Below are positions 1 to 64,000 of a stretch of 64,000 nucleotides of DNA, piece after piece (position 1 is the first letter of the stretch; each line of letters starts with the position of its first letter). The stretch is from an uncultured Siphonobacter sp. GTDB lineage: Bacteria > Bacteroidota > Bacteroidia > Cytophagales > Spirosomataceae. The translations under genes were made by a program, and so were the position numbers. The stretch covers positions 124,001-188,000 of the forward strand of contig CAJYIW010000019.1 in NCBI GenBank assembly GCA_913775095.1, written 5' to 3'. Below the pieces are notes generated by a model, which saw only the letters and a program-made list of their open reading frames with translations, ran no database searches and was not told the origin of the DNA.

Positions 1-62
1 AATAGTCCCCGTTTCCAGGAACTACTCTCACGTGATTCGTAAAAAGAAGGTGCCATTAACGT

Positions 63-100
63 GCAAAAAGCCCCTGACCAGTGCAGTAGGGGCTTTTTGC
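63..100 (-). terminator. Terminator of yidC
   Basis: A 13-bp perfect stem (arms 63-75 and 88-100) with a 12-nt loop lies 18 nt past the yidC stop. Its A/T ends give a U-rich 3' side on the minus strand. Bases 1-62 hold no gene I can support. Confidence 0.85.
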
Positions 101-117
101 GGCTGTAATAGCTGAAA

Positions 118-1917
118 TTATTTTTTCTTCTTAGCCTGAGCTTCCGCCTGCTTTTTAGCTTCTTCCGCAGCTTTCAGTTGCTTATCAAGCATTTCCGAAA
201 ACTTCGAACGTTTCTTCTCGCCCGTAGCAATTTTCCGACGGTTCTCGTTCAGAATAGCTTTGATTTTGTCTTCGTCCACAAATCGCTTGATGATCTGCTG
301 CTGTCCGACGGTAATCAGGTTGGAAACCAGGTAATACCAGGCCAGACCCGCCGGGAAGGAGTTCATAATAAAGAAGAACACCAGCGGCATGATATATCCC
401 AGTGTACGGTAGTCCACCGGACCAGCCGCAGCGGGCGTAGTCTGGTTGTTGTAATACGCGAACAGAATGCTGGATGCCGTCATCATCAGCGTAAATAAGC
501 TGATGTGATTACCAATGACGGGCAATGAAAAACTGAAATGAATTAAATCGTCATACGCCGAAAGGTCATTGGACCACAGGAAAGGCTGTTGCCGTAATTC
601 AATCAGGTTCGGGAAGAGGAAGAACACCGACATCAGAATGGGCAGTGTCAACAACTGCGGAATACAGCCCGAAAGCGGATTCACACCCACCTGCTGATAC
701 AGTTTCATCTGTTCCTGCTGCATCTTCTGAGCGTCATCGCCAATCTTCTCTTTCAGTTCGTTCAGCTCCGGTTGTAATACCCGCATCTTGGCCATGGAGA
801 TGTAACTCTTATAGGTCAATGGGGTTAAAATCAGCTTGATAATGAATACCAGAACCAGAATCAGTACGCCGTAATTGGAGATAAAGCCACCGAGAAGATT
901 GAACAAAGGAACGAAAACAAAACGGTTCACTGGTTTCAGGAACGCGTAACCCAGATATACGTTTTCGTTGAATTCGGGAGCGACCTGCGATGTCAGCTGG
1001 TAGTCGTTGGGACCAAAGTATAACTTGAACTTGCCCTTACCGGCGGCCAGATCAGCCGCTGGAATTTGAACTTCCGCTTCGAGCGTTTTCAGGTTTTCCT
1101 GGTTGTTATCGGGGAAAGCCGTCGATTTCAGCTTCACACCGGACAGGTTGGTGCCTTCGCCTACTAATCCTGAAACGAAATACATTTGCTTGAAGGATAA
1201 CCATTTGGCCGATTCTTCCAGCGTTTTTTCTTCCGTTCCTGAACTGTTAGGGCTCAGGTGATCGAACGATTCGTCGGCCGTGAAATAGTTGATGGTACTT
1301 TCGTTGCGAAGTTTATTTACGTCCTTTTCCGTCCGATCTATCTTGTGCGACCAGAACAAACGGGCATTACCACCAAAATTCTTGGCGTTTACGTCATAAG
1401 CTATCGAAAAGCCGCTACCCCCTAAGGTGTATCGTTGCTCGATGGTCTGACCGCCCGCCAGAGCCAGCGTAAATACAACACTGCCAGAACCGGATTCGCT
1501 GATGACCTGACTTTGGCTGGTAGTGGCAAAAAATAACTGACTAACGTCCACTTTGCCGGGACCATTGGGTAACTCAAGACCGAGTTTAGAGCCTTTTTCG
1601 TCGAACAGGTACAGCGGTTTCTGATCGTAAGTTTTGTAGTTTTTCAGTAAAACTTCTTTAATCTGACCACCCCTGGTGCTGAATTTGACGCGTACGTCTT
1701 TGTTCTCAAGGATGACATCGGTCGCGGTTCCTTTAGCGGCTGATGCGAAGGTTCCCAGTGCGGCAGTATCAAGCGTAGCCGTAGGAGAAACGTTTTTCTG
1801 AGGTACTCCTGCTTGTTGGGGTTTCTGGGGTTGCGGCTTTTCCTCGGGCATCAGAAGCTGATACCCCAGCAACATGCCAACAATCAAAAGCAACCCAATG
1901 ATGGTATTACGATCCAT
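118..1917 (-). CDS. yidC: Membrane protein insertase YidC
   Basis: YidC inserts and folds inner-membrane proteins, alone or with SecYEG. The 599-residue product has an N-terminal membrane anchor (about residues 5-25), a large periplasmic domain (about 40-330) and the C-terminal five-helix insertase core (about 345-560). The core carries the LTPLTYKSYISMAKM segment and the PLSGCIPQL motif. The groove arginine of E. coli YidC (R366) seems to be a lysine here (FIIKLIL). The C-terminus is a lysine-rich coiled-coil tail, as in proteins that bind ribosomes. The length suits the long Gram-negative type. It lies 270 bp downstream of pyrG on the same strand, but a hairpin between them suggests separate transcripts. 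ATG start at 1917. Confidence 0.97.
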   Translation of the reverse strand: MDRNTIIGLLLIVGMLLGYQLLMPEEKPQPQKPQQAGVPQKNVSPTATLDTAALGTFASAAKGTATDVILENKDVRVKFSTRGGQIKEVLLKNYKTYDQKPLYLFDEKGSKLGLELPNGPGKVDVSQLFFATTSQSQVISESGSGSVVFTLALAGGQTIEQRYTLGGSGFSIAYDVNAKNFGGNARLFWSHKIDRTEKDVNKLRNESTINYFTADESFDHLSPNSSGTEEKTLEESAKWLSFKQMYFVSGLVGEGTNLSGVKLKSTAFPDNNQENLKTLEAEVQIPAADLAAGKGKFKLYFGPNDYQLTSQVAPEFNENVYLGYAFLKPVNRFVFVPLFNLLGGFISNYGVLILVLVFIIKLILTPLTYKSYISMAKMRVLQPELNELKEKIGDDAQKMQQEQMKLYQQVGVNPLSGCIPQLLTLPILMSVFFLFPNLIELRQQPFLWSNDLSAYDDLIHFSFSLPVIGNHISLFTLMMTASSILFAYYNNQTTPAAAGPVDYRTLGYIMPLVFFFIMNSFPAGLAWYYLVSNLITVGQQQIIKRFVDEDKIKAILNENRRKIATGEKKRSKFSEMLDKQLKAAEEAKKQAEAQAKKKK

Positions 1918-2109
1918 AAGGATGTTTTAAGTGGGGAGAGTATTCTTCTCCGGCTGGTAATGAAATGAGACAATTAAAAAATAAGCACGCAAAGTTCGTA
2001 AACAATCACGAAAGCCCGGCCTGTGCAGTCAATTTTTCCAGTAAAGAGTGGAAATTAAGTTTGAGCGGTAAAGCCTGATGCCTTCGAGGCGAAGCCTGTT
2101 AAAGTGAAA

Positions 2110-2155
2110 ATTACCCGGTTAGAGCTAAAAATTACTTTAGCACTAACCGGGTAAT
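2110..2155 (-). terminator. Hairpin terminator downstream of pyrG
   Basis: A 13-bp perfect outer stem (2110-2122/2143-2155) continues into a 6-bp inner stem (2124-2129/2136-2141) with a 6-nt loop. It sits 32 nt after the pyrG stop. The T-tract on the minus strand is weak (TTTTCACTTT), so it could also be a processing or stability hairpin. Confidence 0.65.
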
Positions 2156-2187
2156 GATTTATTGGCTAGTAGGTTATAAGCATAAGC

Positions 2188-3846
2188 TTAGCTAGCCACG
2201 ATGCTGATAGACTCGCGTTTAGCCAATGAGTAGTCCAGGGCAGCTTTGACGAACTTCACAAAAAGCGGAGCTGGGCTTAACACCGTACTTTTGTACTCAG
2301 GGTGAAACTGAACCCCGATAAAGAAGGGGTGTACGTCTGATTTCAGCTCGATAATCTCTACCAGTTTGCTTTCAGGATTAATGCCGGAAGTAACCAGACC
2401 TGCGTTGTTGAGTTGCTTCAGGTACGCATTGTTGAACTCATAGCGGTGACGGTGACGCTCGGAAATCTTTGTTTTTCCGTAGATCGAGTGAGCCAGTGAA
2501 TCCTTTTTCAGATCGCAGGGCCAGGCTCCCAGACGCATCGTGCCACCTTTGGCCTTGATGCCTTTTTGCTCGGCCATCAGGTCAATGACAGGGTTTGGCG
2601 TTTCAGGTTCTAACTCGGACGAAGACGCATTCGCGATACCGGCTACGTTACGAGCGTACTCGATAACGGCCATCTGCATTCCTAAACAGATTCCAAAGAA
2701 TGGAATCTTGTTCTCACGAGCCAGCTGAACCGCACGGATTTTACCTTCCAGTCCGCGTTCGCCAAAGCCGGGAGCGACCAGGATGCCATCCAGACTGAGC
2801 AGCAGGTCAATCGTATCCTGTTGTTCCAGCGTTTCGGAGGAGATCCATTCCACTTTCACCCGGCACTCGTTTTCTGCACCAGCATGGTTGAAGGCTTCCG
2901 CGATGGATTTATACGCATCTTTCAGCTCAACGTATTTTCCGACCAGACCCACGGTAATTTCTTCCGTTGGATTTTTGAATTTACCTAAGAAGTCCTTCCA
3001 GGATTCCAGATCGGGTTCCTGATCGTTGTACAGATTGAGTTTGTAGAGAGCCCGCTGATCGAGTTTCTCTTTCTTCATCAGTAAGGGGACGTCATAGATC
3101 GTTTCCGCATCGATGGATTCGATCACGTCATTGGGCTGTACGTTACAGAACAAAGCGATTTTCCGACGCATATCCGTTGGAATCGGATGTTCCGTCCGAC
3201 ACACCAGAATGTCCGCCTGAATACCCGATTCCGAAAGCGTACGCACCGAATGCTGGGTAGGCTTGGTTTTTAACTCGCCAGCCGAACTCAGGTAAGGTAC
3301 CAGCGTCAGGTGAATGAACAGCGTGTTGTGCTCGCCCAGTTCATACTTCAGCTGACGGGCCGCTTCAATGATCGGTAACGATTCAATGTCACCCACGCAG
3401 CCGCCGATTTCCGTAATCACGATATCAAATTCGCCGGTATTACCTAAAGCCGTAATGCAGCGTTTGATCTCATCCGTGATGTGAGGAACCACCTGAACCG
3501 TCTTGCCAAGGTATTTACCCTCGCGTTCGGCCATGATGACGTTGTAATAGATACGACCCGTGGTAACGTTGTTATCCTGAGAAGTTGGAACGTTCAGAAA
3601 ACGCTCGTAGTGACCTAAATCAAGGTCCGTTTCTGCTCCATCATCAGTAACATAGCATTCACCATGTTCATAAGGATTGAGCGTTCCGGGATCTACGTTG
3701 ATGTAGGGATCAATTTTTTGAATGGTTACTGAAAGGCCCCTGGCTTGCAGAAGTTTAGCTAACGAGGAGGCGACAATGCCTTTGCCGAGAGAAGATGCAA
3801 CCCCGCCCGTAACAAAGATATATTTCGTCGGTTTGACCGTGGACAT
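2188..3846 (-). CDS. pyrG: CTP synthase
   Basis: PyrG converts UTP to CTP using ATP and glutamine-derived ammonia, the last step of pyrimidine nucleotide synthesis. The 552-residue protein has an N-terminal synthetase domain with the start motif YIFVTGGVASSLGKG (P-loop) and the acidic DDGAETDLDLGHYERF segment. A class I glutamine amidotransferase domain follows: nucleophile Cys in GICLGMQ near residue 390 and the His/Glu pair in GVQFHPEY near 515. The length matches the family (535-550). The ATG start at 3846 lies 30 nt below a perfect -7 box at 3876-3883. Confidence 0.98.
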   Translation of the reverse strand: MSTVKPTKYIFVTGGVASSLGKGIVASSLAKLLQARGLSVTIQKIDPYINVDPGTLNPYEHGECYVTDDGAETDLDLGHYERFLNVPTSQDNNVTTGRIYYNVIMAEREGKYLGKTVQVVPHITDEIKRCITALGNTGEFDIVITEIGGCVGDIESLPIIEAARQLKYELGEHNTLFIHLTLVPYLSSAGELKTKPTQHSVRTLSESGIQADILVCRTEHPIPTDMRRKIALFCNVQPNDVIESIDAETIYDVPLLMKKEKLDQRALYKLNLYNDQEPDLESWKDFLGKFKNPTEEITVGLVGKYVELKDAYKSIAEAFNHAGAENECRVKVEWISSETLEQQDTIDLLLSLDGILVAPGFGERGLEGKIRAVQLARENKIPFFGICLGMQMAVIEYARNVAGIANASSSELEPETPNPVIDLMAEQKGIKAKGGTMRLGAWPCDLKKDSLAHSIYGKTKISERHRHRYEFNNAYLKQLNNAGLVTSGINPESKLVEIIELKSDVHPFFIGVQFHPEYKSTVLSPAPLFVKFVKAALDYSLAKRESISIVAS

Positions 3847-3875
3847 GAAACGACGTGATGTTTGTGTACGGGATA

Positions 3876-3883
3876 CAAAGATA
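3876..3883 (-). promoter_or_regulatory. -7 promoter element of pyrG
   Basis: The minus strand reads TATCTTTG, an exact match to the Bacteroidota sigma-A -7 consensus TAnnTTTG, 30 nt before the pyrG ATG. I do not see a clear -33 TTTG at the usual distance. Confidence 0.65.
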
Positions 3884-4047
3884 ATAGCAAAAAAGTAGAT
3901 TTGAAGGTATGGACTGGACAGTTTTTTTCAAAGCAGGAGGTAAGATTTTGGTCGTCAGCGGGTTGAGTGGCCCAAAAAATGTTTAAAAATAGTCGGGTTT
4001 CCAACCTGAAACCTGCATCTGGGGTCTGTTTCAAAAACGTACCTACT

Positions 4048-4485
4048 ATGAAAAAGATACTTTTATTTGTCCTGGCAGCTGCTGCTCTGACCACCTCCTG
4101 TAAAAAGAAAGAGAACATTCAGGCGGAAGATTGTATAGAAGCGGGAGCCACACGTGTGAAAACTGCCGGAAAACTGATTTTGGGTACCTGGCAACTGAAG
4201 TCCAGTAAGGGATGGACCTATTCCGAAGATGTTCCATTGGTCCTGTTGACGTTCGAGTCAGACAGGCAGGTAACCGTTACTAAAAACAACCAGGTAGTCT
4301 ATAAGGGGCCATACGGAATCAGAGAATCAAACCAAGCCCTGTTTCTGACGGATTCCTCCGGTAAAGATCAGTACGGCGGAACTGCTTATCTGACGGGCCA
4401 GCTACGGGTTTGTGAGCAAAGTCTGACTATTGATCAGGGGTCGCCTGCCGACTGGCCCATCTACGGGTACATAAGGAAAGACTAA
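4048..4485 (+). CDS. Lipocalin-like lipoprotein, function unknown
   Basis: This encodes a 145-residue exported lipoprotein. The ATG at 4048 is chosen because a clean lipoprotein signal follows: MKK, a hydrophobic stretch, then a lipobox ending ALTTSC with lysines just after the Cys. The reading frame is open further upstream, but that stretch looks non-coding. The mature part has the LGTWQL motif and alternating beta strands seen in small lipocalin-like proteins of Bacteroidota. Two later cysteines may form a disulfide. No function can be assigned. It is divergent from pyrG and has its own terminator. Confidence 0.8.
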   Translation: MKKILLFVLAAAALTTSCKKKENIQAEDCIEAGATRVKTAGKLILGTWQLKSSKGWTYSEDVPLVLLTFESDRQVTVTKNNQVVYKGPYGIRESNQALFLTDSSGKDQYGGTAYLTGQLRVCEQSLTIDQGSPADWPIYGYIRKD

Positions 4486-4505
4486 GGCATGAACCAAAAA
4501 AGAGC

Positions 4506-4542
4506 AAAAAGAGCCTGGATTTTTCAAGTCCAGGCTCTTTTT
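4506..4542 (+). terminator. Terminator of the lipoprotein gene
   Basis: A 14-bp perfect stem (4506-4519/4529-4542) with a 9-nt loop ends in a run of five T. It lies 20 nt after the stop at 4485. Confidence 0.9.
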
Positions 4543-4587
4543 ATGCAGATATGTTATTAAAACGGCACTTATTGTCGAATTGTTGTG

Positions 4588-4620
4588 TTCATGAAAAATA
4601 AGCCTATAGTTTTTCATGAA
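4588..4620. promoter_or_regulatory. 11-bp perfect dyad in front of an unknown small ORF
   Basis: TTCATGAAAAA (4588-4598) is repeated in inverted form at 4610-4620 across an 11-nt spacer, ending 11 nt before the ATG at 4632. It could be an operator or a 5'-UTR hairpin. Confidence 0.45.
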
Positions 4621-4631
4621 ATTAACCCGTC

Positions 4632-4949
4632 ATGCAGCAGCAACCGATCTATGAACTAAGCATTCAGCCCTATCCCGCTCTGGCTGAGCAACGCAGACGC
4701 CCACCCTCAGTAGTCTATTTCTCTAATCTTACCAAAACGGTAGAGTTTTTATTAACCACGTTACAGATTCACGGCTGGGACGCTCAGCTGAGCTATTCCA
4801 CCATTTATAGAAACTTACAAATCCGGGATAAATTCTGGCAGGATTACGAAGTCAGTGGAGTAAAATTCTTCCGGGTCACGATTTCCAAACAGCTACTAAA
4901 CCCTGTATTGCCAACCGTAGAAATGGAAGATTATCCTAGAAAACGGTAA
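4632..4949 (+). CDS. Hypothetical protein, 105 aa
   Basis: An open frame of 105 codons that I do not recognise. The product is soluble, with no signal peptide or membrane helix, rich in Gln, Tyr and Leu, with a basic C-terminal end. A helical middle (SNLTKTVEFLLTTLQ) is followed by IHGWDAQLSYSTIYRNL. It sits between a terminator and a repeat-filled gap, with a dyad just upstream. Codon use looks compatible with the neighbours. It may be a lineage-specific small gene, and spurious translation cannot be excluded. Confidence 0.5.
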   Translation: MQQQPIYELSIQPYPALAEQRRRPPSVVYFSNLTKTVEFLLTTLQIHGWDAQLSYSTIYRNLQIRDKFWQDYEVSGVKFFRVTISKQLLNPVLPTVEMEDYPRKR

Positions 4950-4950
4950 A

Positions 4951-5035
4951 TGGGTTGTTAGTTGTTAGCGGCCGCCGCTGCAGTTGTTAGTTGTTAGTTG
5001 TTAGTTGTTAGTTGTTAGTTGTTAGTTGTTAGTTG
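4951..5035. repeat. GTTGTTA heptad array, interrupted
   Basis: Two GTTGTTA units (4954-4967), a 15-nt G+C-rich insert (4968-4982), then seven perfect units (4983-5031). It starts directly after the stop codon of the 105-aa ORF. The insert contains GCGGCCGC and overlaps CTGCAG. This is the most regular member of the 7-bp-period family in the window. Confidence 0.9.
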
Positions 5036-5039
5036 GAAA

Positions 5040-5432
5040 GTCAAAATCTGTAAAGGTAAGAGAGTTGTTTTACAGGATACTTCGCCATGGCTGGTGTCTT
5101 CACCAGCCATTACTAAAAGCATGGTGGTTGGTGAGGACTCCAACCACGGGAAAGTGCTCACTAATCAAGGCTAAAAAGACAAGGGCGTTGTTTTATAAAG
5201 CACTAATAACCCCATAGGGGTTCAACTTCAATAGCCCCGGATATTAATCCAGGGTGACAGTTCGGAGAGTTGTTTTGCAAGGTACTTCGCCATGGCTGGT
5301 GTCCTCACCAACCATGGCGGAAGAGTTTTTTTTTCCAGCTCAACCTCCTAAACCCTCCACCCAAAATCCTGCAACGATCTTCTGGAACTCTGTAAGGCAA
5401 AACCAGTCCGGAATAGCGAAATTTGTAGAATA
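5040..5432. repeat. Palindrome cluster A in a gene-free gap
   Basis: This gap before copA carries no gene I can support. It holds successive palindromes: 5087-5110 (10-bp arms, 4-nt loop), 5121-5146 (8-bp arms), about 5208-5222 (AACCCC/GGGGTT, 3-nt loop), about 5240-5251 (GGAT/ATCC) and 5289-5319 (14-bp arms with one mismatch, then a nine-T run). A block of about 49 bp at 5061-5109 recurs at 5267-5315 with few differences. The last hairpin plus T-run resembles an orphan terminator. Confidence 0.75.
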
Positions 5433-7652
5433 ATGAAAACGGATATGGAAACAACAAAAGCACCCGTCAGTAACGTACGTATACCCGTGACAGGTATGAG
5501 CTGTGCGGCCTGTGCCCGTAGCGTTGAAACCGTGCTTTCCAAACAGCCGGGCGTTTCAGAAGTAGCCGTTAATTTTGCGGATGAGTCGGCTCGGATTACG
5601 CTGAATCCTGAAGAAACTTCGCTGGACCTGTTACAAAAGGCAGTTCAGAAAGTAGGCTACGGACTGATTCTGGACGCTGAAAATGCCCAGGAAAAACAGG
5701 CGGAGTATAAAGAAAACCGACTGAAAAGTCTCCAGCAGAGCCTCGTCTGGTCGGCGATATTCACCTTTCCGGTGTTTATACTCGGCATGTTCTTCATGGA
5801 CTGGCCGCCTGCCAATTACCTCATGTGGGCCTTGAGTACACCCGTTCTTTTCTGGTTTGGCCGCAAGTTTTTTGTGAACGCCTTCAAACAGGCCCGGTAT
5901 GGGCAAACGTCCATGGACACTCTCGTGGCCATGAGTACGGGAATTGCGTATGCATTCAGCGTTTTCAATACCGTATATCCCAACTTCTGGCATCGCCGGG
6001 GGGTACATCCGCACGTCTACTTCGAAGCGGCGGCGGTGGTGGTTACCTTCATCCTGGTGGGTAAATGGCTGGAAGAACGGGCCAAATCCAATACATCGTC
6101 GGCCATAAAAAAGCTGATGGGCCTGCAGCCGCAGACGGTCATCCGGATTGAAAACGGAGAAGAGGTAGCCGTAGCCTTAGCCGACGTAGGCGTGGGAGAT
6201 CGGCTGGTTGTGCGACCGGGCGATAAAATTCCGGTAGATGGTCAGGTAAAATCCGGACAATCGTACGTCGATGAGAGCATGATTTCCGGAGAACCCGTTC
6301 CTGTAGAAAAAATCAAGGGGAAAAAAGTCTTTGCCGGAACGGTAAATCAGCAGGGAAGTTTTCATATCATCGCTCAGAAAGTAGGTTCGGAAAGCCTGCT
6401 GGCTCAGATTATCCAGCGGGTCCAGGAAGCTCAGGGAAGTAAGGCCCCCGTGCAGCGACTGGTGGATGAAATAGCCGGAATCTTTGTGCCGGTTGTAGTG
6501 GGTGTTGCCCTGCTGACGTTCGTCGTCTGGATGATCTTTGGGGGGGAGAATGCCCTGACGTATGCTCTGCTCAATGCTATTACCGTTTTAGTAATTGCCT
6601 GTCCCTGTGCTCTGGGGCTGGCCACGCCTACGGCCATTATGGTAGGAGTAGGCAAAGGTGCCGGGTTAGGAATCCTGATCAAAGATGCCGAAAGTCTGGA
6701 GCGGGCCCATCGGGTTACGACGGTCATTCTGGACAAAACCGGAACCATCACCGAAGGCAAACCAACGGTTACTCAAACGCTCTGGAAAAATGAATTGCAT
6801 AAGCCCATGCTGATGGGCCTGGAAATGCAGTCAACTCACCCGCTGGCTCAGGCGGTGGTAGAATATTTGAAAGCTGAAAAAATCAAACCGGTTTCCTTCA
6901 GTACGTTGGAAAATGTACCCGGGAAAGGCATTCAGGGCCTTACCAATCATGAGCTATTTCAGGCGGGAAATCCGAAATGGATGCAGGAACAGGGGTTTTC
7001 GCTGGAAGGATGGCCCATTGCTCAGTGGCAGTCGGAAGCCCGAACGGTCATCGTTTTTGCCAATCAGCGGGAAGTACTCGGACTGCTGGCCATTACGGAT
7101 CCGGTGAAAAAAACGTCTCGTGAGGCCATTCGTCAACTGCAGGAGAACGGCCTCGAAGTGCTGATGCTGACGGGAGACAACCCGCAGACTGCCGACGCCG
7201 TCGCCCGTGAAGTGAACCTGGGGCATTACCGGGCGGAAGTGCTGCCCGGTGAGAAAGCCAATCTCGTAAAAGAATTACAGGACCAGGGAAAAGTAGTGGC
7301 GATGGTGGGAGACGGCATTAACGACTCGCAGGCCCTGGCTCAGGCCGACCTGAGCGTCGCAATGGGAACAGGCTCGGATGTGGCGATGGACGTGGCAAAA
7401 ATGACACTCATTTCGAGTGATTTACAGCAGGTACCTAAAGCGTTGAACCTGTCCCGGTTAACGGTTCAGGCCATCCGTCAGAATCTGTTCTGGGCTTTTA
7501 TCTATAACCTGATTGGAATTCCCATTGCGGCGGGCGTGTTATACCCGATAAATGGATTTTTATTAAACCCAATGATCGCCGGGGCTGCGATGGCATTGAG
7601 TTCGGTATCAGTGGTAACGAATAGCTTATTCCTGAACTACCGTAGGGTTTAA
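5433..7652 (+). CDS. copA: Copper-exporting P1B-type ATPase
   Basis: An ATP-driven exporter of Cu(I) from the cytoplasm. The 739-residue protein has one N-terminal HMA domain with the metal motif GMSCAAC (Cys24, Cys27), then membrane helices from about residue 105. The actuator loop has SGEP (about 295-298). The transmembrane CPC copper motif is at 390-392, the phosphorylated Asp is in DKTGT (434), the P1B-specific His-Pro is at 469-470, and GDGIND is at 626-631. All catalytic motifs are intact. A small free HMA-domain protein follows on the same strand. The start at 5433 or the nearby in-frame Met5 are both possible. Confidence 0.96.
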
Positions 7653-7733
7653 TTTTGAATGAATGAACGACAGAATGAGTAAATTTTAGGACGCTCATAC
7701 TTAAGGGGTATCCTCACTATTTCAAAATCTAAC

Positions 7734-7776
7734 GACAACAACTGAAAACAGACAACTATAAACTGAAAACTAAAAA
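7734..7776 (+). repeat. Heptad array abutting the HMA-protein start codon
   Basis: Five to six 7-bp units of the form AACACTG, AAAACAG, ACAACTA, TAAACTG, AAAACTA run up to the ATG at 7777. The same array occurs almost verbatim before the helicase start at 57516. Confidence 0.8.
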
Positions 7777-7986
7777 ATGGAAACGCTTCAATTCAAAACC
7801 AATATCAATTGCAGTAACTGCGTGGCTAAAGTTTCTCCTTTTCTCAATCAGGAAAATTCCATTGATAACTGGAAAGTAGATACCAGTAATCCTGACAAAA
7901 TTCTGAGTGTGGAAGGAGAGGAACTGGATTCGGAGGAGATTATCAGGACCGTTGAAAAAGCAGGCTTTAAAGCAGAATTATCCTGA
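7777..7986 (+). CDS. Small HMA-domain copper-binding protein (CopZ-like)
   Basis: A 69-residue free heavy-metal-associated domain. The metal motif NCSNC (Cys12, Cys15) sits in the loop after the first beta strand, and the rest follows the beta-alpha-beta-beta-alpha-beta plan (conserved VEKAGFKAE end). Such proteins carry Cu(I) to CopA or buffer it in the cytoplasm. It lies 124 bp after copA and is likely functionally coupled to it. The usual Met before the first Cys (MxCxxC) is replaced (INCSNC), which makes it divergent from classical CopZ. Confidence 0.88.
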   Translation: METLQFKTNINCSNCVAKVSPFLNQENSIDNWKVDTSNPDKILSVEGEELDSEEIIRTVEKAGFKAELS

Positions 7987-8001
7987 AAGTTGAAATGAAA
8001 A

Positions 8002-8034
8002 AGAAGGCCGATTCTACATCAGAATCGGCCTTCT
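8002..8034. terminator. Bidirectional terminator
   Basis: A 14-bp perfect stem (8002-8015/8021-8034) with a 5-nt loop, flanked by A-run and T-run. It sits between two convergent genes and can serve both. Confidence 0.9.
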
Positions 8035-8041
8035 TTTGGTA

Positions 8042-9259
8042 TTATGCTTCTACGGACAGAGGCTGGTTAACCGCTTCATGCCAGGGTAAACCATGTTGAT
8101 TCAGTAATGCCATGAATGGATCCGGATCCATTTCCTCGCAGTTCCAGACGCCGGGTTGCATCCAGACGCCGTCGCACATCAGCTTGGCTCCAATCATCGC
8201 CGGAACGCCCGTGGTATAACTCACGCCCTGAGCCTGCGTATCTTTGTATGCGTCCTGGTGTTTACAGTTATTCCAGACGAAATAGGTTTTTTCTTCACCG
8301 TCTTTGCCGATTCCACGAATCTGGCAACCGATGGACGTTTCGCCCGTGTAGTTTTCGCCCAGGGTACCGGGTTCGGGTAACAGGGCTTTCAGAAATTCCA
8401 GCGGAACGATGTCCTGACCCTGGAATTTGATGGGCTGAATGCTGGTCATACCTACGTTCTCAAGCACCTGAAGGTGAGTGATGTACTGCTGACCAAACGT
8501 CATCCAGAAACGGGCCCGCTTCAGCGTAGGGAAGTTTTTCACCAGCGATTCGAGCTCCTCGTGGTACAGGACATAACTCTCTTTTTCTCCTACATTCGGA
8601 TACTCAATCGGCTTATGAATGCTCATGGCGGGGATTTCTACCCACTCCCCGTTTTCCCAGTAACGTCCGGGCTGGGTGATTTCGCGGATGTTGATCTCCG
8701 GGTTGAAGTTCGTAGCGAAAGCCTTACCGTGATCGCCTGCGTTGCAGTCCACGATGTCCAGGTAATGCATTTCCGAGAATTGGTGCTTGTTGGCATACGA
8801 GGTAAATACCTGCGTCACGCCGGGGTCGAATCCACAACCCAGCAAGGCCATGAGGCCCGCTTCCTTGAAGCGTTCCTGATAGGCCCACTGCCAGGAATAT
8901 TCAAATTTGGCTACATCTTTAGGCTCGTAGTTGGCCGTGTCGAGGTAATGGGTTCCTGTTTCCAGACAGGCATCCATGATGGTCAGATCCTGGTATGGAA
9001 GAGCCACGTTGATGACCATGTAAGGCTTGAATTCGTTGATTAACGCCACGAGTTCAGGAACATTATCGGCGTCAACCGCCGCCGTCTGGATAGGCGTAGG
9101 CAACCCGTGTGCGGCTGCTTCCGCCGCAATTTTATCGCATTTGGATTTGGTACGTGACGCCAGCAGAATTTCGCTGAAGGAGTCGGGATTCATGGCCACT
9201 TTCTTGGCCACTACGTTACCAACTCCACCGGCACCAATAATTAAGACTTTCTTGCCCAT
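8042..9259 (-). CDS. Carboxynorspermidine synthase (saccharopine dehydrogenase family)
   Basis: A 405-residue NAD(P)-dependent enzyme that probably condenses aspartate semialdehyde with a diamine (putrescine or diaminopropane) to give carboxyspermidine or carboxynorspermidine. An N-terminal Rossmann motif, VLIIGAGGVGNVVAKK, is followed by the family pattern HYLDTANYEP and GCGFDPGVTQVF. Length and layout fit CANSDH/Lys1-like proteins rather than lysine-pathway saccharopine dehydrogenase. Strong support for the polyamine role is nspC, the next enzyme of the pathway, about 18 kb away. It has its own terminator at 8002-8034. Confidence 0.85.
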   Translation of the reverse strand: MGKKVLIIGAGGVGNVVAKKVAMNPDSFSEILLASRTKSKCDKIAAEAAAHGLPTPIQTAAVDADNVPELVALINEFKPYMVINVALPYQDLTIMDACLETGTHYLDTANYEPKDVAKFEYSWQWAYQERFKEAGLMALLGCGFDPGVTQVFTSYANKHQFSEMHYLDIVDCNAGDHGKAFATNFNPEINIREITQPGRYWENGEWVEIPAMSIHKPIEYPNVGEKESYVLYHEELESLVKNFPTLKRARFWMTFGQQYITHLQVLENVGMTSIQPIKFQGQDIVPLEFLKALLPEPGTLGENYTGETSIGCQIRGIGKDGEEKTYFVWNNCKHQDAYKDTQAQGVSYTTGVPAMIGAKLMCDGVWMQPGVWNCEEMDPDPFMALLNQHGLPWHEAVNQPLSVEA

Positions 9260-9424
9260 TTTCAGTTGTGTATGAACGAGTGTTTGAAAAATTCTGAACT
9301 TAAATTTGTAACCGCATTATTTCTGTACTGACCCGCGTCAGCGAGAAGAAATGCCATCAGGGTTTTGTTCTTCGGCCGCAAAAATAGTAGTTCCCGCGAA
9401 AAAGGGGCGACTATTCCCGCAGGT

Positions 9425-9871
9425 TCACAAAAAATTAAAGCCAGACACGACTCCCCACACAAAAACATAATGAGCAAAAAAGATGGCGATGAGGTAAGCA
9501 GACCGTTTGACGCGGGGAGCCCGGGGATGAATGGTAAGGACGGTTCCCCAGAAGCCCACGGCGAGAATTCCACTGAGGGTGCCCAGAATAAGTATGGACC
9601 ACCAGTCGGGCTGTAAAACGTCCTCCGCCCAGAGCCAGCCGTAGACCAGAGCAAAACCAAATCCGATGGCATAGTGCGTGATGGTTCCCACACTGACGGC
9701 CAGCAGGCTTTTGGATAACTCTTCGTCAGGACCCGCCTGAAAGGTGATCAGGGTGCCTAAGACATTAATGACCTGAGTTCGGTAACCCGTGATAAAACTG
9801 AGCAGATACATGAATAAAGTCATGGCGGAGGTTCCCGCCAGGCTGGCGATAAAAAGGTGCATTACGTTCAT
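9425..9871 (-). CDS. Four-helix integral membrane protein, unknown function
   Basis: A 148-residue hydrophobic protein that I do not recognise. About four membrane helices are visible (MHLFIASLAGTSAMTLFMYLLSF; ITHYAIGFGFALVYGWLW; WSILILGTLSGILAVGFWG; AYLIAIFFAHYVFVWGVV). The ATG at 9871 is preferred, since the longer frame would begin with TTG at 9916. It stands alone, divergent from the downstream helicase. Confidence 0.7.
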   Translation of the reverse strand: MNVMHLFIASLAGTSAMTLFMYLLSFITGYRTQVINVLGTLITFQAGPDEELSKSLLAVSVGTITHYAIGFGFALVYGWLWAEDVLQPDWWSILILGTLSGILAVGFWGTVLTIHPRAPRVKRSAYLIAIFFAHYVFVWGVVSGFNFL

Positions 9872-9973
9872 GGATGGGCGGTTTGGTTTGCCCAAGCCAG
9901 CAAAGAAACGTTCCAATTTTGGCGGTAATAAGTGCTAATACTCACGCAAAAATGAAATAGTCTGTAACGATAG

Positions 9974-9981
9974 TATCTTTG
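9974..9981 (+). promoter_or_regulatory. -7 promoter element of the DEAD-box helicase gene
   Basis: TATCTTTG, an exact TAnnTTTG match, 22 nt before the ATG at 10004. It would lie almost at the TTG of a longer frame (9989), so it supports the ATG start. Confidence 0.65.
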
Positions 9982-10003
9982 CAGGGTATTGTTACCAATT
10001 CTT

Positions 10004-11146
10004 ATGTCATTCCAATCTCTGGGTTTATCCGAAGCTTTATTAAAAGCCATTGCTGAACAGTCTTATGCAACGCCTTATCCCATTCAGAAGGAAGCCATTC
10101 CGGTTATTCTGAACGGGAAGGACGTACTGGGCATTGCCAAAACCGGCTCGGGTAAAACCGCCAGCTTTGCCCTGCCCATTCTGGAGTTACTTCAGAAAAC
10201 GTCGCCCGCCCGTAACCGGTTCATCAAGGTATTAATCCTGGTTCCCACGCGGGAGCTGGCCGTTCAGATTGCGGAAGTCTTTCAGGAATTCAGTAAAAAA
10301 TTGCCCCGCAAAGTCCGAACGCTGGCCGTATACGGCGGGGTTTCCATTAATCCACAAATGCAGCATTTACCCGGAACGGATGTCTTAATTGCCACACCCG
10401 GACGGCTGATTGATTTGCTGGATAATAACGCTCTCTCGTTAGCTCAGGTCAGTACGCTGGTACTGGATGAAGCGGATAAAATGCTCAACCTGGGCTTTGA
10501 GGAGGAGATGAACAAAATCTTTGCCTTATTACCCAAAAAGCGTCAGAATTTATTATTCTCGGCGACCCTCGCGGATTCGGTAGACCTGGTTCAAAAGAAA
10601 TTATTAACCCAGCCGGTTAAGATTGAAATTGAAGAACCGGAGGTGGACCTCGAACAAATCCATCAGATTGCATTTGCGGTAACTCCCGAGCGGAAAGGTC
10701 CATTTCTGCGGTATCTCATCAAATCCGAACAGATGAAGCAGGTTCTGGTTTTCGTTTCCTCCACCCGGACGGCCGACAATCTGGTGGTGAAGCTGAATAA
10801 AAATGGCATTCAGGCCTACGCCATGCACGGACAGAAAAGTCAGGGAGCCCGGATGCTGGCTCTCAACCGCTTTAAATCGGGGGAAATTCAGGTGTTGGTG
10901 GCTACTGATCTGATTTCTCGGGGGATTGATATCCAGTTTTTACCCCATGTGATTAATTTCGAGTTACCCCGTTCACCCAAGGATTATGTACACCGCATTG
11001 GCCGGACCGGTCGGGCGGAAGCTTCCGGGGAAGCGATTTCGCTGATCACTCCCGAAGATGAGCATCACTTCAAAATCATCCAGAAAAAGATGAAAAAGCA
11101 GGTAGAGATTCTGGAAAGTAATCACATTGACTTACACGGTTATTAA
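10004..11146 (+). CDS. DEAD-box RNA helicase (RhlE-type)
   Basis: An ATP-dependent RNA helicase, likely acting in ribosome assembly or RNA turnover. The 380-residue product has only the two RecA-like domains. Motifs in order: Q-motif region (PYPIQKEAIP), AKTGSGKT, PTRELA, TPGR, DEAD, SAT, then ATDLISRGID and HRIGRTGR. There is no long C-terminal RNA-binding tail, so it is a minimal member. The ATG at 10004 (MSFQSLGLS) is a typical helicase start. A second, similar helicase is encoded at 57.5 kb. Confidence 0.95.
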   Translation: MSFQSLGLSEALLKAIAEQSYATPYPIQKEAIPVILNGKDVLGIAKTGSGKTASFALPILELLQKTSPARNRFIKVLILVPTRELAVQIAEVFQEFSKKLPRKVRTLAVYGGVSINPQMQHLPGTDVLIATPGRLIDLLDNNALSLAQVSTLVLDEADKMLNLGFEEEMNKIFALLPKKRQNLLFSATLADSVDLVQKKLLTQPVKIEIEEPEVDLEQIHQIAFAVTPERKGPFLRYLIKSEQMKQVLVFVSSTRTADNLVVKLNKNGIQAYAMHGQKSQGARMLALNRFKSGEIQVLVATDLISRGIDIQFLPHVINFELPRSPKDYVHRIGRTGRAEASGEAISLITPEDEHHFKIIQKKMKKQVEILESNHIDLHGY

Positions 11147-11235
11147 GGGGAATAGGGGCTCGCTACTGATGATTTGGCATTAGGTTTTTAAGAAATAGTG
11201 GAACGTGTTAATACTGAACAAAACCATTATTTCTT

Positions 11236-12027
11236 ATGAATACGACTTCCATTCAACGAATTGGTACCGCCATTGCTGTCGTGGGCAGCATTGTCGGTAC
11301 TTATTTTTTTACCCGCTCGCGAACCCAGCGTAAACGTTCGTTTAGTAAGCAGCGGCAGGAAATCGATGAAAATTTGCTAACCCCTTCCAACGAAACGTTT
11401 GGCCTCATGTGGCCAGCCATCTATACCGGAACCACGGCTCTGGCTGTTCATCAAGCGTTACCCGATCAGCTCGACAATCCCCGTTACCAGAAGGCCGTAC
11501 CCTGGCTCTTGAGCAGTTACGTGCTCAACAATGCCTTTACGTATTTCTTTGCCAAGGATGATTTGGTAAGTCGGCGGGCTTCAGCCTTAACCACCATTGC
11601 TTTGCTGCCCAATGCTCTGATGTTACACAAAGCACTGGAGATTGGTCAGACGGAAGTGCCACAGCCCGAGCGTACCTTTCAGAAATCCATTAGTTTGTAC
11701 GCTGGCTGGTTAACGGTGGCTTCCGTGATTAGTGGCGGAAATCTGTTGTTACAGGCGGGAGTAAAAGTGCCGGAAGCCCTGAAAGGCCAGTTGACCTGCG
11801 GAGCTCTGTCGCTTGTGGTAACGGCGGGGATTGGTATTGCCCGTAAACTCAACGATCCCTATTACCTGATTCCCTTCATGGCTGCTTTGGCGGGCATTGC
11901 GGCCAAACAAAAGGAAGAACGGAAAGAGGTAGCCATTTGTGCTGCCACGCTGGCCGTTACCGTCGCCGGAGCTTTTATAAAACAGTTGCAGGAATCGAAA
12001 CCTGTAAAGCGTGTAGAAAGTAATTAG
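11236..12027 (+). CDS. TspO/MBR-related membrane protein
   Basis: A 263-residue protein with an N-terminal anchor and about six further hydrophobic segments. The part around residues 48-70 (TPSNETFGLMWPAIYTG) and the NNAFTYFFAKDDL segment resemble the first and third helices of TspO/MBR tryptophan-rich sensory proteins, as does LYAGWLTVASVISGG. It is longer than TspO (about 160) and has a basic N-terminal region (RSRTQRKRSF). TspO proteins bind tetrapyrroles or sterols. A ligand here is not evident. Assignment is by motif resemblance only. Confidence 0.55.
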   Translation: MNTTSIQRIGTAIAVVGSIVGTYFFTRSRTQRKRSFSKQRQEIDENLLTPSNETFGLMWPAIYTGTTALAVHQALPDQLDNPRYQKAVPWLLSSYVLNNAFTYFFAKDDLVSRRASALTTIALLPNALMLHKALEIGQTEVPQPERTFQKSISLYAGWLTVASVISGGNLLLQAGVKVPEALKGQLTCGALSLVVTAGIGIARKLNDPYYLIPFMAALAGIAAKQKEERKEVAICAATLAVTVAGAFIKQLQESKPVKRVESN

Positions 12028-12031
12028 CGGC

Positions 12032-12083
12032 CTTACAAAAGTACTTCCCGAAACTTCAAACGTTTGGGAAGTACTTTTGTAAG
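12032..12083. terminator. Long hairpin between convergent genes
   Basis: An 18-bp perfect stem (12032-12049/12066-12083), extended by a partly paired inner part around a short loop. It starts 4 nt after the stop at 12027 and ends 10 nt before the stop of the convergent gene. There is no T-run outside the stem, so it differs from a standard terminator. Confidence 0.7.
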
Positions 12084-12093
12084 AACTAGAACA

Positions 12094-12981
12094 TTACCTC
12101 CCCAAAAAAGAATTCAGATTTTCCAGTACTTTTCGGGACAACCGCTGCCGGGCTTCCGTAGTGATACCGGAGGTTCGGTTGTATAAAATGATTCGATCCC
12201 TCTTCAAAAATTCTTCCAGAGCCACGCCCGCTCCGTCTGCATCGAAAATGGCGTACGAGCTGGGATCATTACTTAACCAATCCGTAAAAGCCTCCTGGTC
12301 AAAGGTTAAGCCGAGTGAAGTATTAATCAATATGGAATTTCTCTTTCTGATTTCCAGTAAATCTCTAGTCAGTACCAGGGTGTTCTTGGGTACATGGGTG
12401 GTAATGACGTCACAGGCATTAACCATTTCCTCCAGCGATAAATAGGGGATATCCGTTTCCTTTTTGGTGCGACTGTAATAATAGGGCTGCATCCCGAAAT
12501 GGCGGGCCGTTTGAGCGACCATGGTTCCGAGCGTTCCCAAACCAATGATTCCAATGCTTTTGTTGGTTAGCTCCGTGGGTTCGTTCCGCCATTGGTAGGG
12601 ACCAAAGCCTTTGAAAAGGTTAATCAACTGAGCGAATATGAACTCTACGACTCCCTCATCTCCATAGTCCCGAACCCCTTTCACGGCAATACCCAATTCC
12701 CGGGCTTTCGCAATGTCAACGTTGGCGGCTTGCTCCGTATACAGGCTGCAACACATGGCAATGTATTTAAGCTGAGGCGAGGCTTCCAGAATGGTGGCCG
12801 TGAGGGGTGTTCGCCAGCTTACCAGCACGCAGTCGCTATTCTTGATTCGTTTGATACTTTCTGCTTCACTAGCGGGTATATCATTGTAAATGGAAATCGG
12901 ATTTCGGGAAAGTAAAGCCAGTGTTTCGAGTGTTTCATCCGTTAGCCGGCAAGGGTCGATCAGCGTAATTTTATTGAACAT
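12094..12981 (-). CDS. D-2-hydroxyacid dehydrogenase-like protein with degenerate active site
   Basis: A 295-residue protein of the D-isomer-specific 2-hydroxyacid dehydrogenase fold, with the NAD-binding motif SIGIIGLGTLGTMVAQ near residue 143. The catalytic pieces look altered. The usual INTARG Arg is Leu (INTSLGLTFD), the Glu region reads IFDADGAG, and the catalytic His of the TPHIAG motif is replaced (YNRTSGITTEA). NAD binding seems intact, so it may bind a ligand or have different chemistry. It is single, convergent with the TspO-like gene. Confidence 0.75.
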   Translation of the reverse strand: MFNKITLIDPCRLTDETLETLALLSRNPISIYNDIPASEAESIKRIKNSDCVLVSWRTPLTATILEASPQLKYIAMCCSLYTEQAANVDIAKARELGIAVKGVRDYGDEGVVEFIFAQLINLFKGFGPYQWRNEPTELTNKSIGIIGLGTLGTMVAQTARHFGMQPYYYSRTKKETDIPYLSLEEMVNACDVITTHVPKNTLVLTRDLLEIRKRNSILINTSLGLTFDQEAFTDWLSNDPSSYAIFDADGAGVALEEFLKRDRIILYNRTSGITTEARQRLSRKVLENLNSFLGR

Positions 12982-13146
12982 AAAGCAAAGCGATATCTCG
13001 ATTAATGAAGAACGAGAAATCTGGAATACGAATGGAAAAGACGAAGAAAAGCCAAATCATGAAAACAAATCTGGTTAATCCTAGCGTTGAGGGCAGTGTC
13101 AAGGAGACAGTTACTGGGTATGAAGGAATTACCATGCCAGAAAAAG

Positions 13147-13176
13147 ACAAAGGTCCGCATACTTGCGGACCTTTGT
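13147..13176 (-). terminator. Terminator of the subtilase operon
   Basis: A 13-bp perfect stem (13147-13159/13164-13176) with a 4-nt loop, followed on the minus strand by CTTTTTC. It begins 3 nt after the stop of the small gene at 13180. Confidence 0.85.
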
Positions 13177-13179
13177 ACG

Positions 13180-13434
13180 CTAAATCGGCTCGATGCCTGG
13201 ATTACTGAAAATCGCTTCTGCCGGATGATGCGGGTGATGGGCCAAGTAAACTTCAATCTGTTTAGCTGCCTGAGCATCCACTAAAACGGTGTATAGACCC
13301 TCGCCAGAATCGGTTTCAATAATCCCATAATCCAAATCAATGGAATCAACGGAAAAGGTATATTTATCAGCAATACCTTTCAGGTTGGGTCGAGCTTCTT
13401 TGCTTTGAAATTGAAACAAAATAGTTTTATCCAT
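13180..13434 (-). CDS. Stand-alone propeptide-like protein, putative subtilase inhibitor
   Basis: An 84-residue soluble protein encoded 27 bp downstream of the subtilase. Its C-terminal 40 residues resemble the region just before the catalytic domain of that protease. GLYTVLVDA, then a helix, then AIFSNPGIEPI here parallels STYLVRGEM, a helix, and GIYSDPVIEPF there. In subtilases this segment is the I9-type propeptide, whose C-terminus lies in the active site. This protein ends exactly at the corresponding point. Inference: it is a dedicated inhibitor or folding chaperone of the protease. The similarity is short and judged by eye. Confidence 0.6.
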   Translation of the reverse strand: MDKTILFQFQSKEARPNLKGIADKYTFSVDSIDLDYGIIETDSGEGLYTVLVDAQAAKQIEVYLAHHPHHPAEAIFSNPGIEPI

Positions 13435-13461
13435 CTTTCATAATTCAGTCTGATCAATGTA

Positions 13462-15048
13462 TTAACAACCGCAATCACCCTCTTTGGCCGCCACCTTTTT
13501 TTTCGTAGCCACGGCTCCTTCCGATAGGAACGGAGTGCTTTCCAGGAGCTGATTTTCTATTTCCTTTAAAAATAACTCTTCGATGGCTTCTTCGTCCATG
13601 ACGGGTTTGTGCAAATCCCGCATCGGATCATTCAGCGGAATTTTAGGGAAACGATTATTCTTCCGTAACTGCTCGCAGATTTTGGGGTAGCGTTTGCAGA
13701 AATTAGGCAGAGGACCCAGAACCGGGAACAGCTTCGTTATAATCTGGCAGGTATCAATGATCCCAAAACCCGTTTCCAGATCATACCCCGTTGGGGTCAG
13801 GTCTTCCGCCAGTGTCGTCACCAAGCTCCGAATGGCTGCCGGAGAGGTTACCGGGTTGGCTGGATCGTAACCCCGAACCGTGCGAACGGCCGCAATCACC
13901 CCCGTCGCAACCGGGCAGGCCGCGGATGTGCCTCCGTCATACGCATATACTCCCGAACCTTTGAAGTGCGTATAGGCTGATAAGTCAGGCTTGTTTTTAG
14001 TGATGCAGCCGGGGCCCTGCGTAGAATAGCCAATCCGGACTTTATCTTTTGTTACTCCCGCAATGGTTAATACCGAAGGATGACTGTTGGCTCCGTAAAT
14101 GGCCTTGGTTTCCGTAACCCCGTTGCGGGTACAACGCGAATCAGGACAGTCTGAGCCGCAGTTGCCGGCGGCAAACAGGATATCGGCTCCCGATTTTTCG
14201 AGTTCGCCCACGATTTTGTTGAAGGGGTGGTTGGGATTATGGCTGTAATTTCCGGCATGACCCACCGGAAAATCCCAGCTGGAGTGAAACATGCCCCAGC
14301 TATTATTAACCACGAGCGACTGCTGGGTGGCCTTTTTGACTTTGATTAAATGATTATACGCCTTGATGGCATCGGATAACAGCCCGCTCATGACGGTTGG
14401 ACCGCCAGCAGTTGAGCTGAGCAGGGCAATATCCAGTAAGGTGGCTTTCGGAGCCGCAATCAGCACATCATACGCACACATCGTTCCGTGATCGACGGGC
14501 ATACTTCCCGGGGTTAGGTTTGCCTGGGGAGCCCAGCTGCGGCTGGCATCGAATACCGGTTTTTTGCCTTTTGAAATCAGGTGGTTAATATTTACTCCAG
14601 TATCAACAATGGCTACCAACACGCCCGAACCATCCATTTTTTTACTTTTCAGTTTGGAAACGCAGAGCAGTTTCTCCACGTCGGTATCCGTACCTACGGG
14701 ATTTTTGCCGGGGCAAACCGCAAACGGTTCAATCACCGGATCGGAATAGATACCCACTACGGCATCGGCTTGTCGTGCTTTTTCGTATTGCGATTCGTCC
14801 ATTTCACCCCTGACCAGATAGGTAGAGCCTCGCTCGGAATCATCATACGTGAAAGCCTGGGCATTAAAAATCGAGTGAAAGCCGGAAGAAGGCCGGATTC
14901 CTGATAAGGGGACGGGCGAGAACGTGGGGTCCAGCGTGACTCCCGGAATCGTCAGCACAGGGGCGGGCGACAAACCCATCGTACGCTTTGCGGAATCAGA
15001 AGAAAAGGCTTCAGTGTAAGCCAGCTCAACGATAACATTTTTTTTCAT
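13462..15048 (-). CDS. Subtilisin-like serine protease (S8), apparently cytoplasmic
   Basis: A 528-residue subtilase. The catalytic triad is Asp149 (VAIVDTG), His187 (VDHGT) and Ser375 (GTSAACP), with oxyanion Asn296 (FAAGN). Residues about 60-109 look like an I9-type propeptide. No signal peptide or lipobox precedes it (MKKNVIVELAYTEAF), so it seems to stay in the cytoplasm. Twelve or more cysteines and a C-terminal CGC end are unusual. A linker of about 100 residues follows the catalytic domain. It is co-transcribed with the propeptide-like gene 27 bp downstream. Confidence 0.9.
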   Translation of the reverse strand: MKKNVIVELAYTEAFSSDSAKRTMGLSPAPVLTIPGVTLDPTFSPVPLSGIRPSSGFHSIFNAQAFTYDDSERGSTYLVRGEMDESQYEKARQADAVVGIYSDPVIEPFAVCPGKNPVGTDTDVEKLLCVSKLKSKKMDGSGVLVAIVDTGVNINHLISKGKKPVFDASRSWAPQANLTPGSMPVDHGTMCAYDVLIAAPKATLLDIALLSSTAGGPTVMSGLLSDAIKAYNHLIKVKKATQQSLVVNNSWGMFHSSWDFPVGHAGNYSHNPNHPFNKIVGELEKSGADILFAAGNCGSDCPDSRCTRNGVTETKAIYGANSHPSVLTIAGVTKDKVRIGYSTQGPGCITKNKPDLSAYTHFKGSGVYAYDGGTSAACPVATGVIAAVRTVRGYDPANPVTSPAAIRSLVTTLAEDLTPTGYDLETGFGIIDTCQIITKLFPVLGPLPNFCKRYPKICEQLRKNNRFPKIPLNDPMRDLHKPVMDEEAIEELFLKEIENQLLESTPFLSEGAVATKKKVAAKEGDCGC

Positions 15049-15465
15049 GAGAAATGAAGGATAAAGGTTGAGAGATACTTTTCAACCTTAGTCGCTGGAG
15101 CGACTCCTTCAGGAAACAAGGCATAGAAAAAATTTAGAAGGCAACGTTAGAACCTGGCTTCTGACTTCCGGTCATTACTTTTGGCGTATTGTATCAGGTT
15201 AACTCCTGTGATAAAACACGCAGACTCCTTCGAGATGCCGGAACAAGGGTTCAGAGCTTACAGCCTTAGCCTGTCATCTCGAACGCAGTGAGAGAACTTA
15301 GGCAGGGATGGAGATCATCTTGTACTCATAGGAAGTATAATTGATCAGGAACCTAAGGTTCTTCGCTTCGCTCGGGATGACAGGAGAAAGGGTTTTGGAC
15401 GATACATAACTCCTGGCCTCGTCCTTCAGCATAGGACAAGAAACAGCAAGAATCAGTAGGGAAAA
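15049..15465. other. Gene-free gap with a MITE-like element
   Basis: 417 bp without a supported gene upstream of the subtilase and downstream of the CoA-transferase. Apart from the inverted-repeat element at 15270-15384, I see no promoter box or terminator. Confidence 0.6.
15270..15384. repeat. MITE-like inverted-repeat element, 115 bp
   Basis: Two 33-nt arms (15270-15302 and 15352-15384) are inverted copies with roughly 80% identity around a 49-nt core. Both begin CCTGTCAT at the outer end. Words such as GTCATCCCGAGCGAAGCGAAG are reminiscent of dispersed repeats found between genes in many bacteria. It has no ORF. Confidence 0.7.
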
Positions 15466-16761
15466 TCAATAACGCATCTGCTGTAAACGATCAAAGGCGG
15501 CCCGGTCCAGAGCTTCCCGGTGATCGGGGTGAGCGATGTGAATCAGAGCCCTGGCCCGCTGAGCCAGGTTTTTGCCGTATAAATCGGCCACGCCGTATTC
15601 GGTTACGACATAACGCGTATGAGCACGCGTAGTTACTACGCCCGCTCCCGGTTTGAGTAAGGGAACAATTTTGGATTCTCCCCGGCTGGTTACGGAAGGA
15701 ATGGCGATAATGGCCTTCCCGTTTTGAGACAGGGTAGCTCCGCGAATAAAATCCATTTGTCCTCCCACACCCGAGTACATCCGGGTTCCGATGGAATCCG
15801 CACAAATCTGACCGGTAAGATCTACCTCAATGGCACTGTTAATCGCGGTAACCTTGGCGTTTTGCCGGATTACAGACGTATCATTGACGTACCCAATGTC
15901 CAGCATGGCTACGCCGGGATTATCGTCAATGAAATCATAAAGGTTGCGACTGCCCACGGCGAAACTGGATACTATTTTTCCGGGATGCACTTTCTTATGT
16001 TTTCCGGTAATGATGCCCTTATTCACCAGGGGTAATAAGCCGTCAGAGAACATTTCAGTATGAACGCCGAGGTCGCGGTGGTTTTCCAGGTAGAGTAAAA
16101 CTGCATTAGGAATCCCCCCGATGCCCATCTGAATGCAGGCTCCGTCGTCCACCAGTCCGGCTACATTCCGGCCAATCGCCGATTCGAGGTCCGTGGGCAG
16201 GCTCAGTTCATGTTCGTACAGGGGCCGGTCTTCGTAAGCCATAGCCGTAAACTGCTGAACGTGAACAATGCCGTCGCCATGGGAGCGGGGAACCTGAGGG
16301 TTCACGAGAGCAATCACTTTCTTTGCTGATTCAACGGCAGCTCGGCTCACATCCACTGACGTACCCAGCGAGCAGTAGCCGTGCGGATCGGGCGGTGACA
16401 CCTGAACGATAGCGGTATCCAGCGGCCAGATTCGGTTGCGAAACAAACTCGGGACCTCACTCAGAAAAATAGGCAGGTATTGAGCATATCCCTCTGCCAC
16501 GGCTTTTCTCAGACTTGAGCCTATAAAAATGGCATTCGGGAAAAACGCATGACGAGCTTCGGGTTCGACCAGCGGGAATGTTTTGCCCTCCAGGTGCATG
16601 TGAATGGTGTGTACATCCTCCAGTTCGGAAGCCCGCTGGGCGAGAGCTTCAATCAGCGGCATGGGTGTAGCGGCGGCCGCCTGTATAAAAACGCGTTCGT
16701 GACTTTCAATGTGGCGAACCGCCTCGGCGGGCGATACGTAGCTGTAAGGTTTCATGGTCAT
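15466..16761 (-). CDS. Acetyl-CoA hydrolase/transferase family (4-hydroxybutyrate CoA-transferase-like)
   Basis: A family I CoA-transferase of about 431 residues that moves CoA between acetate and another short acid. The C-terminal half contains the catalytic Glu motif NSAIEVDLTGQ, the GGQMDFIRGA segment and SRGESKIVP. The N-terminal part includes FIQAAAATP and QVSPPDPHGYCSLG. The frame is open to 16797, but the ATGs at 16761 and 16755 (MTMKPYSY) match family starts. The substrate cannot be fixed from sequence (butyrate, 4-hydroxybutyrate, acetate or succinate). No pathway partner lies nearby. Confidence 0.88.
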   Translation of the reverse strand: MTMKPYSYVSPAEAVRHIESHERVFIQAAAATPMPLIEALAQRASELEDVHTIHMHLEGKTFPLVEPEARHAFFPNAIFIGSSLRKAVAEGYAQYLPIFLSEVPSLFRNRIWPLDTAIVQVSPPDPHGYCSLGTSVDVSRAAVESAKKVIALVNPQVPRSHGDGIVHVQQFTAMAYEDRPLYEHELSLPTDLESAIGRNVAGLVDDGACIQMGIGGIPNAVLLYLENHRDLGVHTEMFSDGLLPLVNKGIITGKHKKVHPGKIVSSFAVGSRNLYDFIDDNPGVAMLDIGYVNDTSVIRQNAKVTAINSAIEVDLTGQICADSIGTRMYSGVGGQMDFIRGATLSQNGKAIIAIPSVTSRGESKIVPLLKPGAGVVTTRAHTRYVVTEYGVADLYGKNLAQRARALIHIAHPDHREALDRAAFDRLQQMRY

Positions 16762-16819
16762 CTGTTGTCGAAAGAAAGGGTAAAATTGAACCTCCAACTT
16801 CGTACAAAAAATGAATAAT

Positions 16820-16878
16820 ATCAGCTTTCGAAGAATTTTATTAAGAAATATTCTAAATAAAATTCTTCGAAAGCTGAT
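16820..16878 (-). terminator. Perfect 23-bp hairpin
   Basis: Arms 16820-16842 and 16856-16878 are exact inverted copies with a 13-nt loop. It lies 20 nt after the stop of the lipoprotein gene and upstream of the CoA-transferase. The stem is far longer than a terminator needs and lacks a clear U-tract. It may act as a terminator or a double-strand RNase target. Confidence 0.65.
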
Positions 16879-16898
16879 TCCTGGAACCGGAGGGGTTC

Positions 16899-17330
16899 TT
16901 ACTTCACCCGAACGTACTTTTCAACGATGGTATGGTTGATCCCTAATTCTTTGATTTCCTCCTTACCGGTCTGGATGAGGGTATCCTGATGAAATTCTAC
17001 GGTGAACTGAAAGCTTTTTCCTTCGTAAGGTCGGTAGCTGCAATACTCCACCTGTTCGGTGTACTGATCTCCCTTCAATGTATACGTACCGCCGCCACCG
17101 GCAAAAAAGGCGGTGGCCGAGTCCTTCCCGGCATTCAGATCGTGATTGAGGAATGAAAAATGGGTATCATTCAAAATCTTGATCATCTTCCGACCGAAAA
17201 GATCATCGGACGTAGTTTTCCCGGCTTCAATTTTCTGGGCAGCGACAAGCTGCCAGCTTCCCTTTAGTTCATTCTTGGATTGGCAGGCGGTGAAGAAAAG
17301 GAGCGATAAGGCACCCAAAGCAAGTTTCAT
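16899..17330 (-). CDS. Small lipocalin-like lipoprotein
   Basis: A 143-residue exported lipoprotein: the signal ends at LLFFTAC (Cys16). The mature part begins with KGSWQL and has repeated beta strands (GGGGTYTLKGDQYTEQVEYC; FQFTVEFHQDTL), typical of DUF4488/lipocalin-like proteins of Bacteroidota. Ligand and role are unknown. It is single and followed by a very long hairpin at 16820-16878. It resembles the lipoprotein at 4.0 kb in layout but not closely in sequence. Confidence 0.78.
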   Translation of the reverse strand: MKLALGALSLLFFTACQSKNELKGSWQLVAAQKIEAGKTTSDDLFGRKMIKILNDTHFSFLNHDLNAGKDSATAFFAGGGGTYTLKGDQYTEQVEYCSYRPYEGKSFQFTVEFHQDTLIQTGKEEIKELGINHTIVEKYVRVK

Positions 17331-17848
17331 AGAAGTTAGAGAGGTTTAGAGAACGTTGCGAAGTAACGGAAAAAGGATGAAATAAAAATAGAGGTAGCCT
17401 CAACGGTTATTTTCGCCCAGATCAATGGAACGTCGTCGATACTTAGGAAGTAAAATGGCATTCTCTGATAGAAGCAGGGGTAAGGGAAAACGGGTGAGTT
17501 TTGGTGACCCCTGTTCCAAGGGTTAAGCCTGAAGAGCATTCCATGCGGGGCGGCACTTGGAACGACTGATATCGGTCAGTCTGTGACTGACCGCAGCTTG
17601 ATTTGGGTTGCCGCTCGTGGGCTTGCTTCCTACTTCGATAGCTGATTGATTGGTTGTTAGTGACGCTTGGCTAAAACCAACAACGGCAGAAAGGCCCGGA
17701 AGTCTTTTAAGGGTAGGCAGTTATAAACTGCCTTTTCATCATTCGTTCCAAGTGGCGTCCTTTGGACGAACACTTGGAACAGTTGAGGAATACGTTTCCA
17801 TTAGTAGTGTTTAAGTGAAACGTTGTTAATAGCCTAGAAGAGGACCGA
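17331..17848. repeat. Palindrome cluster B in a gene-free gap
   Basis: 518 bp without a supported gene. Palindromes: 17574-17592 (GGTCAGTC/GACTGACC, 3-nt loop), 17715-17733 (AGGCAGTT/AACTGCCT, 3-nt loop) and 17745-17780 (GTTCCAAGTG/CACTTGGAAC with an inner CGTCC/GGACG pair). A further inverted pair GTTCCAAG/CTTGGAAC spans about 17513-17563. The style matches clusters A and C. Confidence 0.75.
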
Positions 17849-18541
17849 TTACTGAGTAATCTGATTTACAATAGACTCCAGCATTACCTGAAATTTGTTT
17901 CTTAACTGGAGACCTTTAGGATGCATGGTCATATAACTATGGACGGGTAAGTTGGGATGAATGCACTGGTATAAATAATTCTCCTCAATCGTGTTGTATT
18001 GTAATCCCTGAAATACCCGTTGAAATTGATTTTCATAATCCCATCCAGTTAAGAAAATAACAGCGTCTGGTTTTATGATATTAATCTCATCAACTAGCAA
18101 ATCAAAGCCTATATTATTAGCTTGTTGTAACTCTTTGGTTGGCGTGGTTTTATTGGAGTCACATTTTGAAAAGTTAGTCCATAAATACCCTGAAGGATAG
18201 GCTTCGCCATTCAATTTTAAATGGCAGGCCCTGATAAAACGCCAGAAAGGACTATTTCTACCGTGATACTCTTCACCAAATTTAAAGTCCTGGTAGGATT
18301 CAGTGATGTAATCTACATTCAGATTTTCCTGTTCATTCATCGTTCCCAGCCATCCGAACGTTTCTTTGCCGACGTATAAAATTTTATACTTGACTTGATC
18401 GTAATCAGGAAAAGCCTGCATTAATAAAGGGTAGGAGAAAAGCTCGCCATTGGAGCGGGTAACTTCCTTTAACTGAAAAATATAGGATTCATACAAATCC
18501 TTAAGTTTAGTATTAATGGTAGAGGACAGGGCTTTTTCCAT
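17849..18541 (-). CDS. Unknown protein, uracil-DNA glycosylase-superfamily-like
   Basis: A 230-residue soluble protein that I only tentatively place. The order KILYVGKETFGW, NSPFWRFIRA, SGYLWTNFSK, PDAVIFLTG and a late HP (IHPNLP, MTMHPKG) recalls the motif order of UDG-superfamily proteins, but the catalytic residues cannot be identified. The gene is visibly more A+T-rich than its neighbours and follows a palindrome-filled gap, so it could have been acquired. It is alone on its strand, with no mobile-element genes nearby. Confidence 0.5.
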   Translation of the reverse strand: MEKALSSTINTKLKDLYESYIFQLKEVTRSNGELFSYPLLMQAFPDYDQVKYKILYVGKETFGWLGTMNEQENLNVDYITESYQDFKFGEEYHGRNSPFWRFIRACHLKLNGEAYPSGYLWTNFSKCDSNKTTPTKELQQANNIGFDLLVDEINIIKPDAVIFLTGWDYENQFQRVFQGLQYNTIEENYLYQCIHPNLPVHSYMTMHPKGLQLRNKFQVMLESIVNQITQ

Positions 18542-18613
18542 GAAGCGATTAACGTAAGTGAAAAGGGGATGTACTAACTATATAAATTAATGATATAGAA
18601 AGTTATCACAGGA

Positions 18614-18654
18614 TCAAGAAAAAGGGCGAAGAAACTCTTCGCCCTTTTTCTTGA
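18614..18654 (-). terminator. Terminator of the CocE-like gene
   Basis: An 18-bp perfect stem (18614-18631/18637-18654) with a 5-nt loop, giving a T-rich end on the minus strand. It lies 21 nt after the stop at 18676. Confidence 0.9.
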
Positions 18655-18675
18655 GTAACCGTAACTTAATTACGA

Positions 18676-20574
18676 TTACTTCACCACCCTTACCTTCACG
18701 TGGGAAGGCTGGCTGGGCGTAGCGTACACTTTATGCGTAGCCTTCTGAAAATCGGATTCGCTGGCCTGGTAGATGTTGACGAATTTCTGTGGGTTACGGT
18801 CCACCAGCGGGAACCAGGAACTTTGCACCTGCACCATGATTTTGTGGCCTTTCTTGAAACAGTGAGCCGCATCCTGCATGTCGAATTTTACTTCTTCTAC
18901 CTTGTTAGGAACCATGGCTTCGGGTTTGGAGAAGCTTTTACGGAATTTGGAACGCATGACTTCCCCGCGTACCATTAACTGGAAACCACCCATTTTTGTC
19001 CCCGGAATCGGGCTGTTGTTGGGGGCGTCGCCGGGGTATACGTCGATAAGTTTCACCACAAAATCTGCGTCAGTTCCGGTAGTGGAGACGAATAAGTCGG
19101 CCATTACATTGCCTGAAATCGTTACGTCTTCCTTCAGTACGTCTGATTCATACACCAGTACGTCGGGGCGGGTGGCTGCAAAACGCTGATCCTCGTACAT
19201 GAAGTCCGCTCCCCGGACATTACGAATTTCGCTGGTGAAAGGCACGGGTTTGTTAGGATCGCTCACGTATTCCATGAAGCTGGTGGGAGTGGCTTTGGGA
19301 GCTTCGAAAGATAACTTGCCGTTGGAGTGGAAGTAGAGATTTTTTTCCTGTGACTGCTTCGGCGGCCAGGCATCGTACTTTTTCCAGACGTTTGATCCGG
19401 TTTCAAAAATGTAAGCTTTCGGCAGGTTCGGATCTTTCTGGTCTTTCAGGTAATGATTGAAAAAGGCCAGCTCGATATTTTCGCGGTAGAACGGCCCGGT
19501 ATCCGAATCAAAGCGGATATTACCCAGCACATCGCCCTTTACCCGCGACCAGCCGCCGTGAATCCAGGGGCCCATGACCAGAAAATTCGTCGTCTTGGGG
19601 CTGTTTTTCTCGATTCCGGCAAAGGTCTTCAATGGACCGTATAAATCCTCCTGATCAAACCAGCCACCCACGGTGAGAATGGCCGGAGTGATGTTTTTCA
19701 GGTGCGGAACGGGCGTACGAGCCTGCCAGAATTCGTTATAGGTTTCATTTTCCATCATCTGATTCCAGATGACGTTTTTACCCTTGAAAATTTTCTCGTT
19801 AATGTTTTTAATTGGCCCTATGTTCTTGTAAAACTCGTAAGAATCCGGCGTTCCGAAATCGCTGAACTGCGGAACCGTCTTGGTCGTAGGCTCGGGGCGG
19901 GGGGCACCGTAGGAAGACAGAAACGAGAACGTACCCATCAAAAAGAAAGCTCCATTGTGGTGACGATCGTCTCCCATAAACCAGTCCGTTACCGGAGCCT
20001 GGGGCGAGGCCGCTTTCAGAGCCGGGTGAGCTTCAATGGCCGTCATGGTGGTATAAAAACCAGGAGCGGAGATTCCCCAGGTACCTACTTTCCCGTTATT
20101 GGTCGGCAGATTCTTGAGTAACCATTCGATGGTATCGTAGGTATCCGAGCTGTCGTCCACATCCGTTTTTTTGGTTTTGTTAGGGATGAAAGGTTTCACG
20201 GCTATAAATTTCCCTTCGGACATATATTTACCCCGAACATCCTGATAAACAATAATATAGCCTTCTTTGGCAAAAAGCATTGAAGGCCCCAGGCTTAATT
20301 TATATTTATCTTCCCCGTACGGAGCCACGCTGTAGGGCGTGCGGTCCAGCATGATGGGGTATTTTTTTGATTCGTCTTTCGGTATATAAATCGAAGTGAA
20401 CAGCTTTACGCCGTCCCGCATCGGAATCATCCGTTCGATTTTGGTATAATTCTGCCGGATGTACAGCGAATCTTCCCGAACATTAGCCGGAACCTGGGCA
20501 AAAGAATCCGTCACGCTAGTAGCCAGTAAGATGCTCGCTACTACCGTGACCATGGTTTTGAAAAGGTGTTTCAT
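18676..20574 (-). CDS. Secreted CocE/NonD-family hydrolase (X-Pro dipeptidyl-peptidase S15)
   Basis: A 632-residue exported serine hydrolase. The signal peptide (MKHLFKTMVTVVASILLATS) ends near SFAQ. The alpha/beta-hydrolase part has the nucleophile in TWGISAPGFY, the Asp region GGWFDQEDLYGP and the His in MGPWIHGGW. The C-terminal jelly-roll domain typical of S15/CocE follows (SGNVMADLFVSTTGTDADFVVK). Members cleave Xaa-Pro peptides, cephalosporin-type or other esters and amides, so the substrate is open. It is the second gene of a minus-strand pair, 38 bp after a small exported protein. Confidence 0.9.
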   Translation of the reverse strand: MKHLFKTMVTVVASILLATSVTDSFAQVPANVREDSLYIRQNYTKIERMIPMRDGVKLFTSIYIPKDESKKYPIMLDRTPYSVAPYGEDKYKLSLGPSMLFAKEGYIIVYQDVRGKYMSEGKFIAVKPFIPNKTKKTDVDDSSDTYDTIEWLLKNLPTNNGKVGTWGISAPGFYTTMTAIEAHPALKAASPQAPVTDWFMGDDRHHNGAFFLMGTFSFLSSYGAPRPEPTTKTVPQFSDFGTPDSYEFYKNIGPIKNINEKIFKGKNVIWNQMMENETYNEFWQARTPVPHLKNITPAILTVGGWFDQEDLYGPLKTFAGIEKNSPKTTNFLVMGPWIHGGWSRVKGDVLGNIRFDSDTGPFYRENIELAFFNHYLKDQKDPNLPKAYIFETGSNVWKKYDAWPPKQSQEKNLYFHSNGKLSFEAPKATPTSFMEYVSDPNKPVPFTSEIRNVRGADFMYEDQRFAATRPDVLVYESDVLKEDVTISGNVMADLFVSTTGTDADFVVKLIDVYPGDAPNNSPIPGTKMGGFQLMVRGEVMRSKFRKSFSKPEAMVPNKVEEVKFDMQDAAHCFKKGHKIMVQVQSSWFPLVDRNPQKFVNIYQASESDFQKATHKVYATPSQPSHVKVRVVK

Positions 20575-20612
20575 GTCAAATGGTTGTGTGAATGCAAGGA
20601 AGACGAAACGAA

Positions 20613-21080
20613 CTAGGGGGCAGGGGTCGTCAGGGCATCGCGGTTGCGAAGCCAGATGGCCTGTTGCAGACGATTGTTAGCCATGCCGCTTACGACGCCA
20701 TTGCCCAGGCCAATGGCAATGCCAGCTCCCCACCAGGCCCAGTAGGAGCGACCCCGGTTACCCACCTGAGTCAGGCCTACGATGGTCGTGCCGAGGGAGG
20801 CTACCGTCAGGATCGAAGAGATGTTTTTAAGCTTGCGATAGCCCCGGTATTCGGCCATGCCATAAGGCGAAAACTCAAATTCTTTCTGGAGATTACGCTG
20901 ACCCAGGCCTGACAGGTAGGCTTTGCCGCCCTTGGCAAAGCGGGTACCATTGGCAAACACAAAAATCGTTTCACGGTCATACGCTCGTCGAAGACTGTCC
21001 CGGCGGAAGTCCTGAGGGGTCTGGGCCCGGGCCGAATGCAGTCCGGCCAGAAGAAGTGCGGCCACTAGTAATTGCTTCAT
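20613..21080 (-). CDS. Exported protein with two membrane segments, unknown
   Basis: 155 residues. The ATG at 21080 is chosen because a good signal peptide follows (MKQLLVAALLLAGLHSARAQ). The longer frame lacks one. After a charged segment come two glycine-rich hydrophobic stretches (ISSILTVASLGTTIVGL and YWAWWGAGIAIGLGNGVVSG). I do not recognise a family. It lies 38 bp upstream of the CocE-like hydrolase gene and is probably co-transcribed with it. Confidence 0.68.
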   Translation of the reverse strand: MKQLLVAALLLAGLHSARAQTPQDFRRDSLRRAYDRETIFVFANGTRFAKGGKAYLSGLGQRNLQKEFEFSPYGMAEYRGYRKLKNISSILTVASLGTTIVGLTQVGNRGRSYWAWWGAGIAIGLGNGVVSGMANNRLQQAIWLRNRDALTTPAP

Positions 21081-21205
21081 GAAAGAGGGTTTACTACTAC
21101 GTTGCAATATCGGACGAAGAGTTGATTTTTTCGCAGGAATGCGATTTCCTGCATTCATTTATGGCCTTTTCGTGGGAGTGTTGCGACTTTTCAATAGATT
21201 GAGTG

Positions 21206-21213
21206 TATTTTTG
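21206..21213 (+). promoter_or_regulatory. -7 promoter element of lepA
   Basis: TATTTTTG, an exact TAnnTTTG match, 107 nt before the lepA start. It implies a leader of about 100 nt. Confidence 0.5.
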
Positions 21214-21320
21214 TAGATTGGAAGTAAAGTCGGGTACGCACGCGATTCGATTCCATGCCAGTATCAGATAGCCTGTAAGCTAAAAGCCAGCAGCCTTGGC
21301 TGTTCAACTAAACATAACAC

Positions 21321-23111
21321 GTGAATAACATTCGCAATTTCTGCATCATTGCCCACATTGACCACGGCAAGAGTACTTTGGCAGACCGACTGATTGAGCA
21401 AACCCAAACCGTATCCCAGCGTCAAATGCAAAACCAGTTGCTGGACGATATGGATCTCGAACGCGAGCGGGGCATTACCATCAAGTCGCACGCCATTCAG
21501 ATGGATTATACCTTTGAAGGTCAGAAGTATGTCCTGAATTTGATTGACACGCCGGGTCACGTCGATTTTAGCTATGAAGTGAGTCGTTCCATCGCGGCCT
21601 GCGAAGGAGCCCTGCTCGTAGTAGATGCATCTCAGGGTATTGAAGCTCAGACGATCAGTAACTTATACCTGGCCCTGGGCCACGATCTGGAAATTATTCC
21701 GGTATTAAATAAAATTGATTTACCCGGAGCAATGCCGGACGAAGTTTCTGACCAGATTGTGGATCTGATTGGTTGTGATCGTTCGGATATTATTCATGCA
21801 TCCGCGAAAGAAGGCATTGGTATTGCCGAAATTCTGGCGGCCATTATTCACCGCATTCCTGCCCCTAAAGGTGATCCGGCAGCCGGATTTCAGGGACTGA
21901 TCTTTGATTCGGTATTTAACTCGTATCGCGGCATTGAAGTAATCTTCCGGGTGTACAACGGTGAAATCCGTAAAGGCGATAAGATCAAATTCATGGCGAC
22001 GGGGCGTGAGTATTTCGCCGATGAAATTGGCGTCCTTCGTCTGGAAAAAGAACCCCGTGATGTGATTAAAACGGGCGATGTAGGGTATCTGATTTCAGGT
22101 ATCAAAACGGCCAAAGAGGTGAAAGTAGGCGATACCGTCACCCGAATGGATAACAAGGCTACGGAAGCCATCAAAGGATTCGAGGATGTAAAACCGATGG
22201 TATTCGCCGGGATTTACCCCGTAGATACCAGCGAATTCGAAGAACTCCGCGAAGCCATGGAAAAGCTGCAATTGAATGATGCCGCTTTGATCTGGGAACC
22301 TGAAACGTCGGCGGCTCTGGGCTTTGGGTTCCGTTGTGGCTTCCTGGGAATGCTGCACATGGAAATCGTGCAGGAACGTCTGGAACGTGAATTCGACATG
22401 ACGGTGATCACGACGGTTCCTTCGGTGCAGTTCAACGTGGAGACCACGAAAGGGGAACACCTGAAAGTGTCGGCTCCTTCGGAAATGCCCGAACCGAACC
22501 ATATTGATAACATCGAAGAACCCTTCATTGCCGCTCAGATTATCACCAAAAGTGAATACGTTGGTGTAATCATGAAGCTTTGTATGGACAAACGTGGCAT
22601 TCTGAAAAATCAGGTTTACCTGACCTCAGACCGGATTGAACTACAATTTGAAATGCCACTTTCGGAAGTAGTTTTCGACTTTTTCGATCGTCTGAAAACC
22701 ATTTCCCGGGGGTACGCTTCGCTGGATTACCAATACCTGGGTTTCAAGGAAGGCGACATGGTAAAGCTGGATATCATGCTGAACAGTGAGAAAGTAGATG
22801 CCCTGTCGGCCATTGTGCACCGGGATAAAGCTTACGAGTGGGGCAAACGCCTGTGCGAAAAGCTTCGCGAGTTATTACCCCGTCAGCAATTCGAAATTGC
22901 CATTCAGGCGGCTATCGGGCAAAAAATCATTGCCCGCGAAACGGTAAAAGCCCTTCGGAAAGACGTATTGGCCAAATGTTACGGTGGTGACATCAGCCGG
23001 AAGCGTAAACTGCTGGAAAAACAGAAAAAAGGTAAAAAACGCATGCGTCAGGTGGGGAACGTAGAAATCCCGCAGGAAGCATTTATGGCCGTTCTGAAGC
23101 TCGAGAGCTAG
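21321..23111 (+). CDS. lepA: Elongation factor 4 (ribosomal back-translocase)
   Basis: LepA is a membrane-associated translational GTPase that acts on stalled or mis-translocated ribosomes. The 596 residues match the family length. Motifs: G1 AHIDHGKST, the effector region [20 protein letters not shown], and the LepA-specific C-terminal domain ending [20 protein letters not shown]. The start is a GTG at 21321 ([15 protein letters not shown]); no ATG lies near and this position matches the family. A small terminator follows at 23202. Confidence 0.97.
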
Positions 23112-23201
23112 GCAACAGGCTCAGTTTACTACGGCTGGAATGCTCAGGTAACCGTTCAGCCGTTTCATAACATCCGTAGCGTTTCGTAGGGAAGACGTAA
23201 G

Positions 23202-23234
23202 AACACGGGTTTGAAAAAGACTCGTGTTTTTTAT
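23202..23234 (+). terminator. Terminator of lepA
   Basis: A 9-bp stem with one G-U pair (23202-23210/23220-23228), a 9-nt loop and a following T-rich tract. Confidence 0.65.
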
Positions 23235-23351
23235 ATACTTTTCGAACCTACTTCGTTTTTATTCTCGTAAGTTTGAGGAACTACCTCTGCTTAACTAAAA
23301 GCCTAACCCAAGTTTCTTACACACGTTCATCATAATCCTACTTTACTCTGA

Positions 23352-24479
23352 ATGTCGAAACTCCGATTTGTTGACAAACGGCGATCTACTTTTTTTGCCG
23401 ATGCCCGCCACCGAGTTGATGCGTACTTCACCGAAAACAACATTCCTAAAACCGGAAACCGTGCGATGTGGAACAAGACCGTGATTTACATGGTCGTTTT
23501 CTGGGTTCTTTATGGACTGATCATATCCAATCAGTTCAACGCGTGGGTGATGTTAGTGCTGGCCATTGCTTTAGGTATGACTTGTGCTTTTATTGGTTTT
23601 AATATCTGCCACGATGCCGTACACGGTTCTTTTTCCGCAGATTCAAAAACGAATAAAGCTTTAAGTTTGTGCTTTCACCTGATTGGTGGAAACCCTTACG
23701 TCTGGAGTCTTTCCCATAATGTGGTGCACCATACGTACACCAACATTCCTGGTCACGATGAAGATCTGGAAATTGCTCCCGGTCTGGTACGCATTCACCA
23801 CGAAGAGCCTACCAAGAAAATTTACCATTTTCAGCACTATTACGCGTTTTTGCTGTACGGCTTAGCTTCATTAAGCTGGGTTCTGCGAAAGGATTACGTA
23901 AAGTTTTTTCAAAAAGACATTGGAAAGACTACCAGCGGTAAACACCCCCGGAAGGAGTATTTTAACCTGTTTTTCTACAAAGCCGTTTATTACGCCCTGT
24001 TCATCGTACTGCCTTTATGTGTACTTTCCATCACGTGGTGGCAGTTTGTGATTGGCTTTCTGGTGATGCATTATTTCGAAGGACTGGTGCTGGGACTGGT
24101 GTTTCAGTTGGCCCACATTGTGGAGCACGCTGAATTTCCTGAGCCTAACGAGGACGGCAACATTGAGGAATCATGGGCCGTTCATCAGATGCAAACCACG
24201 GCAAACTTTTCCTGCAACAGTCCGGTAGCTACCTTTCTGTGTGGAGGGTTGAACTTCCAGATTGAACACCATTTGTTTCCCAAAATCTGCCACATACACT
24301 ATCCTGAAATTTCCAAGATTGTGAAAGCTACGGCGGCTGACCACGGGATTCATTACATCGAAAACAAAACCTTCTGGACGGCTCTTCAATCGCATTACCG
24401 CGTGTTGAGAAAATACGGTAAGGAAGAGTTTACCCTACAACCCGTCGAAGAACTGGAGCCGATGGCCGTTCGGGCCTAA
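23352..24479 (+). CDS. Membrane fatty acid desaturase
   Basis: A 375-residue di-iron membrane desaturase that puts a double bond into acyl chains of membrane lipids. The three histidine boxes are HDAVHG (about residue 88), HNVVHHTYTN (about 122) and QIEHHLFP (about 306). The QxxHH third box is the linoleoyl-CoA/front-end-like type. There is no cytochrome b5 domain, so an external electron donor is needed. Four or more membrane helices are visible. Regiospecificity cannot be read from sequence. It stands alone with its own terminator. Confidence 0.92.
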   Translation: MSKLRFVDKRRSTFFADARHRVDAYFTENNIPKTGNRAMWNKTVIYMVVFWVLYGLIISNQFNAWVMLVLAIALGMTCAFIGFNICHDAVHGSFSADSKTNKALSLCFHLIGGNPYVWSLSHNVVHHTYTNIPGHDEDLEIAPGLVRIHHEEPTKKIYHFQHYYAFLLYGLASLSWVLRKDYVKFFQKDIGKTTSGKHPRKEYFNLFFYKAVYYALFIVLPLCVLSITWWQFVIGFLVMHYFEGLVLGLVFQLAHIVEHAEFPEPNEDGNIEESWAVHQMQTTANFSCNSPVATFLCGGLNFQIEHHLFPKICHIHYPEISKIVKATAADHGIHYIENKTFWTALQSHYRVLRKYGKEEFTLQPVEELEPMAVRA

Positions 24480-24556
24480 GATTTCGGAGGCACGAAGAAA
24501 TCGTTAGCCTTTGATTATCAGGAACGGTGATCGGGTAATTGCAATAATGAAATGAG

Positions 24557-24592
24557 AAAAGAGAGAAAACACCTGCTGGTTTCTCTCTTTTT
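24557..24592 (+). terminator. Terminator of the desaturase gene
   Basis: A 12-bp stem of AAAAGAGAGAAA against TTTCTCTCTTTT with a loop of about 11 nt and a trailing T-run. Confidence 0.85.
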
Positions 24593-24755
24593 GCTTTATT
24601 TTGAGGGATTATTCAGGATTCTTTCCGAATCAGACCCAAGAGCTGAATCAAAAGGTAATCTTAAATGGTTGTATATAAACAGGTTTAAACGGACTGATAA
24701 TCAAGAGCGTTGGAAAACTTAACAGGTTCCAGTGCCGAAATCTGAGAATCAGACG

Positions 24756-24763
24756 TATTTTTG
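24756..24763 (+). promoter_or_regulatory. -7 promoter element of the E2 gene
   Basis: TATTTTTG, an exact consensus match, 40 nt before the ATG at 24804. Confidence 0.6.
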
Positions 24764-24803
24764 ACCCGCAATTCTGTTCTAAACCCTTTCCGTTAGTTTA
24801 CAC

Positions 24804-26468
24804 ATGGCAGAAGTAATTCGTATGCCCCTCCTGAGCGACACGATGACTGAAGGGGTCATCGCTGAGTGGCTCAAAAAAGTGGGCGATACCGTTAAATCCG
24901 GGGATATCCTGGCTGAAGTTGAAACCGACAAAGCCACGATGGAGCTGGAAAACTACGCAGATGGTACCCTTTTATACGTAGCCGCTGAAAAAGGTCAGGC
25001 TATTGAAGTAAATGGAGTGCTGGCTGTGGTAGGTAAACCAGGCGAAGATTATCAATCTCTTCTGGATGGCGAAGGTGGATCATCGACTGGTGCTGCCCCT
25101 GAAGCTAAAGCAGAACCCGCTCCGGCGGAACAACCTAAAGCTGCTGAAGAGCCTAAAAAAGCTGAAGCACCCAAAGCGGCGGTTGATTTATCTAGCATCA
25201 AAGCTACGGCGGTTCGCATGCCTCTGTTGAGTGATACCATGACTGAAGGTGTCATTGCCAACTGGGTAGTGAACGTAGGCGATAAAGTGAAAAGTGGTGA
25301 CATTCTGGCGGAAGTCGAAACCGACAAAGCCACCATGGAACTCGAAAACTACGACGACGGCGTTCTGCTGTACATCGGCGTAGAAGCTGGTAAAGCCGCT
25401 CAGGTTAATCAAATCATTGCGATTGTAGGAGAAGAGGGTGCCAACTACCAGGCCATTCTGGATGCTGAAAACGGCACTGAATCGGCTCCTGCTGAAGCGA
25501 AAGAAGAAGCTCCTGCGGCTTCATCCAACGGCTCTGCAGCGGAAGCTACTCAGTCCAGCGATGCCGAAGGTCGTATCAAGGCGTCTCCCCTGGCTAAATC
25601 AATTGCGAAAGACAAAGGTATTAACCTGTCTGATGTGACGGGTTCCGGCGAAAATGGTCGCATCGTTAAGAAAGATCTGGATACCTTTACCCCAGCGGCG
25701 AAAGAAGCTCCTGCGGCAGCGGCTCCGGCTGCACAGCCTGCGGCAGCTCCGGCACCGAAACCAGCGGCCGTTCCTGAACCAGCCGGTGAGTTCGAAGATC
25801 TGCCCGTTACGTCGATGCGTAAGACGATTGCTCGTCGTCTGTCTGAGTCGCTCTACACGGCTCCGCATTTCTATCTGACGATGGAAATCACGATGGACAA
25901 CGCTATGAAATTCCGGGGTCAGATCAACGAGGTTTCTCCCGCGAAAATTTCATTCAATGACTTCGCGATTAAAGCAGCGGCTCTGGCTCTGAAACAACAT
26001 CCAGCCGTGAATGCTTCGTGGTTAGGTGATAAAATTCGTCGTTACAAATACATCAACATTGGTGTTGCCGTAGCGGTAGAAGATGGTCTGGTGGTTCCTG
26101 TCGTACGGAATGCCGATCAGAAAACGCTTTCTACGATTTCAACGGAAGTGAAAGATTACGCTGGTAAAGCGAAAGGCAAGAAACTTCAGCCCAAAGAAAT
26201 GGAAGGTTCTACCTTCAGCATTTCTAACCTGGGTATGTTCGGCGTAGAAGAATTTAACCCGATCATTAACTCTCCTGACTCCTGTATTCTGGCCGTTGGC
26301 GGAATCAAGAAGACGGTAGGGGTAAATGACGCCGGGGAATTCTTTGTAACCAACATTATGAAAGTAACCTTAGCGTGTGATCACCGGGCCGTCGATGGTG
26401 CCACGGGTGCAGCCTTCCTGCAAACGTTCAAGCAACTCATCGAAGATCCCATGCGTATGCTGGTTTAA
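24804..26468 (+). CDS. Pyruvate dehydrogenase E2, dihydrolipoamide acetyltransferase
   Basis: The core of the pyruvate dehydrogenase complex, moving acetyl groups from lipoamide to CoA. The 554 residues hold two lipoyl domains (ETDKATMELE around 45 and again around 180, each with the modified Lys), joined by Ala/Pro/Glu-rich linkers. A peripheral subunit-binding domain (ASPLAKSIAKDKGI, about 256) and the catalytic domain with the DHRAVDGATGAAFL active-site His/Asp follow. The two lipoyl domains are near-duplicates. E1 and E3 are not next to it. Confidence 0.95.
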   Translation: MAEVIRMPLLSDTMTEGVIAEWLKKVGDTVKSGDILAEVETDKATMELENYADGTLLYVAAEKGQAIEVNGVLAVVGKPGEDYQSLLDGEGGSSTGAAPEAKAEPAPAEQPKAAEEPKKAEAPKAAVDLSSIKATAVRMPLLSDTMTEGVIANWVVNVGDKVKSGDILAEVETDKATMELENYDDGVLLYIGVEAGKAAQVNQIIAIVGEEGANYQAILDAENGTESAPAEAKEEAPAASSNGSAAEATQSSDAEGRIKASPLAKSIAKDKGINLSDVTGSGENGRIVKKDLDTFTPAAKEAPAAAAPAAQPAAAPAPKPAAVPEPAGEFEDLPVTSMRKTIARRLSESLYTAPHFYLTMEITMDNAMKFRGQINEVSPAKISFNDFAIKAAALALKQHPAVNASWLGDKIRRYKYINIGVAVAVEDGLVVPVVRNADQKTLSTISTEVKDYAGKAKGKKLQPKEMEGSTFSISNLGMFGVEEFNPIINSPDSCILAVGGIKKTVGVNDAGEFFVTNIMKVTLACDHRAVDGATGAAFLQTFKQLIEDPMRMLV

Positions 26469-26469
26469 A

Positions 26470-26606
26470 TAGTTTGTTGTTAGTTTTTAGTTGATGGTTG
26501 TTACGACCAATTACAATTAATAACTAACTCATTCTTAAAATAAAAGGGCTGACTGTTAGGTATGGTTAAACTATCAACCGATAACAGTCAACCAACAACT
26601 AAAAAG
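26470..26606. repeat. Inverted heptad pair between the E2 gene and hslV
   Basis: The first array starts one base after the E2 stop (26470-26502, TTAG/GTTG type). The second (26575-26606) is of the AAC type. GTTTTTAGTTGATGGTTG at 26483-26500 pairs with 26589-26606 in 16 of 18 positions. Inside lies an 8-bp hairpin, 26551-26558/26582-26589. Confidence 0.75.
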
Positions 26607-26637
26607 CGGCTCCGGAATGTTATTCGGAGCCGTTTTT
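26601..26637 (+). terminator. Terminator upstream of hslV
   Basis: CGGCTCCG (26607-26614) pairs with CGGAGCCG (26625-26632), flanked by five A and five T. It probably ends the E2 transcript, and lies only 21 nt before the hslV start. Confidence 0.75.
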
Positions 26638-26658
26638 ATAACCATGAAAACCAATTGT

Positions 26659-27204
26659 ATGAAACCCGTAGAAATTCACTCCACTACCGTATTAGGAATC
26701 GTGCATAATGGAGAAGTAGTCGTTGGTGCCGATGGACAGGCCACCATGGGTAATACGGTCGCTAAATCTAATGTAAAGAAGATCCGTAAGCTGGCCGGTG
26801 GTAAAATCGTGGCCGGTTTCGCGGGAAGTACGGCCGATGCGTTCACGCTGATTGAGCGTTTTGAGGAGAAACTCAATGCCTATGGTCAGAACATGAAACG
26901 GGCGGCCATTGAGTTAGCCAAAGACTGGCGGACGGACCGTTACCTGCGTAAACTGGAAGCCATGCTGATTGTAGCCAATGCGGAGGAAGTATTGATTATC
27001 TCAGGAACGGGCGACGTTCTGGAACCCGAAAACGGCATTGCCGCCATTGGTTCCGGTTCGAACTTCGCTCAGGCTGCCGCCATTGCTCTGAAAAAACACG
27101 CGACGAATCTGACAGCGGAAGAAATGGTTCGCGAGAGTCTTCACATCGCAGCCGATATCTGTATCTATACCAACCATAACCTGGTGGTGGAGAAAGTAGG
27201 ATAG
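26659..27204 (+). CDS. hslV: ATP-dependent protease subunit HslV
   Basis: The proteolytic chamber of the HslUV protease, an N-terminal-threonine hydrolase. The ATG at 26659 gives 181 residues with a short propeptide MKPVEIHS before the TT that would supply the catalytic Thr. The in-frame ATG at 26644 is also possible. Typical motifs: [62 protein letters not shown]. The partner ATPase gene hslU is not adjacent, nor in this window. Confidence 0.96.
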
Positions 27205-27347
27205 TGATCTGCTCACTACGATTCCCAAAGCTGGCCTTGGCATCCCCAACTTGTAGATGCCGATGCCAGCTTTTTTGCTGTCATCATGAGCTTTTAGGCC
27301 AATCAAACTATCTCTAAAATGAAAGATGCCAGCTTTTTGCTGGCATC
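27202..27347. repeat. Palindrome cluster D
   Basis: Successive palindromes in the gap after hslV: 27202-27218 (TAGTGA/TCACTA), 27263-27284 (GATGCCAGC type, one mismatch) and 27325-27347 (GATGCCAGC/GCTGGCATC, 5-nt loop). The last also stands 27 nt past the nspC stop and may terminate it. The same 9-bp palindrome recurs at 57344-57366. Confidence 0.7.
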
Positions 27348-27373
27348 AACACTACTTATATCAATTACAATTT

Positions 27374-28507
27374 CTACGAAAGTCGATCTTTATAACTCTC
27401 ATACCCATAACTCCGAACGAGCTGGAACGTGTCGTCTTCTTTCCAGATACCAATGCTGGGTAGTTTAACGCCGTTAAAGGTCGTCGTCTTCACCATGGTG
27501 TAGTGAATCATGTCATCCAATACGATTTTATCGCCCTCTTCCAGTTCTTTATCAAAACTATAATCACCCATGTAATCACCGGCCAGACAGGTTGTTCCTC
27601 CCATGCGGTAGGTAGGTTTGCCGGCTACGGGATCCTGATACGCTCCCAGAATGCGGGGTTTGTAAGGCATCTCCAGGGTATCGGGCATGTGAGCCGAGAA
27701 CGAAACATCCAGCATGGCTACGTTAATTCCCTGAGCATCTACCACGTCCAGAACGGTTGATACCAGCACACCCGTCTGCCAGCCCACGGCTGAACCGGGT
27801 TCCATGATGATTTTCAGGTGCGGGAATTTGGCTTTGAAATTCTTTAATACCTGAATCAAATGTTCGGGATCATAATCCGCCCGGGTAATCAGGTGACCGC
27901 CGCCCATGTTCAGCCATTTGACCTGCTGTAATAAATCAGCAAAGCGTTCTTCCACGTGAATCAGCGTTCGTTCCAGCGTGTGTGAATCGTTTTCGCAAAG
28001 GGTGTGGAAGTGCAGGCCTTCAATTTCGGCGGGTAACTGCTCGGGCAACATGGATCGGGTTACTCCCAGACGGGAACCCGGAACGCAGGGATTATATAAA
28101 TCAGTAGTAACCTCCGAATACTGAGGGTTGATACGAATCCCTACCGACACTCCGGCAGAGGCGGCTTGCTTGCCAAATTTCTCAAACTGCCGCCAGGAAT
28201 TGAAGGTAAGGTGTGAAGAGCGTTCGATCAGCTCGGTAATTTCATCTTCACGAATCACCGGAACGTAACTGTGAGCTTTCGTTCCCCATTCTTCATTAAT
28301 CAGTCGGGCCTCGTTGATACTGCTGGCCGTGGCACCCGCCAGGTACTCCCGCAACAGCGGAAACGTACTGAACATGGAGTACCCCTTCAGGGCACAAATA
28401 ATCTGAACACCCGCCTGCTCCTGAACGTATTGGAGCAAAGAAAGATTACGCTTCAATTTAGCTTCTTCGAGGACAAAACACGGAGAAGGAATAAGGTTAT
28501 AGTTCAT
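27374..28507 (-). CDS. nspC: Carboxynorspermidine decarboxylase
   Basis: A PLP enzyme of the alanine-racemase/ODC fold that removes CO2 from carboxynorspermidine or carboxyspermidine to give norspermidine or spermidine. 377 residues from the ATG at 28507 (MNYNLIPSPCFVLEE). Markers are the PLP-lysine region ICALKGYSMF, LHFHTLCENDS, WLNMGGGHLITRADYD, the MEPGSAVGW motif and LDVSFSAHMPD. The length fits NspC. The preceding enzyme of the path is encoded at 8042-9259. A -7 box ends only 4 nt before this ATG, which hints at a leaderless mRNA. Confidence 0.93.
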   Translation of the reverse strand: MNYNLIPSPCFVLEEAKLKRNLSLLQYVQEQAGVQIICALKGYSMFSTFPLLREYLAGATASSINEARLINEEWGTKAHSYVPVIREDEITELIERSSHLTFNSWRQFEKFGKQAASAGVSVGIRINPQYSEVTTDLYNPCVPGSRLGVTRSMLPEQLPAEIEGLHFHTLCENDSHTLERTLIHVEERFADLLQQVKWLNMGGGHLITRADYDPEHLIQVLKNFKAKFPHLKIIMEPGSAVGWQTGVLVSTVLDVVDAQGINVAMLDVSFSAHMPDTLEMPYKPRILGAYQDPVAGKPTYRMGGTTCLAGDYMGDYSFDKELEEGDKIVLDDMIHYTMVKTTTFNGVKLPSIGIWKEDDTFQLVRSYGYESYKDRLS

Positions 28508-28511
28508 AAGG

Positions 28512-28519
28512 CAAAAATA
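28512..28519 (-). promoter_or_regulatory. -7 promoter element of nspC
   Basis: TATTTTTG on the minus strand, exact consensus. It ends 4 nt before the chosen ATG, so transcription would begin at or within 1-3 nt of the start codon. Confidence 0.45.
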
Positions 28520-28637
28520 GCTATGGCAATCTGCATTCATCAAAAATCCATACAATCAAATTGTTAACTCAGAAAATGAGTTCGATCGGGATTAAAAATG
28601 TTTGATTTCTTTTGAAAGAAAGGCTCCCTAAAAAATA

Positions 28638-28665
28638 ACGCCTGAAGAATAATGTCTTCAGGCGT
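28638..28665 (-). terminator. Terminator of hldD
   Basis: An 11-bp perfect stem (28638-28648/28655-28665), 6-nt loop, then TATTTTTTAG on the minus strand. It lies 32 nt after the hldD stop. Confidence 0.88.
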
Positions 28666-28697
28666 CAGAACTATAGTTGCGAAAGAGTGAATCGTAG

Positions 28698-29663
28698 TTA
28701 TACGTATTTTTCTTCGCTCAGGTATTTTGTGACGTATTCCGTTACGCCTTCTTCCAGCGTATGGAACGGTTTGTCGTAGCCGATGGAACGTAACTTGCTC
28801 ATGGATGCCTCGGTAAAGTATTGATACTTATCCCGAATGTCGATGGGCGTGTCGATGAAATCAATATCGGGCTCCAGGTTCATGGCTTTGAACGTGCTCT
28901 TCACCAGATCCAGGAAGGTACGGGCCTTTCCGCTACCCAGGTTATAAATACCCGAATTTTTGCGGCTGTACATCAGGAACATACATACTTCCACCACGTC
29001 GCGTACGTAAACGAAATCACGCATCTGTTCGCCATCCTTGAATTCAGGATTGTGCGAGCGGAACAGTTTCATGCGACCCGTGGCCTTAATCTGGCGGTGG
29101 GCATGCATAATGACCGAAGCCATGCGTCCTTTGTGATATTCGTTGGGACCGTAGACATTGAAGAACTTCAGACCCGCCCAGAAGAAGGGTTTTTCTTCCT
29201 GCTGCAAGGCCCAGATGTCAAACTGATTCTTGGATTCTCCGTAGGGATTCAGCGGCTTAAGTTCCGGAATCAGGCTTTCATTATCCTCATAGCCTAACTC
29301 GCCCAGACCATACGTTGCGGCCGATGAAGCATAGACCAGAGGGATCTGATAAGCTACGCATTTCCGCCAGATTTGCTTGGAATAATTAACGTTTAAGTGA
29401 TCTAAGATCTCGTAATTAAATTCCGTGGTATCGGTACGGGCTCCAATGTGGAAAATAAATTCTACTTCATGGTAATTCTGATCGAGCCACTCAAAAAAAT
29501 GCTCCCGATCAACGTATTCCTGAATGTTTTTATCTTCTAGATTTTTCTGTTTTTCAACGTTAGAAAAATCATCAACGGCAATGATAAAGTTGAATTTATC
29601 CTGATTTAACCGTTGAATAAGATTACTTCCTATAAAGCCAGCGGCTCCGGTAACGATAATCAT
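28698..29663 (-). CDS. hldD: ADP-L-glycero-D-manno-heptose 6-epimerase
   Basis: Epimerises the ADP-heptose used in the inner core of lipopolysaccharide. A 321-residue short-chain dehydrogenase fold with the NADP motif VTGAAGFIGSN at the very start (ATG at 29663), the catalytic Tyr/Lys in NPYGESK, and FNVYGPNEYHKGRMASV, which is typical of HldD. The longer frame to 29696 adds residues before the start that the family lacks. A -7 box at 29720-29727 gives a 56-nt leader. lpxB, also for LPS, is about 2 kb away. Confidence 0.94.
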   Translation of the reverse strand: MIIVTGAAGFIGSNLIQRLNQDKFNFIIAVDDFSNVEKQKNLEDKNIQEYVDREHFFEWLDQNYHEVEFIFHIGARTDTTEFNYEILDHLNVNYSKQIWRKCVAYQIPLVYASSAATYGLGELGYEDNESLIPELKPLNPYGESKNQFDIWALQQEEKPFFWAGLKFFNVYGPNEYHKGRMASVIMHAHRQIKATGRMKLFRSHNPEFKDGEQMRDFVYVRDVVEVCMFLMYSRKNSGIYNLGSGKARTFLDLVKSTFKAMNLEPDIDFIDTPIDIRDKYQYFTEASMSKLRSIGYDKPFHTLEEGVTEYVTKYLSEEKYV

Positions 29664-29719
29664 AGATTCCCGCAGAATATGGAGAGTTTCGTTCAAATAG
29701 AAATTTCTTAAATAGAAAA

Positions 29720-29727
29720 CAAAGGTA
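29720..29727 (-). promoter_or_regulatory. -7 promoter element of hldD
   Basis: TACCTTTG on the minus strand, exact consensus, 56 nt before the ATG at 29663. Confidence 0.65.
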
Positions 29728-29914
29728 GGGGCAACCCCAGGGAAAACCTAGTCATGATTTTAGGAATAAATTGTATTTATCCAATAATATCCTTTATAAG
29801 TTTAGAATTTATGAAAGGTTAAATAGTACGTATTTTATAAACGGGCCACAGATGAAAGCCTGCGATAAGGGATTACTGGCTGAATGTAAAAATCTGGGTT
29901 TACTGGATAGGGAA

Positions 29915-29963
29915 GATCAGAAATAGCCGAAGAAAAGCGTACCTTTGCGGTCTATTTCTGATC
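29915..29963. promoter_or_regulatory. 12-bp perfect inverted repeat spanning the PTPS promoter
   Basis: GATCAGAAATAG (29915-29926) and CTATTTCTGATC (29952-29963) flank a 25-nt spacer that contains the -7 box. The arms lie upstream of the box and just past the expected transcription start, as expected for a repressor or for a 5'-end structure. Confidence 0.6.
29940..29947 (+). promoter_or_regulatory. -7 promoter element of the PTPS gene
   Basis: TACCTTTG, exact consensus, 78 nt before the ATG at 30026, inside the 12-bp dyad. Confidence 0.65.
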
Positions 29964-30025
29964 GGTGCTAGGTCGTTCCCACTGGATCAGGATAGCAATT
30001 GGTGGACTTTAGCAAGGACTGAACG

Positions 30026-30445
30026 ATGGTATACGTATCAAGAGTAGAGCACTTTAATGCCGCTCACCGGGTTTATAATCCGAGTTGGAGCGATGAACAG
30101 AATTACGAAGTATTTGGCAATTGTGCCAATCCGTATTTCCACGGTCACAATTTCGAGCTGATCGTAACGGTGAAAGGTCTGCCGCACCCTGACACGGGTT
30201 TCGTGATGGACATGAAGCAACTGGGGAAACTGGTGAAAGAACACATCGTTGAGAAAGTTGATCACCGGAATCTGAACCATGAGGTTGATTTCCTGAAAGA
30301 TAAAATTCCCACCTGCGAAGTATTCGTGATGGAAATCTGGAAGATTCTGGCTGTTCAGGTAACTGAATCTACCGAAGGCCGCAGCCAGCTACACAGCCTG
30401 AAATTAATCGAAACTCCCAAGAATTTTGTGGAGTATTATGGATAG
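30026..30445 (+). CDS. 6-pyruvoyl-tetrahydropterin synthase family protein
   Basis: A 139-residue T-fold enzyme that acts on dihydroneopterin triphosphate. Zinc ligands are the His in FNAAHR and the pair in HGHN. The active-site Cys is in NCANPYFHGHN, a CX5HGH spacing as in animal PTPS rather than the CX3HGH of QueD. The Asp-His pair (KVDHRNLN) is also present. It thus looks like a true PTPS, which would feed tetrahydropterin or related pterin synthesis, though a queuosine role is not excluded. An inverted heptad repeat begins at its stop codon. Confidence 0.88.
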   Translation: MVYVSRVEHFNAAHRVYNPSWSDEQNYEVFGNCANPYFHGHNFELIVTVKGLPHPDTGFVMDMKQLGKLVKEHIVEKVDHRNLNHEVDFLKDKIPTCEVFVMEIWKILAVQVTESTEGRSQLHSLKLIETPKNFVEYYG

Positions 30446-30515
30446 AGTTTAGGGTTTTGAGTTAAAGTGAATCACAATTAACTCCAAACGCAAAACCGTA
30501 CAACTCCAAACTCTT
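30444..30515. repeat. Inverted heptad pair filling the PTPS-lpxB gap
   Basis: AGAGTTTAGGGTTTTGAGTT (30444-30463) starts inside the PTPS stop codon, and the complementary-type array ending CCAAACTCTT abuts the lpxB ATG at 30516. The second arm has about 15 extra nt. The units keep a near 7-bp period. Confidence 0.75.
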
Positions 30516-31616
30516 ATGAAATACTTTCTCATTGTTGGCGAGCGTTCGGGGGACTTGCATGGTTCTAACCTGATTAAGGGTATTCTTGAACATGACCCTT
30601 CGGCTAACATTCAGTGCTGGGGTGGGGAGTTGATGGAAGAAGCCGGAGCCAGGTTATTACACCACTACCGCGATTCCGCCTTCATGGGATTTTGGGAAGT
30701 AGTGAAAAACTACGGAACCATCCGTCGGCAGATGCAGGAATGCCGACAGCAGATTCTGGCTTTTCGTCCTGACGTATTGATTCTGATTGATTACGCGGGC
30801 TTTAATCTTCGGATGGCGGCCTTTGCCAGGCAACACCAGATTCGTACCTTCTATTACATCTCTCCCAAAGTCTGGGCCTGGAATCAGAAACGAGCCCTGA
30901 AAATCAAGCGGGTGGTGGATCGGATGTTCTGCATCTTTCCCTTCGAGGTTGATTTCTACCGGAAATTCGATTACAAGGTGGATTACGTAGGTAACCCCTT
31001 GCTGGACGCCATTGCCTCTTTTCAGCCAAAGCCCGATTTTAATGCTGAACACGGTCTCGACGAGCGTCCCATCGTGGCGATATTACCCGGTAGTCGGGTG
31101 CAGGAAGTGAAACGGATGTTACCCAAAATGTTGTCCGTTCGAAATCAGTTTCCGGACTATCAGTTTGTGGTGGCGAAAGTTTCCAATCTGTCGGAGGAGT
31201 TATACGCAACGGAGGTAGCTGACGTATCCTTTGTAACCGATGCTTCGTATGATTTACTATCCGTGGCCTATTCCGCTCTAGTTACATCCGGAACAGCAAC
31301 GCTGGAAACGGCTTTGTTCAGTGTTCCGGAAGTGGTTTGTTACGAAGCGGGAGGATTGACTTATGCCATCGCTAAACAGCTCGTCAAGGTGCCTTTCATT
31401 TCTCTGGTGAACCTGATTGCGGAAAAGGAAGTGGTAAAGGAACTGATTCAGGAGGAATTTAATACGGAACGAATCTCCCGGGAATTAAAGCTGACGCTGG
31501 CTGGTCCTTCCCGTCAGACGATGTTGAATGAATACAAACGTCTTCAGGAATTAATTGGTCAACCCGGAGCCTCCGAGCGTACCGGCGGATTAATGGTCAA
31601 AGCTCTGAGAGAGTAA
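30516..31616 (+). CDS. lpxB: Lipid-A-disaccharide synthase
   Basis: A glycosyltransferase (family GT19) that joins UDP-2,3-diacylglucosamine and lipid X to form the lipid A disaccharide at the cytoplasmic membrane face. 366 residues with the family start FLIVGERSGDLHGSNL, the FMGFWEV motif, the PKVWAWNQKR motif, and ILPGSRVQEVKRMLP before the nucleotide-binding C-terminal half (SGTATLETALF). The length is normal. It follows the PTPS gene by 70 bp, filled by an inverted heptad array. Confidence 0.97.
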   Translation: MKYFLIVGERSGDLHGSNLIKGILEHDPSANIQCWGGELMEEAGARLLHHYRDSAFMGFWEVVKNYGTIRRQMQECRQQILAFRPDVLILIDYAGFNLRMAAFARQHQIRTFYYISPKVWAWNQKRALKIKRVVDRMFCIFPFEVDFYRKFDYKVDYVGNPLLDAIASFQPKPDFNAEHGLDERPIVAILPGSRVQEVKRMLPKMLSVRNQFPDYQFVVAKVSNLSEELYATEVADVSFVTDASYDLLSVAYSALVTSGTATLETALFSVPEVVCYEAGGLTYAIAKQLVKVPFISLVNLIAEKEVVKELIQEEFNTERISRELKLTLAGPSRQTMLNEYKRLQELIGQPGASERTGGLMVKALRE

Positions 31617-31641
31617 ACTCATGCTGTTATCTGAATACTTC

Positions 31642-31708
31642 GTTGTTAGTTGTTAGTTATTAGTTGTGTATATAAACAACAAACAACAAACAACAAACAA
31701 CAAACAAC
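31642..31708. repeat. Facing heptad arrays between convergent genes
   Basis: GTTGTTA, GTTGTTA, GTTATTA (31642-31662) face five perfect AAACAAC units (31674-31708). The last unit touches the stop codon of the acyltransferase gene. Confidence 0.85.
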
Positions 31709-32271
31709 TAAATCTCACCCAAATAATTCCGAATCCAGGACTTACGGGTACCTTTCACCGTATTGAAAAAGCGAGCCATCTCTACTTTATCCCGATCCCA
31801 GTTACCCGTGGGATAGAAGGGGTCGCCGAAGTAAACCAGTTTCCGGCCGTAGTCAAAAGCACAGAAAACAATCGGAACTTTGGCCCCGAGAGCCATGTAA
31901 TAAAATCCGGTTTTCAGTTCCGTAACGTCGCCCCGGGTACCTTCAGGAGTAATGCAGATGCGAAATTCCTGGTGGGTATTAAACAGGTCTACTACACTAT
32001 CCACAAAGTTTTTGCTTTTACTGCGATCAACGGGATAACCACCCATAATCTTCATAAACCAGGCTACCGGAGCGGGTCTGAACAACTCTTTTTTACCGAG
32101 GTAATAAATCCACTGATCCAGGGCCGCCCGGGCACCTACACCCACGAAAAAATCTTTGGAAGTCGCGTGGGGAGCTACCATCAGGACGTATTTAGGTAAG
32201 CTGGTGGGGTAGGGACCCTGAAGCTTCCAGCCAGATAAGCGAAACAGAAAAACAGCAAGCCAGCGAAACAT
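31708..32271 (-). CDS. 1-acyl-glycerol-3-phosphate acyltransferase family protein
   Basis: A 187-residue membrane-associated acyltransferase (PlsC type) for phospholipid or ornithine-lipid-like synthesis. The HX4D catalytic motif is APHATSKD (about residue 34) and the substrate-binding motif is PEGTRG (about residue 109). Shorter than typical PlsC, it belongs to the small glycerol acyltransferase group. It follows the M50 protease gene by 56 bp on the same strand and is probably the last gene of the HAD-M50-acyltransferase unit. A heptad array stands directly before its ATG. Confidence 0.88.
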   Translation of the reverse strand: MFRWLAVFLFRLSGWKLQGPYPTSLPKYVLMVAPHATSKDFFVGVGARAALDQWIYYLGKKELFRPAPVAWFMKIMGGYPVDRSKSKNFVDSVVDLFNTHQEFRICITPEGTRGDVTELKTGFYYMALGAKVPIVFCAFDYGRKLVYFGDPFYPTGNWDRDKVEMARFFNTVKGTRKSWIRNYLGEI

Positions 32272-32303
32272 CTTTCGTTTTCAGTTTAGAGTTTACTGTT
32301 TTC
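32272..32303 (-). repeat. Heptad array before the acyltransferase start
   Basis: The minus strand reads GAAAACA, GTAAACT, CTAAACT, GAAAACG, then AAAG and the ATG at 32271: four units with an exact 7-bp period. Confidence 0.8.
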
Positions 32304-32327
32304 AAGGATAGAAAGACAGTAATTGAA

Positions 32328-33479
32328 TTACCCAAACATAATAAATGGTTTGGGACTAAAGCAAAGAACAAATACCAGCAGTGAGAACCAGCCCAGCAAT
32401 TGACGTTTCCAGCCGATGGGAACTTCCACTTCAGCGGGCGGGTGATGAATGCCCAGGAAACGGCCCAGCATCACGGCAAACAACAGAAATCCGTTGTATC
32501 CTTCCGCTTCCGGGAAAAAATAGCTGATCGTTAACTGAATCAGCACCATACCCAGAGCCATGGACGCTACGGTCCATCGATTGGGATGGAGACGACTCAG
32601 GGCCATAAAATTCAGGCCCACATATACCGCCAGATAAGCCGCCTGAGTGAGCCATTCGGTGGTATCCGAGACTGTAAAGTCCTGGATTCTGAACCAGCCC
32701 AATCCGGCATAGAACAGGAAACCTGTAAAAATAAGAGGAGAGATGATTCGATGCCAGCGGCGACCGACCAGTCCGTACAGAATATGACCGCCATCCAGCT
32801 GACCGATGGGGAACAGATTCAAAGCCGTAAAAAACAGGGACAGATACCCCGCAAAAAGGTAGGGGTAATTCGCCATGTCATAGGGAGACGGAAGAGGGCC
32901 GGTGGCTACGTATTTCTCGAAAAACCAGAATAACAGGTTATCGCCCAGTTTTACCGCCCCGCGTCCTTCCAGAGCCTTGGCCGTGTAGACGTGTTTGGCG
33001 TACTGATCCCCCAATACTTTCCATTCGGGATGAATCGTGAAAATATAATCAGCGGGCGGCAGGTGAGTGAAGCCGTACCAAAGTAACCCGAGGGCCACCA
33101 CAAAACCCGCCAGAGGCCCGGCAATACCAATGTCAAAATACTGTTTATTGGTTTTGACCCGACTTCTGAGTTGGATAAACGCCCCCATGGTGCCCATGGT
33201 GGTAAGCGTACCCAGCCAGAGCGGTACATAAAAAGGAAGCGTAACCTTTACTCGATTATAGCGGGCCGTGAAGTAATGCCCAAACTCATGAACGGTCAAG
33301 ACCAGCAAAAAGGGTATGGAGAAATGAAGACCTTCCAGAACCTGATCAAACGTAAGGGGAGGATTGGCATAAAACAGGGAAGTGCCATGCATCCACTCGG
33401 CTCCGGCAATGGTAGTGGTAACAAGAGTTACGATGAATAGGGTAATCTGAAGGATTAATCGACGCCGGGTTCGGCTCAT
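32328..33479 (-). CDS. Site-2-protease-like M50 metallopeptidase
   Basis: A 383-residue polytopic membrane zinc protease for intramembrane cleavage. The zinc motif HEFGH is in VHEFGHYFTARYNRV (about residue 64), and the third ligand is in LNLFPIGQLDGGH (about 224). About seven to eight membrane helices and no PDZ domain are visible. This group includes plant EGY-like proteases. Targets are unknown. It is 37 bp downstream of the HAD phosphatase gene in the same direction. Confidence 0.92.
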   Translation of the reverse strand: MSRTRRRLILQITLFIVTLVTTTIAGAEWMHGTSLFYANPPLTFDQVLEGLHFSIPFLLVLTVHEFGHYFTARYNRVKVTLPFYVPLWLGTLTTMGTMGAFIQLRSRVKTNKQYFDIGIAGPLAGFVVALGLLWYGFTHLPPADYIFTIHPEWKVLGDQYAKHVYTAKALEGRGAVKLGDNLLFWFFEKYVATGPLPSPYDMANYPYLFAGYLSLFFTALNLFPIGQLDGGHILYGLVGRRWHRIISPLIFTGFLFYAGLGWFRIQDFTVSDTTEWLTQAAYLAVYVGLNFMALSRLHPNRWTVASMALGMVLIQLTISYFFPEAEGYNGFLLFAVMLGRFLGIHHPPAEVEVPIGWKRQLLGWFSLLVFVLCFSPKPFIMFG

Positions 33480-33516
33480 ATTTCTACGTTTCTAACGGTG
33501 GGTTTGCCGGATTTGG

Positions 33517-34128
33517 CTAGTATTCGGCCAGTTTATCCAGTACGCTGCCAATCGGATTTAACCAGATGGTTTGTATGCCAACGGTGGCAGCGGCTGCTAT
33601 ATTATCGGCGTTGTCATCAATGAAGAGGGTTTCTTCGGGTAACAGGCCGCCGCCTTCCCGCAATGACTGACGGTAAAATTCGGGATCTGGTTTCATGAAA
33701 CCCATTTCATACGATAGAAACGGTTTCTCAAACAGACTCATGAAATCATACCCGAGCGTTTCAGCTCGCTTTAAAATTTCCCTGACGTGAATGGAGTTGG
33801 TATTGCTAAGCAGGAAAACGCGGTAGTTGTTCGCCAGTTCCCCAATACGAGCCAGCCGTTCGACGGGCATTTCCAGCAACAGGGCACACCAGGCCTGATC
33901 GATTTCTTCGTCCGTCCAGTGGGAGTTAAACTCCTGACGAAGTGAATTTCTGAAATCAGCTTCATTCACCTTACCAATTTCAAACTGGTGAAAAAAAGCT
34001 TTTTCGTGAAAAAGGCGGGTGGCTTCTTCCTCGGAGAGGTTAGCCATCCGGGCAAAAGCCCGGTACGTCAGCGGAACGTCAATATCAATAATGACATTCC
34101 CCATATCGAAGATAATATTCTTAATCAT
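33517..34128 (-). CDS. HAD-family phosphatase (YihX-like)
   Basis: A 203-residue HAD-IA hydrolase. Motif I is FDMGNVIIDID, motif II LSNTNSIH, the Lys is in MKPDPEFY, and the acidic motif IV is FIDDNADN. The pattern FDxGNVIxDID with FFDDNADNI-like motif IV matches E. coli YihX (glucose-1-phosphate phosphatase), but the substrate here is not certain. It follows accA by 63 bp, separated from it by a terminator hairpin. Confidence 0.88.
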   Translation of the reverse strand: MIKNIIFDMGNVIIDIDVPLTYRAFARMANLSEEEATRLFHEKAFFHQFEIGKVNEADFRNSLRQEFNSHWTDEEIDQAWCALLLEMPVERLARIGELANNYRVFLLSNTNSIHVREILKRAETLGYDFMSLFEKPFLSYEMGFMKPDPEFYRQSLREGGGLLPEETLFIDDNADNIAAAATVGIQTIWLNPIGSVLDKLAEY

Positions 34129-34147
34129 GCAATAGGTTATGAAGGAA

Positions 34148-34179
34148 AAATGGTTTCGAGCCTTCGCCCGAAACCATTT
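34148..34179 (-). terminator. Terminator of accA
   Basis: An 11-bp perfect stem (34148-34158/34169-34179) with a 10-nt loop followed by TTTTTCC on the minus strand, 12 nt past the accA stop. Confidence 0.85.
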
Positions 34180-34191
34180 ACTGTGGATGCG

Positions 34192-35145
34192 TTATTCCGA
34201 AAAAACGCCCATTTGAGAGAACTTCTCAATCCGCTGATCGATTCGTTCTTCGGGCGATAAAGCTTTTAATTTTTCGATTCGGGTCAGGAGTTCGCTCTTC
34301 AGAATGTCAGCCATCCGGTCATGATCCAGGTGAGCACCGCCGAGTGGTTCGGGGATGATCCCGTCAATCAGACCGTTGTTACTCATGTCCGTTGCCGTTA
34401 ATTTAAGGGCTTCCGCCGCCTGTTCTTTGTAATCCCAGCTTCTCCAGAGAATGGAAGAGCAGGATTCAGGAGAGATAACGGAATACCAGGTATTTTCCAG
34501 CATCAGCACCTGATCACCAATGGCAATGCCCAAGGCTCCACCCGAGGCACCTTCGCCGATGACTACGCAGATCACGGGAACTTTCAGCATGAACATTTCC
34601 CGCAAGTTACGGGCAATGGCTTCCCCCTGACCGCGTTCTTCGGCTTCCAGACCGGGGAAGGCACCGGGCGTATCGATCAGCGTAACTACAGGAACGTTGA
34701 ATTTCTCCGCCATTTTCATCAGGCGAAGGGCTTTGCGATACCCCTCCGGGTTCGGCATTCCGAAGTTACGGAACTGGCGTTCTTTGGTGTTACGTCCTTT
34801 CTGCTGACCAATTACCATGACGGGCTGTCCATCGATCGTGGCAAAACCACCAATAATGGCCTTGTCGTCGCCTACCTGGCGATCTCCGTGAATTTCAATG
34901 AAATCGGTACAGATGCGATGGATATAATCCTGGGTATAAGGGCGATCCGGATGACGGGAAACTTGAACCCGCTGCCAGCGAGTCAGGTTACGGAACGTCT
35001 CTTTTTTAAGATCTACTAATTGGTTTTCTAATACTGAAGTGGCCGAGGAAACGTCTAGATTTTTGTCGGCGGCCAGCCGTTTCATATCCTCAATCCGGGA
35101 TTCCAGTTCGGCTATAGGCCGTTCAAAGTCGAGTAAAGTTCGCAT
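34192..35145 (-). CDS. accA: Acetyl-CoA carboxylase carboxyltransferase subunit alpha
   Basis: One half of the carboxyltransferase that makes malonyl-CoA for fatty acid synthesis, working with AccD. 317 residues from the ATG at 35145 ([10 protein letters not shown]); the frame also allows a TTG two codons earlier. The N-terminal helical part ([12 protein letters not shown]) and the crotonase-like core with [20 protein letters not shown] and [11 protein letters not shown] are intact. accD is not in this window. A -7 box lies 64 nt upstream. Confidence 0.97.
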
Positions 35146-35209
35146 AAACAAGTTTCTGGGTTCCTATTCGTCAGCCATTGGCTACGTACCAAAAATGGTT
35201 AGGGCAGCA

Positions 35210-35217
35210 CAAAAGTA
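35210..35217 (-). promoter_or_regulatory. -7 promoter element of accA
   Basis: TACTTTTG on the minus strand, exact consensus, 64 nt before the ATG at 35145. Confidence 0.6.
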
Positions 35218-35308
35218 ATAAGAAAAGCGGGTGATCGCAGTTCTTTTGCCGTTTGGCTATGGAGTTTTAACGTGAGTAAGTGCTCATTCGAGTCCTGACT
35301 ACGGTGTT

Positions 35309-36727
35309 TTATAAGTCGTAACTCTGTCCTTTCAGCGGAATTTCCACGTTTGCATAGCCTTCTTCGTTTAACAGATTCGAGAAAGTCTGCATGGATTTTT
35401 CTTCTCCGTGAATCAGGAAGATCCGTTTCAGCTTTTGTGAGGACTGCATTTTAACAAAGTTCAGCAGGTCATTCTGATCCCCATGACCGCTGAAAACGTC
35501 AATTTTTTCAATCTTGGCCTGAACGGCGTGTTCTTCATCTTTAATCCGCAGCGTACTCTGACCATTCAGTAACCGCCAGCCCAGGGTATCTTCCGCCGCA
35601 TACCCAACGAGCAGAATCGTGCAGTAAGGGTTCCCGATATTAGCAGCCACGTGCTGTTCGACGCGTCCGCCTGACACCATTCCGGAAGCGGAAATGATGA
35701 TGCAGGGTTCATTGTGATTGGAAATAGCCCGGCTGGCTTTTTCGCTTTCCACGAAGGTTAAGTTCTTGAAATCAAACAGGCGACCGTGTTTTTCTTTAAA
35801 ATCGCGGGCTTCCTGATTCAGAAACCGGATGTTCCGTTCGTAGACTTTGGTAGTCGAATGAGCCAGTGGACTATCGCTGAATACCCGAATGGGTTTGAAA
35901 CCCTGCTCAGAATACAGTCGATTGAGCGTGAACAACAAGGCCTGCGTTCTTCCCACGGAGAAGGCAGGAATAATCAGTCGACCGGGAATATTGATGCAGG
36001 TTCGGCGAATCACGTCGGCCAGGGCTTCTTCGGGCGAACGGGTGTCTTCATGAAGACGAGCCCCGTAGGTACTCTCACACACCAGATAATCTACCTGAGG
36101 AACCGGAAACGGCTCACTGTGGAGTGGGTAATTTTTGCGACCAAGATCCCCGGAAAAGCCAATGGTTTTGGTCTCTCCGTTTTCGGTGATTTCGAGAATG
36201 ATGTGAGCGGCCCCCAGCAAGTGACCGGCGGGAATAAAGGTGACCCAAATGCCTTCCTGAAGCTGAAATTTCTGATTGAAGGAGATCGGAACAAAGTTTT
36301 CCAGGGAATCATCCACCTGTTTATCCAGATAGATATCTCCTTTTTTCTCAATGCGGGCCATGCGTTTCTTTTTCTTATTAGAATCGCCGGTAGCACGGGT
36401 TAATCGCTTCTGATTCAGGTGGGCAGCATCGAGTAACAGGAGCCGGGTAAGGTCATAGGTAGGAGAGGTGCACAGTACTTGCCCTTCATACCCATCGCGG
36501 TAAAGAATGGGAATACTGCCGGAATGATCAATGTGAGCGTGGGTTAATAAAACCAGATTCAAGGTACTGGGATCAAACGGGAAAAACGTTTTTTGTTCCT
36601 CTTCCTCTTCCAGATCACGCCGCATATTGGTTCCGCAATCCACCAGAATCCGGTAGTTATTCGCCAGTTCCAGCAAATACATACTGCCCGTTACCTGCCG
36701 GGCAGCACCCCAAAAAGTTATTTTCAT
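35309..36727 (-). CDS. Metallo-beta-lactamase-fold RNA hydrolase (beta-CASP, CPSF-like)
   Basis: A 472-residue beta-CASP exonuclease/endonuclease-type protein. Zinc motif THAHIDHSG (about residue 60), GHLLGAAHI, a beta-CASP insert (about 210-390) with SASGMVSGGR, and the C-terminal FSGHGDQNDLL and LIHGEEKSMQ of the RNA-specificity domain. It is close to archaeal/bacterial CPSF-like hydrolases rather than RNase J. A role in RNA processing or decay is expected, with unknown targets. It is monocistronic as far as visible. Confidence 0.92.
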   Translation of the reverse strand: MKITFWGAARQVTGSMYLLELANNYRILVDCGTNMRRDLEEEEEQKTFFPFDPSTLNLVLLTHAHIDHSGSIPILYRDGYEGQVLCTSPTYDLTRLLLLDAAHLNQKRLTRATGDSNKKKKRMARIEKKGDIYLDKQVDDSLENFVPISFNQKFQLQEGIWVTFIPAGHLLGAAHIILEITENGETKTIGFSGDLGRKNYPLHSEPFPVPQVDYLVCESTYGARLHEDTRSPEEALADVIRRTCINIPGRLIIPAFSVGRTQALLFTLNRLYSEQGFKPIRVFSDSPLAHSTTKVYERNIRFLNQEARDFKEKHGRLFDFKNLTFVESEKASRAISNHNEPCIIISASGMVSGGRVEQHVAANIGNPYCTILLVGYAAEDTLGWRLLNGQSTLRIKDEEHAVQAKIEKIDVFSGHGDQNDLLNFVKMQSSQKLKRIFLIHGEEKSMQTFSNLLNEEGYANVEIPLKGQSYDL

Positions 36728-36995
36728 CTTATATCTTCAAAGCCAGTAAGGCCTACGCACGCTCCTCCCAATGCCGTTAACCAAACACGGCGGGCGGTTG
36801 TTTGAGAAGAGGGTTTCCCGCTTTGCTACCTGATCATGAACGGAGTCGATTCGTTGAGATGACCTGTCTTCAGGCGGAAAAGCGGTGTACATTCGCGTCG
36901 GGCTATACCTCTGGCTAATAGTTAGTGACTAGCAAATCAGGCAAATCTACCAAAAGAAAACCGAACTTGAGCATCTTAAGCATACCCAAACCCGA

Positions 36996-38474
36996 ATGAA
37001 TCGCATCTATTTTACCCTTATTTCCGTCTTTCTTTCTTCTCCTCTGTTTGCCCAAAACATAGATTCGCTGGCTCAGCAGGCTCTCATTCGCCGGCTGGAT
37101 TCCCTGCAAACCAGTTTTTTCATGCAGCATGGAAGTGTGTCAGCCTGCATCAAATCCGTGAAAACGGGACAAACAGTGCTGGCTTATTACCACCGTAAAT
37201 CAGTTCCTCCGGCTTCTACTATGAAGCTGATTACCACGGCAACGGCCCTGGCAGTGCTGAATCAAAACTTCACCTATATCACGACCCTGGAAACGGATGG
37301 AGCCGTACGAAACGATACGCTGTTTGGAAACCTGTGGATACGAGGGTCGGGAGACCCTTCGCTCGGCGGTGGCCGGTTCAAAAGTACGCCCACCTTACCC
37401 GTTCTTCTGAAGAGCTGGGCAACGGCTTTGCAGGAGAGAAAAATCAGGCACATCACGGGCCGGGTGATTGGCGATGGGGGTATCTTTGATGAAAACAGTA
37501 TCCCCGGGGGCTGGCCCTGGGACGATTTAGGTAACTATTACGGAGCGGGGGTTAGCGGACTGAACATCAACGAAAATAAGTTTCGTGCCGTTTTTAAAAC
37601 CTCCAGTGTCGTAGGCGAGCCTGCCGGTCTGATTCGAACCGAACCCGCCCTGCCCGGCTATACCCTCATCAATCGGGTCCGAACGGAAGAACCCCGAAGC
37701 GGGGATCAGGTGAATATCTACTCCACACCGCTGGGGTCGCAATATTTTCTGGAAGGCTCGGTTCCCAAAGGACCAGCCGAGTTTGGCGTTCAGGGCAGTC
37801 TGACCAACCCCAGCTTATTTGCGGCTACGTCTCTGCAGGAAGTATTACTGGAAAATGGCATCACGGTGGGGGATACCTCGCAAACATCCTTCGATTTTCT
37901 CAGAACCAGTCAGACTGTAACGTTCCGGGATACGTTAGCTCGAACCGTATCACCTCCCTTGAAAGACCTCGTAACCGAATGTAACTTCCAGAGTATCAAT
38001 TTATACGCCGAAGCTTTTTTGAAAACCATCGGGGTCGCGTTAAATGATGGGAACACCACTTCGGATGGGATCAAAGCGTTGGAAAAAATATGGACTTCCA
38101 AAGGCGTAAATCTGGCAGGATTCCGAATTAAGGATGGCAGTGGCTTATCTCCCCAAAGCGTACTGACGACGGATAACATGACGGATATTCTGGTCGTGGC
38201 CGCTCGTGAACCCTATTTTCCCACGTTTTACTCGACCATTGCCGTTCTGGGAAAAAACGGGACGGTTAAAAACATGGGCAAAGGAACCCGGGCTGAGGGT
38301 AACGTCCGGGCTAAAAGTGGGAGTATCGGCGGGGCCCGGGCCTATGCAGGTTACTTTACCGGAAAAAATGGAGAACAATATTCCTTTGCCTTTAACATTC
38401 AGCAGTATGATTCCAATTTCGGGAGTTCTACCCGGGAACTGGAAAAGCTGATGGTGCTCATGGTTAATTTATGA
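36996..38474 (+). CDS. dacB: D-alanyl-D-alanine carboxypeptidase/endopeptidase (PBP4 family)
   Basis: A secreted class C penicillin-binding protein that trims and cuts peptidoglycan cross-links in the periplasm. 492 residues with a signal peptide (MNRIYFTLISVFLSSPLFAQ). Active-site motifs: SxxK in PASTMKL (about residue 75), SxN in VSGLNINEN (about 188) and KSG in RAKSGSIGG (about 438, a KTG variant). The domain insert between SxxK and SxN is typical. A DUF1003 gene follows 37 bp later. Confidence 0.95.
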   Translation: MNRIYFTLISVFLSSPLFAQNIDSLAQQALIRRLDSLQTSFFMQHGSVSACIKSVKTGQTVLAYYHRKSVPPASTMKLITTATALAVLNQNFTYITTLETDGAVRNDTLFGNLWIRGSGDPSLGGGRFKSTPTLPVLLKSWATALQERKIRHITGRVIGDGGIFDENSIPGGWPWDDLGNYYGAGVSGLNINENKFRAVFKTSSVVGEPAGLIRTEPALPGYTLINRVRTEEPRSGDQVNIYSTPLGSQYFLEGSVPKGPAEFGVQGSLTNPSLFAATSLQEVLLENGITVGDTSQTSFDFLRTSQTVTFRDTLARTVSPPLKDLVTECNFQSINLYAEAFLKTIGVALNDGNTTSDGIKALEKIWTSKGVNLAGFRIKDGSGLSPQSVLTTDNMTDILVVAAREPYFPTFYSTIAVLGKNGTVKNMGKGTRAEGNVRAKSGSIGGARAYAGYFTGKNGEQYSFAFNIQQYDSNFGSSTRELEKLMVLMVNL

Positions 38475-38511
38475 AAAGATTATTATAACGATTTAGTAAC
38501 GTTAAAAAGCA

Positions 38512-39042
38512 ATGAAAGATCATCATAAGTTTGGAAAACTGGAACATCTCAAAAAAGTGGAGGAGAAGTGGAAAGACTCCAGTCCGTCGCTTCAACAGGT
38601 ACATTCCTGGGTCAGAGAAACCATTGTGGATGAGACTCTGATCACGCAGAAAATTACTGAAACGGAAGTTGATCAGGAATCCACGCTGGGGAACCGCATG
38701 GCCGATAAAGTAGCCGAATTTGGGGGAAGCTGGAAGTTCATCCTGAGCTTTATGGCCTTTCTGATCATCTGGATTCTGATTAACAGCTTCTATTTCATCA
38801 TGCAGAAACCCTTTGATCCCTATCCTTTTATCCTGCTGAACCTCATCCTTTCCTGCGTAGCGGCCATTCAGGCTCCGATCATCATGATGAGTCAGAACCG
38901 GCAGGAAGCCAAAGACCGGCAGCGGGCCCGAAATGATTACGCCACAAATCTGAAAGCCGAAATTGAAATTCAGTGCTTACACGATAAAATGAATTTTCTG
39001 CTGGATGAGATTGCCGAGATGAAGGCGAAGTTGGGGCAGTGA
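38512..39042 (+). CDS. DUF1003 membrane protein
   Basis: A 176-residue protein with two membrane helices (ILSFMAFLIIWILINSFYFI and FILLNLILSCVAAIQAPI) and soluble charged ends. The diagnostic stretch NRMADKVAEFGGSWKFI and the SQNRQEAKDRQRARNDYATNLKAE segment identify DUF1003. Its function is unknown. It probably shares a transcript with dacB. A palindrome starts 3 nt after its stop codon. Confidence 0.92.
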   Translation: MKDHHKFGKLEHLKKVEEKWKDSSPSLQQVHSWVRETIVDETLITQKITETEVDQESTLGNRMADKVAEFGGSWKFILSFMAFLIIWILINSFYFIMQKPFDPYPFILLNLILSCVAAIQAPIIMMSQNRQEAKDRQRARNDYATNLKAEIEIQCLHDKMNFLLDEIAEMKAKLGQ

Positions 39043-39045
39043 AAG

Positions 39046-39275
39046 GGGATTACAAATCCCGGACAGAGGGCTTTCGGATTGTAAATCCGAAAGAGCGGGC
39101 AAGTAGAGAATAGTTAGGAATAGTTAGTCCGCGTTTTCAACGCGGATTCGGGATAAGAGCGTCTGCGACGCTCAGCGTTATAAACGCAATTCTCAGGCAT
39201 CCGCGACTATGTCGCGGACGAACGCTGCTTCAATACAAAGCCCAGGTTCATCTAAGGAACCTGGGCTTTGTATTG
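39046..39275. repeat. Palindrome cluster C: six triloop palindromes and a long hairpin
   Basis: Consecutive palindromes, each with a 3-nt loop: 39046-39060, 39071-39093 (10-bp arms), 39128-39146 (8 bp), 39157-39173 (7 bp), 39175-39187 (5 bp), 39200-39218 (8 bp). A 19-bp perfect hairpin with a 7-nt loop follows at 39231-39275. The arm sequences differ, so this is not one repeated unit. The gene-free gap runs to 39641. Confidence 0.85.
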
Positions 39276-39641
39276 ATCTAAGAATCGAAAACTGAAAATA
39301 GCCAACCAAGGCGGCAAACCTAAATTGGTCGTTTTGAAAACCTTGAATTGTCTTCAATGTATACTTCTGTAAAACACCTGATGCTTACTCGACTCATCTT
39401 TGGATGAAGAAACGACATCAGCACTTTTTCTTTATCAATAGATTAAAAGTGGAGGTGCTAATACTGAGCACTCAACGGGTTATTCTGTTAACACTACTAC
39501 AAAATATTATTTCACTAATTATCTCCAGGCTAGTCCGCGTTTCCAACGCGGATTCCTGAGAGAAGCGTCTGCGACGCTCATCGTTACAAACGCACGCCTC
39601 GTGACTCAGTCGCCAACAAACTGTGGTAAATACTTTTAATG
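39276..39641. other. Rest of the DUF1003-pepP gap
   Basis: This stretch holds the second copy of the three-palindrome module (39532-39602). The part 39276-39531 shows no ORF, promoter box or repeat that I can support. Confidence 0.6.
39532..39602. repeat. Second copy of the palindrome module
   Basis: The same order as 39124-39195: TCCGCGTT/AACGCGGA (39534-39552), AGCGTC/GACGCT (39564-39578), CGTT/AACG (39582-39592), all with 3-nt loops. Differences fall mostly in loops and linkers. Confidence 0.8.
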
Positions 39642-39676
39642 AAAAAGGCCCTGATCCATTTGATCAGGGCCTTTTT
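39642..39676 (-). terminator. Terminator of pepP
   Basis: A 15-bp perfect stem (39642-39656/39662-39676) with a 5-nt loop, 21 nt past the pepP stop, with A- and T-runs at the ends. Confidence 0.9.
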
Positions 39677-39697
39677 AGTGAAACAAAAACGGAAAAC

Positions 39698-40987
39698 TTA
39701 CGCGTTCATCAGCGTTTCAATCTCATCGGCATCCACCGGGATGGAAGCCATCATGTCGATATTGCCTCCTTCGGTGATCAGAATGTTGTTTTCCAGACGA
39801 ATGCCCAGGCCTTCTTCGGGGATGTAAATGCCCGGCTCGCAGGTAAAGACCATACCGGGTTCAAAACGACGGTATTTGTTACCTACGTCATGCACGTCCA
39901 GTCCGAGGAAGTGCGACGTGCCGTGCATGAAGTATTTCTTATAGGCAGGCCAGTCGGGATCCTGATGATCAATGTCATGCTGACTGATCAGTCCCAGCCC
40001 TTTCAGCTCACTTTCCATGAGTTTACCCACTTCGCGGTGGTATTCATCCCAGAGATTGCCCGGAACGAGCATGGCAATCGACTCGTTCATCACGCGGTGA
40101 ACGGCTTCGTATACCTGACGCTGGCGGGGGGTGTAACGGCCCGAAACGGGAATCGAACGGGTTAAGTCCGCGTTGTAATTCGCGTATTCAGCGGCTACAT
40201 CCAGCAGGATGACGTCTCCTGCTTTACACTGCTGATCATTAGCCAGGTAATGCAGCACGCAGGCGTTGGCTCCGGAGGCAATGATAGGCTCGTAAGCAAA
40301 TCCTTTTGACCGCTGACGAACGAATTCGTGCAGTAACTCCGCCTCAATTTCAAATTCCCACACGCCGGGTTTCACAAACGAAAGCAGACGACGGAACCCG
40401 TCTTCCGTGATTCGCATGGCTTCCTGAAGCAAAGGAACTTCTTCTTCCTGCTTGATGGCCCGCAGGTTATGCATCAGCGGAGCCAGACGCTCAAATTTGT
40501 GAAGAGGGTAGAGGGACTGATACGTTTTAATAAAACGGGCGTCGCGGGTTTCGGTGATAATGTCCGCACGCGTGTGCTCGTTCGTATTGAGGTAAATATG
40601 TTCCGCTTCGAAAATCAGCGTACGAATAATCGTATTGAACTGGTGAGTCCAGTAGATCGTCTGGATACCTGATACTTCCCGGGCGTGTTCTTTCGTGTAT
40701 TTGTAGCCTTCCCAAACGGCAATGTGCTCATTGGTTTCTCTCAAAAAGAGAATCTCGCGGTGTTTTTCGTCGGGAGCATCCGGGAATAAAACCACAATGC
40801 TTTCTTCCTGATCAATGCCTGACAAATAAAAAAGGTCGTTATTCTGACGAAAACGCAGCGTGCCATCGGCATTGGTTGGCAAGACATCATTCGAATGAAG
40901 AATAGCAATGGACTTGGGTTTGAGCAGGTTGCTCAACCGATGACGATTTCGGGAGAAAAGACTGTTCGGAATAGGAAGGTATTTCAT
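39698..40987 (-). CDS. pepP: Xaa-Pro aminopeptidase (M24B)
   Basis: A cytoplasmic metalloenzyme that removes N-terminal residues before proline. 429 residues from the ATG at 40987 (MKYLPIPNSLFSRNRHRL); the longer frame starts with TTG. The N-terminal creatinase-like domain is followed by the pita-bread domain with metal ligands in LLDVAAEYANYNADLTRSIPV, HGTSHFLGLDVHD and the late GLGIRLENN motif. The layout matches E. coli PepP. The methyltransferase gene lies just upstream. Confidence 0.94.
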   Translation of the reverse strand: MKYLPIPNSLFSRNRHRLSNLLKPKSIAILHSNDVLPTNADGTLRFRQNNDLFYLSGIDQEESIVVLFPDAPDEKHREILFLRETNEHIAVWEGYKYTKEHAREVSGIQTIYWTHQFNTIIRTLIFEAEHIYLNTNEHTRADIITETRDARFIKTYQSLYPLHKFERLAPLMHNLRAIKQEEEVPLLQEAMRITEDGFRRLLSFVKPGVWEFEIEAELLHEFVRQRSKGFAYEPIIASGANACVLHYLANDQQCKAGDVILLDVAAEYANYNADLTRSIPVSGRYTPRQRQVYEAVHRVMNESIAMLVPGNLWDEYHREVGKLMESELKGLGLISQHDIDHQDPDWPAYKKYFMHGTSHFLGLDVHDVGNKYRRFEPGMVFTCEPGIYIPEEGLGIRLENNILITEGGNIDMMASIPVDADEIETLMNA

Positions 40988-41102
40988 ACGTTCAATTGTT
41001 TTCGCGTTCTGACGCAACAGGACCTGGTCAAGAAAGCTGTATCAGGATATAGTCACGGCTTTCTTCGCGAAGGTCGGTCAGAACCAGCTGATGAATTAGA
41101 CA

Positions 41103-41867
41103 CTATTTTTGGCAGTAGTAAATAATCTCCTTGCTTGGCAGGGCATAGCGTTCGACTTTCTCACGCGGCATTTCCAGTACGAAACGGTCTTCCCGTACCT
41201 TGAAACCTCCTTTGGCCAATTCCTGACCGTAATCCTGACCGAAGAGGCGGAGGTGATCGTTTTGCCAGAAAATCCGCTCGCGTTCTTTGGGATCAGTAAT
41301 CGTCGGATCTTCGAAGGTATGCGGCTTGGACCAGTCCTGAGGAGACTGAATAATAGCCCAGCCGCCGGGTTTCAGTACCCGATGTAACTCGCGGGTAGCC
41401 TGATGATAATCATCTACGTGTTCAAGAACGTGGTTACAGAAAGCCACATCGAAGGTATTATCCGGAAAGGGAATCTGATGGATATCCATCTTTACCTTCG
41501 CCAGCGGGCTTTCAATGTCCGCCGTGATGTAGCCATCGCCGTGAACTTTCTCAAAACGTTCCATAAAGCAATGCTCAGGTGCGACGTGAAGTACCTTTTT
41601 TTTGCCCTGAAAAAAGTCCGTTCGTTCTTTCAGAAACAGATACATGAGCCGGTGCCGTTCCAGGGCCAGGCAGTTGGGACACAGAGCATTGGCCCGCGAC
41701 TGTAAACGTCCGTAGGGTAAAAAACGGCGGAAGGTGTTCCCGCAAACGGGACATTCCTTCTCGTTACCACGTAAGAAAAAAGCGGTGATTTTCAGGGGAA
41801 TATAACTAACCCGCTGCAAAACGGGCCGGGGTACCGTACGAAGAATAAAGGAGATTAATCGCTTCAC
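41103..41867 (-). CDS. SAM-dependent methyltransferase with N-terminal zinc ribbon
   Basis: A 254-residue class I methyltransferase. An N-terminal four-Cys knuckle (CPVCGNTF, then CPNCLALERHR) precedes the SAM-binding motif region VLHVAPEH, FCNHVLEHVDDY and LHRVLKPGGWAIIQ. This architecture occurs near polysaccharide and glycosyl clusters, but the acceptor is unknown. A -7 box at 41895-41902 serves it. pepP follows 115 bp later and may share the transcript. Confidence 0.87.
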   Translation of the reverse strand: MKRLISFILRTVPRPVLQRVSYIPLKITAFFLRGNEKECPVCGNTFRRFLPYGRLQSRANALCPNCLALERHRLMYLFLKERTDFFQGKKKVLHVAPEHCFMERFEKVHGDGYITADIESPLAKVKMDIHQIPFPDNTFDVAFCNHVLEHVDDYHQATRELHRVLKPGGWAIIQSPQDWSKPHTFEDPTITDPKERERIFWQNDHLRLFGQDYGQELAKGGFKVREDRFVLEMPREKVERYALPSKEIIYYCQK

Positions 41868-41894
41868 TTAAATGATGCTAAGGGTGATAGTCGG

Positions 41895-41902
41895 CAAAGA
41901 TA
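41895..41902 (-). promoter_or_regulatory. -7 promoter element of the methyltransferase gene
   Basis: TATCTTTG on the minus strand, exact consensus, 27 nt before the ATG at 41867. Confidence 0.65.
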
Positions 41903-41947
41903 AGAGATCTGCGTCATCTCCCGATACTTGATTCCGGAGCAAATAAA

Positions 41948-41974
41948 AAAGGGCAGAGACCCGCTCTGCCCTTT
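41948..41974 (-). terminator. Terminator of the DUF1080 gene
   Basis: An 11-bp perfect stem (41948-41958/41964-41974), 5-nt loop, then a T-run on the minus strand. It lies 20 nt after the stop. Confidence 0.9.
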
Positions 41975-41994
41975 ACGTAATGAAAGGTAATGGA

Positions 41995-42771
41995 TTATAA
42001 CTCCCGAATCCAGACGTTGCGAAAGCTTACCGCATTGCCGTGATCCTGCAGGCTGATTGGACCTTTGCCGTGAGGAACGTTTTTCGGAGCTCCGATGTAT
42101 TCCGTTGAACCCTGAATTTTCGTGTGGTTCTGTACGATCACGCCATTGAAAATGACCGTCACGTAGGGAGGGGTCTCTACGCCACCGTTCTGATTGAAAC
42201 GGGGAGCCGTATAGATGATATCGTAGGTATTCCATTCGCCCATCGGACGGATCGGATTGATCATCGGAGGCGTTTGCTTGTAGATGGATCCCGCCTGGCC
42301 GTTACGATAGGAACGGTTCTGATAACTGTTCAGTACCTGAACTTCGTACATACCCTGCATGAAGATACCACTGTTGCCCTTACCCTGGCTTTTCAGCGTT
42401 TCGGGTTCGTTGGGCGAACGCCATTCAATGTGGAGCTGATAATCCTGAAAATCCTGTTTGGTGGAAATGTTGCCGGCTCCTTTTACCACACTGAAGGCTC
42501 CGTCTTTCACTTCCCACTTCGCGGGACTGCCGTCTTTTACCGAAACCCAGTTATCCAGGTTTTTTCCATCAAAAAGAATAATCGCATCCGAAGGGGGAGT
42601 ACCGTAGGTTTTTCCAGGGGTTACCATTGGGATTTCGGGGTCCCAAAATTCCGTTTCTTCAGGTTTAACGAGGTAGTTTTTCTTGACAGCTCGTTGGTCC
42701 TGGGCAGAGGCAAAACCCAGGGCAGTTAGAGATAAACACAGCGAGAGTGTTAGCTTTTGAGCGATCTGCAT
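41995..42771 (-). CDS. Secreted DUF1080 (3-keto-disaccharide hydrolase-like) protein
   Basis: A 258-residue exported protein with a signal peptide ending at ALGFASAQ. The concanavalin-like DUF1080 domain spans about 55-258, with the motifs ILFDGKNLDNW, EWRSPNEPE, GNSGIFMQGMYEVQVLNSY and WNTYDI. Members bind or cleave sugars (3-keto-glycoside hydrolases are known in the family). The substrate is unknown. It is single, with its own terminator. Confidence 0.92.
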   Translation of the reverse strand: MQIAQKLTLSLCLSLTALGFASAQDQRAVKKNYLVKPEETEFWDPEIPMVTPGKTYGTPPSDAIILFDGKNLDNWVSVKDGSPAKWEVKDGAFSVVKGAGNISTKQDFQDYQLHIEWRSPNEPETLKSQGKGNSGIFMQGMYEVQVLNSYQNRSYRNGQAGSIYKQTPPMINPIRPMGEWNTYDIIYTAPRFNQNGGVETPPYVTVIFNGVIVQNHTKIQGSTEYIGAPKNVPHGKGPISLQDHGNAVSFRNVWIREL

Positions 42772-42872
42772 TGGTCAATACAAAATTTGAAAGTAAGATT
42801 GCGGCTGAAAATTACACGAAGAGATTGGTATATGGCTACTTTTTGAAAAAAAAAGGATTTTATGGCACATTT

Positions 42873-42908
42873 CTGGTATAAAAATATAAAAATTTGGTTA
42901 TATACCAG
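42873..42908. promoter_or_regulatory. 8-bp dyad in an A+T-rich divergent region
   Basis: CTGGTATA (42873-42880) and TATACCAG (42901-42908) are inverted around a 20-nt A+T-rich spacer. It lies between the divergent DUF1080 and small membrane-protein genes and could be an operator. Confidence 0.3.
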
Positions 42909-43031
42909 GAGAACTTCGCGGCGGCTAAGTACCTGAGTCAAAAGTTTTTTGTACTGGAAAGAGAAAGCATAACCGGCTCTGAGCGTAGGTAGTCCGTAAG
43001 CCTGTATACCGTTAAACCCCTTGATAAGCCT

Positions 43032-43448
43032 ATGAAAATTGTTGAAAATAAAAAAGCACCCGGCAGGCAACTCGTCAAGCACATGAGCCTGCGGACCAAA
43101 TGGATTTTGCTATCCGTTTTTAGCATGATGCTTTCCAGTTATGGAATCATGGTGCTGGTGCGGGCGGCCTGGTTACAGGCGGCCGGAGAGATCTTTACCC
43201 GCTGGTTTTTACTAGGCATCTACGCCCTGGTTCTGATGATTACCGGCTTTATCATGTACGGTAATGCCCTGCGGATCCGGACACGGATGGACACCCGTCG
43301 GGAGATGCGTCGCTTTATCCGGAAAAACCGCCGGCTTTTTGCCAAACCTAAAGCCCTGATTCAAAAGAAGAAAACCCACCGGGCCAAGCAAACGGCTGAA
43401 GGGAAGGAGAAACCCCGCGAAGCCCTAAAAGAAAACCCTGCCAAGTAA
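43032..43448 (+). CDS. Small membrane protein with basic tail, unknown
   Basis: A 138-residue protein with two membrane helices (about 25-45 and 58-80) and a strongly basic C-terminal tail (KKKTHRAKQTAEGKEK). I do not recognise it. The tail suggests a cytoplasmic side that could contact nucleic acid or lipid headgroups. A hairpin terminator begins within its last codons. Confidence 0.65.
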   Translation: MKIVENKKAPGRQLVKHMSLRTKWILLSVFSMMLSSYGIMVLVRAAWLQAAGEIFTRWFLLGIYALVLMITGFIMYGNALRIRTRMDTRREMRRFIRKNRRLFAKPKALIQKKKTHRAKQTAEGKEKPREALKENPAK

Positions 43449-43463
43449 GCTCGGCAGGGTTTT
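43432..43463. terminator. Bidirectional terminator
   Basis: An 11-bp perfect stem (43432-43442/43453-43463), overlapping the stop codon of the small membrane-protein gene and facing the 48-aa gene on the other strand. Confidence 0.85.
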
Positions 43464-43509
43464 CCTGAATAACCAAATAGTGTTTGACAGGTTTTGCCTG
43501 CCAGAGTAC

Positions 43510-43656
43510 TTATTTGTTTTCGAAAGAAGCTTTGATGGCTTCAACGTCTACTTTCTTGATAGTAGGTTTCAGCGTAAGGCGTTTGATCGTCGTTACTTTG
43601 TTATTCGCGATGGCCTTATTTCTGCGATCCTTGCGTTTCAGTTGTGATACACCCAT
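43510..43656 (-). CDS. Conserved-looking 48-aa basic protein
   Basis: A 48-codon gene (ATG at 43654-43656, TAA at 43510-43512). The product begins MGVSQLKRKDRRNKAIANN and has a basic first half followed by IKKVDVEAIKASFENK. The base pattern looks coding (high third-position G+C) and its stop lies against a shared terminator. I think similar small basic proteins occur in related genomes, but I cannot confirm this here. Its charge suggests RNA or ribosome binding. Confidence 0.6.
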   Translation of the reverse strand: MGVSQLKRKDRRNKAIANNKVTTIKRLTLKPTIKKVDVEAIKASFENK

Positions 43657-43834
43657 GATTTTGGAAGTTTGGTATTACTGGTTACCGGTTCGAGCAATCC
43701 AGGAATACCTGATTCTCATACTCAGAACCTAAAATGAGCCGCAAAAATACTGGTTTTTTGGTAAAAGTCAAATCCTTAGCCGGGGAAAAATCAAGGAAAT
43801 TGAGATAAAAACCAGCTCATGAACCTTTCCCTGC

Positions 43835-43842
43835 TATTTTTG
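43835..43842 (+). promoter_or_regulatory. -7 promoter element of hisS
   Basis: TATTTTTG, exact consensus, 65 nt before the ATG at 43908. It falls upstream of the longer frame start (43851), so it does not decide the start. Confidence 0.6.
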
Positions 43843-43907
43843 CAGCTTCATTGTGTAAAATTGAATGGACCGGGAAGTGTTCCCCTGCTTCCCGTACGTA
43901 TAGAACC

Positions 43908-45275
43908 ATGAGTATACAGAAACCCAGTCTCCCCCGAGGTACCCGCGATTTTGGCCCGGAACAAATGGTCAAGCGGAATTTTATTTTTGATACCATTCGC
44001 CGCACGTTTCAGAAATACGGTTTTCAGCCTTTAGAAACGCCTACGCTGGAAAACCTGTCCGTACTGATGGGTAAGTACGGCGAAGAGGGCGATCAGCTTC
44101 TGTTTAAAGTATTGAACTCCGGAAACTTCTCGGAAAAAATTCAGTCTTCCGATCTGGAAGAGGGCTATAAAAAATTAACTCCGAAAATTGCCGAGAAAGG
44201 GCTGCGTTATGATCTGACGGTGCCTTTTGCCCGTTACGTGGTCATGAATCGGGGCGAGTTAACCTTTCCCTTCAAACGCTATCAGTTACAGCCCGTATGG
44301 CGGGCCGACCGCCCTCAGAAAGGCCGTTACCGTGAGTTTTATCAGTGCGACGCCGACATCGTAGGAACGGATTCGCTGCTGTGTGAAGCGGAAATCGTGG
44401 CGATGTTACACGAAATTTTCCAGGGACTTTCCATCGAAAACTTTACGATCAAGATCAACAACCGGAAAATTCTGAGTGGCATTGCCGAAGTAATTGGCGT
44501 TGCTGGCCAGGAATCTGTTCTGTTTGTGGCGATTGACAAGCTGGATAAAATCGGCAGGGAAAAGGTAGAAGAGGAGCTTCGGGAGAAAGGTATTTCAGAA
44601 GATTCCATTCAAAAACTGCAACCCTTATTTGCGGACCTGACTTCCAATCAGGAAACGTTTGATAGCCTGAAAATTTGGTTACAGCCCTCGGAGGTTGGAA
44701 TGAAAGGGGTACAGGAGCTGGAGACCGTCTGGCAAATGGTCCAGACCATGGGCCTTTCCGAAGAACAGATCCAGCTGGATATTACCCTGGCCCGTGGGCT
44801 GAGTTATTACACCGGTGCCATTTTTGAAGTAAAAGCCAACGGCGTTCAGATCGGCAGTATCTCCGGCGGTGGCCGTTACGATAACCTCACAGCCGCCTTT
44901 GGCGTACCGAATCTGTCGGGCGTAGGCATCTCACTGGGCGTAGACCGGATTTACGATGTGATGGAAGAGTTGAAGCTTTTTCCTGAAAATCAAAGCGTAA
45001 CGACGAAGTTGCTTTTCACCAATTTCGATGCCCAGGCGGAACTGTATTCATTACCGCTCTTACAGAAAGCTCGTCAGGCGGGTATTAATGCGGAGTTATA
45101 TCCGGACGCTGCCAAGCTTAAAAAGCAGCTGGATTATGCCGACCGTAAGAAAATTCCCTTTGTGGTATTAATTGGTTCGACGGAAATGGAAACGGGAGAG
45201 TTAACCCTGAAAAATATGATCACCGGCGAACAGCAGAAAGTAACCGCCGGGCAGTTACTGGAGCAATTAAAATAA
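43908..45275 (+). CDS. hisS: Histidyl-tRNA synthetase
   Basis: Charges tRNA-His. A 455-residue class II synthetase from the ATG at 43908 (MSIQKPSLPRGTRDFGPEQM), where family members begin; an upstream in-frame ATG adds 19 unlike residues. Motif 1 is near FIFDTIRRTF, motif 2 YQLQPVWRADRPQKGRYREFYQCD, the HisRS-specific ARGLSYYTGAIFE and motif 3 GGGRYDNL with GVGISLGVDRIY. The C-terminal anticodon-binding domain is present (YSLPLLQKARQAG). A terminator follows. Confidence 0.97.
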   Translation: MSIQKPSLPRGTRDFGPEQMVKRNFIFDTIRRTFQKYGFQPLETPTLENLSVLMGKYGEEGDQLLFKVLNSGNFSEKIQSSDLEEGYKKLTPKIAEKGLRYDLTVPFARYVVMNRGELTFPFKRYQLQPVWRADRPQKGRYREFYQCDADIVGTDSLLCEAEIVAMLHEIFQGLSIENFTIKINNRKILSGIAEVIGVAGQESVLFVAIDKLDKIGREKVEEELREKGISEDSIQKLQPLFADLTSNQETFDSLKIWLQPSEVGMKGVQELETVWQMVQTMGLSEEQIQLDITLARGLSYYTGAIFEVKANGVQIGSISGGGRYDNLTAAFGVPNLSGVGISLGVDRIYDVMEELKLFPENQSVTTKLLFTNFDAQAELYSLPLLQKARQAGINAELYPDAAKLKKQLDYADRKKIPFVVLIGSTEMETGELTLKNMITGEQQKVTAGQLLEQLK

Positions 45276-45290
45276 CCAGAATTAAATTTG

Positions 45291-45322
45291 AAAGCGGAGC
45301 GGAAGAAATTCCACTCCGCTTT
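45291..45322. terminator. Bidirectional terminator after hisS
   Basis: AAAGCGGAG (45291-45299) pairs with CTCCGCTTT (45314-45322), with an inner GGAA/TTCC pair and a run of six T. It ends just before the stop of the convergent gene. Confidence 0.85.
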
Positions 45323-45323
45323 T

Positions 45324-46154
45324 TTAATGCCTTCCCTGCAGGGCATATACGCTTTGCAGATGCCGCTTGAAGGAATAGGTATAGCGAAGAGCCAGCCCGA
45401 AGCTCCAGCCGGTGCCGTTGGCAGTTAATTTCGAAGTTTCAGTCTGGACATTGTTTTCAGAATAAGTCAGGTCGGTATAAATCGACGGACGGAATCCCCA
45501 TAGTTTTCTTCCGTAAAAGCCCAGGTCAAATCGGTTGGAAAGTCTTACGTTATATTCAATTCCTACTTCCAGCAAAGGCGTGAGCCGGGTTGCCGTTTGG
45601 GTTTGGCTGACCAGCGAAATGGTATCGGTATGAAATCGTGAGAATCGATACCCTTCCATAATGAATCCGTCGACGTATTTTCCGGAATTGGGAACTAGCC
45701 AGGCTCCCCCGGTAATCCAGAAACCCGCCTTTTCTTTGGGTTTAGTAGTAGAAAAAAGCCTGGCCTTCAGGCGAATGACTGCGGCATTGGACTCATTCTT
45801 AAACGTAAAATCGTAGGGCTGGGGAGCCACCACAAGAGAGAGCTGGTTGTGAATCGCAGCGTGGGAATACCCTGCTTCTGCATGGAATCTATCCTGAAAC
45901 GAATACCCAACAAGGGCAGTCCAGCTTGCTTTGGTAACGGAAGGTCGCGACGTAATCAGTCCACCCAGCGAGCTGGTTAAAACGCCCTGATCGGAACGCA
46001 GAAAGCCTTCCAGTCCAACGTACCAGCGATGTTGCATGGGGTACCCGACAGGATTGACCCGCTGGTGCGGAAGCTCATAATAGGCAGGAAGATCCTGAGC
46101 AGTGGCGATACCCGAACTTAGTATAAACAGTATATAGAAAAACCTGCGTATCAT
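45324..46154 (-). CDS. Outer-membrane beta-barrel-like protein, unknown
   Basis: A 276-residue exported protein with a signal peptide ending ATAQ. The ATG at 46154 follows a TTG of the longer frame. The mature part has alternating aromatic/polar strands (WYVGLEGFLRSD, WTALVGYSFQDRFHAEAGYSHA, WSFGLALRYTYSFK), as in porin-like barrels. No ligand or partner is visible. Confidence 0.75.
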   Translation of the reverse strand: MIRRFFYILFILSSGIATAQDLPAYYELPHQRVNPVGYPMQHRWYVGLEGFLRSDQGVLTSSLGGLITSRPSVTKASWTALVGYSFQDRFHAEAGYSHAAIHNQLSLVVAPQPYDFTFKNESNAAVIRLKARLFSTTKPKEKAGFWITGGAWLVPNSGKYVDGFIMEGYRFSRFHTDTISLVSQTQTATRLTPLLEVGIEYNVRLSNRFDLGFYGRKLWGFRPSIYTDLTYSENNVQTETSKLTANGTGWSFGLALRYTYSFKRHLQSVYALQGRH

Positions 46155-46233
46155 AAACAAAGAAGACTTTGCCTAAGGTTACGCAGGTTTTTCTTAAAAC
46201 GTTACAGTTGGTACCCAAACCAGCAACAAAAAT

Positions 46234-47910
<1,677 letters not shown>

Positions 47911-48109
47911 TCAACAGGTGAATCAAACGAATGATTTTCGGACCCACCTCATAGGTAACGTTGATTACTAAAAAAGAGAGTCCAAAAATGTACATTCACA
48001 CTAATAAATGCAATAAGAAAGTCGAGAGTTTACAAGGCACAGGATATTTTCAGCCTGGAGAAGCTAGTCAGACAGAAATCCGGATGACCTCGGTTCTGAG
48101 CCAGGACTT

Positions 48110-48904
48110 CTACGGAATGCAGATTTGCTCCAGCTCGCTCAGCTCGCCCAGAAAAACGTTATAATCGACTTTTCCTTTGATTCCATTGAGTTTCCCCAGC
48201 TCGGAATACTGCCAGAACCATAATTTTCCGGTAATATCACCAGACAACTGTTCTGAAGAATAATGAGCCAGCCAAAGCGGATATTCGTCAAAATGCCCGC
48301 GAATGAAGCGTTGATAAAAACGGCGATTGGTATAAATAATGGGCATCACGCCGTATTCCTTTTTGACGAGCTGAAGCCAGGTGTCAATATCCCGAATGGT
48401 CTGTTCGTCGGATTTCAGGGGGTGCGAGGACTCCACATCGAGTACGGGAGGTAAATCACCGGATTTCAGCTTCACCGTATTGACAAAATTATCCGCCTGC
48501 TGCACGGGATCCCGCCAGGGAATGAAAAAGTGATACGCCCCAACCCGCAAATGCGTCGCGTGAGCGGCGGCATAATTCGCCTTGAAACGTTTATCCTGAA
48601 TGGTGATGCCTTCGGTAGCTTTAATGAAGACAAACTCCAGCCGGACATTTGCTGCCAGTGGCGATTCATGAATTACCGTCCAGTCAATCTTCCCCTGGTG
48701 TTTGGATACGTCAATGCCATGAACCGGATATTCACTGGGAATGCGAATCTGGGCCGATCGGGAAAACTCCCACTCCAGCTGAGAAGGTCCCCGGTATTTA
48801 AAGTATAGAAAAACACCCATGAGAACCACCAGAAGCAGGCTCCCCAGGGTGAGAAAAATGAAATTTGAAGAAAAGCGGGATTTCTTTTGAGTGGGCATTG
48901 ACAT
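48110..48904 (-). CDS. GH25 lysozyme-like muramidase with N-terminal anchor
   Basis: A 264-residue glycoside hydrolase family 25 protein that cuts the MurNAc-GlcNAc bond. A membrane anchor (about residues 15-33) is followed by the catalytic domain with VHGIDVSKHQGKIDW, FVFIKATEG, VGAYHFF and PPVLDVES; the catalytic acids are the Asp in GIDVS and the pair in LDVE. It would act on peptidoglycan from the periplasmic face. It lies behind the peroxiredoxin gene. The intergenic region holds a heptad array and a hairpin that touches its ATG. Confidence 0.92.
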   Translation of the reverse strand: MSMPTQKKSRFSSNFIFLTLGSLLLVVLMGVFLYFKYRGPSQLEWEFSRSAQIRIPSEYPVHGIDVSKHQGKIDWTVIHESPLAANVRLEFVFIKATEGITIQDKRFKANYAAAHATHLRVGAYHFFIPWRDPVQQADNFVNTVKLKSGDLPPVLDVESSHPLKSDEQTIRDIDTWLQLVKKEYGVMPIIYTNRRFYQRFIRGHFDEYPLWLAHYSSEQLSGDITGKLWFWQYSELGKLNGIKGKVDYNVFLGELSELEQICIP

Positions 48905-48938
48905 AAAAATTGCCGGACAAAAGTACCCGGCAATTTTT
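48905..48938 (-). terminator. Hairpin touching the GH25 start, with a -7 box in the loop
   Basis: A 12-bp perfect stem (48905-48916/48927-48938) ends directly at the GH25 ATG with a T-run, like a terminator of the peroxiredoxin transcript. Its 10-nt loop contains most of TACTTTTG (48918-48925), an exact -7 consensus for GH25. The two roles may overlap. Confidence 0.65.
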
Positions 48939-48985
48939 AGAGTTTTCAGTTTTCAGTGGAGAGTTTTCAGTTTTCTGCGAAAACG
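48938..48985 (-). repeat. Heptad array between prx and GH25
   Basis: On the minus strand: AAAACTG, AAAACTC, TCCACTG, AAAACTG, AAAACTC, TAAAAAT, with an exact 7-bp period. It lies just before the hairpin at 48905. Confidence 0.8.
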
Positions 48986-49013
48986 GCTATCCACTTTAAC
49001 CGGCCATGAATGA

Positions 49014-49649
49014 CTACTTATTGGGCTGAGGAGTAATCCGCAGGTAAGGCTTCACGTGCGTTACCCCTTTAGGGAATTTCTCTTCCAGAGCATCGTTGGA
49101 AACGGCAGGCGTGACAATGACATCCTCGCCATCTTTCCAGTCTGCGGGGGTAGCTACCTGATATTGAGCAGTTAATTGAAGTGAATCAATGACCCGCAGT
49201 AGTTCCTGGAAATTACGACCCGTCGAAGCGGGGTAGGTAAGGGTTAACTTGATTTTTTTATCCGGCCCAATCACAAATACCGAACGAACGGTAGCTTTTT
49301 CACTGGCATTGGGATGAATCATATCGTATAATTCGGCCACTTTCCGATCCGGATCGGCTACAATGGGAAAGTTTACTTCCGTGCCGGTAACGTCCTTGAT
49401 ATCCGGCGTCCAGCGGTTGTGGGATTCCAGATCATCCACGGAGATGGCGATAACCTTCACGCCACGTTTTTCAAAATCACCTTTTAAAAGGGCCGTTCGG
49501 CCTAATTCGGTCGTACAAACGGGAGTAAAATCGGCCGGGTGAGAAAAGAACAAACCCCAGCTATTGCCAAGCCATTCATGAAATTTGATAGGGCCCTGAG
49601 TAGTATCTGCTTCGAAGTCAGGAGCAATGTCTCCAAGTCGTAATGACAT
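49014..49649 (-). CDS. 1-Cys peroxiredoxin (Prx6 type)
   Basis: A 211-residue thiol peroxidase that reduces H2O2 and organic hydroperoxides. The peroxidatic Cys is Cys45 in HPADFTPVCTTELG. There is no second Cys in the usual resolving position. The Prx6-like C-terminal domain (LQLTAQYQVATPADWKDGEDVIVTP) is present. It is likely cytoplasmic. No oxidative-stress regulator is adjacent. Confidence 0.96.
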   Translation of the reverse strand: MSLRLGDIAPDFEADTTQGPIKFHEWLGNSWGLFFSHPADFTPVCTTELGRTALLKGDFEKRGVKVIAISVDDLESHNRWTPDIKDVTGTEVNFPIVADPDRKVAELYDMIHPNASEKATVRSVFVIGPDKKIKLTLTYPASTGRNFQELLRVIDSLQLTAQYQVATPADWKDGEDVIVTPAVSNDALEEKFPKGVTHVKPYLRITPQPNK

Positions 49650-49854
49650 AATTGAAATCAGTTTAAGGTTACATTGAAATGAACGCTCACAAAGGTTGAG
49701 GGTTCGAATGAGATAAACAAGAATAAAAGTCTATTAGTTTGCAAGACTAATAAAAGAATCAAAATAATCGTCTGAGTGAGAAGCTTATTGTAAAAACCGG
49801 ACCACTCCAGAAGGCAAGTCGGGAAAAAAATAAAAAGTTATTTCTGTCAAGTCC

Positions 49855-49885
49855 TTGACAAGGGCTAAAGGAAAGTGCATATTTG
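49855..49885 (+). promoter_or_regulatory. Promoter of the tRNA gene
   Basis: TTGACA at 49855-49860 and CATATTTG at 49878-49885 (one mismatch to TAnnTTTG) lie at promoter-like spacing. The tRNA begins 17 nt later. Confidence 0.55.
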
Positions 49886-49901
49886 CACCCACATTTCAGA
49901 C

Positions 49902-49975
<74 letters not shown>

Positions 49976-49981
49976 CGTGTT

Positions 49982-50019
49982 AAAAAGAGCCTTACAGAAA
50001 TTTCTGTAAGGCTCTTTTT
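49982..50019 (+). terminator. Terminator of the tRNA gene
   Basis: A perfect 38-nt palindrome (two 19-nt halves) beginning with five A and ending with five T, 6 nt after the tRNA. Confidence 0.92.
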
Positions 50020-50181
50020 GTTTTCGCTTCTGCGGGAACGAAGGTTTATTTACCCGGTGACTTCTTCTACTCTGGGCAGACTTTTATAACTTACCGCCCA
50101 ATTCGATTACTATTCCGGCTAAATGCCAGAACATGGTAAGTGTCGTACGAGCATTCTTTTATCTTAGGTTAATTTTCCCGC

Positions 50182-51264
50182 ATGTCCAGCAAGATTTTAC
50201 TTACGGCTGACCAGATGGCCACTTCCAGTACGGGTTTATATCATTTTACTTTGGAATTACTGAAAGAAATAGTAGCCCAGAATTCAGAGAATTATGATTT
50301 GAATTTCCTGGTACCGAGTCGCCTGAAAAATGAAAATCTATTTGGTAAAGGTACGTATCGAACCAGAAGTATTTTTAATAAAATGCTCTGGAAATTAATC
50401 CCTGAATTTGATTTAATTCATTTTACCCAGCAGCACCCAACGTTAATTAAACCCACCAAAATCAGAGGTAAAAAAATACTGACCATCCACGATTTAAATT
50501 ACATGTACGAGTATCCGGAACATTCAACGGAGTACAATAATTTTAAATATCATATTTCAAAGTGGGTAGGAGCAGCCGATCATATTACGGCTATCTCCCA
50601 GTACGCAGCTAATGACATTGCCCGGCATTTAAATTACCCGATTGAGGATATTAAAGTCATTTACAATGGTGTGAATATTCCTCAGATTCCGCAGCAAGAA
50701 ATAGAAAATCATACCCCTAAATTTCGACCGGACCGGCCTTTTCTGTTTACCATTGGGACGGTGATTTCCAAAAAGAATTTTCACGTATTACCGGGAATGA
50801 TGCATCATCTGGATCAGGATCTGATCATTGCCGGTCGCACGGATAACCGGGAATATTACGAGTTGATTCGAACGGAATGCCGGCGATTTGGACTCAACCC
50901 TGACCGGGTGCACCTGGTGGGGGAAATCACGGAGCTGGACAAGCATTGGTATTACAAGCATTGCTCAGGCTTCGTTTTTCCCTCCATTGCCGAAGGCTTT
51001 GGCTTACCTGTTCTGGAAGCGTTTTATTACCAGAAGCCTACCTTTCTTTCCACGCATACGGCCTTACCCGAAATTGGCGGCGACGCGGCCTGGTACTTCC
51101 CCAGCTTTGATCCTGAAGAAATGGCCGAAACGGTCAGGAACGGATTACGTGATTTTGGACAATCGGATAAGGCCGAAAAAGCACGGGAGAGGGTAGAGTT
51201 ATTCTCCTGGAAGAAAGCCGCTTTCGAATACCTGAGTTTATACAAAGAAGTACTTCAGTTATAA
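50182..51264 (+). CDS. Glycosyltransferase family 4 (GT-B)
   Basis: A 360-residue retaining sugar transferase, cytoplasmic or peripheral to the membrane. Typical GT4 features: TIHDLNYMYEYPEH and ITAISQYAANDIARHL (N-terminal), YNGVNIP and the acceptor/donor site region FPSIAEGFGLPVLEAF (about 266), which includes the EX7E motif. Acceptor and donor sugars are unknown. The first third of the gene is clearly more A+T-rich than the last third. It is single, with a shared terminator. Confidence 0.92.
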   Translation: MSSKILLTADQMATSSTGLYHFTLELLKEIVAQNSENYDLNFLVPSRLKNENLFGKGTYRTRSIFNKMLWKLIPEFDLIHFTQQHPTLIKPTKIRGKKILTIHDLNYMYEYPEHSTEYNNFKYHISKWVGAADHITAISQYAANDIARHLNYPIEDIKVIYNGVNIPQIPQQEIENHTPKFRPDRPFLFTIGTVISKKNFHVLPGMMHHLDQDLIIAGRTDNREYYELIRTECRRFGLNPDRVHLVGEITELDKHWYYKHCSGFVFPSIAEGFGLPVLEAFYYQKPTFLSTHTALPEIGGDAAWYFPSFDPEEMAETVRNGLRDFGQSDKAEKARERVELFSWKKAAFEYLSLYKEVLQL

Positions 51265-51266
51265 TT

Positions 51267-51302
51267 AAAAAGGTTCCGTTCATTCATAAACGGAACCTTT
51301 TT
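51267..51302. terminator. Bidirectional terminator
   Basis: A 14-bp perfect stem (51267-51280/51289-51302) with an 8-nt loop, between the convergent glycosyltransferase and bestrophin genes. Confidence 0.9.
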
Positions 51303-51305
51303 TAA

Positions 51306-52265
51306 TTAAAGTACGACCCCATCTTCCGGTACTTTCGGTGCCGGGAAATTCGTGTCCCCTAAATGTTCTTTTACCAGCGTTTCAATTCCTAGACTAATGG
51401 ACGTTAAAGGCGTGCCTTCCGCCCGGTTTTCGAAGGGATCTTCAATGCGTTCGCCGAGTTGATCCAGACATAAAAAGACGAAGGAAATAATGATGGAGAT
51501 GGGGACGCTGGTCCAGCCAATTTCATCCACAAAAACGAAGGGTAATAAAGAAGCGTGAATGAAAACAAAAATCCTGGAAAAGAAACTATACTGGCGGGGA
51601 AAGGGTGTGTTCTTAATGCGTTCACTTCGTCCCTGAATGTTGTTGAATTCGGTCAGGGTTTCGCTGAGTTTAGTAAATCGATAGTCCGTTAACCAGCCTC
51701 TTTTGTAGGCGTACTGCAAGTCTTCTCCCTGTTGATTAATAAGGTAATTGGGCGGGTTATTGGTTTTGGTAAAGGTGCGGTATTCCTGAGGACTTAAAAA
51801 CGATACGGTATCGGAATATTCATTACTTTCTTCGTAAATCTCCTCAACATCTTTGGAAATGTATTTGTTCTGTTTGCGGAGAAACACCCGCAGGGCGTGG
51901 ACAAAAGCCATGTGGCGATGGGCCATCTGCCGTTGAAACTGGCGAACTTCTTCCCGTTCTGGTTCGCTAGCGGGAAGAATCATCGTGAATAGTTCACGCG
52001 TCCAGGCCCGGCTGTAATTGACCAGTAATCCCCAGATTTGCCGGGCCTCCCACCAGCGATCATACGCATTGTTGTTTTTGAATCCGAGGAAGATGGATAA
52101 TGCTGTGCTTAACGCGGTAATGGTGCTGAAGGGCAGGTGAAGGTGAAAGAGATCGTAGTAATCATGGAGAAGATAAACGGTTAAGGACAGAGCAAAGTAA
52201 TAAATCATGCTCTTCCAGGTATAGTGGACGATAATGCTCCACTTTAAATTACGTTGCACAAACAT
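51306..52265 (-). CDS. Bestrophin-family anion channel-like protein
   Basis: A 319-residue membrane protein (UPF0187/bestrophin). The N-terminal helices (IIVHYTWKSMIYYFALSLTV) are followed by the signature LGFKNNNAYDRWWEARQIWG and a C-terminal pair of helices (FIHASLLPFVFVDEIGWTSVPISIIISF) and GERIEDPFENRAEGTPL. Bacterial homologues form pentameric cation-selective channels; eukaryotic ones pass chloride. Ion selectivity here is unknown. It is monocistronic. Confidence 0.94.
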   Translation of the reverse strand: MFVQRNLKWSIIVHYTWKSMIYYFALSLTVYLLHDYYDLFHLHLPFSTITALSTALSIFLGFKNNNAYDRWWEARQIWGLLVNYSRAWTRELFTMILPASEPEREEVRQFQRQMAHRHMAFVHALRVFLRKQNKYISKDVEEIYEESNEYSDTVSFLSPQEYRTFTKTNNPPNYLINQQGEDLQYAYKRGWLTDYRFTKLSETLTEFNNIQGRSERIKNTPFPRQYSFFSRIFVFIHASLLPFVFVDEIGWTSVPISIIISFVFLCLDQLGERIEDPFENRAEGTPLTSISLGIETLVKEHLGDTNFPAPKVPEDGVVL

Positions 52266-52390
52266 ACGTTTACTTCAGAGTTAGTAGATAGTTTTGGAAA
52301 GGTAATCGGGGCCTTATCCTGAAAGGCCTATCTAATAACCCGGCGTGAAATGGAATGTTGTACGAATCTGATTTTAATACTGAGGGCTTA

Positions 52391-52430
52391 CATAAAAATG
52401 CCTCATCCGTTCAGGAGAGGCATTTTTATG
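52391..52430 (-). terminator. Terminator of the S9 peptidase gene
   Basis: A 14-bp perfect stem (52391-52404/52417-52430) with a 12-nt loop and A/T runs at the base. Confidence 0.88.
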
Positions 52431-52451
52431 TAGACGGGTATACGTACCTAC

Positions 52452-54587
52452 TTAGGGTTTCCTGGGCAACAGTTTTCGCTGAAAATAGTCAGCAGTGGCG
52501 TTTCCTGCTTTCAGGGAATTGGCGTGCTTCATCCAGTGATGGGTATCGTTGACGATAATCATCGTTTCCAGTTTCACTCCTTTGGCTTCCAGCCGTTGAA
52601 TCAGGGCCGTACTCTGACTGACTGGAACATTACGATCGTCATCTCCGTGAATGATGAATACGGGAGAAGTCCAGGTGTCCAGATACGCCACTGGAGAAGA
52701 ATTCCAGGCGGTTTTGACGGCTTGTTCGGCATCGGGAGCTTTTTCGTAACGTCCGGGAGTGGTCCACGACAAAATCCGGTCGGTCGTCCAGTCATGAACA
52801 CCGTGTACATCCACTCCGGCCGCAAAGAGCCGGGAGTCTCTGGCCAGAGCTAGGGCGGTTAAATATCCCCCGTACGAACCGCCATAAATTCCGATGCGAC
52901 GGTCATCCACAAAAGACTGAGCAGCCAGCCATTCACCCGCTGCCCTGATGTCGGTATATTCCGAAGCTCCACTCGTGCCGGCCCTCTCGGGCTGGTGAAA
53001 ATCAAATCCGTATCCAATGCCGAGCCGATAGTTGACCGATAAAACCACAAAGCCCAGGCTGGCCAGGTACTGATTGGAAGCGTAGGCATTCGCATAGTAA
53101 TCCGAATAATGCCAGCCGAGCAGCATCTGCCGGGAGGGCCCCCCGTGGACGTAGACAATGGCTGGTTTTTTCGTAGCAGAACTATCCGAAGGCATAAATA
53201 GCTGGCCATGCACCTGGAAACCATCCGCAGTAGTAAAGACGACGGGTTGGGGCGTTACCAGAGACTGCGGAAAAGAGGACGGAATCAGAGATGAACCGAT
53301 TAATCGAATTTCCTGCCCGGAAAGGAACAGGATCGCCGGAAGGGGAGGCCGCTGCGGGCTGGCACTGATCAGGGCTACTGACGAATGATCGCCGGTAATG
53401 ATGGGAGTCCATTCCAGTCCCGTTCCGGGTGTTAGTAGGTTCATGTTAGCCTGATCGACGGATACCTGAGCCGCGTGCCGACGATCAATATCGCGGGTAT
53501 CCGGGCCGGTATTGGCACTGAAGGTGAGTACCTGACCGTTCGGACTAAGATTTACGTGTTCTACCATAAAATTTCCCGGCGTGAGTAAAAGGGGAGTGCC
53601 CCCCGTGTCCGGAATTGAATACAGATGAGGCCAGCCGTCTTCGGAGGACATATAGACAATTCGCTGGTTAGCCGCCCAGTGCAAATTAAATCCGCCGTTG
53701 GTTGTAGGGATCGAACCGGCCAGAGTCTGCGGAGCTTTCCAGAGCTGCGTAGCCTGTCCCGACGTTACATCGGCCACCATAATAGACCAGGGCTGGTGTT
53801 TCCGGGCCAGAATGGAATCAGGAACGCCCCCCGTGCCGGGCATACGGATGAAAACGATCTTTCCGCCATCGGGCGACCACCGCGGGCTGCGGTCACGGGC
53901 AAACGAAGGAGCCACCCAGCGGAGAGGGGTCTGAGCATCGGTATAAACGCCAATGAGGGAGTGATCGCCACGATCCGTTACGAAAACAATTCGGGAACCG
54001 TCAGGAGACCATTCCATGGCATAGGCCCCGCCCCTCACCGTAAATAGATTGGTAGCCGGAGCAGAGCCGTTGATGGGTACCCGCCAGGCCTGGTTGTTTT
54101 TAGTGAAAGCTACTGCATCACTTTGGGGGGAAATAAGGGGGAAATCGCCCTCACTTAGCTTTTTAGGTAGGCCACCCGCAAAGGGGACGGCCCAGATTTC
54201 AACGCGGGGAGCAAAAGGGAGGTTATCAACGTTAACCCCCACACCGGGATCCCAATTAGAACCGTGATCGCCACCCCGGACGTAAACGACCCATTTGCCA
54301 TCGGCTGAAATTGATAAACTACTGAGCTCCTGCCCGTCGTCACTGGTGTAATTGGTGAGTTTGCGGGGCGAATATGCCGGACCTTCCGCCACGTACACAT
54401 TGCGTCGGCCCTGTTCATTAACCGCCCAGGCAATTCGGGAACCCCGGGCAGAGGCGGTAAGGTCGCTGGGGAACGGGTAGGCTTTGACCGCTTCCAGGCT
54501 AAACTGCTGAGCTGAGCAAACCCAGGGGTTGAGAATGAAAAATCCGGCCAGTACCAGGCCAGTTCGAAGGCGGGAAAGAAGTGACAT
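52452..54587 (-). CDS. Secreted S9 family peptidase (prolyl oligopeptidase-like)
   Basis: A 711-residue exported peptidase. A signal peptide follows the ATG at 54587 (MSLLSRLRTGLVLAGF..CSAQQ); the frame is open to 54614, but that adds residues before the signal. The beta-propeller (about 40-400) has WD/TolB-like blades such as YAMEWSPDGSRIVFVTD and PRWSPDGGKIVFIRM. The catalytic domain has GGSYGGY (Ser), VFIIHGDDDRNVP (Asp) and NDTHHWM (His). It probably clips peptides in the periplasm. It is divergent from the radical-SAM gene. Confidence 0.94.
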   Translation of the reverse strand: MSLLSRLRTGLVLAGFFILNPWVCSAQQFSLEAVKAYPFPSDLTASARGSRIAWAVNEQGRRNVYVAEGPAYSPRKLTNYTSDDGQELSSLSISADGKWVVYVRGGDHGSNWDPGVGVNVDNLPFAPRVEIWAVPFAGGLPKKLSEGDFPLISPQSDAVAFTKNNQAWRVPINGSAPATNLFTVRGGAYAMEWSPDGSRIVFVTDRGDHSLIGVYTDAQTPLRWVAPSFARDRSPRWSPDGGKIVFIRMPGTGGVPDSILARKHQPWSIMVADVTSGQATQLWKAPQTLAGSIPTTNGGFNLHWAANQRIVYMSSEDGWPHLYSIPDTGGTPLLLTPGNFMVEHVNLSPNGQVLTFSANTGPDTRDIDRRHAAQVSVDQANMNLLTPGTGLEWTPIITGDHSSVALISASPQRPPLPAILFLSGQEIRLIGSSLIPSSFPQSLVTPQPVVFTTADGFQVHGQLFMPSDSSATKKPAIVYVHGGPSRQMLLGWHYSDYYANAYASNQYLASLGFVVLSVNYRLGIGYGFDFHQPERAGTSGASEYTDIRAAGEWLAAQSFVDDRRIGIYGGSYGGYLTALALARDSRLFAAGVDVHGVHDWTTDRILSWTTPGRYEKAPDAEQAVKTAWNSSPVAYLDTWTSPVFIIHGDDDRNVPVSQSTALIQRLEAKGVKLETMIIVNDTHHWMKHANSLKAGNATADYFQRKLLPRKP

Positions 54588-54679
54588 ACGTTGAAAAGAG
54601 AGCAGGTTTACCATGGGTAGCTTAAAGATAGTAATTAATTGGAATCAATTTCCTGCTGTTTCGTTAGCTCTGAAAAACG

Positions 54680-54687
54680 TACCTTTG
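54680..54687 (+). promoter_or_regulatory. -7 promoter element of the radical-SAM gene
   Basis: TACCTTTG, exact consensus, with TTTC at 54659-54662 as a possible -33 element. It lies downstream of the ATG of a longer frame (54613), so it argues for the TTG start at 54709. Confidence 0.7.
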
Positions 54688-54708
54688 CAGGGCCAACGTA
54701 GCAGCACC

Positions 54709-56907
54709 TTGACACAACGAGTTCTCTTCATCACCCCGCCTTTCACTCAATTGAACACGCCGTACCCAGCAACGGCGTATCTGAAAGGCTTTTTGAATAC
54801 CAAATCTATGGAATCACATCAGGCCGATTTAGGCATTGAAGTGATTCTCCGGCTTTTCTCGACTCGCGGGTTACGGACCCTGTTTGAGGCTCTGGTGGCT
54901 TCCGACGATATAGAGCTTTCGGATAATAGTTACCGGATTTATTCCCTGCGGGACGAGTATATTCAGACCATTGACCCGGTCATCCGCTTTCTTCAGAACA
55001 AGAATCCGACGCTGGCTCATGCCATTTGTGACCGGAATTATCTGCCCGAAGCCTCCCGGTTTGGTCAACTGGACGATCTGGACTGGGCTTTCGGAACGAT
55101 GGGCACCCATGACAAAGCCCGGCACTTTGCGACGTTATACCTCGAAGATCTGGCCGATTTGATTACCGAAGCCGTCGATCCGCATTTTGGTTTCAGTCGC
55201 TATGCCGAACGGCTGGGGCGTTCGGCCACGCATTTTGATGAGTTACACGAAGCTCTGCAAGCTCCGGATACCCAGATTTCAAAGATTCTGACGGATTTGC
55301 TGGAAGAAAAAATTCAGCAATGGCAGCCCACGGTGGTTTGTCTGACGGTTCCGTTTCCTGGAAATCTGTACGGGGCTCTGAAGTGCGGAAAATATCTGAA
55401 AACCCATTACCCGGATATCAAAGTCGTGATGGGTGGCGGCTATGCAAACACGGAGTTACGCTCGCTGAAAGAAACCCGCGTGTTCGAATACCTGGACTTT
55501 GTCGCCCTCGATGACGGCGAAGCTCCGCTCTGGCATTTGCTGGAATACCTGGACGGTATCCGGTCCATTGACCAGTTGAAGCGGGTGTTTACGCTCGTGG
55601 AGGGAAAGGTCCATTACCTGAACGGCACCCGCGAACGTGACGTAGCCCAGCGGGACACCGGAACACCCGATTACCGCGAGTTACCGCTGAATGACTACCT
55701 GTCGGTAATTGAAGTGGTGAACCCCATGCACCGGCTCTGGAGCGATGGCCGCTGGAACAAGCTGACGCTGGCTCATGGGTGTTACTGGGGGAAATGTTCG
55801 TTTTGCGACGTCACCCTCGATTACATCAAACGCTACGAACCGCTGACGGCTTCCCTGTTGTGCGACCGGATCGAGGAAATCATTGAACAGACGGGACAGA
55901 ATGGATTCCACTTTGTGGACGAAGCCGCTCCTCCGGCCCTGATGCGGGATCTGGCTCTGGAGATCATTCGCCGGAAACTGACGGTGGTCTGGTGGACGAA
56001 TATCCGCTTTGAGAAAAGTTTCACTGCCGATTTGTGTCAGCTGCTGAAAGCCTCGGGCTGCATTGCCGTTTCGGGCGGACTGGAAGTGGCTTCGGACCGC
56101 TTACTTGAACGCATGAAAAAAGGCGTTACGGTGGCTCAGGTAGCCCGGGTAGCCGATCATTTCACGCAGGCAGGAATCATGGTGCATGCGTACCTGATGT
56201 ACGGGTTCCCTACGCAAACGACCCAGGAGACCATTGACTCCCTGGAAATGGTGAGGCAGCTATTCGAGTCGGGCGTGGTGCAGTCCGGGTTCTGGCATCG
56301 CTTTGCCATGACCGCTCACAGCCCCGTAGGTCTGCAACCCCTGGCTTTTGATGTGCAACGCATTGGCCCCGATTTTGGGGGATTTGCGGATAACGATCTC
56401 GATCACGCCGACCCCAGCGGAGCGGACCACGATATTTTTGCGGAAGGCTTACGCAAATCGCTGTTCAATTATATGCACGGGGTTTGTTTTGAGTTTCCTT
56501 TGCAGGACTGGTTTGACTTTGAGGTTCCCGAAACGACCATCGCCCCGGATTTTATTCAGTGTAGTCTGGAAGAAGCCGCCGATGAATTTCGTCCGAATGC
56601 CTGGGCCATTTGGTTAGGAAAGGAGCCTTCGGTAACTTTCTACGAAGAACGGCAGCGAAATCGGGTAGTCCAACGGGCCGAAATCGTTTTCTACGACCGG
56701 AAACAGGAATGGGGACTGGAAACCAGAGCCGCGGAAGGACAATGGTTGCAGGAGGTATTGCCACTGATACAGGTAAAGAAGCAGGAGCCCGTAGCCCTGG
56801 AAAAAATAAGACAGGAGTATGAGAGCAGGGGAATGGGCAATTTCGACCGCTTCCTGCACTCCGCAACCGGAGCCAAACTCCGCGAAAATGGACTATTAAT
56901 TGTCTAG
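54709..56907 (+). CDS. B12-binding-domain radical SAM protein
   Basis: A 732-residue protein that probably uses cobalamin and an iron-sulfur cluster for radical methylation or related chemistry. The Rossmann-like B12-type domain (about 205-330, MGGGYANTELRS, LDDGEAPLW) has no DxHxxG motif. The radical SAM motif is GCYWGKCSFC, cysteines 358, 363 and 366, spaced CX4CX2C instead of CX3CX2C. The start is taken as TTG at 54709 (LTQRVLFITPPFTQL), because the ATG at 54613 lies upstream of an exact -7 box at 54680. Its substrate is unknown. A heptad pair begins at its stop. Confidence 0.85.
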   Translation: MTQRVLFITPPFTQLNTPYPATAYLKGFLNTKSMESHQADLGIEVILRLFSTRGLRTLFEALVASDDIELSDNSYRIYSLRDEYIQTIDPVIRFLQNKNPTLAHAICDRNYLPEASRFGQLDDLDWAFGTMGTHDKARHFATLYLEDLADLITEAVDPHFGFSRYAERLGRSATHFDELHEALQAPDTQISKILTDLLEEKIQQWQPTVVCLTVPFPGNLYGALKCGKYLKTHYPDIKVVMGGGYANTELRSLKETRVFEYLDFVALDDGEAPLWHLLEYLDGIRSIDQLKRVFTLVEGKVHYLNGTRERDVAQRDTGTPDYRELPLNDYLSVIEVVNPMHRLWSDGRWNKLTLAHGCYWGKCSFCDVTLDYIKRYEPLTASLLCDRIEEIIEQTGQNGFHFVDEAAPPALMRDLALEIIRRKLTVVWWTNIRFEKSFTADLCQLLKASGCIAVSGGLEVASDRLLERMKKGVTVAQVARVADHFTQAGIMVHAYLMYGFPTQTTQETIDSLEMVRQLFESGVVQSGFWHRFAMTAHSPVGLQPLAFDVQRIGPDFGGFADNDLDHADPSGADHDIFAEGLRKSLFNYMHGVCFEFPLQDWFDFEVPETTIAPDFIQCSLEEAADEFRPNAWAIWLGKEPSVTFYEERQRNRVVQRAEIVFYDRKQEWGLETRAAEGQWLQEVLPLIQVKKQEPVALEKIRQEYESRGMGNFDRFLHSATGAKLRENGLLIV

Positions 56908-57073
56908 AGTTTTGGGTTTAGGGTTTTGAGTGGCTTCGTTAAAGAGATTCTGGAGGCTTGCCTAGCGAAAGATTTGAATCATATCAATACCATTTGTTCA
57001 TCAAAAGCTGTTTTGAGTTATAGTCTCACTCAAACCCTAAACCCAAAACTCTAAACCCCAAACACATAACTCA
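56906..57073. repeat. Inverted heptad pair filling the radical SAM-VF530 gap
   Basis: AGAGTTTTGGGTTTAGGG and on (56906-56932) starts inside the TAG stop. Its inverted copy (57027-57052) differs by one base, and the array AAACCCT, AAACCCA, AAACTCT, AAACCCC, AAACACA runs on to the ATG at 57074. The spacer is about 94 nt. Confidence 0.85.
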
Positions 57074-57277
57074 ATGCAGGATCCCTTACATGGCAAGACT
57101 TTGCAGATGATTTTATTTCATCTGGTTGATTATTACGGCTGGGATCAGCTGGGATTGCGAATCCGAATCAAGTGTTTTACGCACAATCCAAGTATTAAAT
57201 CAAGCCTGGTGTTTTTAAGAAAGACCCCCTGGGCTCGTAAAAAGGTGGAAGAGTTATATTTAGAAACCCTGGATTGA
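57074..57277 (+). CDS. VF530-family (DUF2132) protein
   Basis: A 67-residue protein of the VF530 family. The hallmarks are [53 protein letters not shown] and the short acidic end. The solution fold is a helix-rich DNA-binding-like domain, and the biological role is not known. It stands alone, preceded by a 7-bp-period repeat that touches its ATG. Confidence 0.92.
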
Positions 57278-57484
57278 TCCTTTACATCGAAATACTTTTA
57301 AAATTAATATCCGTCTGGAAACGGAGGATGGTTCTGGCTGGTTGATGCCAGCAAAAGGCTGGCATCGGTACTAGAAGTTGGCTTCCACTGGTTAGAGCAG
57401 CTTTTACTGGTGTATCAGGAAATAACCGTTGAAGATACTTGCCACTTGTAAACGAACAGTCAAGGGTACGCTCAGGAATCATTG
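57278..57484. repeat. Palindrome cluster E with recurring GATGCCAGC unit
   Basis: 57344-57366 is GATGCCAGC/GCTGGCATC with a 5-nt loop, the same 9-bp arms as 27325-27347. CCGTC/ACGG-type and CCACTGG/ACTGGTG-type partial pairs lie around it. I see no ORF here. Confidence 0.65.
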
Positions 57485-57515
57485 AAAACTGCAAACAGAC
57501 AACTGAAAACTACAC
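57485..57515 (+). repeat. Heptad array abutting the helicase start
   Basis: AAAACTG, CAAACAG, ACAACTG, AAAACTA (57485-57512), then CAC and the ATG at 57516. The order of units matches that at 7734-7776. Confidence 0.8.
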
Positions 57516-58763
57516 ATGAAATTTGACGATTATCACATAGCTCCCGAAATCAAAAAAAGTCTGACCAAATTAGGCTTTAAACGACCGACGGACATTCAGT
57601 TTAAATCCATTCCTCCGATTCTAAAAGGAGAGGATGTACTGGCCATTGCCCAGACCGGAACGGGGAAGACGGCGGCGTTTGCCATTCCGGTGATCAGTAA
57701 AATTCACGATCATAAATACACCAAAAAAAGTACGGGTATTAAGTGCATCGTTATGGTGCCCACGCGGGAGCTGGCCTTACAGATTACTGAAGTGTTTCAG
57801 CAGATTGGTCATCACTCCAAAGTCAAGTCATTTTGCACGTTTGGCGGCGTTGAACAGGGACCACAAATTGAAAAGCTACAGGAAGGTATTGACATATTGG
57901 TTACTACACCGGGTCGGATGTTTGACCTGGCCAGCCAGGGGTATATCAAAATGAATTCCGTTGAGTACCTTATTCTGGACGAAGCGGATCATATGCTGGA
58001 TTTAGGCTTCATTAAAGACATTCAGGATTTAATTAAATATTTGCCTAAGAAACGCCAGACTTTATTCTTTTCGGCGACCATTAATGAAACCATTAAGGAA
58101 CTGGCCTATTCGCTGGTAACGAATGCCATTCGGATCCAGATTTCACCGAAAGATCCCGTTTCCAAGAACATTGATCACTCCGTGGCCTTTGTGGAAATGG
58201 ATGACAAACGGTTTTTTCTGGAACGTTTGATTAATGAAAATCCAGAAAAGAAAATGCTGGTTTTCGTCCGAACTAAAGTACGGGCCGAGCGGGTCAGTAA
58301 AGCCCTGGAACGCGTGAATATCAAGAGTGAAACCATCCACGGAGGAAAAGAACAAACGGATCGGCTGAGTGTATTAAATCAGTTTAGAAAAGGGGACGTG
58401 AAGATTCTCATTGCTACGGACGTGAGTGCCCGGGGAATTGACATTGCCAATGTAGATTACGTCGTTAATTACGACCTTCCGGAACAGGCTGAAAATTACG
58501 TTCACCGCGTGGGGAGAACGGGCCGTGGGACCAGTCGGGGAAATGCGGTTTCGTTTTGCAGTACCGAAGAACGACCCACGCTGCAGGAAATTGAAACGTA
58601 TTTAACGAAGCCCATCAAGGTATTAAACATTGAAGCAAACGATTACGAGGCCACGATTGATCTGAGCGTGGAGTCGGAGAAAAATACGGACTGGCGAAGT
58701 TTACTTCAGGAAGAAGAAGAACGGTTATCGAAGGTCAAAAAGAAGAAGAAAAAACAGATGTAA
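57516..58763 (+). CDS. DEAD-box RNA helicase (second copy)
   Basis: A 415-residue ATP-dependent RNA helicase with Q-motif (PTDIQFKSIP), AQTGTGKT, PTRELA, TPGR, DEAD, SAT, ATDVSARGID and HRVGRTGR. It ends with a short lysine-rich tail (KVKKKKKKQM), as in RhlE-type proteins. It differs clearly from the helicase at 10 kb, so they are not recent duplicates. It probably acts in ribosome assembly or cold-linked RNA remodelling. It has a strong shared terminator. Confidence 0.95.
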   Translation: MKFDDYHIAPEIKKSLTKLGFKRPTDIQFKSIPPILKGEDVLAIAQTGTGKTAAFAIPVISKIHDHKYTKKSTGIKCIVMVPTRELALQITEVFQQIGHHSKVKSFCTFGGVEQGPQIEKLQEGIDILVTTPGRMFDLASQGYIKMNSVEYLILDEADHMLDLGFIKDIQDLIKYLPKKRQTLFFSATINETIKELAYSLVTNAIRIQISPKDPVSKNIDHSVAFVEMDDKRFFLERLINENPEKKMLVFVRTKVRAERVSKALERVNIKSETIHGGKEQTDRLSVLNQFRKGDVKILIATDVSARGIDIANVDYVVNYDLPEQAENYVHRVGRTGRGTSRGNAVSFCSTEERPTLQEIETYLTKPIKVLNIEANDYEATIDLSVESEKNTDWRSLLQEEEERLSKVKKKKKKQM

Positions 58764-58805
58764 AAAGAGCGGGGTCGAAACAGTTGTTTCGGCCCCGCTT
58801 TTTTT
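58762..58805. terminator. Bidirectional terminator
   Basis: A long stem (58762-58781/58785-58805) with one G-T and one bulge, A-run and T-run at the ends, between two convergent genes. Confidence 0.88.
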
Positions 58806-59913
58806 AAACACTGGGTTGTATAGGAGTTTCGGCCGAAGCAGGCTGTTTTTTAGTCCCGGGTTTATACCTGAGTGCGGGTTTTTCGATGTAATGCCAAGAG
58901 AACCAGGCCAGAGGAAGAACCAGCAGAAAAGACAATAGTATCTGCTGGTAAACCTCCAGTGAAGAACCTAAATATTGGAAAACAACCTGTTGTATAGGAA
59001 AGGAATAAATGTAGATTCCGTAAGAATAGTCTCCGTTCTTGCCAAAGGAATTCAGCGGGCCTTTGATGGAAGACAGATACATCACCAGGTACGTAAGACT
59101 GAAGAAGCGGGCACAGTTAATAGCAATAAGTGGCAAGTATCCCAGCGTGGAGGACAGGGGGTACATTCCCAGCCAGAAAACCAGAGCCAGAACAGCCCCC
59201 CGGGCATTCAATGGAATGAAATCTCTGTAAATGTAAAACAGCATTCCCAAAACGAAATAGATGCCAAAATTGACAAGGGGGTTTAAGGATAAGTGTAGTA
59301 CAGGAAGGATGATATGGGCGGAAAAAAAGTCAGTATTGAAACCGTAAACAACCAGAAATAGAGCGAACAAAGTCGTGAATAAATTCCATCGGGAGCGGAA
59401 CAGAGCTACGGCGACAATGACGAACAGATACATGGTAAATTCATACGCTAAGGTCCACAAAGAACCGTTTACTTCCACGTGTGGATTATGCGTGAATACC
59501 CCCGGTAGCGTAGCCGGAGCAAAAGGATATAGTTTGAGGTGTTTAAAAAATGAATAGGTTTCCCGCGTAGTAAGGTACTGACTCAGTGAATATTCCGTAG
59601 TAAAAGCTCCAATAATAAAGACGGAAAAGAACAAAGCAGCCGCCAGGCCCGGAAAAATTCTCAGTATTCTTTTGATCAGGTATGAGGTAGTGGAATCGCT
59701 GTTAACTCTGCTCTGGACAATGCAATAGCCACTGATAATGAAGAAAATATAAACAGCAATAAGTCCGGTTGGATACAGCCCAAAGCTTTTTTGTTCAATC
59801 AGATCAGGAAGGCCATTTAAATTATAACCGTGGCCAATCATTACCGAAGAAGCAGCCAGAAATCTCAGAAAATGAAAATTATTGGAGTTATGACTGGGGT
59901 AAAGTTTAGTCAT
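58804..59913 (-). CDS. Acyltransferase 3 family membrane protein
   Basis: A 369-residue integral membrane protein with about ten helices that acetylates or acylates surface polysaccharide or lipids. The ATG at 59913 gives the family-like start NFHFLRFLAASSVMIGHG; the frame runs to 59997, but an exact -7 box at 59962 lies inside that extension. Other motifs are FFIISGYCIVQSR and GSLWTLAYEFTMYLF. Acceptor unknown. No polysaccharide cluster is around it. Confidence 0.9.
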   Translation of the reverse strand: MTKLYPSHNSNNFHFLRFLAASSVMIGHGYNLNGLPDLIEQKSFGLYPTGLIAVYIFFIISGYCIVQSRVNSDSTTSYLIKRILRIFPGLAAALFFSVFIIGAFTTEYSLSQYLTTRETYSFFKHLKLYPFAPATLPGVFTHNPHVEVNGSLWTLAYEFTMYLFVIVAVALFRSRWNLFTTLFALFLVVYGFNTDFFSAHIILPVLHLSLNPLVNFGIYFVLGMLFYIYRDFIPLNARGAVLALVFWLGMYPLSSTLGYLPLIAINCARFFSLTYLVMYLSSIKGPLNSFGKNGDYSYGIYIYSFPIQQVVFQYLGSSLEVYQQILLSFLLVLPLAWFSWHYIEKPALRYKPGTKKQPASAETPIQPSV

Positions 59914-59961
59914 ATTAATTGAGCGAATTAGGGAGAATAGCCAGGTGGTAAAACGTATAAT

Positions 59962-59969
59962 CAAAGGTA
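59962..59969 (-). promoter_or_regulatory. -7 promoter element of the acyltransferase 3 gene
   Basis: TACCTTTG on the minus strand, exact consensus, 48 nt before the ATG at 59913. It lies inside the longer frame to 59997, so the shorter start is favoured. Confidence 0.65.
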
Positions 59970-59970
59970 A

Positions 59971-60008
59971 AAATACTTCCGATAGTTTTAACACCATCGG
60001 AAGTATTT
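59971..60008 (-). terminator. Terminator of the NIPSNAP gene
   Basis: A 13-bp perfect stem (59971-59983/59996-60008) with a 12-nt loop, 19 nt past the stop, directly upstream of the next promoter. Confidence 0.85.
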
Positions 60009-60027
60009 TAAACGAAAGTTTAATTCT

Positions 60028-60783
60028 TTAAATCTGCGAAAAAGCAACGGGTTCTAGAAATACCCGCTGAATCCGGGAAACAGTATTGGCGTATTCAGGC
60101 AATCCGGAAATTCGCTTCCAGTCAGCATCGCTACCGAATTTCTTCCAGTTGGCATCTCTGGTTTCCATCGAAGGAAACGTTAACAAATACGTCAGGCAGG
60201 GTAAGGAATCCCCGATTTTTACTTCACCAAAAAATACCGGAGTCAAACCTACCTTATTGAATACCTGAATTTCGGCCTCGTTAAACATGGCAATTTTCCG
60301 GCGAACGGCGTCTTCGCTAAATCCTTCATAAGTCCGTAATTCAAAAATCCGGGTTTCTTTTTTGGGAATGGCGATCTGGGGAAATCCTGTAAATGCCTGC
60401 ATGAAAGAAGACTTATACCGGGCGTACGAAGCTTTATCGGGCAATAAATTCCGGTAGGTTTCACTGGCTTTCTGATACTCCGGGTCTTTGGCTAACCGAG
60501 TGTTTACCTCCGTGAATTCTGTAATCGATGCATACGGAATCAGTACATACAAAAGCGGTGGTTCGCTTTTTCCCATCTCCCGAAATACGCCTACATTTTT
60601 GATTCCCTGACGATTAAGAGCCGGGACCAGGGCTGACTTCAGGTATTCTTCCTGAGCATTACCCCTGAGTTCGTATACTCTTAATTCGAAATAAGTGCTG
60701 GTTTCGGCGGGAAGGGAAAAAGGTTCTGCCACGGCAGCAGTGCTCGCCAGTAGTGCAGACGAGACAAACGTTCGACGATTCAT
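60028..60783 (-). CDS. NIPSNAP family exported protein
   Basis: A 251-residue protein with two ferredoxin-like NIPSNAP repeats (FELRVYELRGNAQEEYL at about 33; IFELRTYEGFSEDAVRRK at about 145). The N-terminus MNRRTFVSSALLASTAAVA has a twin-arginine (Tat-like) signal. In Bacteroidota and Planctomycetes such proteins occur with sugar-related genes, but their biochemistry is not established. A -7 box lies 31 nt upstream. Confidence 0.9.
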   Translation of the reverse strand: MNRRTFVSSALLASTAAVAEPFSLPAETSTYFELRVYELRGNAQEEYLKSALVPALNRQGIKNVGVFREMGKSEPPLLYVLIPYASITEFTEVNTRLAKDPEYQKASETYRNLLPDKASYARYKSSFMQAFTGFPQIAIPKKETRIFELRTYEGFSEDAVRRKIAMFNEAEIQVFNKVGLTPVFFGEVKIGDSLPCLTYLLTFPSMETRDANWKKFGSDADWKRISGLPEYANTVSRIQRVFLEPVAFSQI

Positions 60784-60814
60784 GAATTACGTAGAGGTTA
60801 TGAATGAATGAACT

Positions 60815-60822
60815 CAAAGATA
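60815..60822 (-). promoter_or_regulatory. -7 promoter element of the NIPSNAP gene
   Basis: TATCTTTG on the minus strand, exact consensus, 31 nt before the ATG at 60783. Confidence 0.65.
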
Positions 60823-60828
60823 AGTCAC

Positions 60829-60865
60829 AAAAAATCCCGTTAGCGATTATTCTAACGGGATTTTT
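60829..60865 (-). terminator. Terminator of the quinone oxidoreductase gene
   Basis: A stem of about 14 bp (60829-60843/60851-60865) with a short loop and A/T runs, 18 nt past the stop at 60884. Confidence 0.88.
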
Positions 60866-60883
60866 GAAAGGGATGGTGCTTTA

Positions 60884-61849
60884 TCAAAGGGTCAGAATGA
60901 TCTTTCCGATGTGCCCACCTGCTTGCATATACGTATGAGCCTCGGCTGCCTGCTCCAGAGGGAAGGTTTTCGAAACGTGCGTTTTTACTTTTCCCTGAGC
61001 CACCAGCGGCCAGGCTCGCAGTTCAACATCGGCCGTCAGCTGAGCCTTGAAATCGTCAGTTCGGGGGGAAAGGGTGCTTCCCGTCAGACTCAGTCGCTTC
61101 GTCATGATATCCATGATGTTAATGGTAGACTTCACGCCGTCCATTCCCGCCAGCCAGCAGAGGCGTCCTTCCGGTTTGAGAATCCGCAGGTGTTTCGCCG
61201 TATAATCACCGCCGATGTAATCCAGGATGGCGTCCACGCCTATGGGAGCCAGCTCCGCTTCAAAGTCCTGCGTTTTGTAATTAATGCAGCGTTCGGCCCC
61301 CCAGTTTTGAGCAAAGGCACATTTTTCGTCGGAACCCGCCGTGGCAAATACCCGAATGCCAAAGGCCCGGGCCAGCTGAATGGCCGTGAGTCCGATACCG
61401 CTGGTACCGCCCTGAATGAGCAGGGTTTCTCCCGTTTGTACCCGCATCCGCTGAAAAACGTTACTCCACACGGTTAATACGGTTTCGGGAAGGCCCGCCG
61501 CTTCGACCATGGAAATAGTATCGGGAATGGGCAGGCAGTGACGAAAATCGGCCAGAGCGTATTCGGCGTACCCACCGCCCCGGATCAAGGCACAGACGCG
61601 GTCTCCTTTTTTCCACTGGGTCACCTTGGGGCCGCAGGAGCAGATCGTCCCGGCCACTTCCAGGCCCAGAATCTCGGGCAGGTCTTCGGGTTTTCCGTAG
61701 GTGCCCTGCCGCATCAGTAAATCGGCCCGATTGAGACCTGCGGCCTCTACTTTAATGACGACCTGATTTTCGGCGGGCTGGGGCGAAGGCCGCTCGGCCA
61801 GCTGAAGAACTTCCGGCCCGCCGGGTTGAGTGACGACAATTGCTTTCAT
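60884..61849 (-). CDS. NAD(P)H quinone oxidoreductase (zinc-independent MDR)
   Basis: A 321-residue medium-chain dehydrogenase of the quinone oxidoreductase/PIG3 type, reducing quinones or enones with NADPH. The N-terminal GroES-like domain (VEAAGLNRADLLMRQGTYG) and the Rossmann motif LIQGGTSGIGLTAIQLARAF are followed by the NADPH-contact region ATAGSDEK. The zinc-binding residues of alcohol dehydrogenases are absent. It follows the DinB gene by 12 bp on the same strand, so they are co-transcribed. Confidence 0.93.
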   Translation of the reverse strand: MKAIVVTQPGGPEVLQLAERPSPQPAENQVVIKVEAAGLNRADLLMRQGTYGKPEDLPEILGLEVAGTICSCGPKVTQWKKGDRVCALIRGGGYAEYALADFRHCLPIPDTISMVEAAGLPETVLTVWSNVFQRMRVQTGETLLIQGGTSGIGLTAIQLARAFGIRVFATAGSDEKCAFAQNWGAERCINYKTQDFEAELAPIGVDAILDYIGGDYTAKHLRILKPEGRLCWLAGMDGVKSTINIMDIMTKRLSLTGSTLSPRTDDFKAQLTADVELRAWPLVAQGKVKTHVSKTFPLEQAAEAHTYMQAGGHIGKIILTL

Positions 61850-61861
61850 GGGTGTCGAGGT

Positions 61862-62359
61862 TTAGGACAACACACGAACCGTGACCAGTAACTGACCCAG
61901 GTGTCGCATGGTATGCTCCGCGGCATGGACGTAGAGACCGAACATCGTGGAGGGAATCCGGGCCCGGCCCACGCCGCGTATTTCGCTTAGCTGGCCGGGA
62001 TTCGTGTGTCGTAATTGATGCAGAGCTTTTTCTACCTGTTGACTAAAATGCTGCACCAGCTCCTGAGTGCTTACGTCAGTAGCCAGTCCCTCGGCTTTGA
62101 GGGAATCGAGCTGCGTTTCGGTAAGGGACTCCCCGCGGGCGTACGTACACAGTCGATCCAGTACGCCCGTCAAATGTTGGAGATGAAAACCGGGGGAAGC
62201 TACCTCCGAAGGCCGCTCCCAGAGTCGAACCGATGGAAAGTCGTGCATCAGTTCCTGAAGTTCTTCCCGGGCCTGAAGCAGGGCATGAGCCACGGGCTGC
62301 AACAAATCAGGCACATCCGGTAAGGGACCGCGTAACCACACTTCACGTTTTTCTGACAT
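61862..62359 (-). CDS. DinB-family protein
   Basis: A 165-residue four-helix-bundle protein of the DinB/YfiT type. The metal ligands appear to be His in GFHLQHLTG and in HAAEHTMRHLGQL (last helix). Family members are often thiol transferases or metal-binding enzymes, and the function here is unknown. First gene of a two-gene unit with the quinone oxidoreductase (12-bp gap), which hints at a detoxification role. Confidence 0.88.
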   Translation of the reverse strand: MSEKREVWLRGPLPDVPDLLQPVAHALLQAREELQELMHDFPSVRLWERPSEVASPGFHLQHLTGVLDRLCTYARGESLTETQLDSLKAEGLATDVSTQELVQHFSQQVEKALHQLRHTNPGQLSEIRGVGRARIPSTMFGLYVHAAEHTMRHLGQLLVTVRVLS

Positions 62360-62559
62360 GATCTTTTAAGTTAAGTCGTAGATAAACCTGGCGGTTAATC
62401 ATTCAAACATAAAATCAATTCCACTGGTTAGTTTCAGGAGTCAGCAATTGGATGGCAGGTTGACGAACAGTGAGTGATTCAGAAATTCTGATTAAGGTTA
62501 CTGCTTCACAACCAATGGCTTATTACTGAAACATATCGGCTAAAAGTCTATCATTTTCT

Positions 62560-63636
62560 ATGAAAAAACAATTGCTTTTGTGGGGAGCGGGCCTGTTGCT
62601 GGCCAGTACGGCCCAGGCACAATCGGCTAAACATACCCTGGAAGAAGCCCACCAGTTTGGGAAATACCAACCGGTAGGGCTGGCTATATCCAAAGAAGGG
62701 CGAACGTTTGTAACCTTTCCCAAATGGTCGGATGACTATACAAACGCCCTGATCGAAATCAGGGCAGACGGCTCCGAAGTACCTTACCCCACTCAGGAAT
62801 GGAACACCTGGGATACTACTCATCTAAAGGACCGTTTCGTGAGCCTGCAGGCTGTTTTCATTGACGACAACAATACCCTCTGGGCTCTGGATCCGGCTAA
62901 TCCCAATTTCGGTAAATCGATACCAGATGGAATTAAGTTGTTGAAAATCAATCTTAAAACCAATCAGATTGAACGCATTTACCGCTTCGAAGATTTGCCC
63001 CGCAGCCAGACCGGACTCAATGACGTGAATGTAGATACGAAACGCAACCTGGCCTATTTGTCGGATCCCGGCCGGGCGGCTCTGGTGGTGCTGGATCTGC
63101 AGTCGGGTAAGAGCCGAACCGTGTTGCAAAAAGATGCCTCTACTACCGCTGATCCCGATTATCACCTGCACATCGATGGGAAAGAAGTTAAAGATCAGTC
63201 CGGAAAGCCGTTTAGCAGTAATGTGAATGGGATCGCCCTGGCGGGAGAATATTTTTATTACCGTCCCATTACGCAAACCAAATTATTCCGAATTCCAACG
63301 GCTGCTTTAGCCGATGCGTCCCTTTCGGCGGACCAATTAAAGGCCAGGGTAGAGACGGTAGGTGTGGCAGGAATTTCCCACGGTATGTTTGCGGACAAAG
63401 CGGGAAATGTTTACATGGGCGATTCAGAGAAGAAGACGTTATACCGATACAATGCCCGACTCAAGAAGTTCGAAACGCTCGTTCAGGATAACCGGCTGTT
63501 GTGGCCTGATAGTTATGCCATCAGTCCGGATGGGTATTTATACGTAACGGCGGCTCAGTATCAGCGATTGGGGAAATTTAATGAAGGGCAAAATAAAGTG
63601 GATTATCCGTTTCGAATGTATAAACTGAAATTATAA
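62560..63636 (+). CDS. Secreted MRJP-like (SMP-30/gluconolactonase-type) beta-propeller
   Basis: A 358-residue exported protein. The signal peptide is MKKQLLLWGAGLLLASTAQAQ. The six-bladed propeller has ISKEGRTFVTFPKWSDDY, LQAVFIDDNNTLWALDPANPNFG, GLNDVNVDTKRNLAYLSDPGRAALVVLDL and VNGIALAGEYFYYRPIT, typical of the major royal jelly/Yellow family found also in bacteria. The enzymatic role is not known. It is single, with its own terminator. Confidence 0.9.
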   Translation: MKKQLLLWGAGLLLASTAQAQSAKHTLEEAHQFGKYQPVGLAISKEGRTFVTFPKWSDDYTNALIEIRADGSEVPYPTQEWNTWDTTHLKDRFVSLQAVFIDDNNTLWALDPANPNFGKSIPDGIKLLKINLKTNQIERIYRFEDLPRSQTGLNDVNVDTKRNLAYLSDPGRAALVVLDLQSGKSRTVLQKDASTTADPDYHLHIDGKEVKDQSGKPFSSNVNGIALAGEYFYYRPITQTKLFRIPTAALADASLSADQLKARVETVGVAGISHGMFADKAGNVYMGDSEKKTLYRYNARLKKFETLVQDNRLLWPDSYAISPDGYLYVTAAQYQRLGKFNEGQNKVDYPFRMYKLKL

Positions 63637-63647
63637 AGTAGTACAAA

Positions 63648-63682
63648 CAAAAGCCCTGAATAATTGATATTCAGGGCTTTTG
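63648..63682. terminator. Bidirectional terminator
   Basis: A 13-bp perfect stem (63648-63660/63670-63682) with a 9-nt loop between two convergent genes. Confidence 0.9.
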
Positions 63683-63703
63683 ACTTATGGTATAAAAAGG
63701 AGA

Positions 63704-63892
63704 TTATCGGCCACCGCCAAAGAGTTTGGAAACGACCCAGATCACCAGGGCAACGCCCAGTACGACCATGATAATACCGCTCCAGACACCGGCTTTAAAA
63801 ATACCTTTAATGGCTTCACAGCTGGTTAAACTCACCATTAAGGTTGCGAGAATAACATAGATAGACAGGCGAGAGTTTTGTAACGTTTTCAT
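63704..63892 (-). CDS. Very small lipoprotein with membrane segment
   Basis: A 62-residue protein. The ATG at 63892 is preferred because a lipoprotein signal (MKTLQNSRLSIYVILATLMVSLTSC) follows; the longer frame has no signal. After the lipobox Cys a single membrane helix (WSGIIMVVLGVALVIWVVSKLF) ends in a glycine-rich GGGR. Two anchors in one short protein are uncommon. Function unknown. The last 108 nt of the window hold no further gene. Confidence 0.72.
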   Translation of the reverse strand: MKTLQNSRLSIYVILATLMVSLTSCEAIKGIFKAGVWSGIIMVVLGVALVIWVVSKLFGGGR

Positions 63893-64000
63893 AAGGGTAA
63901 AGGGATATGTGAACAAGCAATTAGTTAAAGGTGTACCTAAAAAAGGCATTCCAGTTTTTGAAGATCCCTTGGCGGGGACAAAGGGCTTATGACCCTTTTT

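What the first reader, a model, noticed from the sequence alone, without database searches (positions are those of the whole stretch)
13180..15048. Cytoplasmic subtilase paired with a stand-alone propeptide-like inhibitor
The 84-aa product ends AIFSNPGIEPI, and the subtilase's own pre-catalytic segment ends GIYSDPVIEPF; the preceding strand and helix also line up. I9-type propeptides inhibit their protease with the C-terminal tail in the active site, and free I9-type inhibitors are known in fungi. Here protease and free inhibitor would be co-transcribed (27-bp gap). The protease lacks a signal peptide, is Cys-rich and ends in CGC. This suggests a controlled intracellular protease system that I have not seen described.
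Basis: partly seen in the sequence, partly recalled or inferred. Interest (0 to 1): 0.75.

Follow-up and report, generated by a model that had tools for sequence, protein, structure and literature searches.

The report
Bacterial protease with separate propeptide-like partner
A bacterial gene for a protein-cutting enzyme sits beside a small gene whose product resembles the enzyme's own built-in brake, and the same two genes are found together in very different microbes, which suggests an undescribed way of keeping such an enzyme in check.

Summary
On the minus strand an intact subtilase (13462-15048) is followed after 27 bp by an 84-residue gene (13180-13434) and a terminator-like hairpin. The small protein has no Pfam or NCBIfam family. 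The pair is not peculiar to this genome: of 44 related subtilase loci, from 11 bacterial phyla and one archaeon by record title, 40 carry the small gene beside the subtilase; three of the other four are cut by contig ends. In 28 whole genomes the family profile finds one small gene in each of 27, always beside the subtilase; its only extra hits (four genomes) are that subtilase's own N-terminal domain. Small family against that N-domain: E 4e-9, score 50.8, controls at most 13.6. The tail (D/N at P7, I/V at P4, F/I at P1) has the spacing of the malarial SUB1 prodomain. Best explanation: a free copy of the prodomain that inhibits its partner protease in trans. Inhibition, fold and location are untested; structure prediction closed without a model. 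Similarity to classical I9 was not significant. Precedents exist in eukaryotes and in the Aeromonas ASP/ORF2 operon: a new variant of a known kind.

The parts
13462..15048 (-). subtilase (peptidase S8), 528 aa, no evident signal peptide
   Evidence: ORF; PF00082 E 3.7e-23; Asp149, His187, Asn296, Ser375 motifs intact, columns at least 97% conserved in 43 subtilases
14722..15048 (-). N-terminal prodomain of the subtilase (residues 1-109), ending YSDPVIEPF
   Evidence: N-domain family A4 aligned over its length with the small family by hhalign, E 4.4e-9
13762..14631 (-). catalytic domain of the subtilase (residues 140-429)
   Evidence: PF00082 match
13465..13473 (-). C-terminal Cys-Gly-Cys of the subtilase
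   Evidence: sequence; C-x-C or CC in the last 25 residues of 23 of 47 ORFs tabulated (a few of the 47 are truncated, frameshifted or in a wrong frame)
13180..13434 (-). small gene, 84 aa, prodomain-like protein
   Evidence: ORF; family alignment A3 of 39 rows; only hit of the family profile in the own genome at E 0.001
13183..13203 (-). predicted inhibitory tail NPGIEPI (P7 to P1, ending at the C-terminus)
   Evidence: register conserved in 39 family members; spacing as in the PfSUB1 prodomain
13147..13176 (-). intrinsic-terminator-like hairpin, 13-bp stem, right after the small gene
   Evidence: longest stem (next 7 pairs) of 5 terminator-like sites in 12900-15480; shuffles give 2.9 (sd 1.8), so the number of sites is no evidence, the stem length and place are
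15058..15085 (-). possible promoter of the unit (weak)
   Evidence: consensus match 9 of 12; 2 sites found, 2.8 expected by chance, so not evidence by itself

Best explanation
The small protein is a free, separately encoded copy of the subtilase prodomain that works as a reversible inhibitor in trans. The two genes lie in one transcription unit. The protease folds with its own N-terminal prodomain; the small protein then docks where the prodomain docks and lays its C-terminal tail (window: N-P-G-I-E-P-I, P7 to P1) into the substrate cleft, with Ile at S4, Pro at S2 and Phe or Ile at S1, holding the enzyme inactive until the inhibitor is lost, trimmed or outnumbered. Shown by computation: recurrent gene pairing, homology to the own prodomain, tail register, intact catalytic motifs. 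Suggested by sequence: one transcript with a terminator after the small gene. Inferred: binding, inhibition, fold, action inside the cell, and what releases the enzyme.
For: Small gene beside 40 of 44 related subtilases; 3 of the other 4 are cut by contig ends (one of the 40, L037, is a 32-residue fragment at a contig end, E 0.003). Order varies: 33 downstream, 5 upstream, 2 on the opposite strand, so the link survives rearrangement. Family profile in 28 whole genomes: one small gene in each of 27, all in the subtilase locus (26 of the 27 are rows of the profile, so finding them is by construction; what informs is that no other gene in those genomes matched). The only extra hits at E up to 0.01, in 4 genomes, are the paired subtilase's N-domain. 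A gene found by the small profile alone (L124) also has a subtilase of this kind beside it, judged by its motifs. Small family against N-domain family E 4.4e-9, controls far lower. Tail: D/N at P7 in 39 of 39, I/V at P4 in 36 of 39, F/I/L/M/V at P1 in 37 of 39; the PfSUB1 prodomain has D211, V214, D217, the same spacing, D211 capping catalytic helices and V214 in S4 (PMC6993865 section 18). The P1 slot is F in 28 of 39 small proteins but varies in the own prodomains (F in 9 of 37). Distances of small protein and catalytic domain correlate over 37 pairs (r 0.69, highest of 2000 permutations 0.29; near-duplicate loci included). Related subtilases without a small gene exist: L057, whose whole genome has none, and seven same-family homologues, so it is not needed merely for folding in the wider family.
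Against: No binding or inhibition data and no structure. Similarity to a classical I9 profile is not significant (small family 19.3 against 16.4 shuffled and 17.8 reversed, N-domain family 16.4 against 14.0 and 13.2; merged 16.0 against 13.3), and no Pfam model matches convincingly. In 37 of 39 rows the tail runs past the P1 slot by 1-15 residues as cut (7 rows were trimmed by me at the C-terminus and run further), unlike a prodomain that ends at P1; only the window and G192 proteins end there. One subtilase with complete flanks (L057) lacks the gene.
Confidence: 0.72

Rival explanations
1. External chaperone: the small protein mainly helps the protease fold or mature, as ORF2 does for Aeromonas sobria ASP, with inhibition only a passing step.
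For: ASP/ORF2 is a bacterial subtilase whose chaperone is encoded just downstream and whose C-terminal Gln-Pro-Lys sits at the active site (PMC5638518 passages); Pro at the P2 place is shared with 35 of 39 members here.
Against: ASP is called propeptide-deficient (title of that paper's reference 17), whereas these subtilases carry an N-terminal prodomain (37 aligned in A4); relatives without the small gene exist (L057, L010-L016).
Confidence: 0.17
2. The small protein is a dedicated substrate or signal: a prodomain-like carrier whose C-terminal peptide after the P1 slot (often GPPE or GPPQ) is cut off by the subtilase and has its own function.
For: 37 of 39 tails extend past P1, and the next three places are G in 27, P in 20 and P in 21 of 39.
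Against: The window and G192 proteins end at P1, leaving no peptide; the extensions vary in length and sequence; no third gene family was found beside the pair beyond close relatives (ORFs of 90 aa or more, flanks up to 4 kb).
Confidence: 0.06
3. The pairing is real but the small protein docks on another partner, using the prodomain fold as a scaffold.
For: Fold and target are not shown; Pfam I9 membership not met.
Against: Homology to the paired enzyme's own prodomain and conserved tail register; one-to-one occurrence with the subtilase.
Confidence: 0.04
4. Chance tail likeness between two unrelated neighbouring genes.
For: Two short tails compared in one genome would be weak evidence; one chance word of similar identity exists in the window.
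Against: Profile comparison with controls and recurrence at 40 of 44 loci.
Confidence: 0.01

Closest known systems
Stand-alone propeptide-like inhibitors: Pleurotus POIA1, yeast proteinase B inhibitor, Arabidopsis SPI-1, Toxoplasma MIC5, Plasmodium SUB1-ProM
   Same: small protein resembling a subtilisin propeptide and acting on a subtilase in trans; SUB1-ProM is encoded next to subtilisin-like genes and has Asn148 and Val151 at the P7 and P4 places (PMC6993865: abstract, passages and section 18)
   Different: eukaryotic; the paper says the three I9 members lack significant sequence similarity, whereas here similarity to the partner's own prodomain is detectable; no fold or inhibition shown here
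Aeromonas sobria ASP and its external chaperone ORF2
   Same: bacterial subtilase with a partner gene just downstream whose C-terminal residues sit at the active site and which inhibits the enzyme (PMC5638518 passages)
   Different: ASP is extracellular and propeptide-deficient, with operons reported in five genera; here the enzyme keeps a prodomain, has no evident signal peptide, and the pair spans 11 bacterial phyla by record title; the family profile finds no convincing PDB sequence (I did not check that ORF2 itself is in that set)
Bacillus intracellular subtilisin Isp1 and inhibitor IPI (PF12690)
   Same: a bacterial intracellular subtilase with a protein inhibitor
   Different: IPI has an Ig-like fold and, in the completed genomes that paper examined, is not encoded near a subtilisin gene; Isp1 has an 18-residue propeptide (PMC3901451 passages)
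Classical prosubtilisin (I9 prodomain, PF05922)
   Same: prodomain before the catalytic domain; capping Asp (Asp71 in BPN', PMC6993865 section 18)
   Different: here the prodomain family is not recognised by PF05922 (best E 0.23, in 2 of 37 members) and a second, separate copy exists

Membership tests
Peptidase family S8 (subtilase) | S8 catalytic domain with Asp, His, Ser and oxyanion Asn | tested here: met
   PF00082 3.7e-23; all four motifs in the window protein. A strict pattern scan saw all four in 36 of 47 ORFs, the rest being truncated, in a wrong frame or off-pattern; in 43 aligned subtilases all four columns are at least 97% conserved
Inhibitor family I9 (PF05922) | match to the Pfam model | tested here: not met
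   0 families for the window protein; PF05922 not among the matches of 39 members
Inhibitor family I9 (PF05922) | profile similarity to I9 prodomains | tested here: inconclusive
   score 19.3 against 16.4 (30 shuffles) and 17.8 (reversed); merged profile 16.0 against 13.3. I9 alignment made of 21 of the 25 matches
Inhibitor family I9 (PF05922) | C-terminal tail with capping D/N at P7 and hydrophobic P4 and P1 | tested here: met
   39 of 39, 36 of 39, 37 of 39 against PfSUB1 spacing
[quoted passage not shown]
Inhibitor family I9 (PF05922) | tight inhibition of a subtilase | not testable with these tools
   needs protein
Free copy of the partner's prodomain | sequence homology to the N-domain of the paired subtilases | tested here: met
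   hhalign E 4.4e-9, score 50.8, controls 13.6 or less; N-domain is the only other kind of hit in 28 whole genomes
ASP/ORF2 external chaperone system | protease lacks its own propeptide | tested here: not met
   N-domain present
Bacillus-type intracellular subtilisin | very short propeptide (18 residues in Isp1, PMC3901451) | tested here: not met
   about 109 residues before the junction
Intracellular protease | no signal peptide | tested here: inconclusive
   inspection and hydropathy only; no signal-peptide predictor available

The most novel reading that the evidence does not exclude
A previously undescribed prokaryotic two-gene switch: a signal-peptide-less, cysteine-rich subtilase whose activity is gated twice, by a free copy of its own prodomain and by a four-cysteine cluster (window C112 just after the P1 slot, and C297, C301, C306 beside the oxyanion Asn296; Cys in 42, 43, 43 and 43 of 43 aligned subtilases) that could hold the prodomain junction at the active site through metal or disulfides and so make release redox- or metal-dependent.
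Probability: 0.15. Interest if true: 0.8.

Novelty: new variant of a known kind. Interest (0 to 1): 0.6.

Why it matters
If right, it gives prokaryotes a widespread, one-to-one pair of protease and prodomain-type inhibitor; the stand-alone propeptide-like inhibitors named in the passages I read are all eukaryotic. It would give a name to a family of small 'hypothetical' proteins that Pfam and NCBIfam do not recognise, offer a testable regulator for an unstudied subtilase group, and show how a prodomain becomes a separate inhibitor, since homology to the parent enzyme is still visible.

Tried and rejected
Rejected: chance likeness. Rejected: a natural fusion of the two genes in Nonomuraea (L068), suggested by one open frame; reading it showed the subtilase in another frame, so the genes are separate. 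Rejected: a larger conserved operon; all-against-all comparison of flanking ORFs of 90 aa or more found the small gene as the only family shared beyond close relatives. Rejected: dependence on the Cys-Gly-Cys tail; small genes also accompany subtilases without it (for example L028, L032, L035, L044, L045, L046, L048, L053, L055). Rejected: a phage or catalogued defence system; no phage match for one family member, PHROGs nothing convincing for two members, PADLOC only a generic 'subtilase' model, 3.3e-4 for the window protease. Led nowhere: the first genome-contig scan with the 84-aa protein alone (none of 95 stretches confirmed); searches of PDB sequences with the small protein, its family and the N-domain family. 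Nine literature searches, of which I saw the listings and starts of abstracts, showed no description of this bacterial pair; subscription papers are mostly not held.

Limits of counts: the 44 loci were chosen by two subtilase peptide patterns, include near-duplicates (L021/L043, L044/L045, L050/L051, L052/L054, L025/L026/L033) and are largely metagenome bins; phyla are my reading of record titles. A3 used 39 of the 42 small genes then known (window, G192, 40 loci); left out were L037 (cut by the contig end), L050 and L052 (near-duplicates of L051 and L054); seven rows were trimmed at the C-terminus (L019, L024, L026, L033, L042, L053, L055). A4 used 35 of the 40 N-domains cut plus window and G192; I left out L038, L039, L040, L053 and L058, and L036, L042, L048 and L059 gave no usable N-domain. 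The I9 alignment used 21 of 25 matches (four partial ones dropped). The subtilase alignment left out L042, L058, L059 and L060 (wrong frame, truncated or frameshifted). The whole-genome test covered 28 of the 44 loci. Intergenic gaps for L017 (start codon choice), L042 (gap measured to a wrong-frame ORF) and L059 (frameshifted subtilase) are unreliable.

Full report
WHAT IS THERE. The window lies in a 5.65-Mb genome of 27 contigs. On its minus strand are a 528-aa subtilase (13462-15048) and, 27 bp further, an 84-aa ORF (13180-13434). Just after the small gene's stop there is a 13-bp hairpin with a T run (13176-13147, minus strand); it has the longest stem of five terminator-like sites in the stretch, where shuffles give 2.9. 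The flanking genes, a 2-hydroxyacid dehydrogenase at 12094-12981 and an acetyl-CoA hydrolase/transferase at 15466-16797, look unrelated. The subtilase keeps its catalytic motifs. The window small protein matches no Pfam family and only a chance-level NCBIfam model (E 0.1); 39 family members scanned against Pfam give only scattered matches, best E 0.03, and five relatives scanned against NCBIfam give at best 0.23.

THE PAIR RECURS. In the same taxonomic family 2 of 222 genomes have the small gene, the window's own and G192, where it again follows the closest subtilase (62% identical over residues 4-463) by about 50 bp. An alignment of these two subtilases found 44 more loci in species genomes, 41-64% identical in the best segment. 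By record title they belong to Pseudomonadota, Nitrospirota, Bacteroidota, Acidobacteriota, Gemmatimonadota, Actinomycetota, Chloroflexota, Planctomycetota, Cyanobacteriota, Myxococcota, Methylomirabilota and a Methanophagales archaeon (my assignment of titles to phyla; each of these groups has at least one locus with the small gene). A profile built from small genes alone, iterated over the ORFs of these loci, found the gene at 40 of 44 (E 0.003 for the fragment in L037, 1e-7 or better for the others). In L049, L058 and L060 the contig ends where the gene lies in their relatives; L057 has full flanks and lacks it. It is downstream in 33, upstream in 5 and on the opposite strand in 2. Two actinobacterial records in the plasmid collection also have it (L067, L068); the Streptomyces one is annotated as S8 peptidase plus hypothetical protein.

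SPECIFICITY. The family profile was run over the 28 whole genomes that hold 28 of these loci. 27 have exactly one small gene, each in the subtilase locus; G939, the genome of L057, has none. 26 of the 27 genes are rows of the profile, so finding them is expected; what informs is that nothing else matched. At E up to 0.01 there are four further hits, in G915, G918, G933 and G938, all in the N-terminal domain of the paired subtilase (by coordinates). In a sample of 149 genomes of the family of G925, 3 have the gene; the one not seen before (L124) lies next to a subtilase of the same kind, judged by its motifs, which the first patterns had missed. Across 395 sampled genomes of the window's phylum only the window's own has a hit at E 0.001. 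The distribution is sporadic and wide, which suggests transfer of the pair as a unit (inference). Distances of the two proteins correlate over 37 pairs, r 0.69 against at most 0.29 in 2000 permutations.

RELATION TO THE PRODOMAIN. Profile-profile comparison of 39 small proteins with 37 subtilase N-domains aligns columns 2-82 with 8-124, probability 96, E 4.4e-9, score 50.8. Two reversed and 30 column-shuffled controls reach 13.6 at most. A profile of small genes alone also finds the N-domains of many of these subtilases in the same register, weakly in single cases (46 searched; best E 3.4e-6, some above 0.1). The tail reads F/Y-S/A-N/D-P-x-I-E/A-P-F. Counting back from F as P1 gives D/N at P7 (39 of 39), I/V at P4 (36 of 39), P at P2 (35 of 39) and a hydrophobic P1 (37 of 39; two are Thr). 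In the N-domains the Asp is invariant (37 of 37; the scan that counted them was anchored on it) and P4 is I, V, L or M (37 of 37), but P1 varies. In the PfSUB1 prodomain discussed in PMC6993865 (section 18), D211 caps the catalytic helices, V214 fills S4 and D217 is the last residue: the same +3, +3 spacing. The scan of the small tails was likewise anchored on the D/N.

WHAT WAS NOT SHOWN. Similarity to an alignment of 21 classical I9 prodomains from genomes of the same order is weak: 19.3 for the small family against 16.4 (shuffled) and 17.8 (reversed), 16.4 for the N-domain family against 14.0 and 13.2; 16.0 against 13.3 for the merged family. I therefore do not file the protein in I9. PMC6993865 notes (introduction passage) that three known free I9-type inhibitors also lack significant sequence similarity, so this neither helps nor hurts the working model.

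INHIBITOR OR CHAPERONE. The nearest bacterial precedent is ASP/ORF2 of Aeromonas sobria: a downstream gene, C-terminal Gln-Pro-Lys at the active site, IC50 84.3 nM, required for maturation (PMC5638518 passages). That protease is propeptide-deficient. Here a prodomain is present, and relatives without the small gene exist: L057, and seven homologues from the window's own taxonomic family (35-39% identical, L010-L016). Their genomes gave no match to the window small protein, and the family profile on their loci (1.5 kb of flank) matched nothing but, in five of the seven, their own N-domain weakly (E 0.03-0.3). I therefore favour a regulator over an obligatory chaperone. IPI of Bacillus, the other bacterial inhibitor of an intracellular subtilase, differs in fold and was not found near a subtilisin gene (PMC3901451 passages).

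CYSTEINES. In 43 aligned subtilases C297, C301 and C306 are invariant and C112 is present in 42. C297 follows the oxyanion Asn; C112 lies three residues after the P1 slot of the prodomain. A metal site or disulfides at the prodomain junction would be a second control, but nothing here tests it.

VERDICT. Pairing and homology are well supported; the inhibitory role is likely but untested. Nine literature searches listed no description of this bacterial pair; only open-licence papers were searchable. Papers seen: PMC6993865 (abstract, passages, section 18), PMC5638518, PMC3901451, PMC10580911 and PMC9549277 (passages); the others as listings only.

Noticed in passing
L125:2295-5780 (G199); also L010-L013 and L016: Six of seven related subtilases (35-39% identical) from the window's own taxonomic family lack the small gene and are followed by a ~254-aa protein of no known family and the start of an ATP-grasp-like protein; the one scanned in full (L125) resembles ribosomal peptide maturases (TIGR04187, 128 bits against a cut-off of 350). 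The subtilases end in Lys/Glu-rich repeats, perhaps a built-in graspetide-like substrate (speculation).
   Followed up: partly
window C112 (14713-14715), C297, C301, C306: Four near-invariant cysteines, one just after the prodomain junction and three beside the oxyanion Asn, in 42-43 of 43 subtilases: possible metal site or disulfide clamp.
   Followed up: partly
window 13675-13698; C-terminal regions of many subtilases in L017-L056: Repeats of the form C-[RK]-[RK]-[FY]-P-x-[LI]-C in the subtilase tail: one in the window and G192, two in most of the others that have them, three in L034, none in about half of the ORFs tabulated.
   Followed up: no
L028, L032, L035: The archaeal, Kuenenia and Calothrix subtilases have the small gene upstream and lack the CxC tail; the one scanned (L032) carries a PPC domain there.
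   Followed up: no
L015:2785-3057: The seventh same-family homologue (G181) has a shorter subtilase followed by a different 90-aa protein; the small-family profile finds nothing in this locus.
   Followed up: no
L059:4001-5570: The subtilase of a Bacteroidota MAG (CP058707) is split over several frames while its small gene is open; sequencing error or pseudogene not resolved.
   Followed up: no
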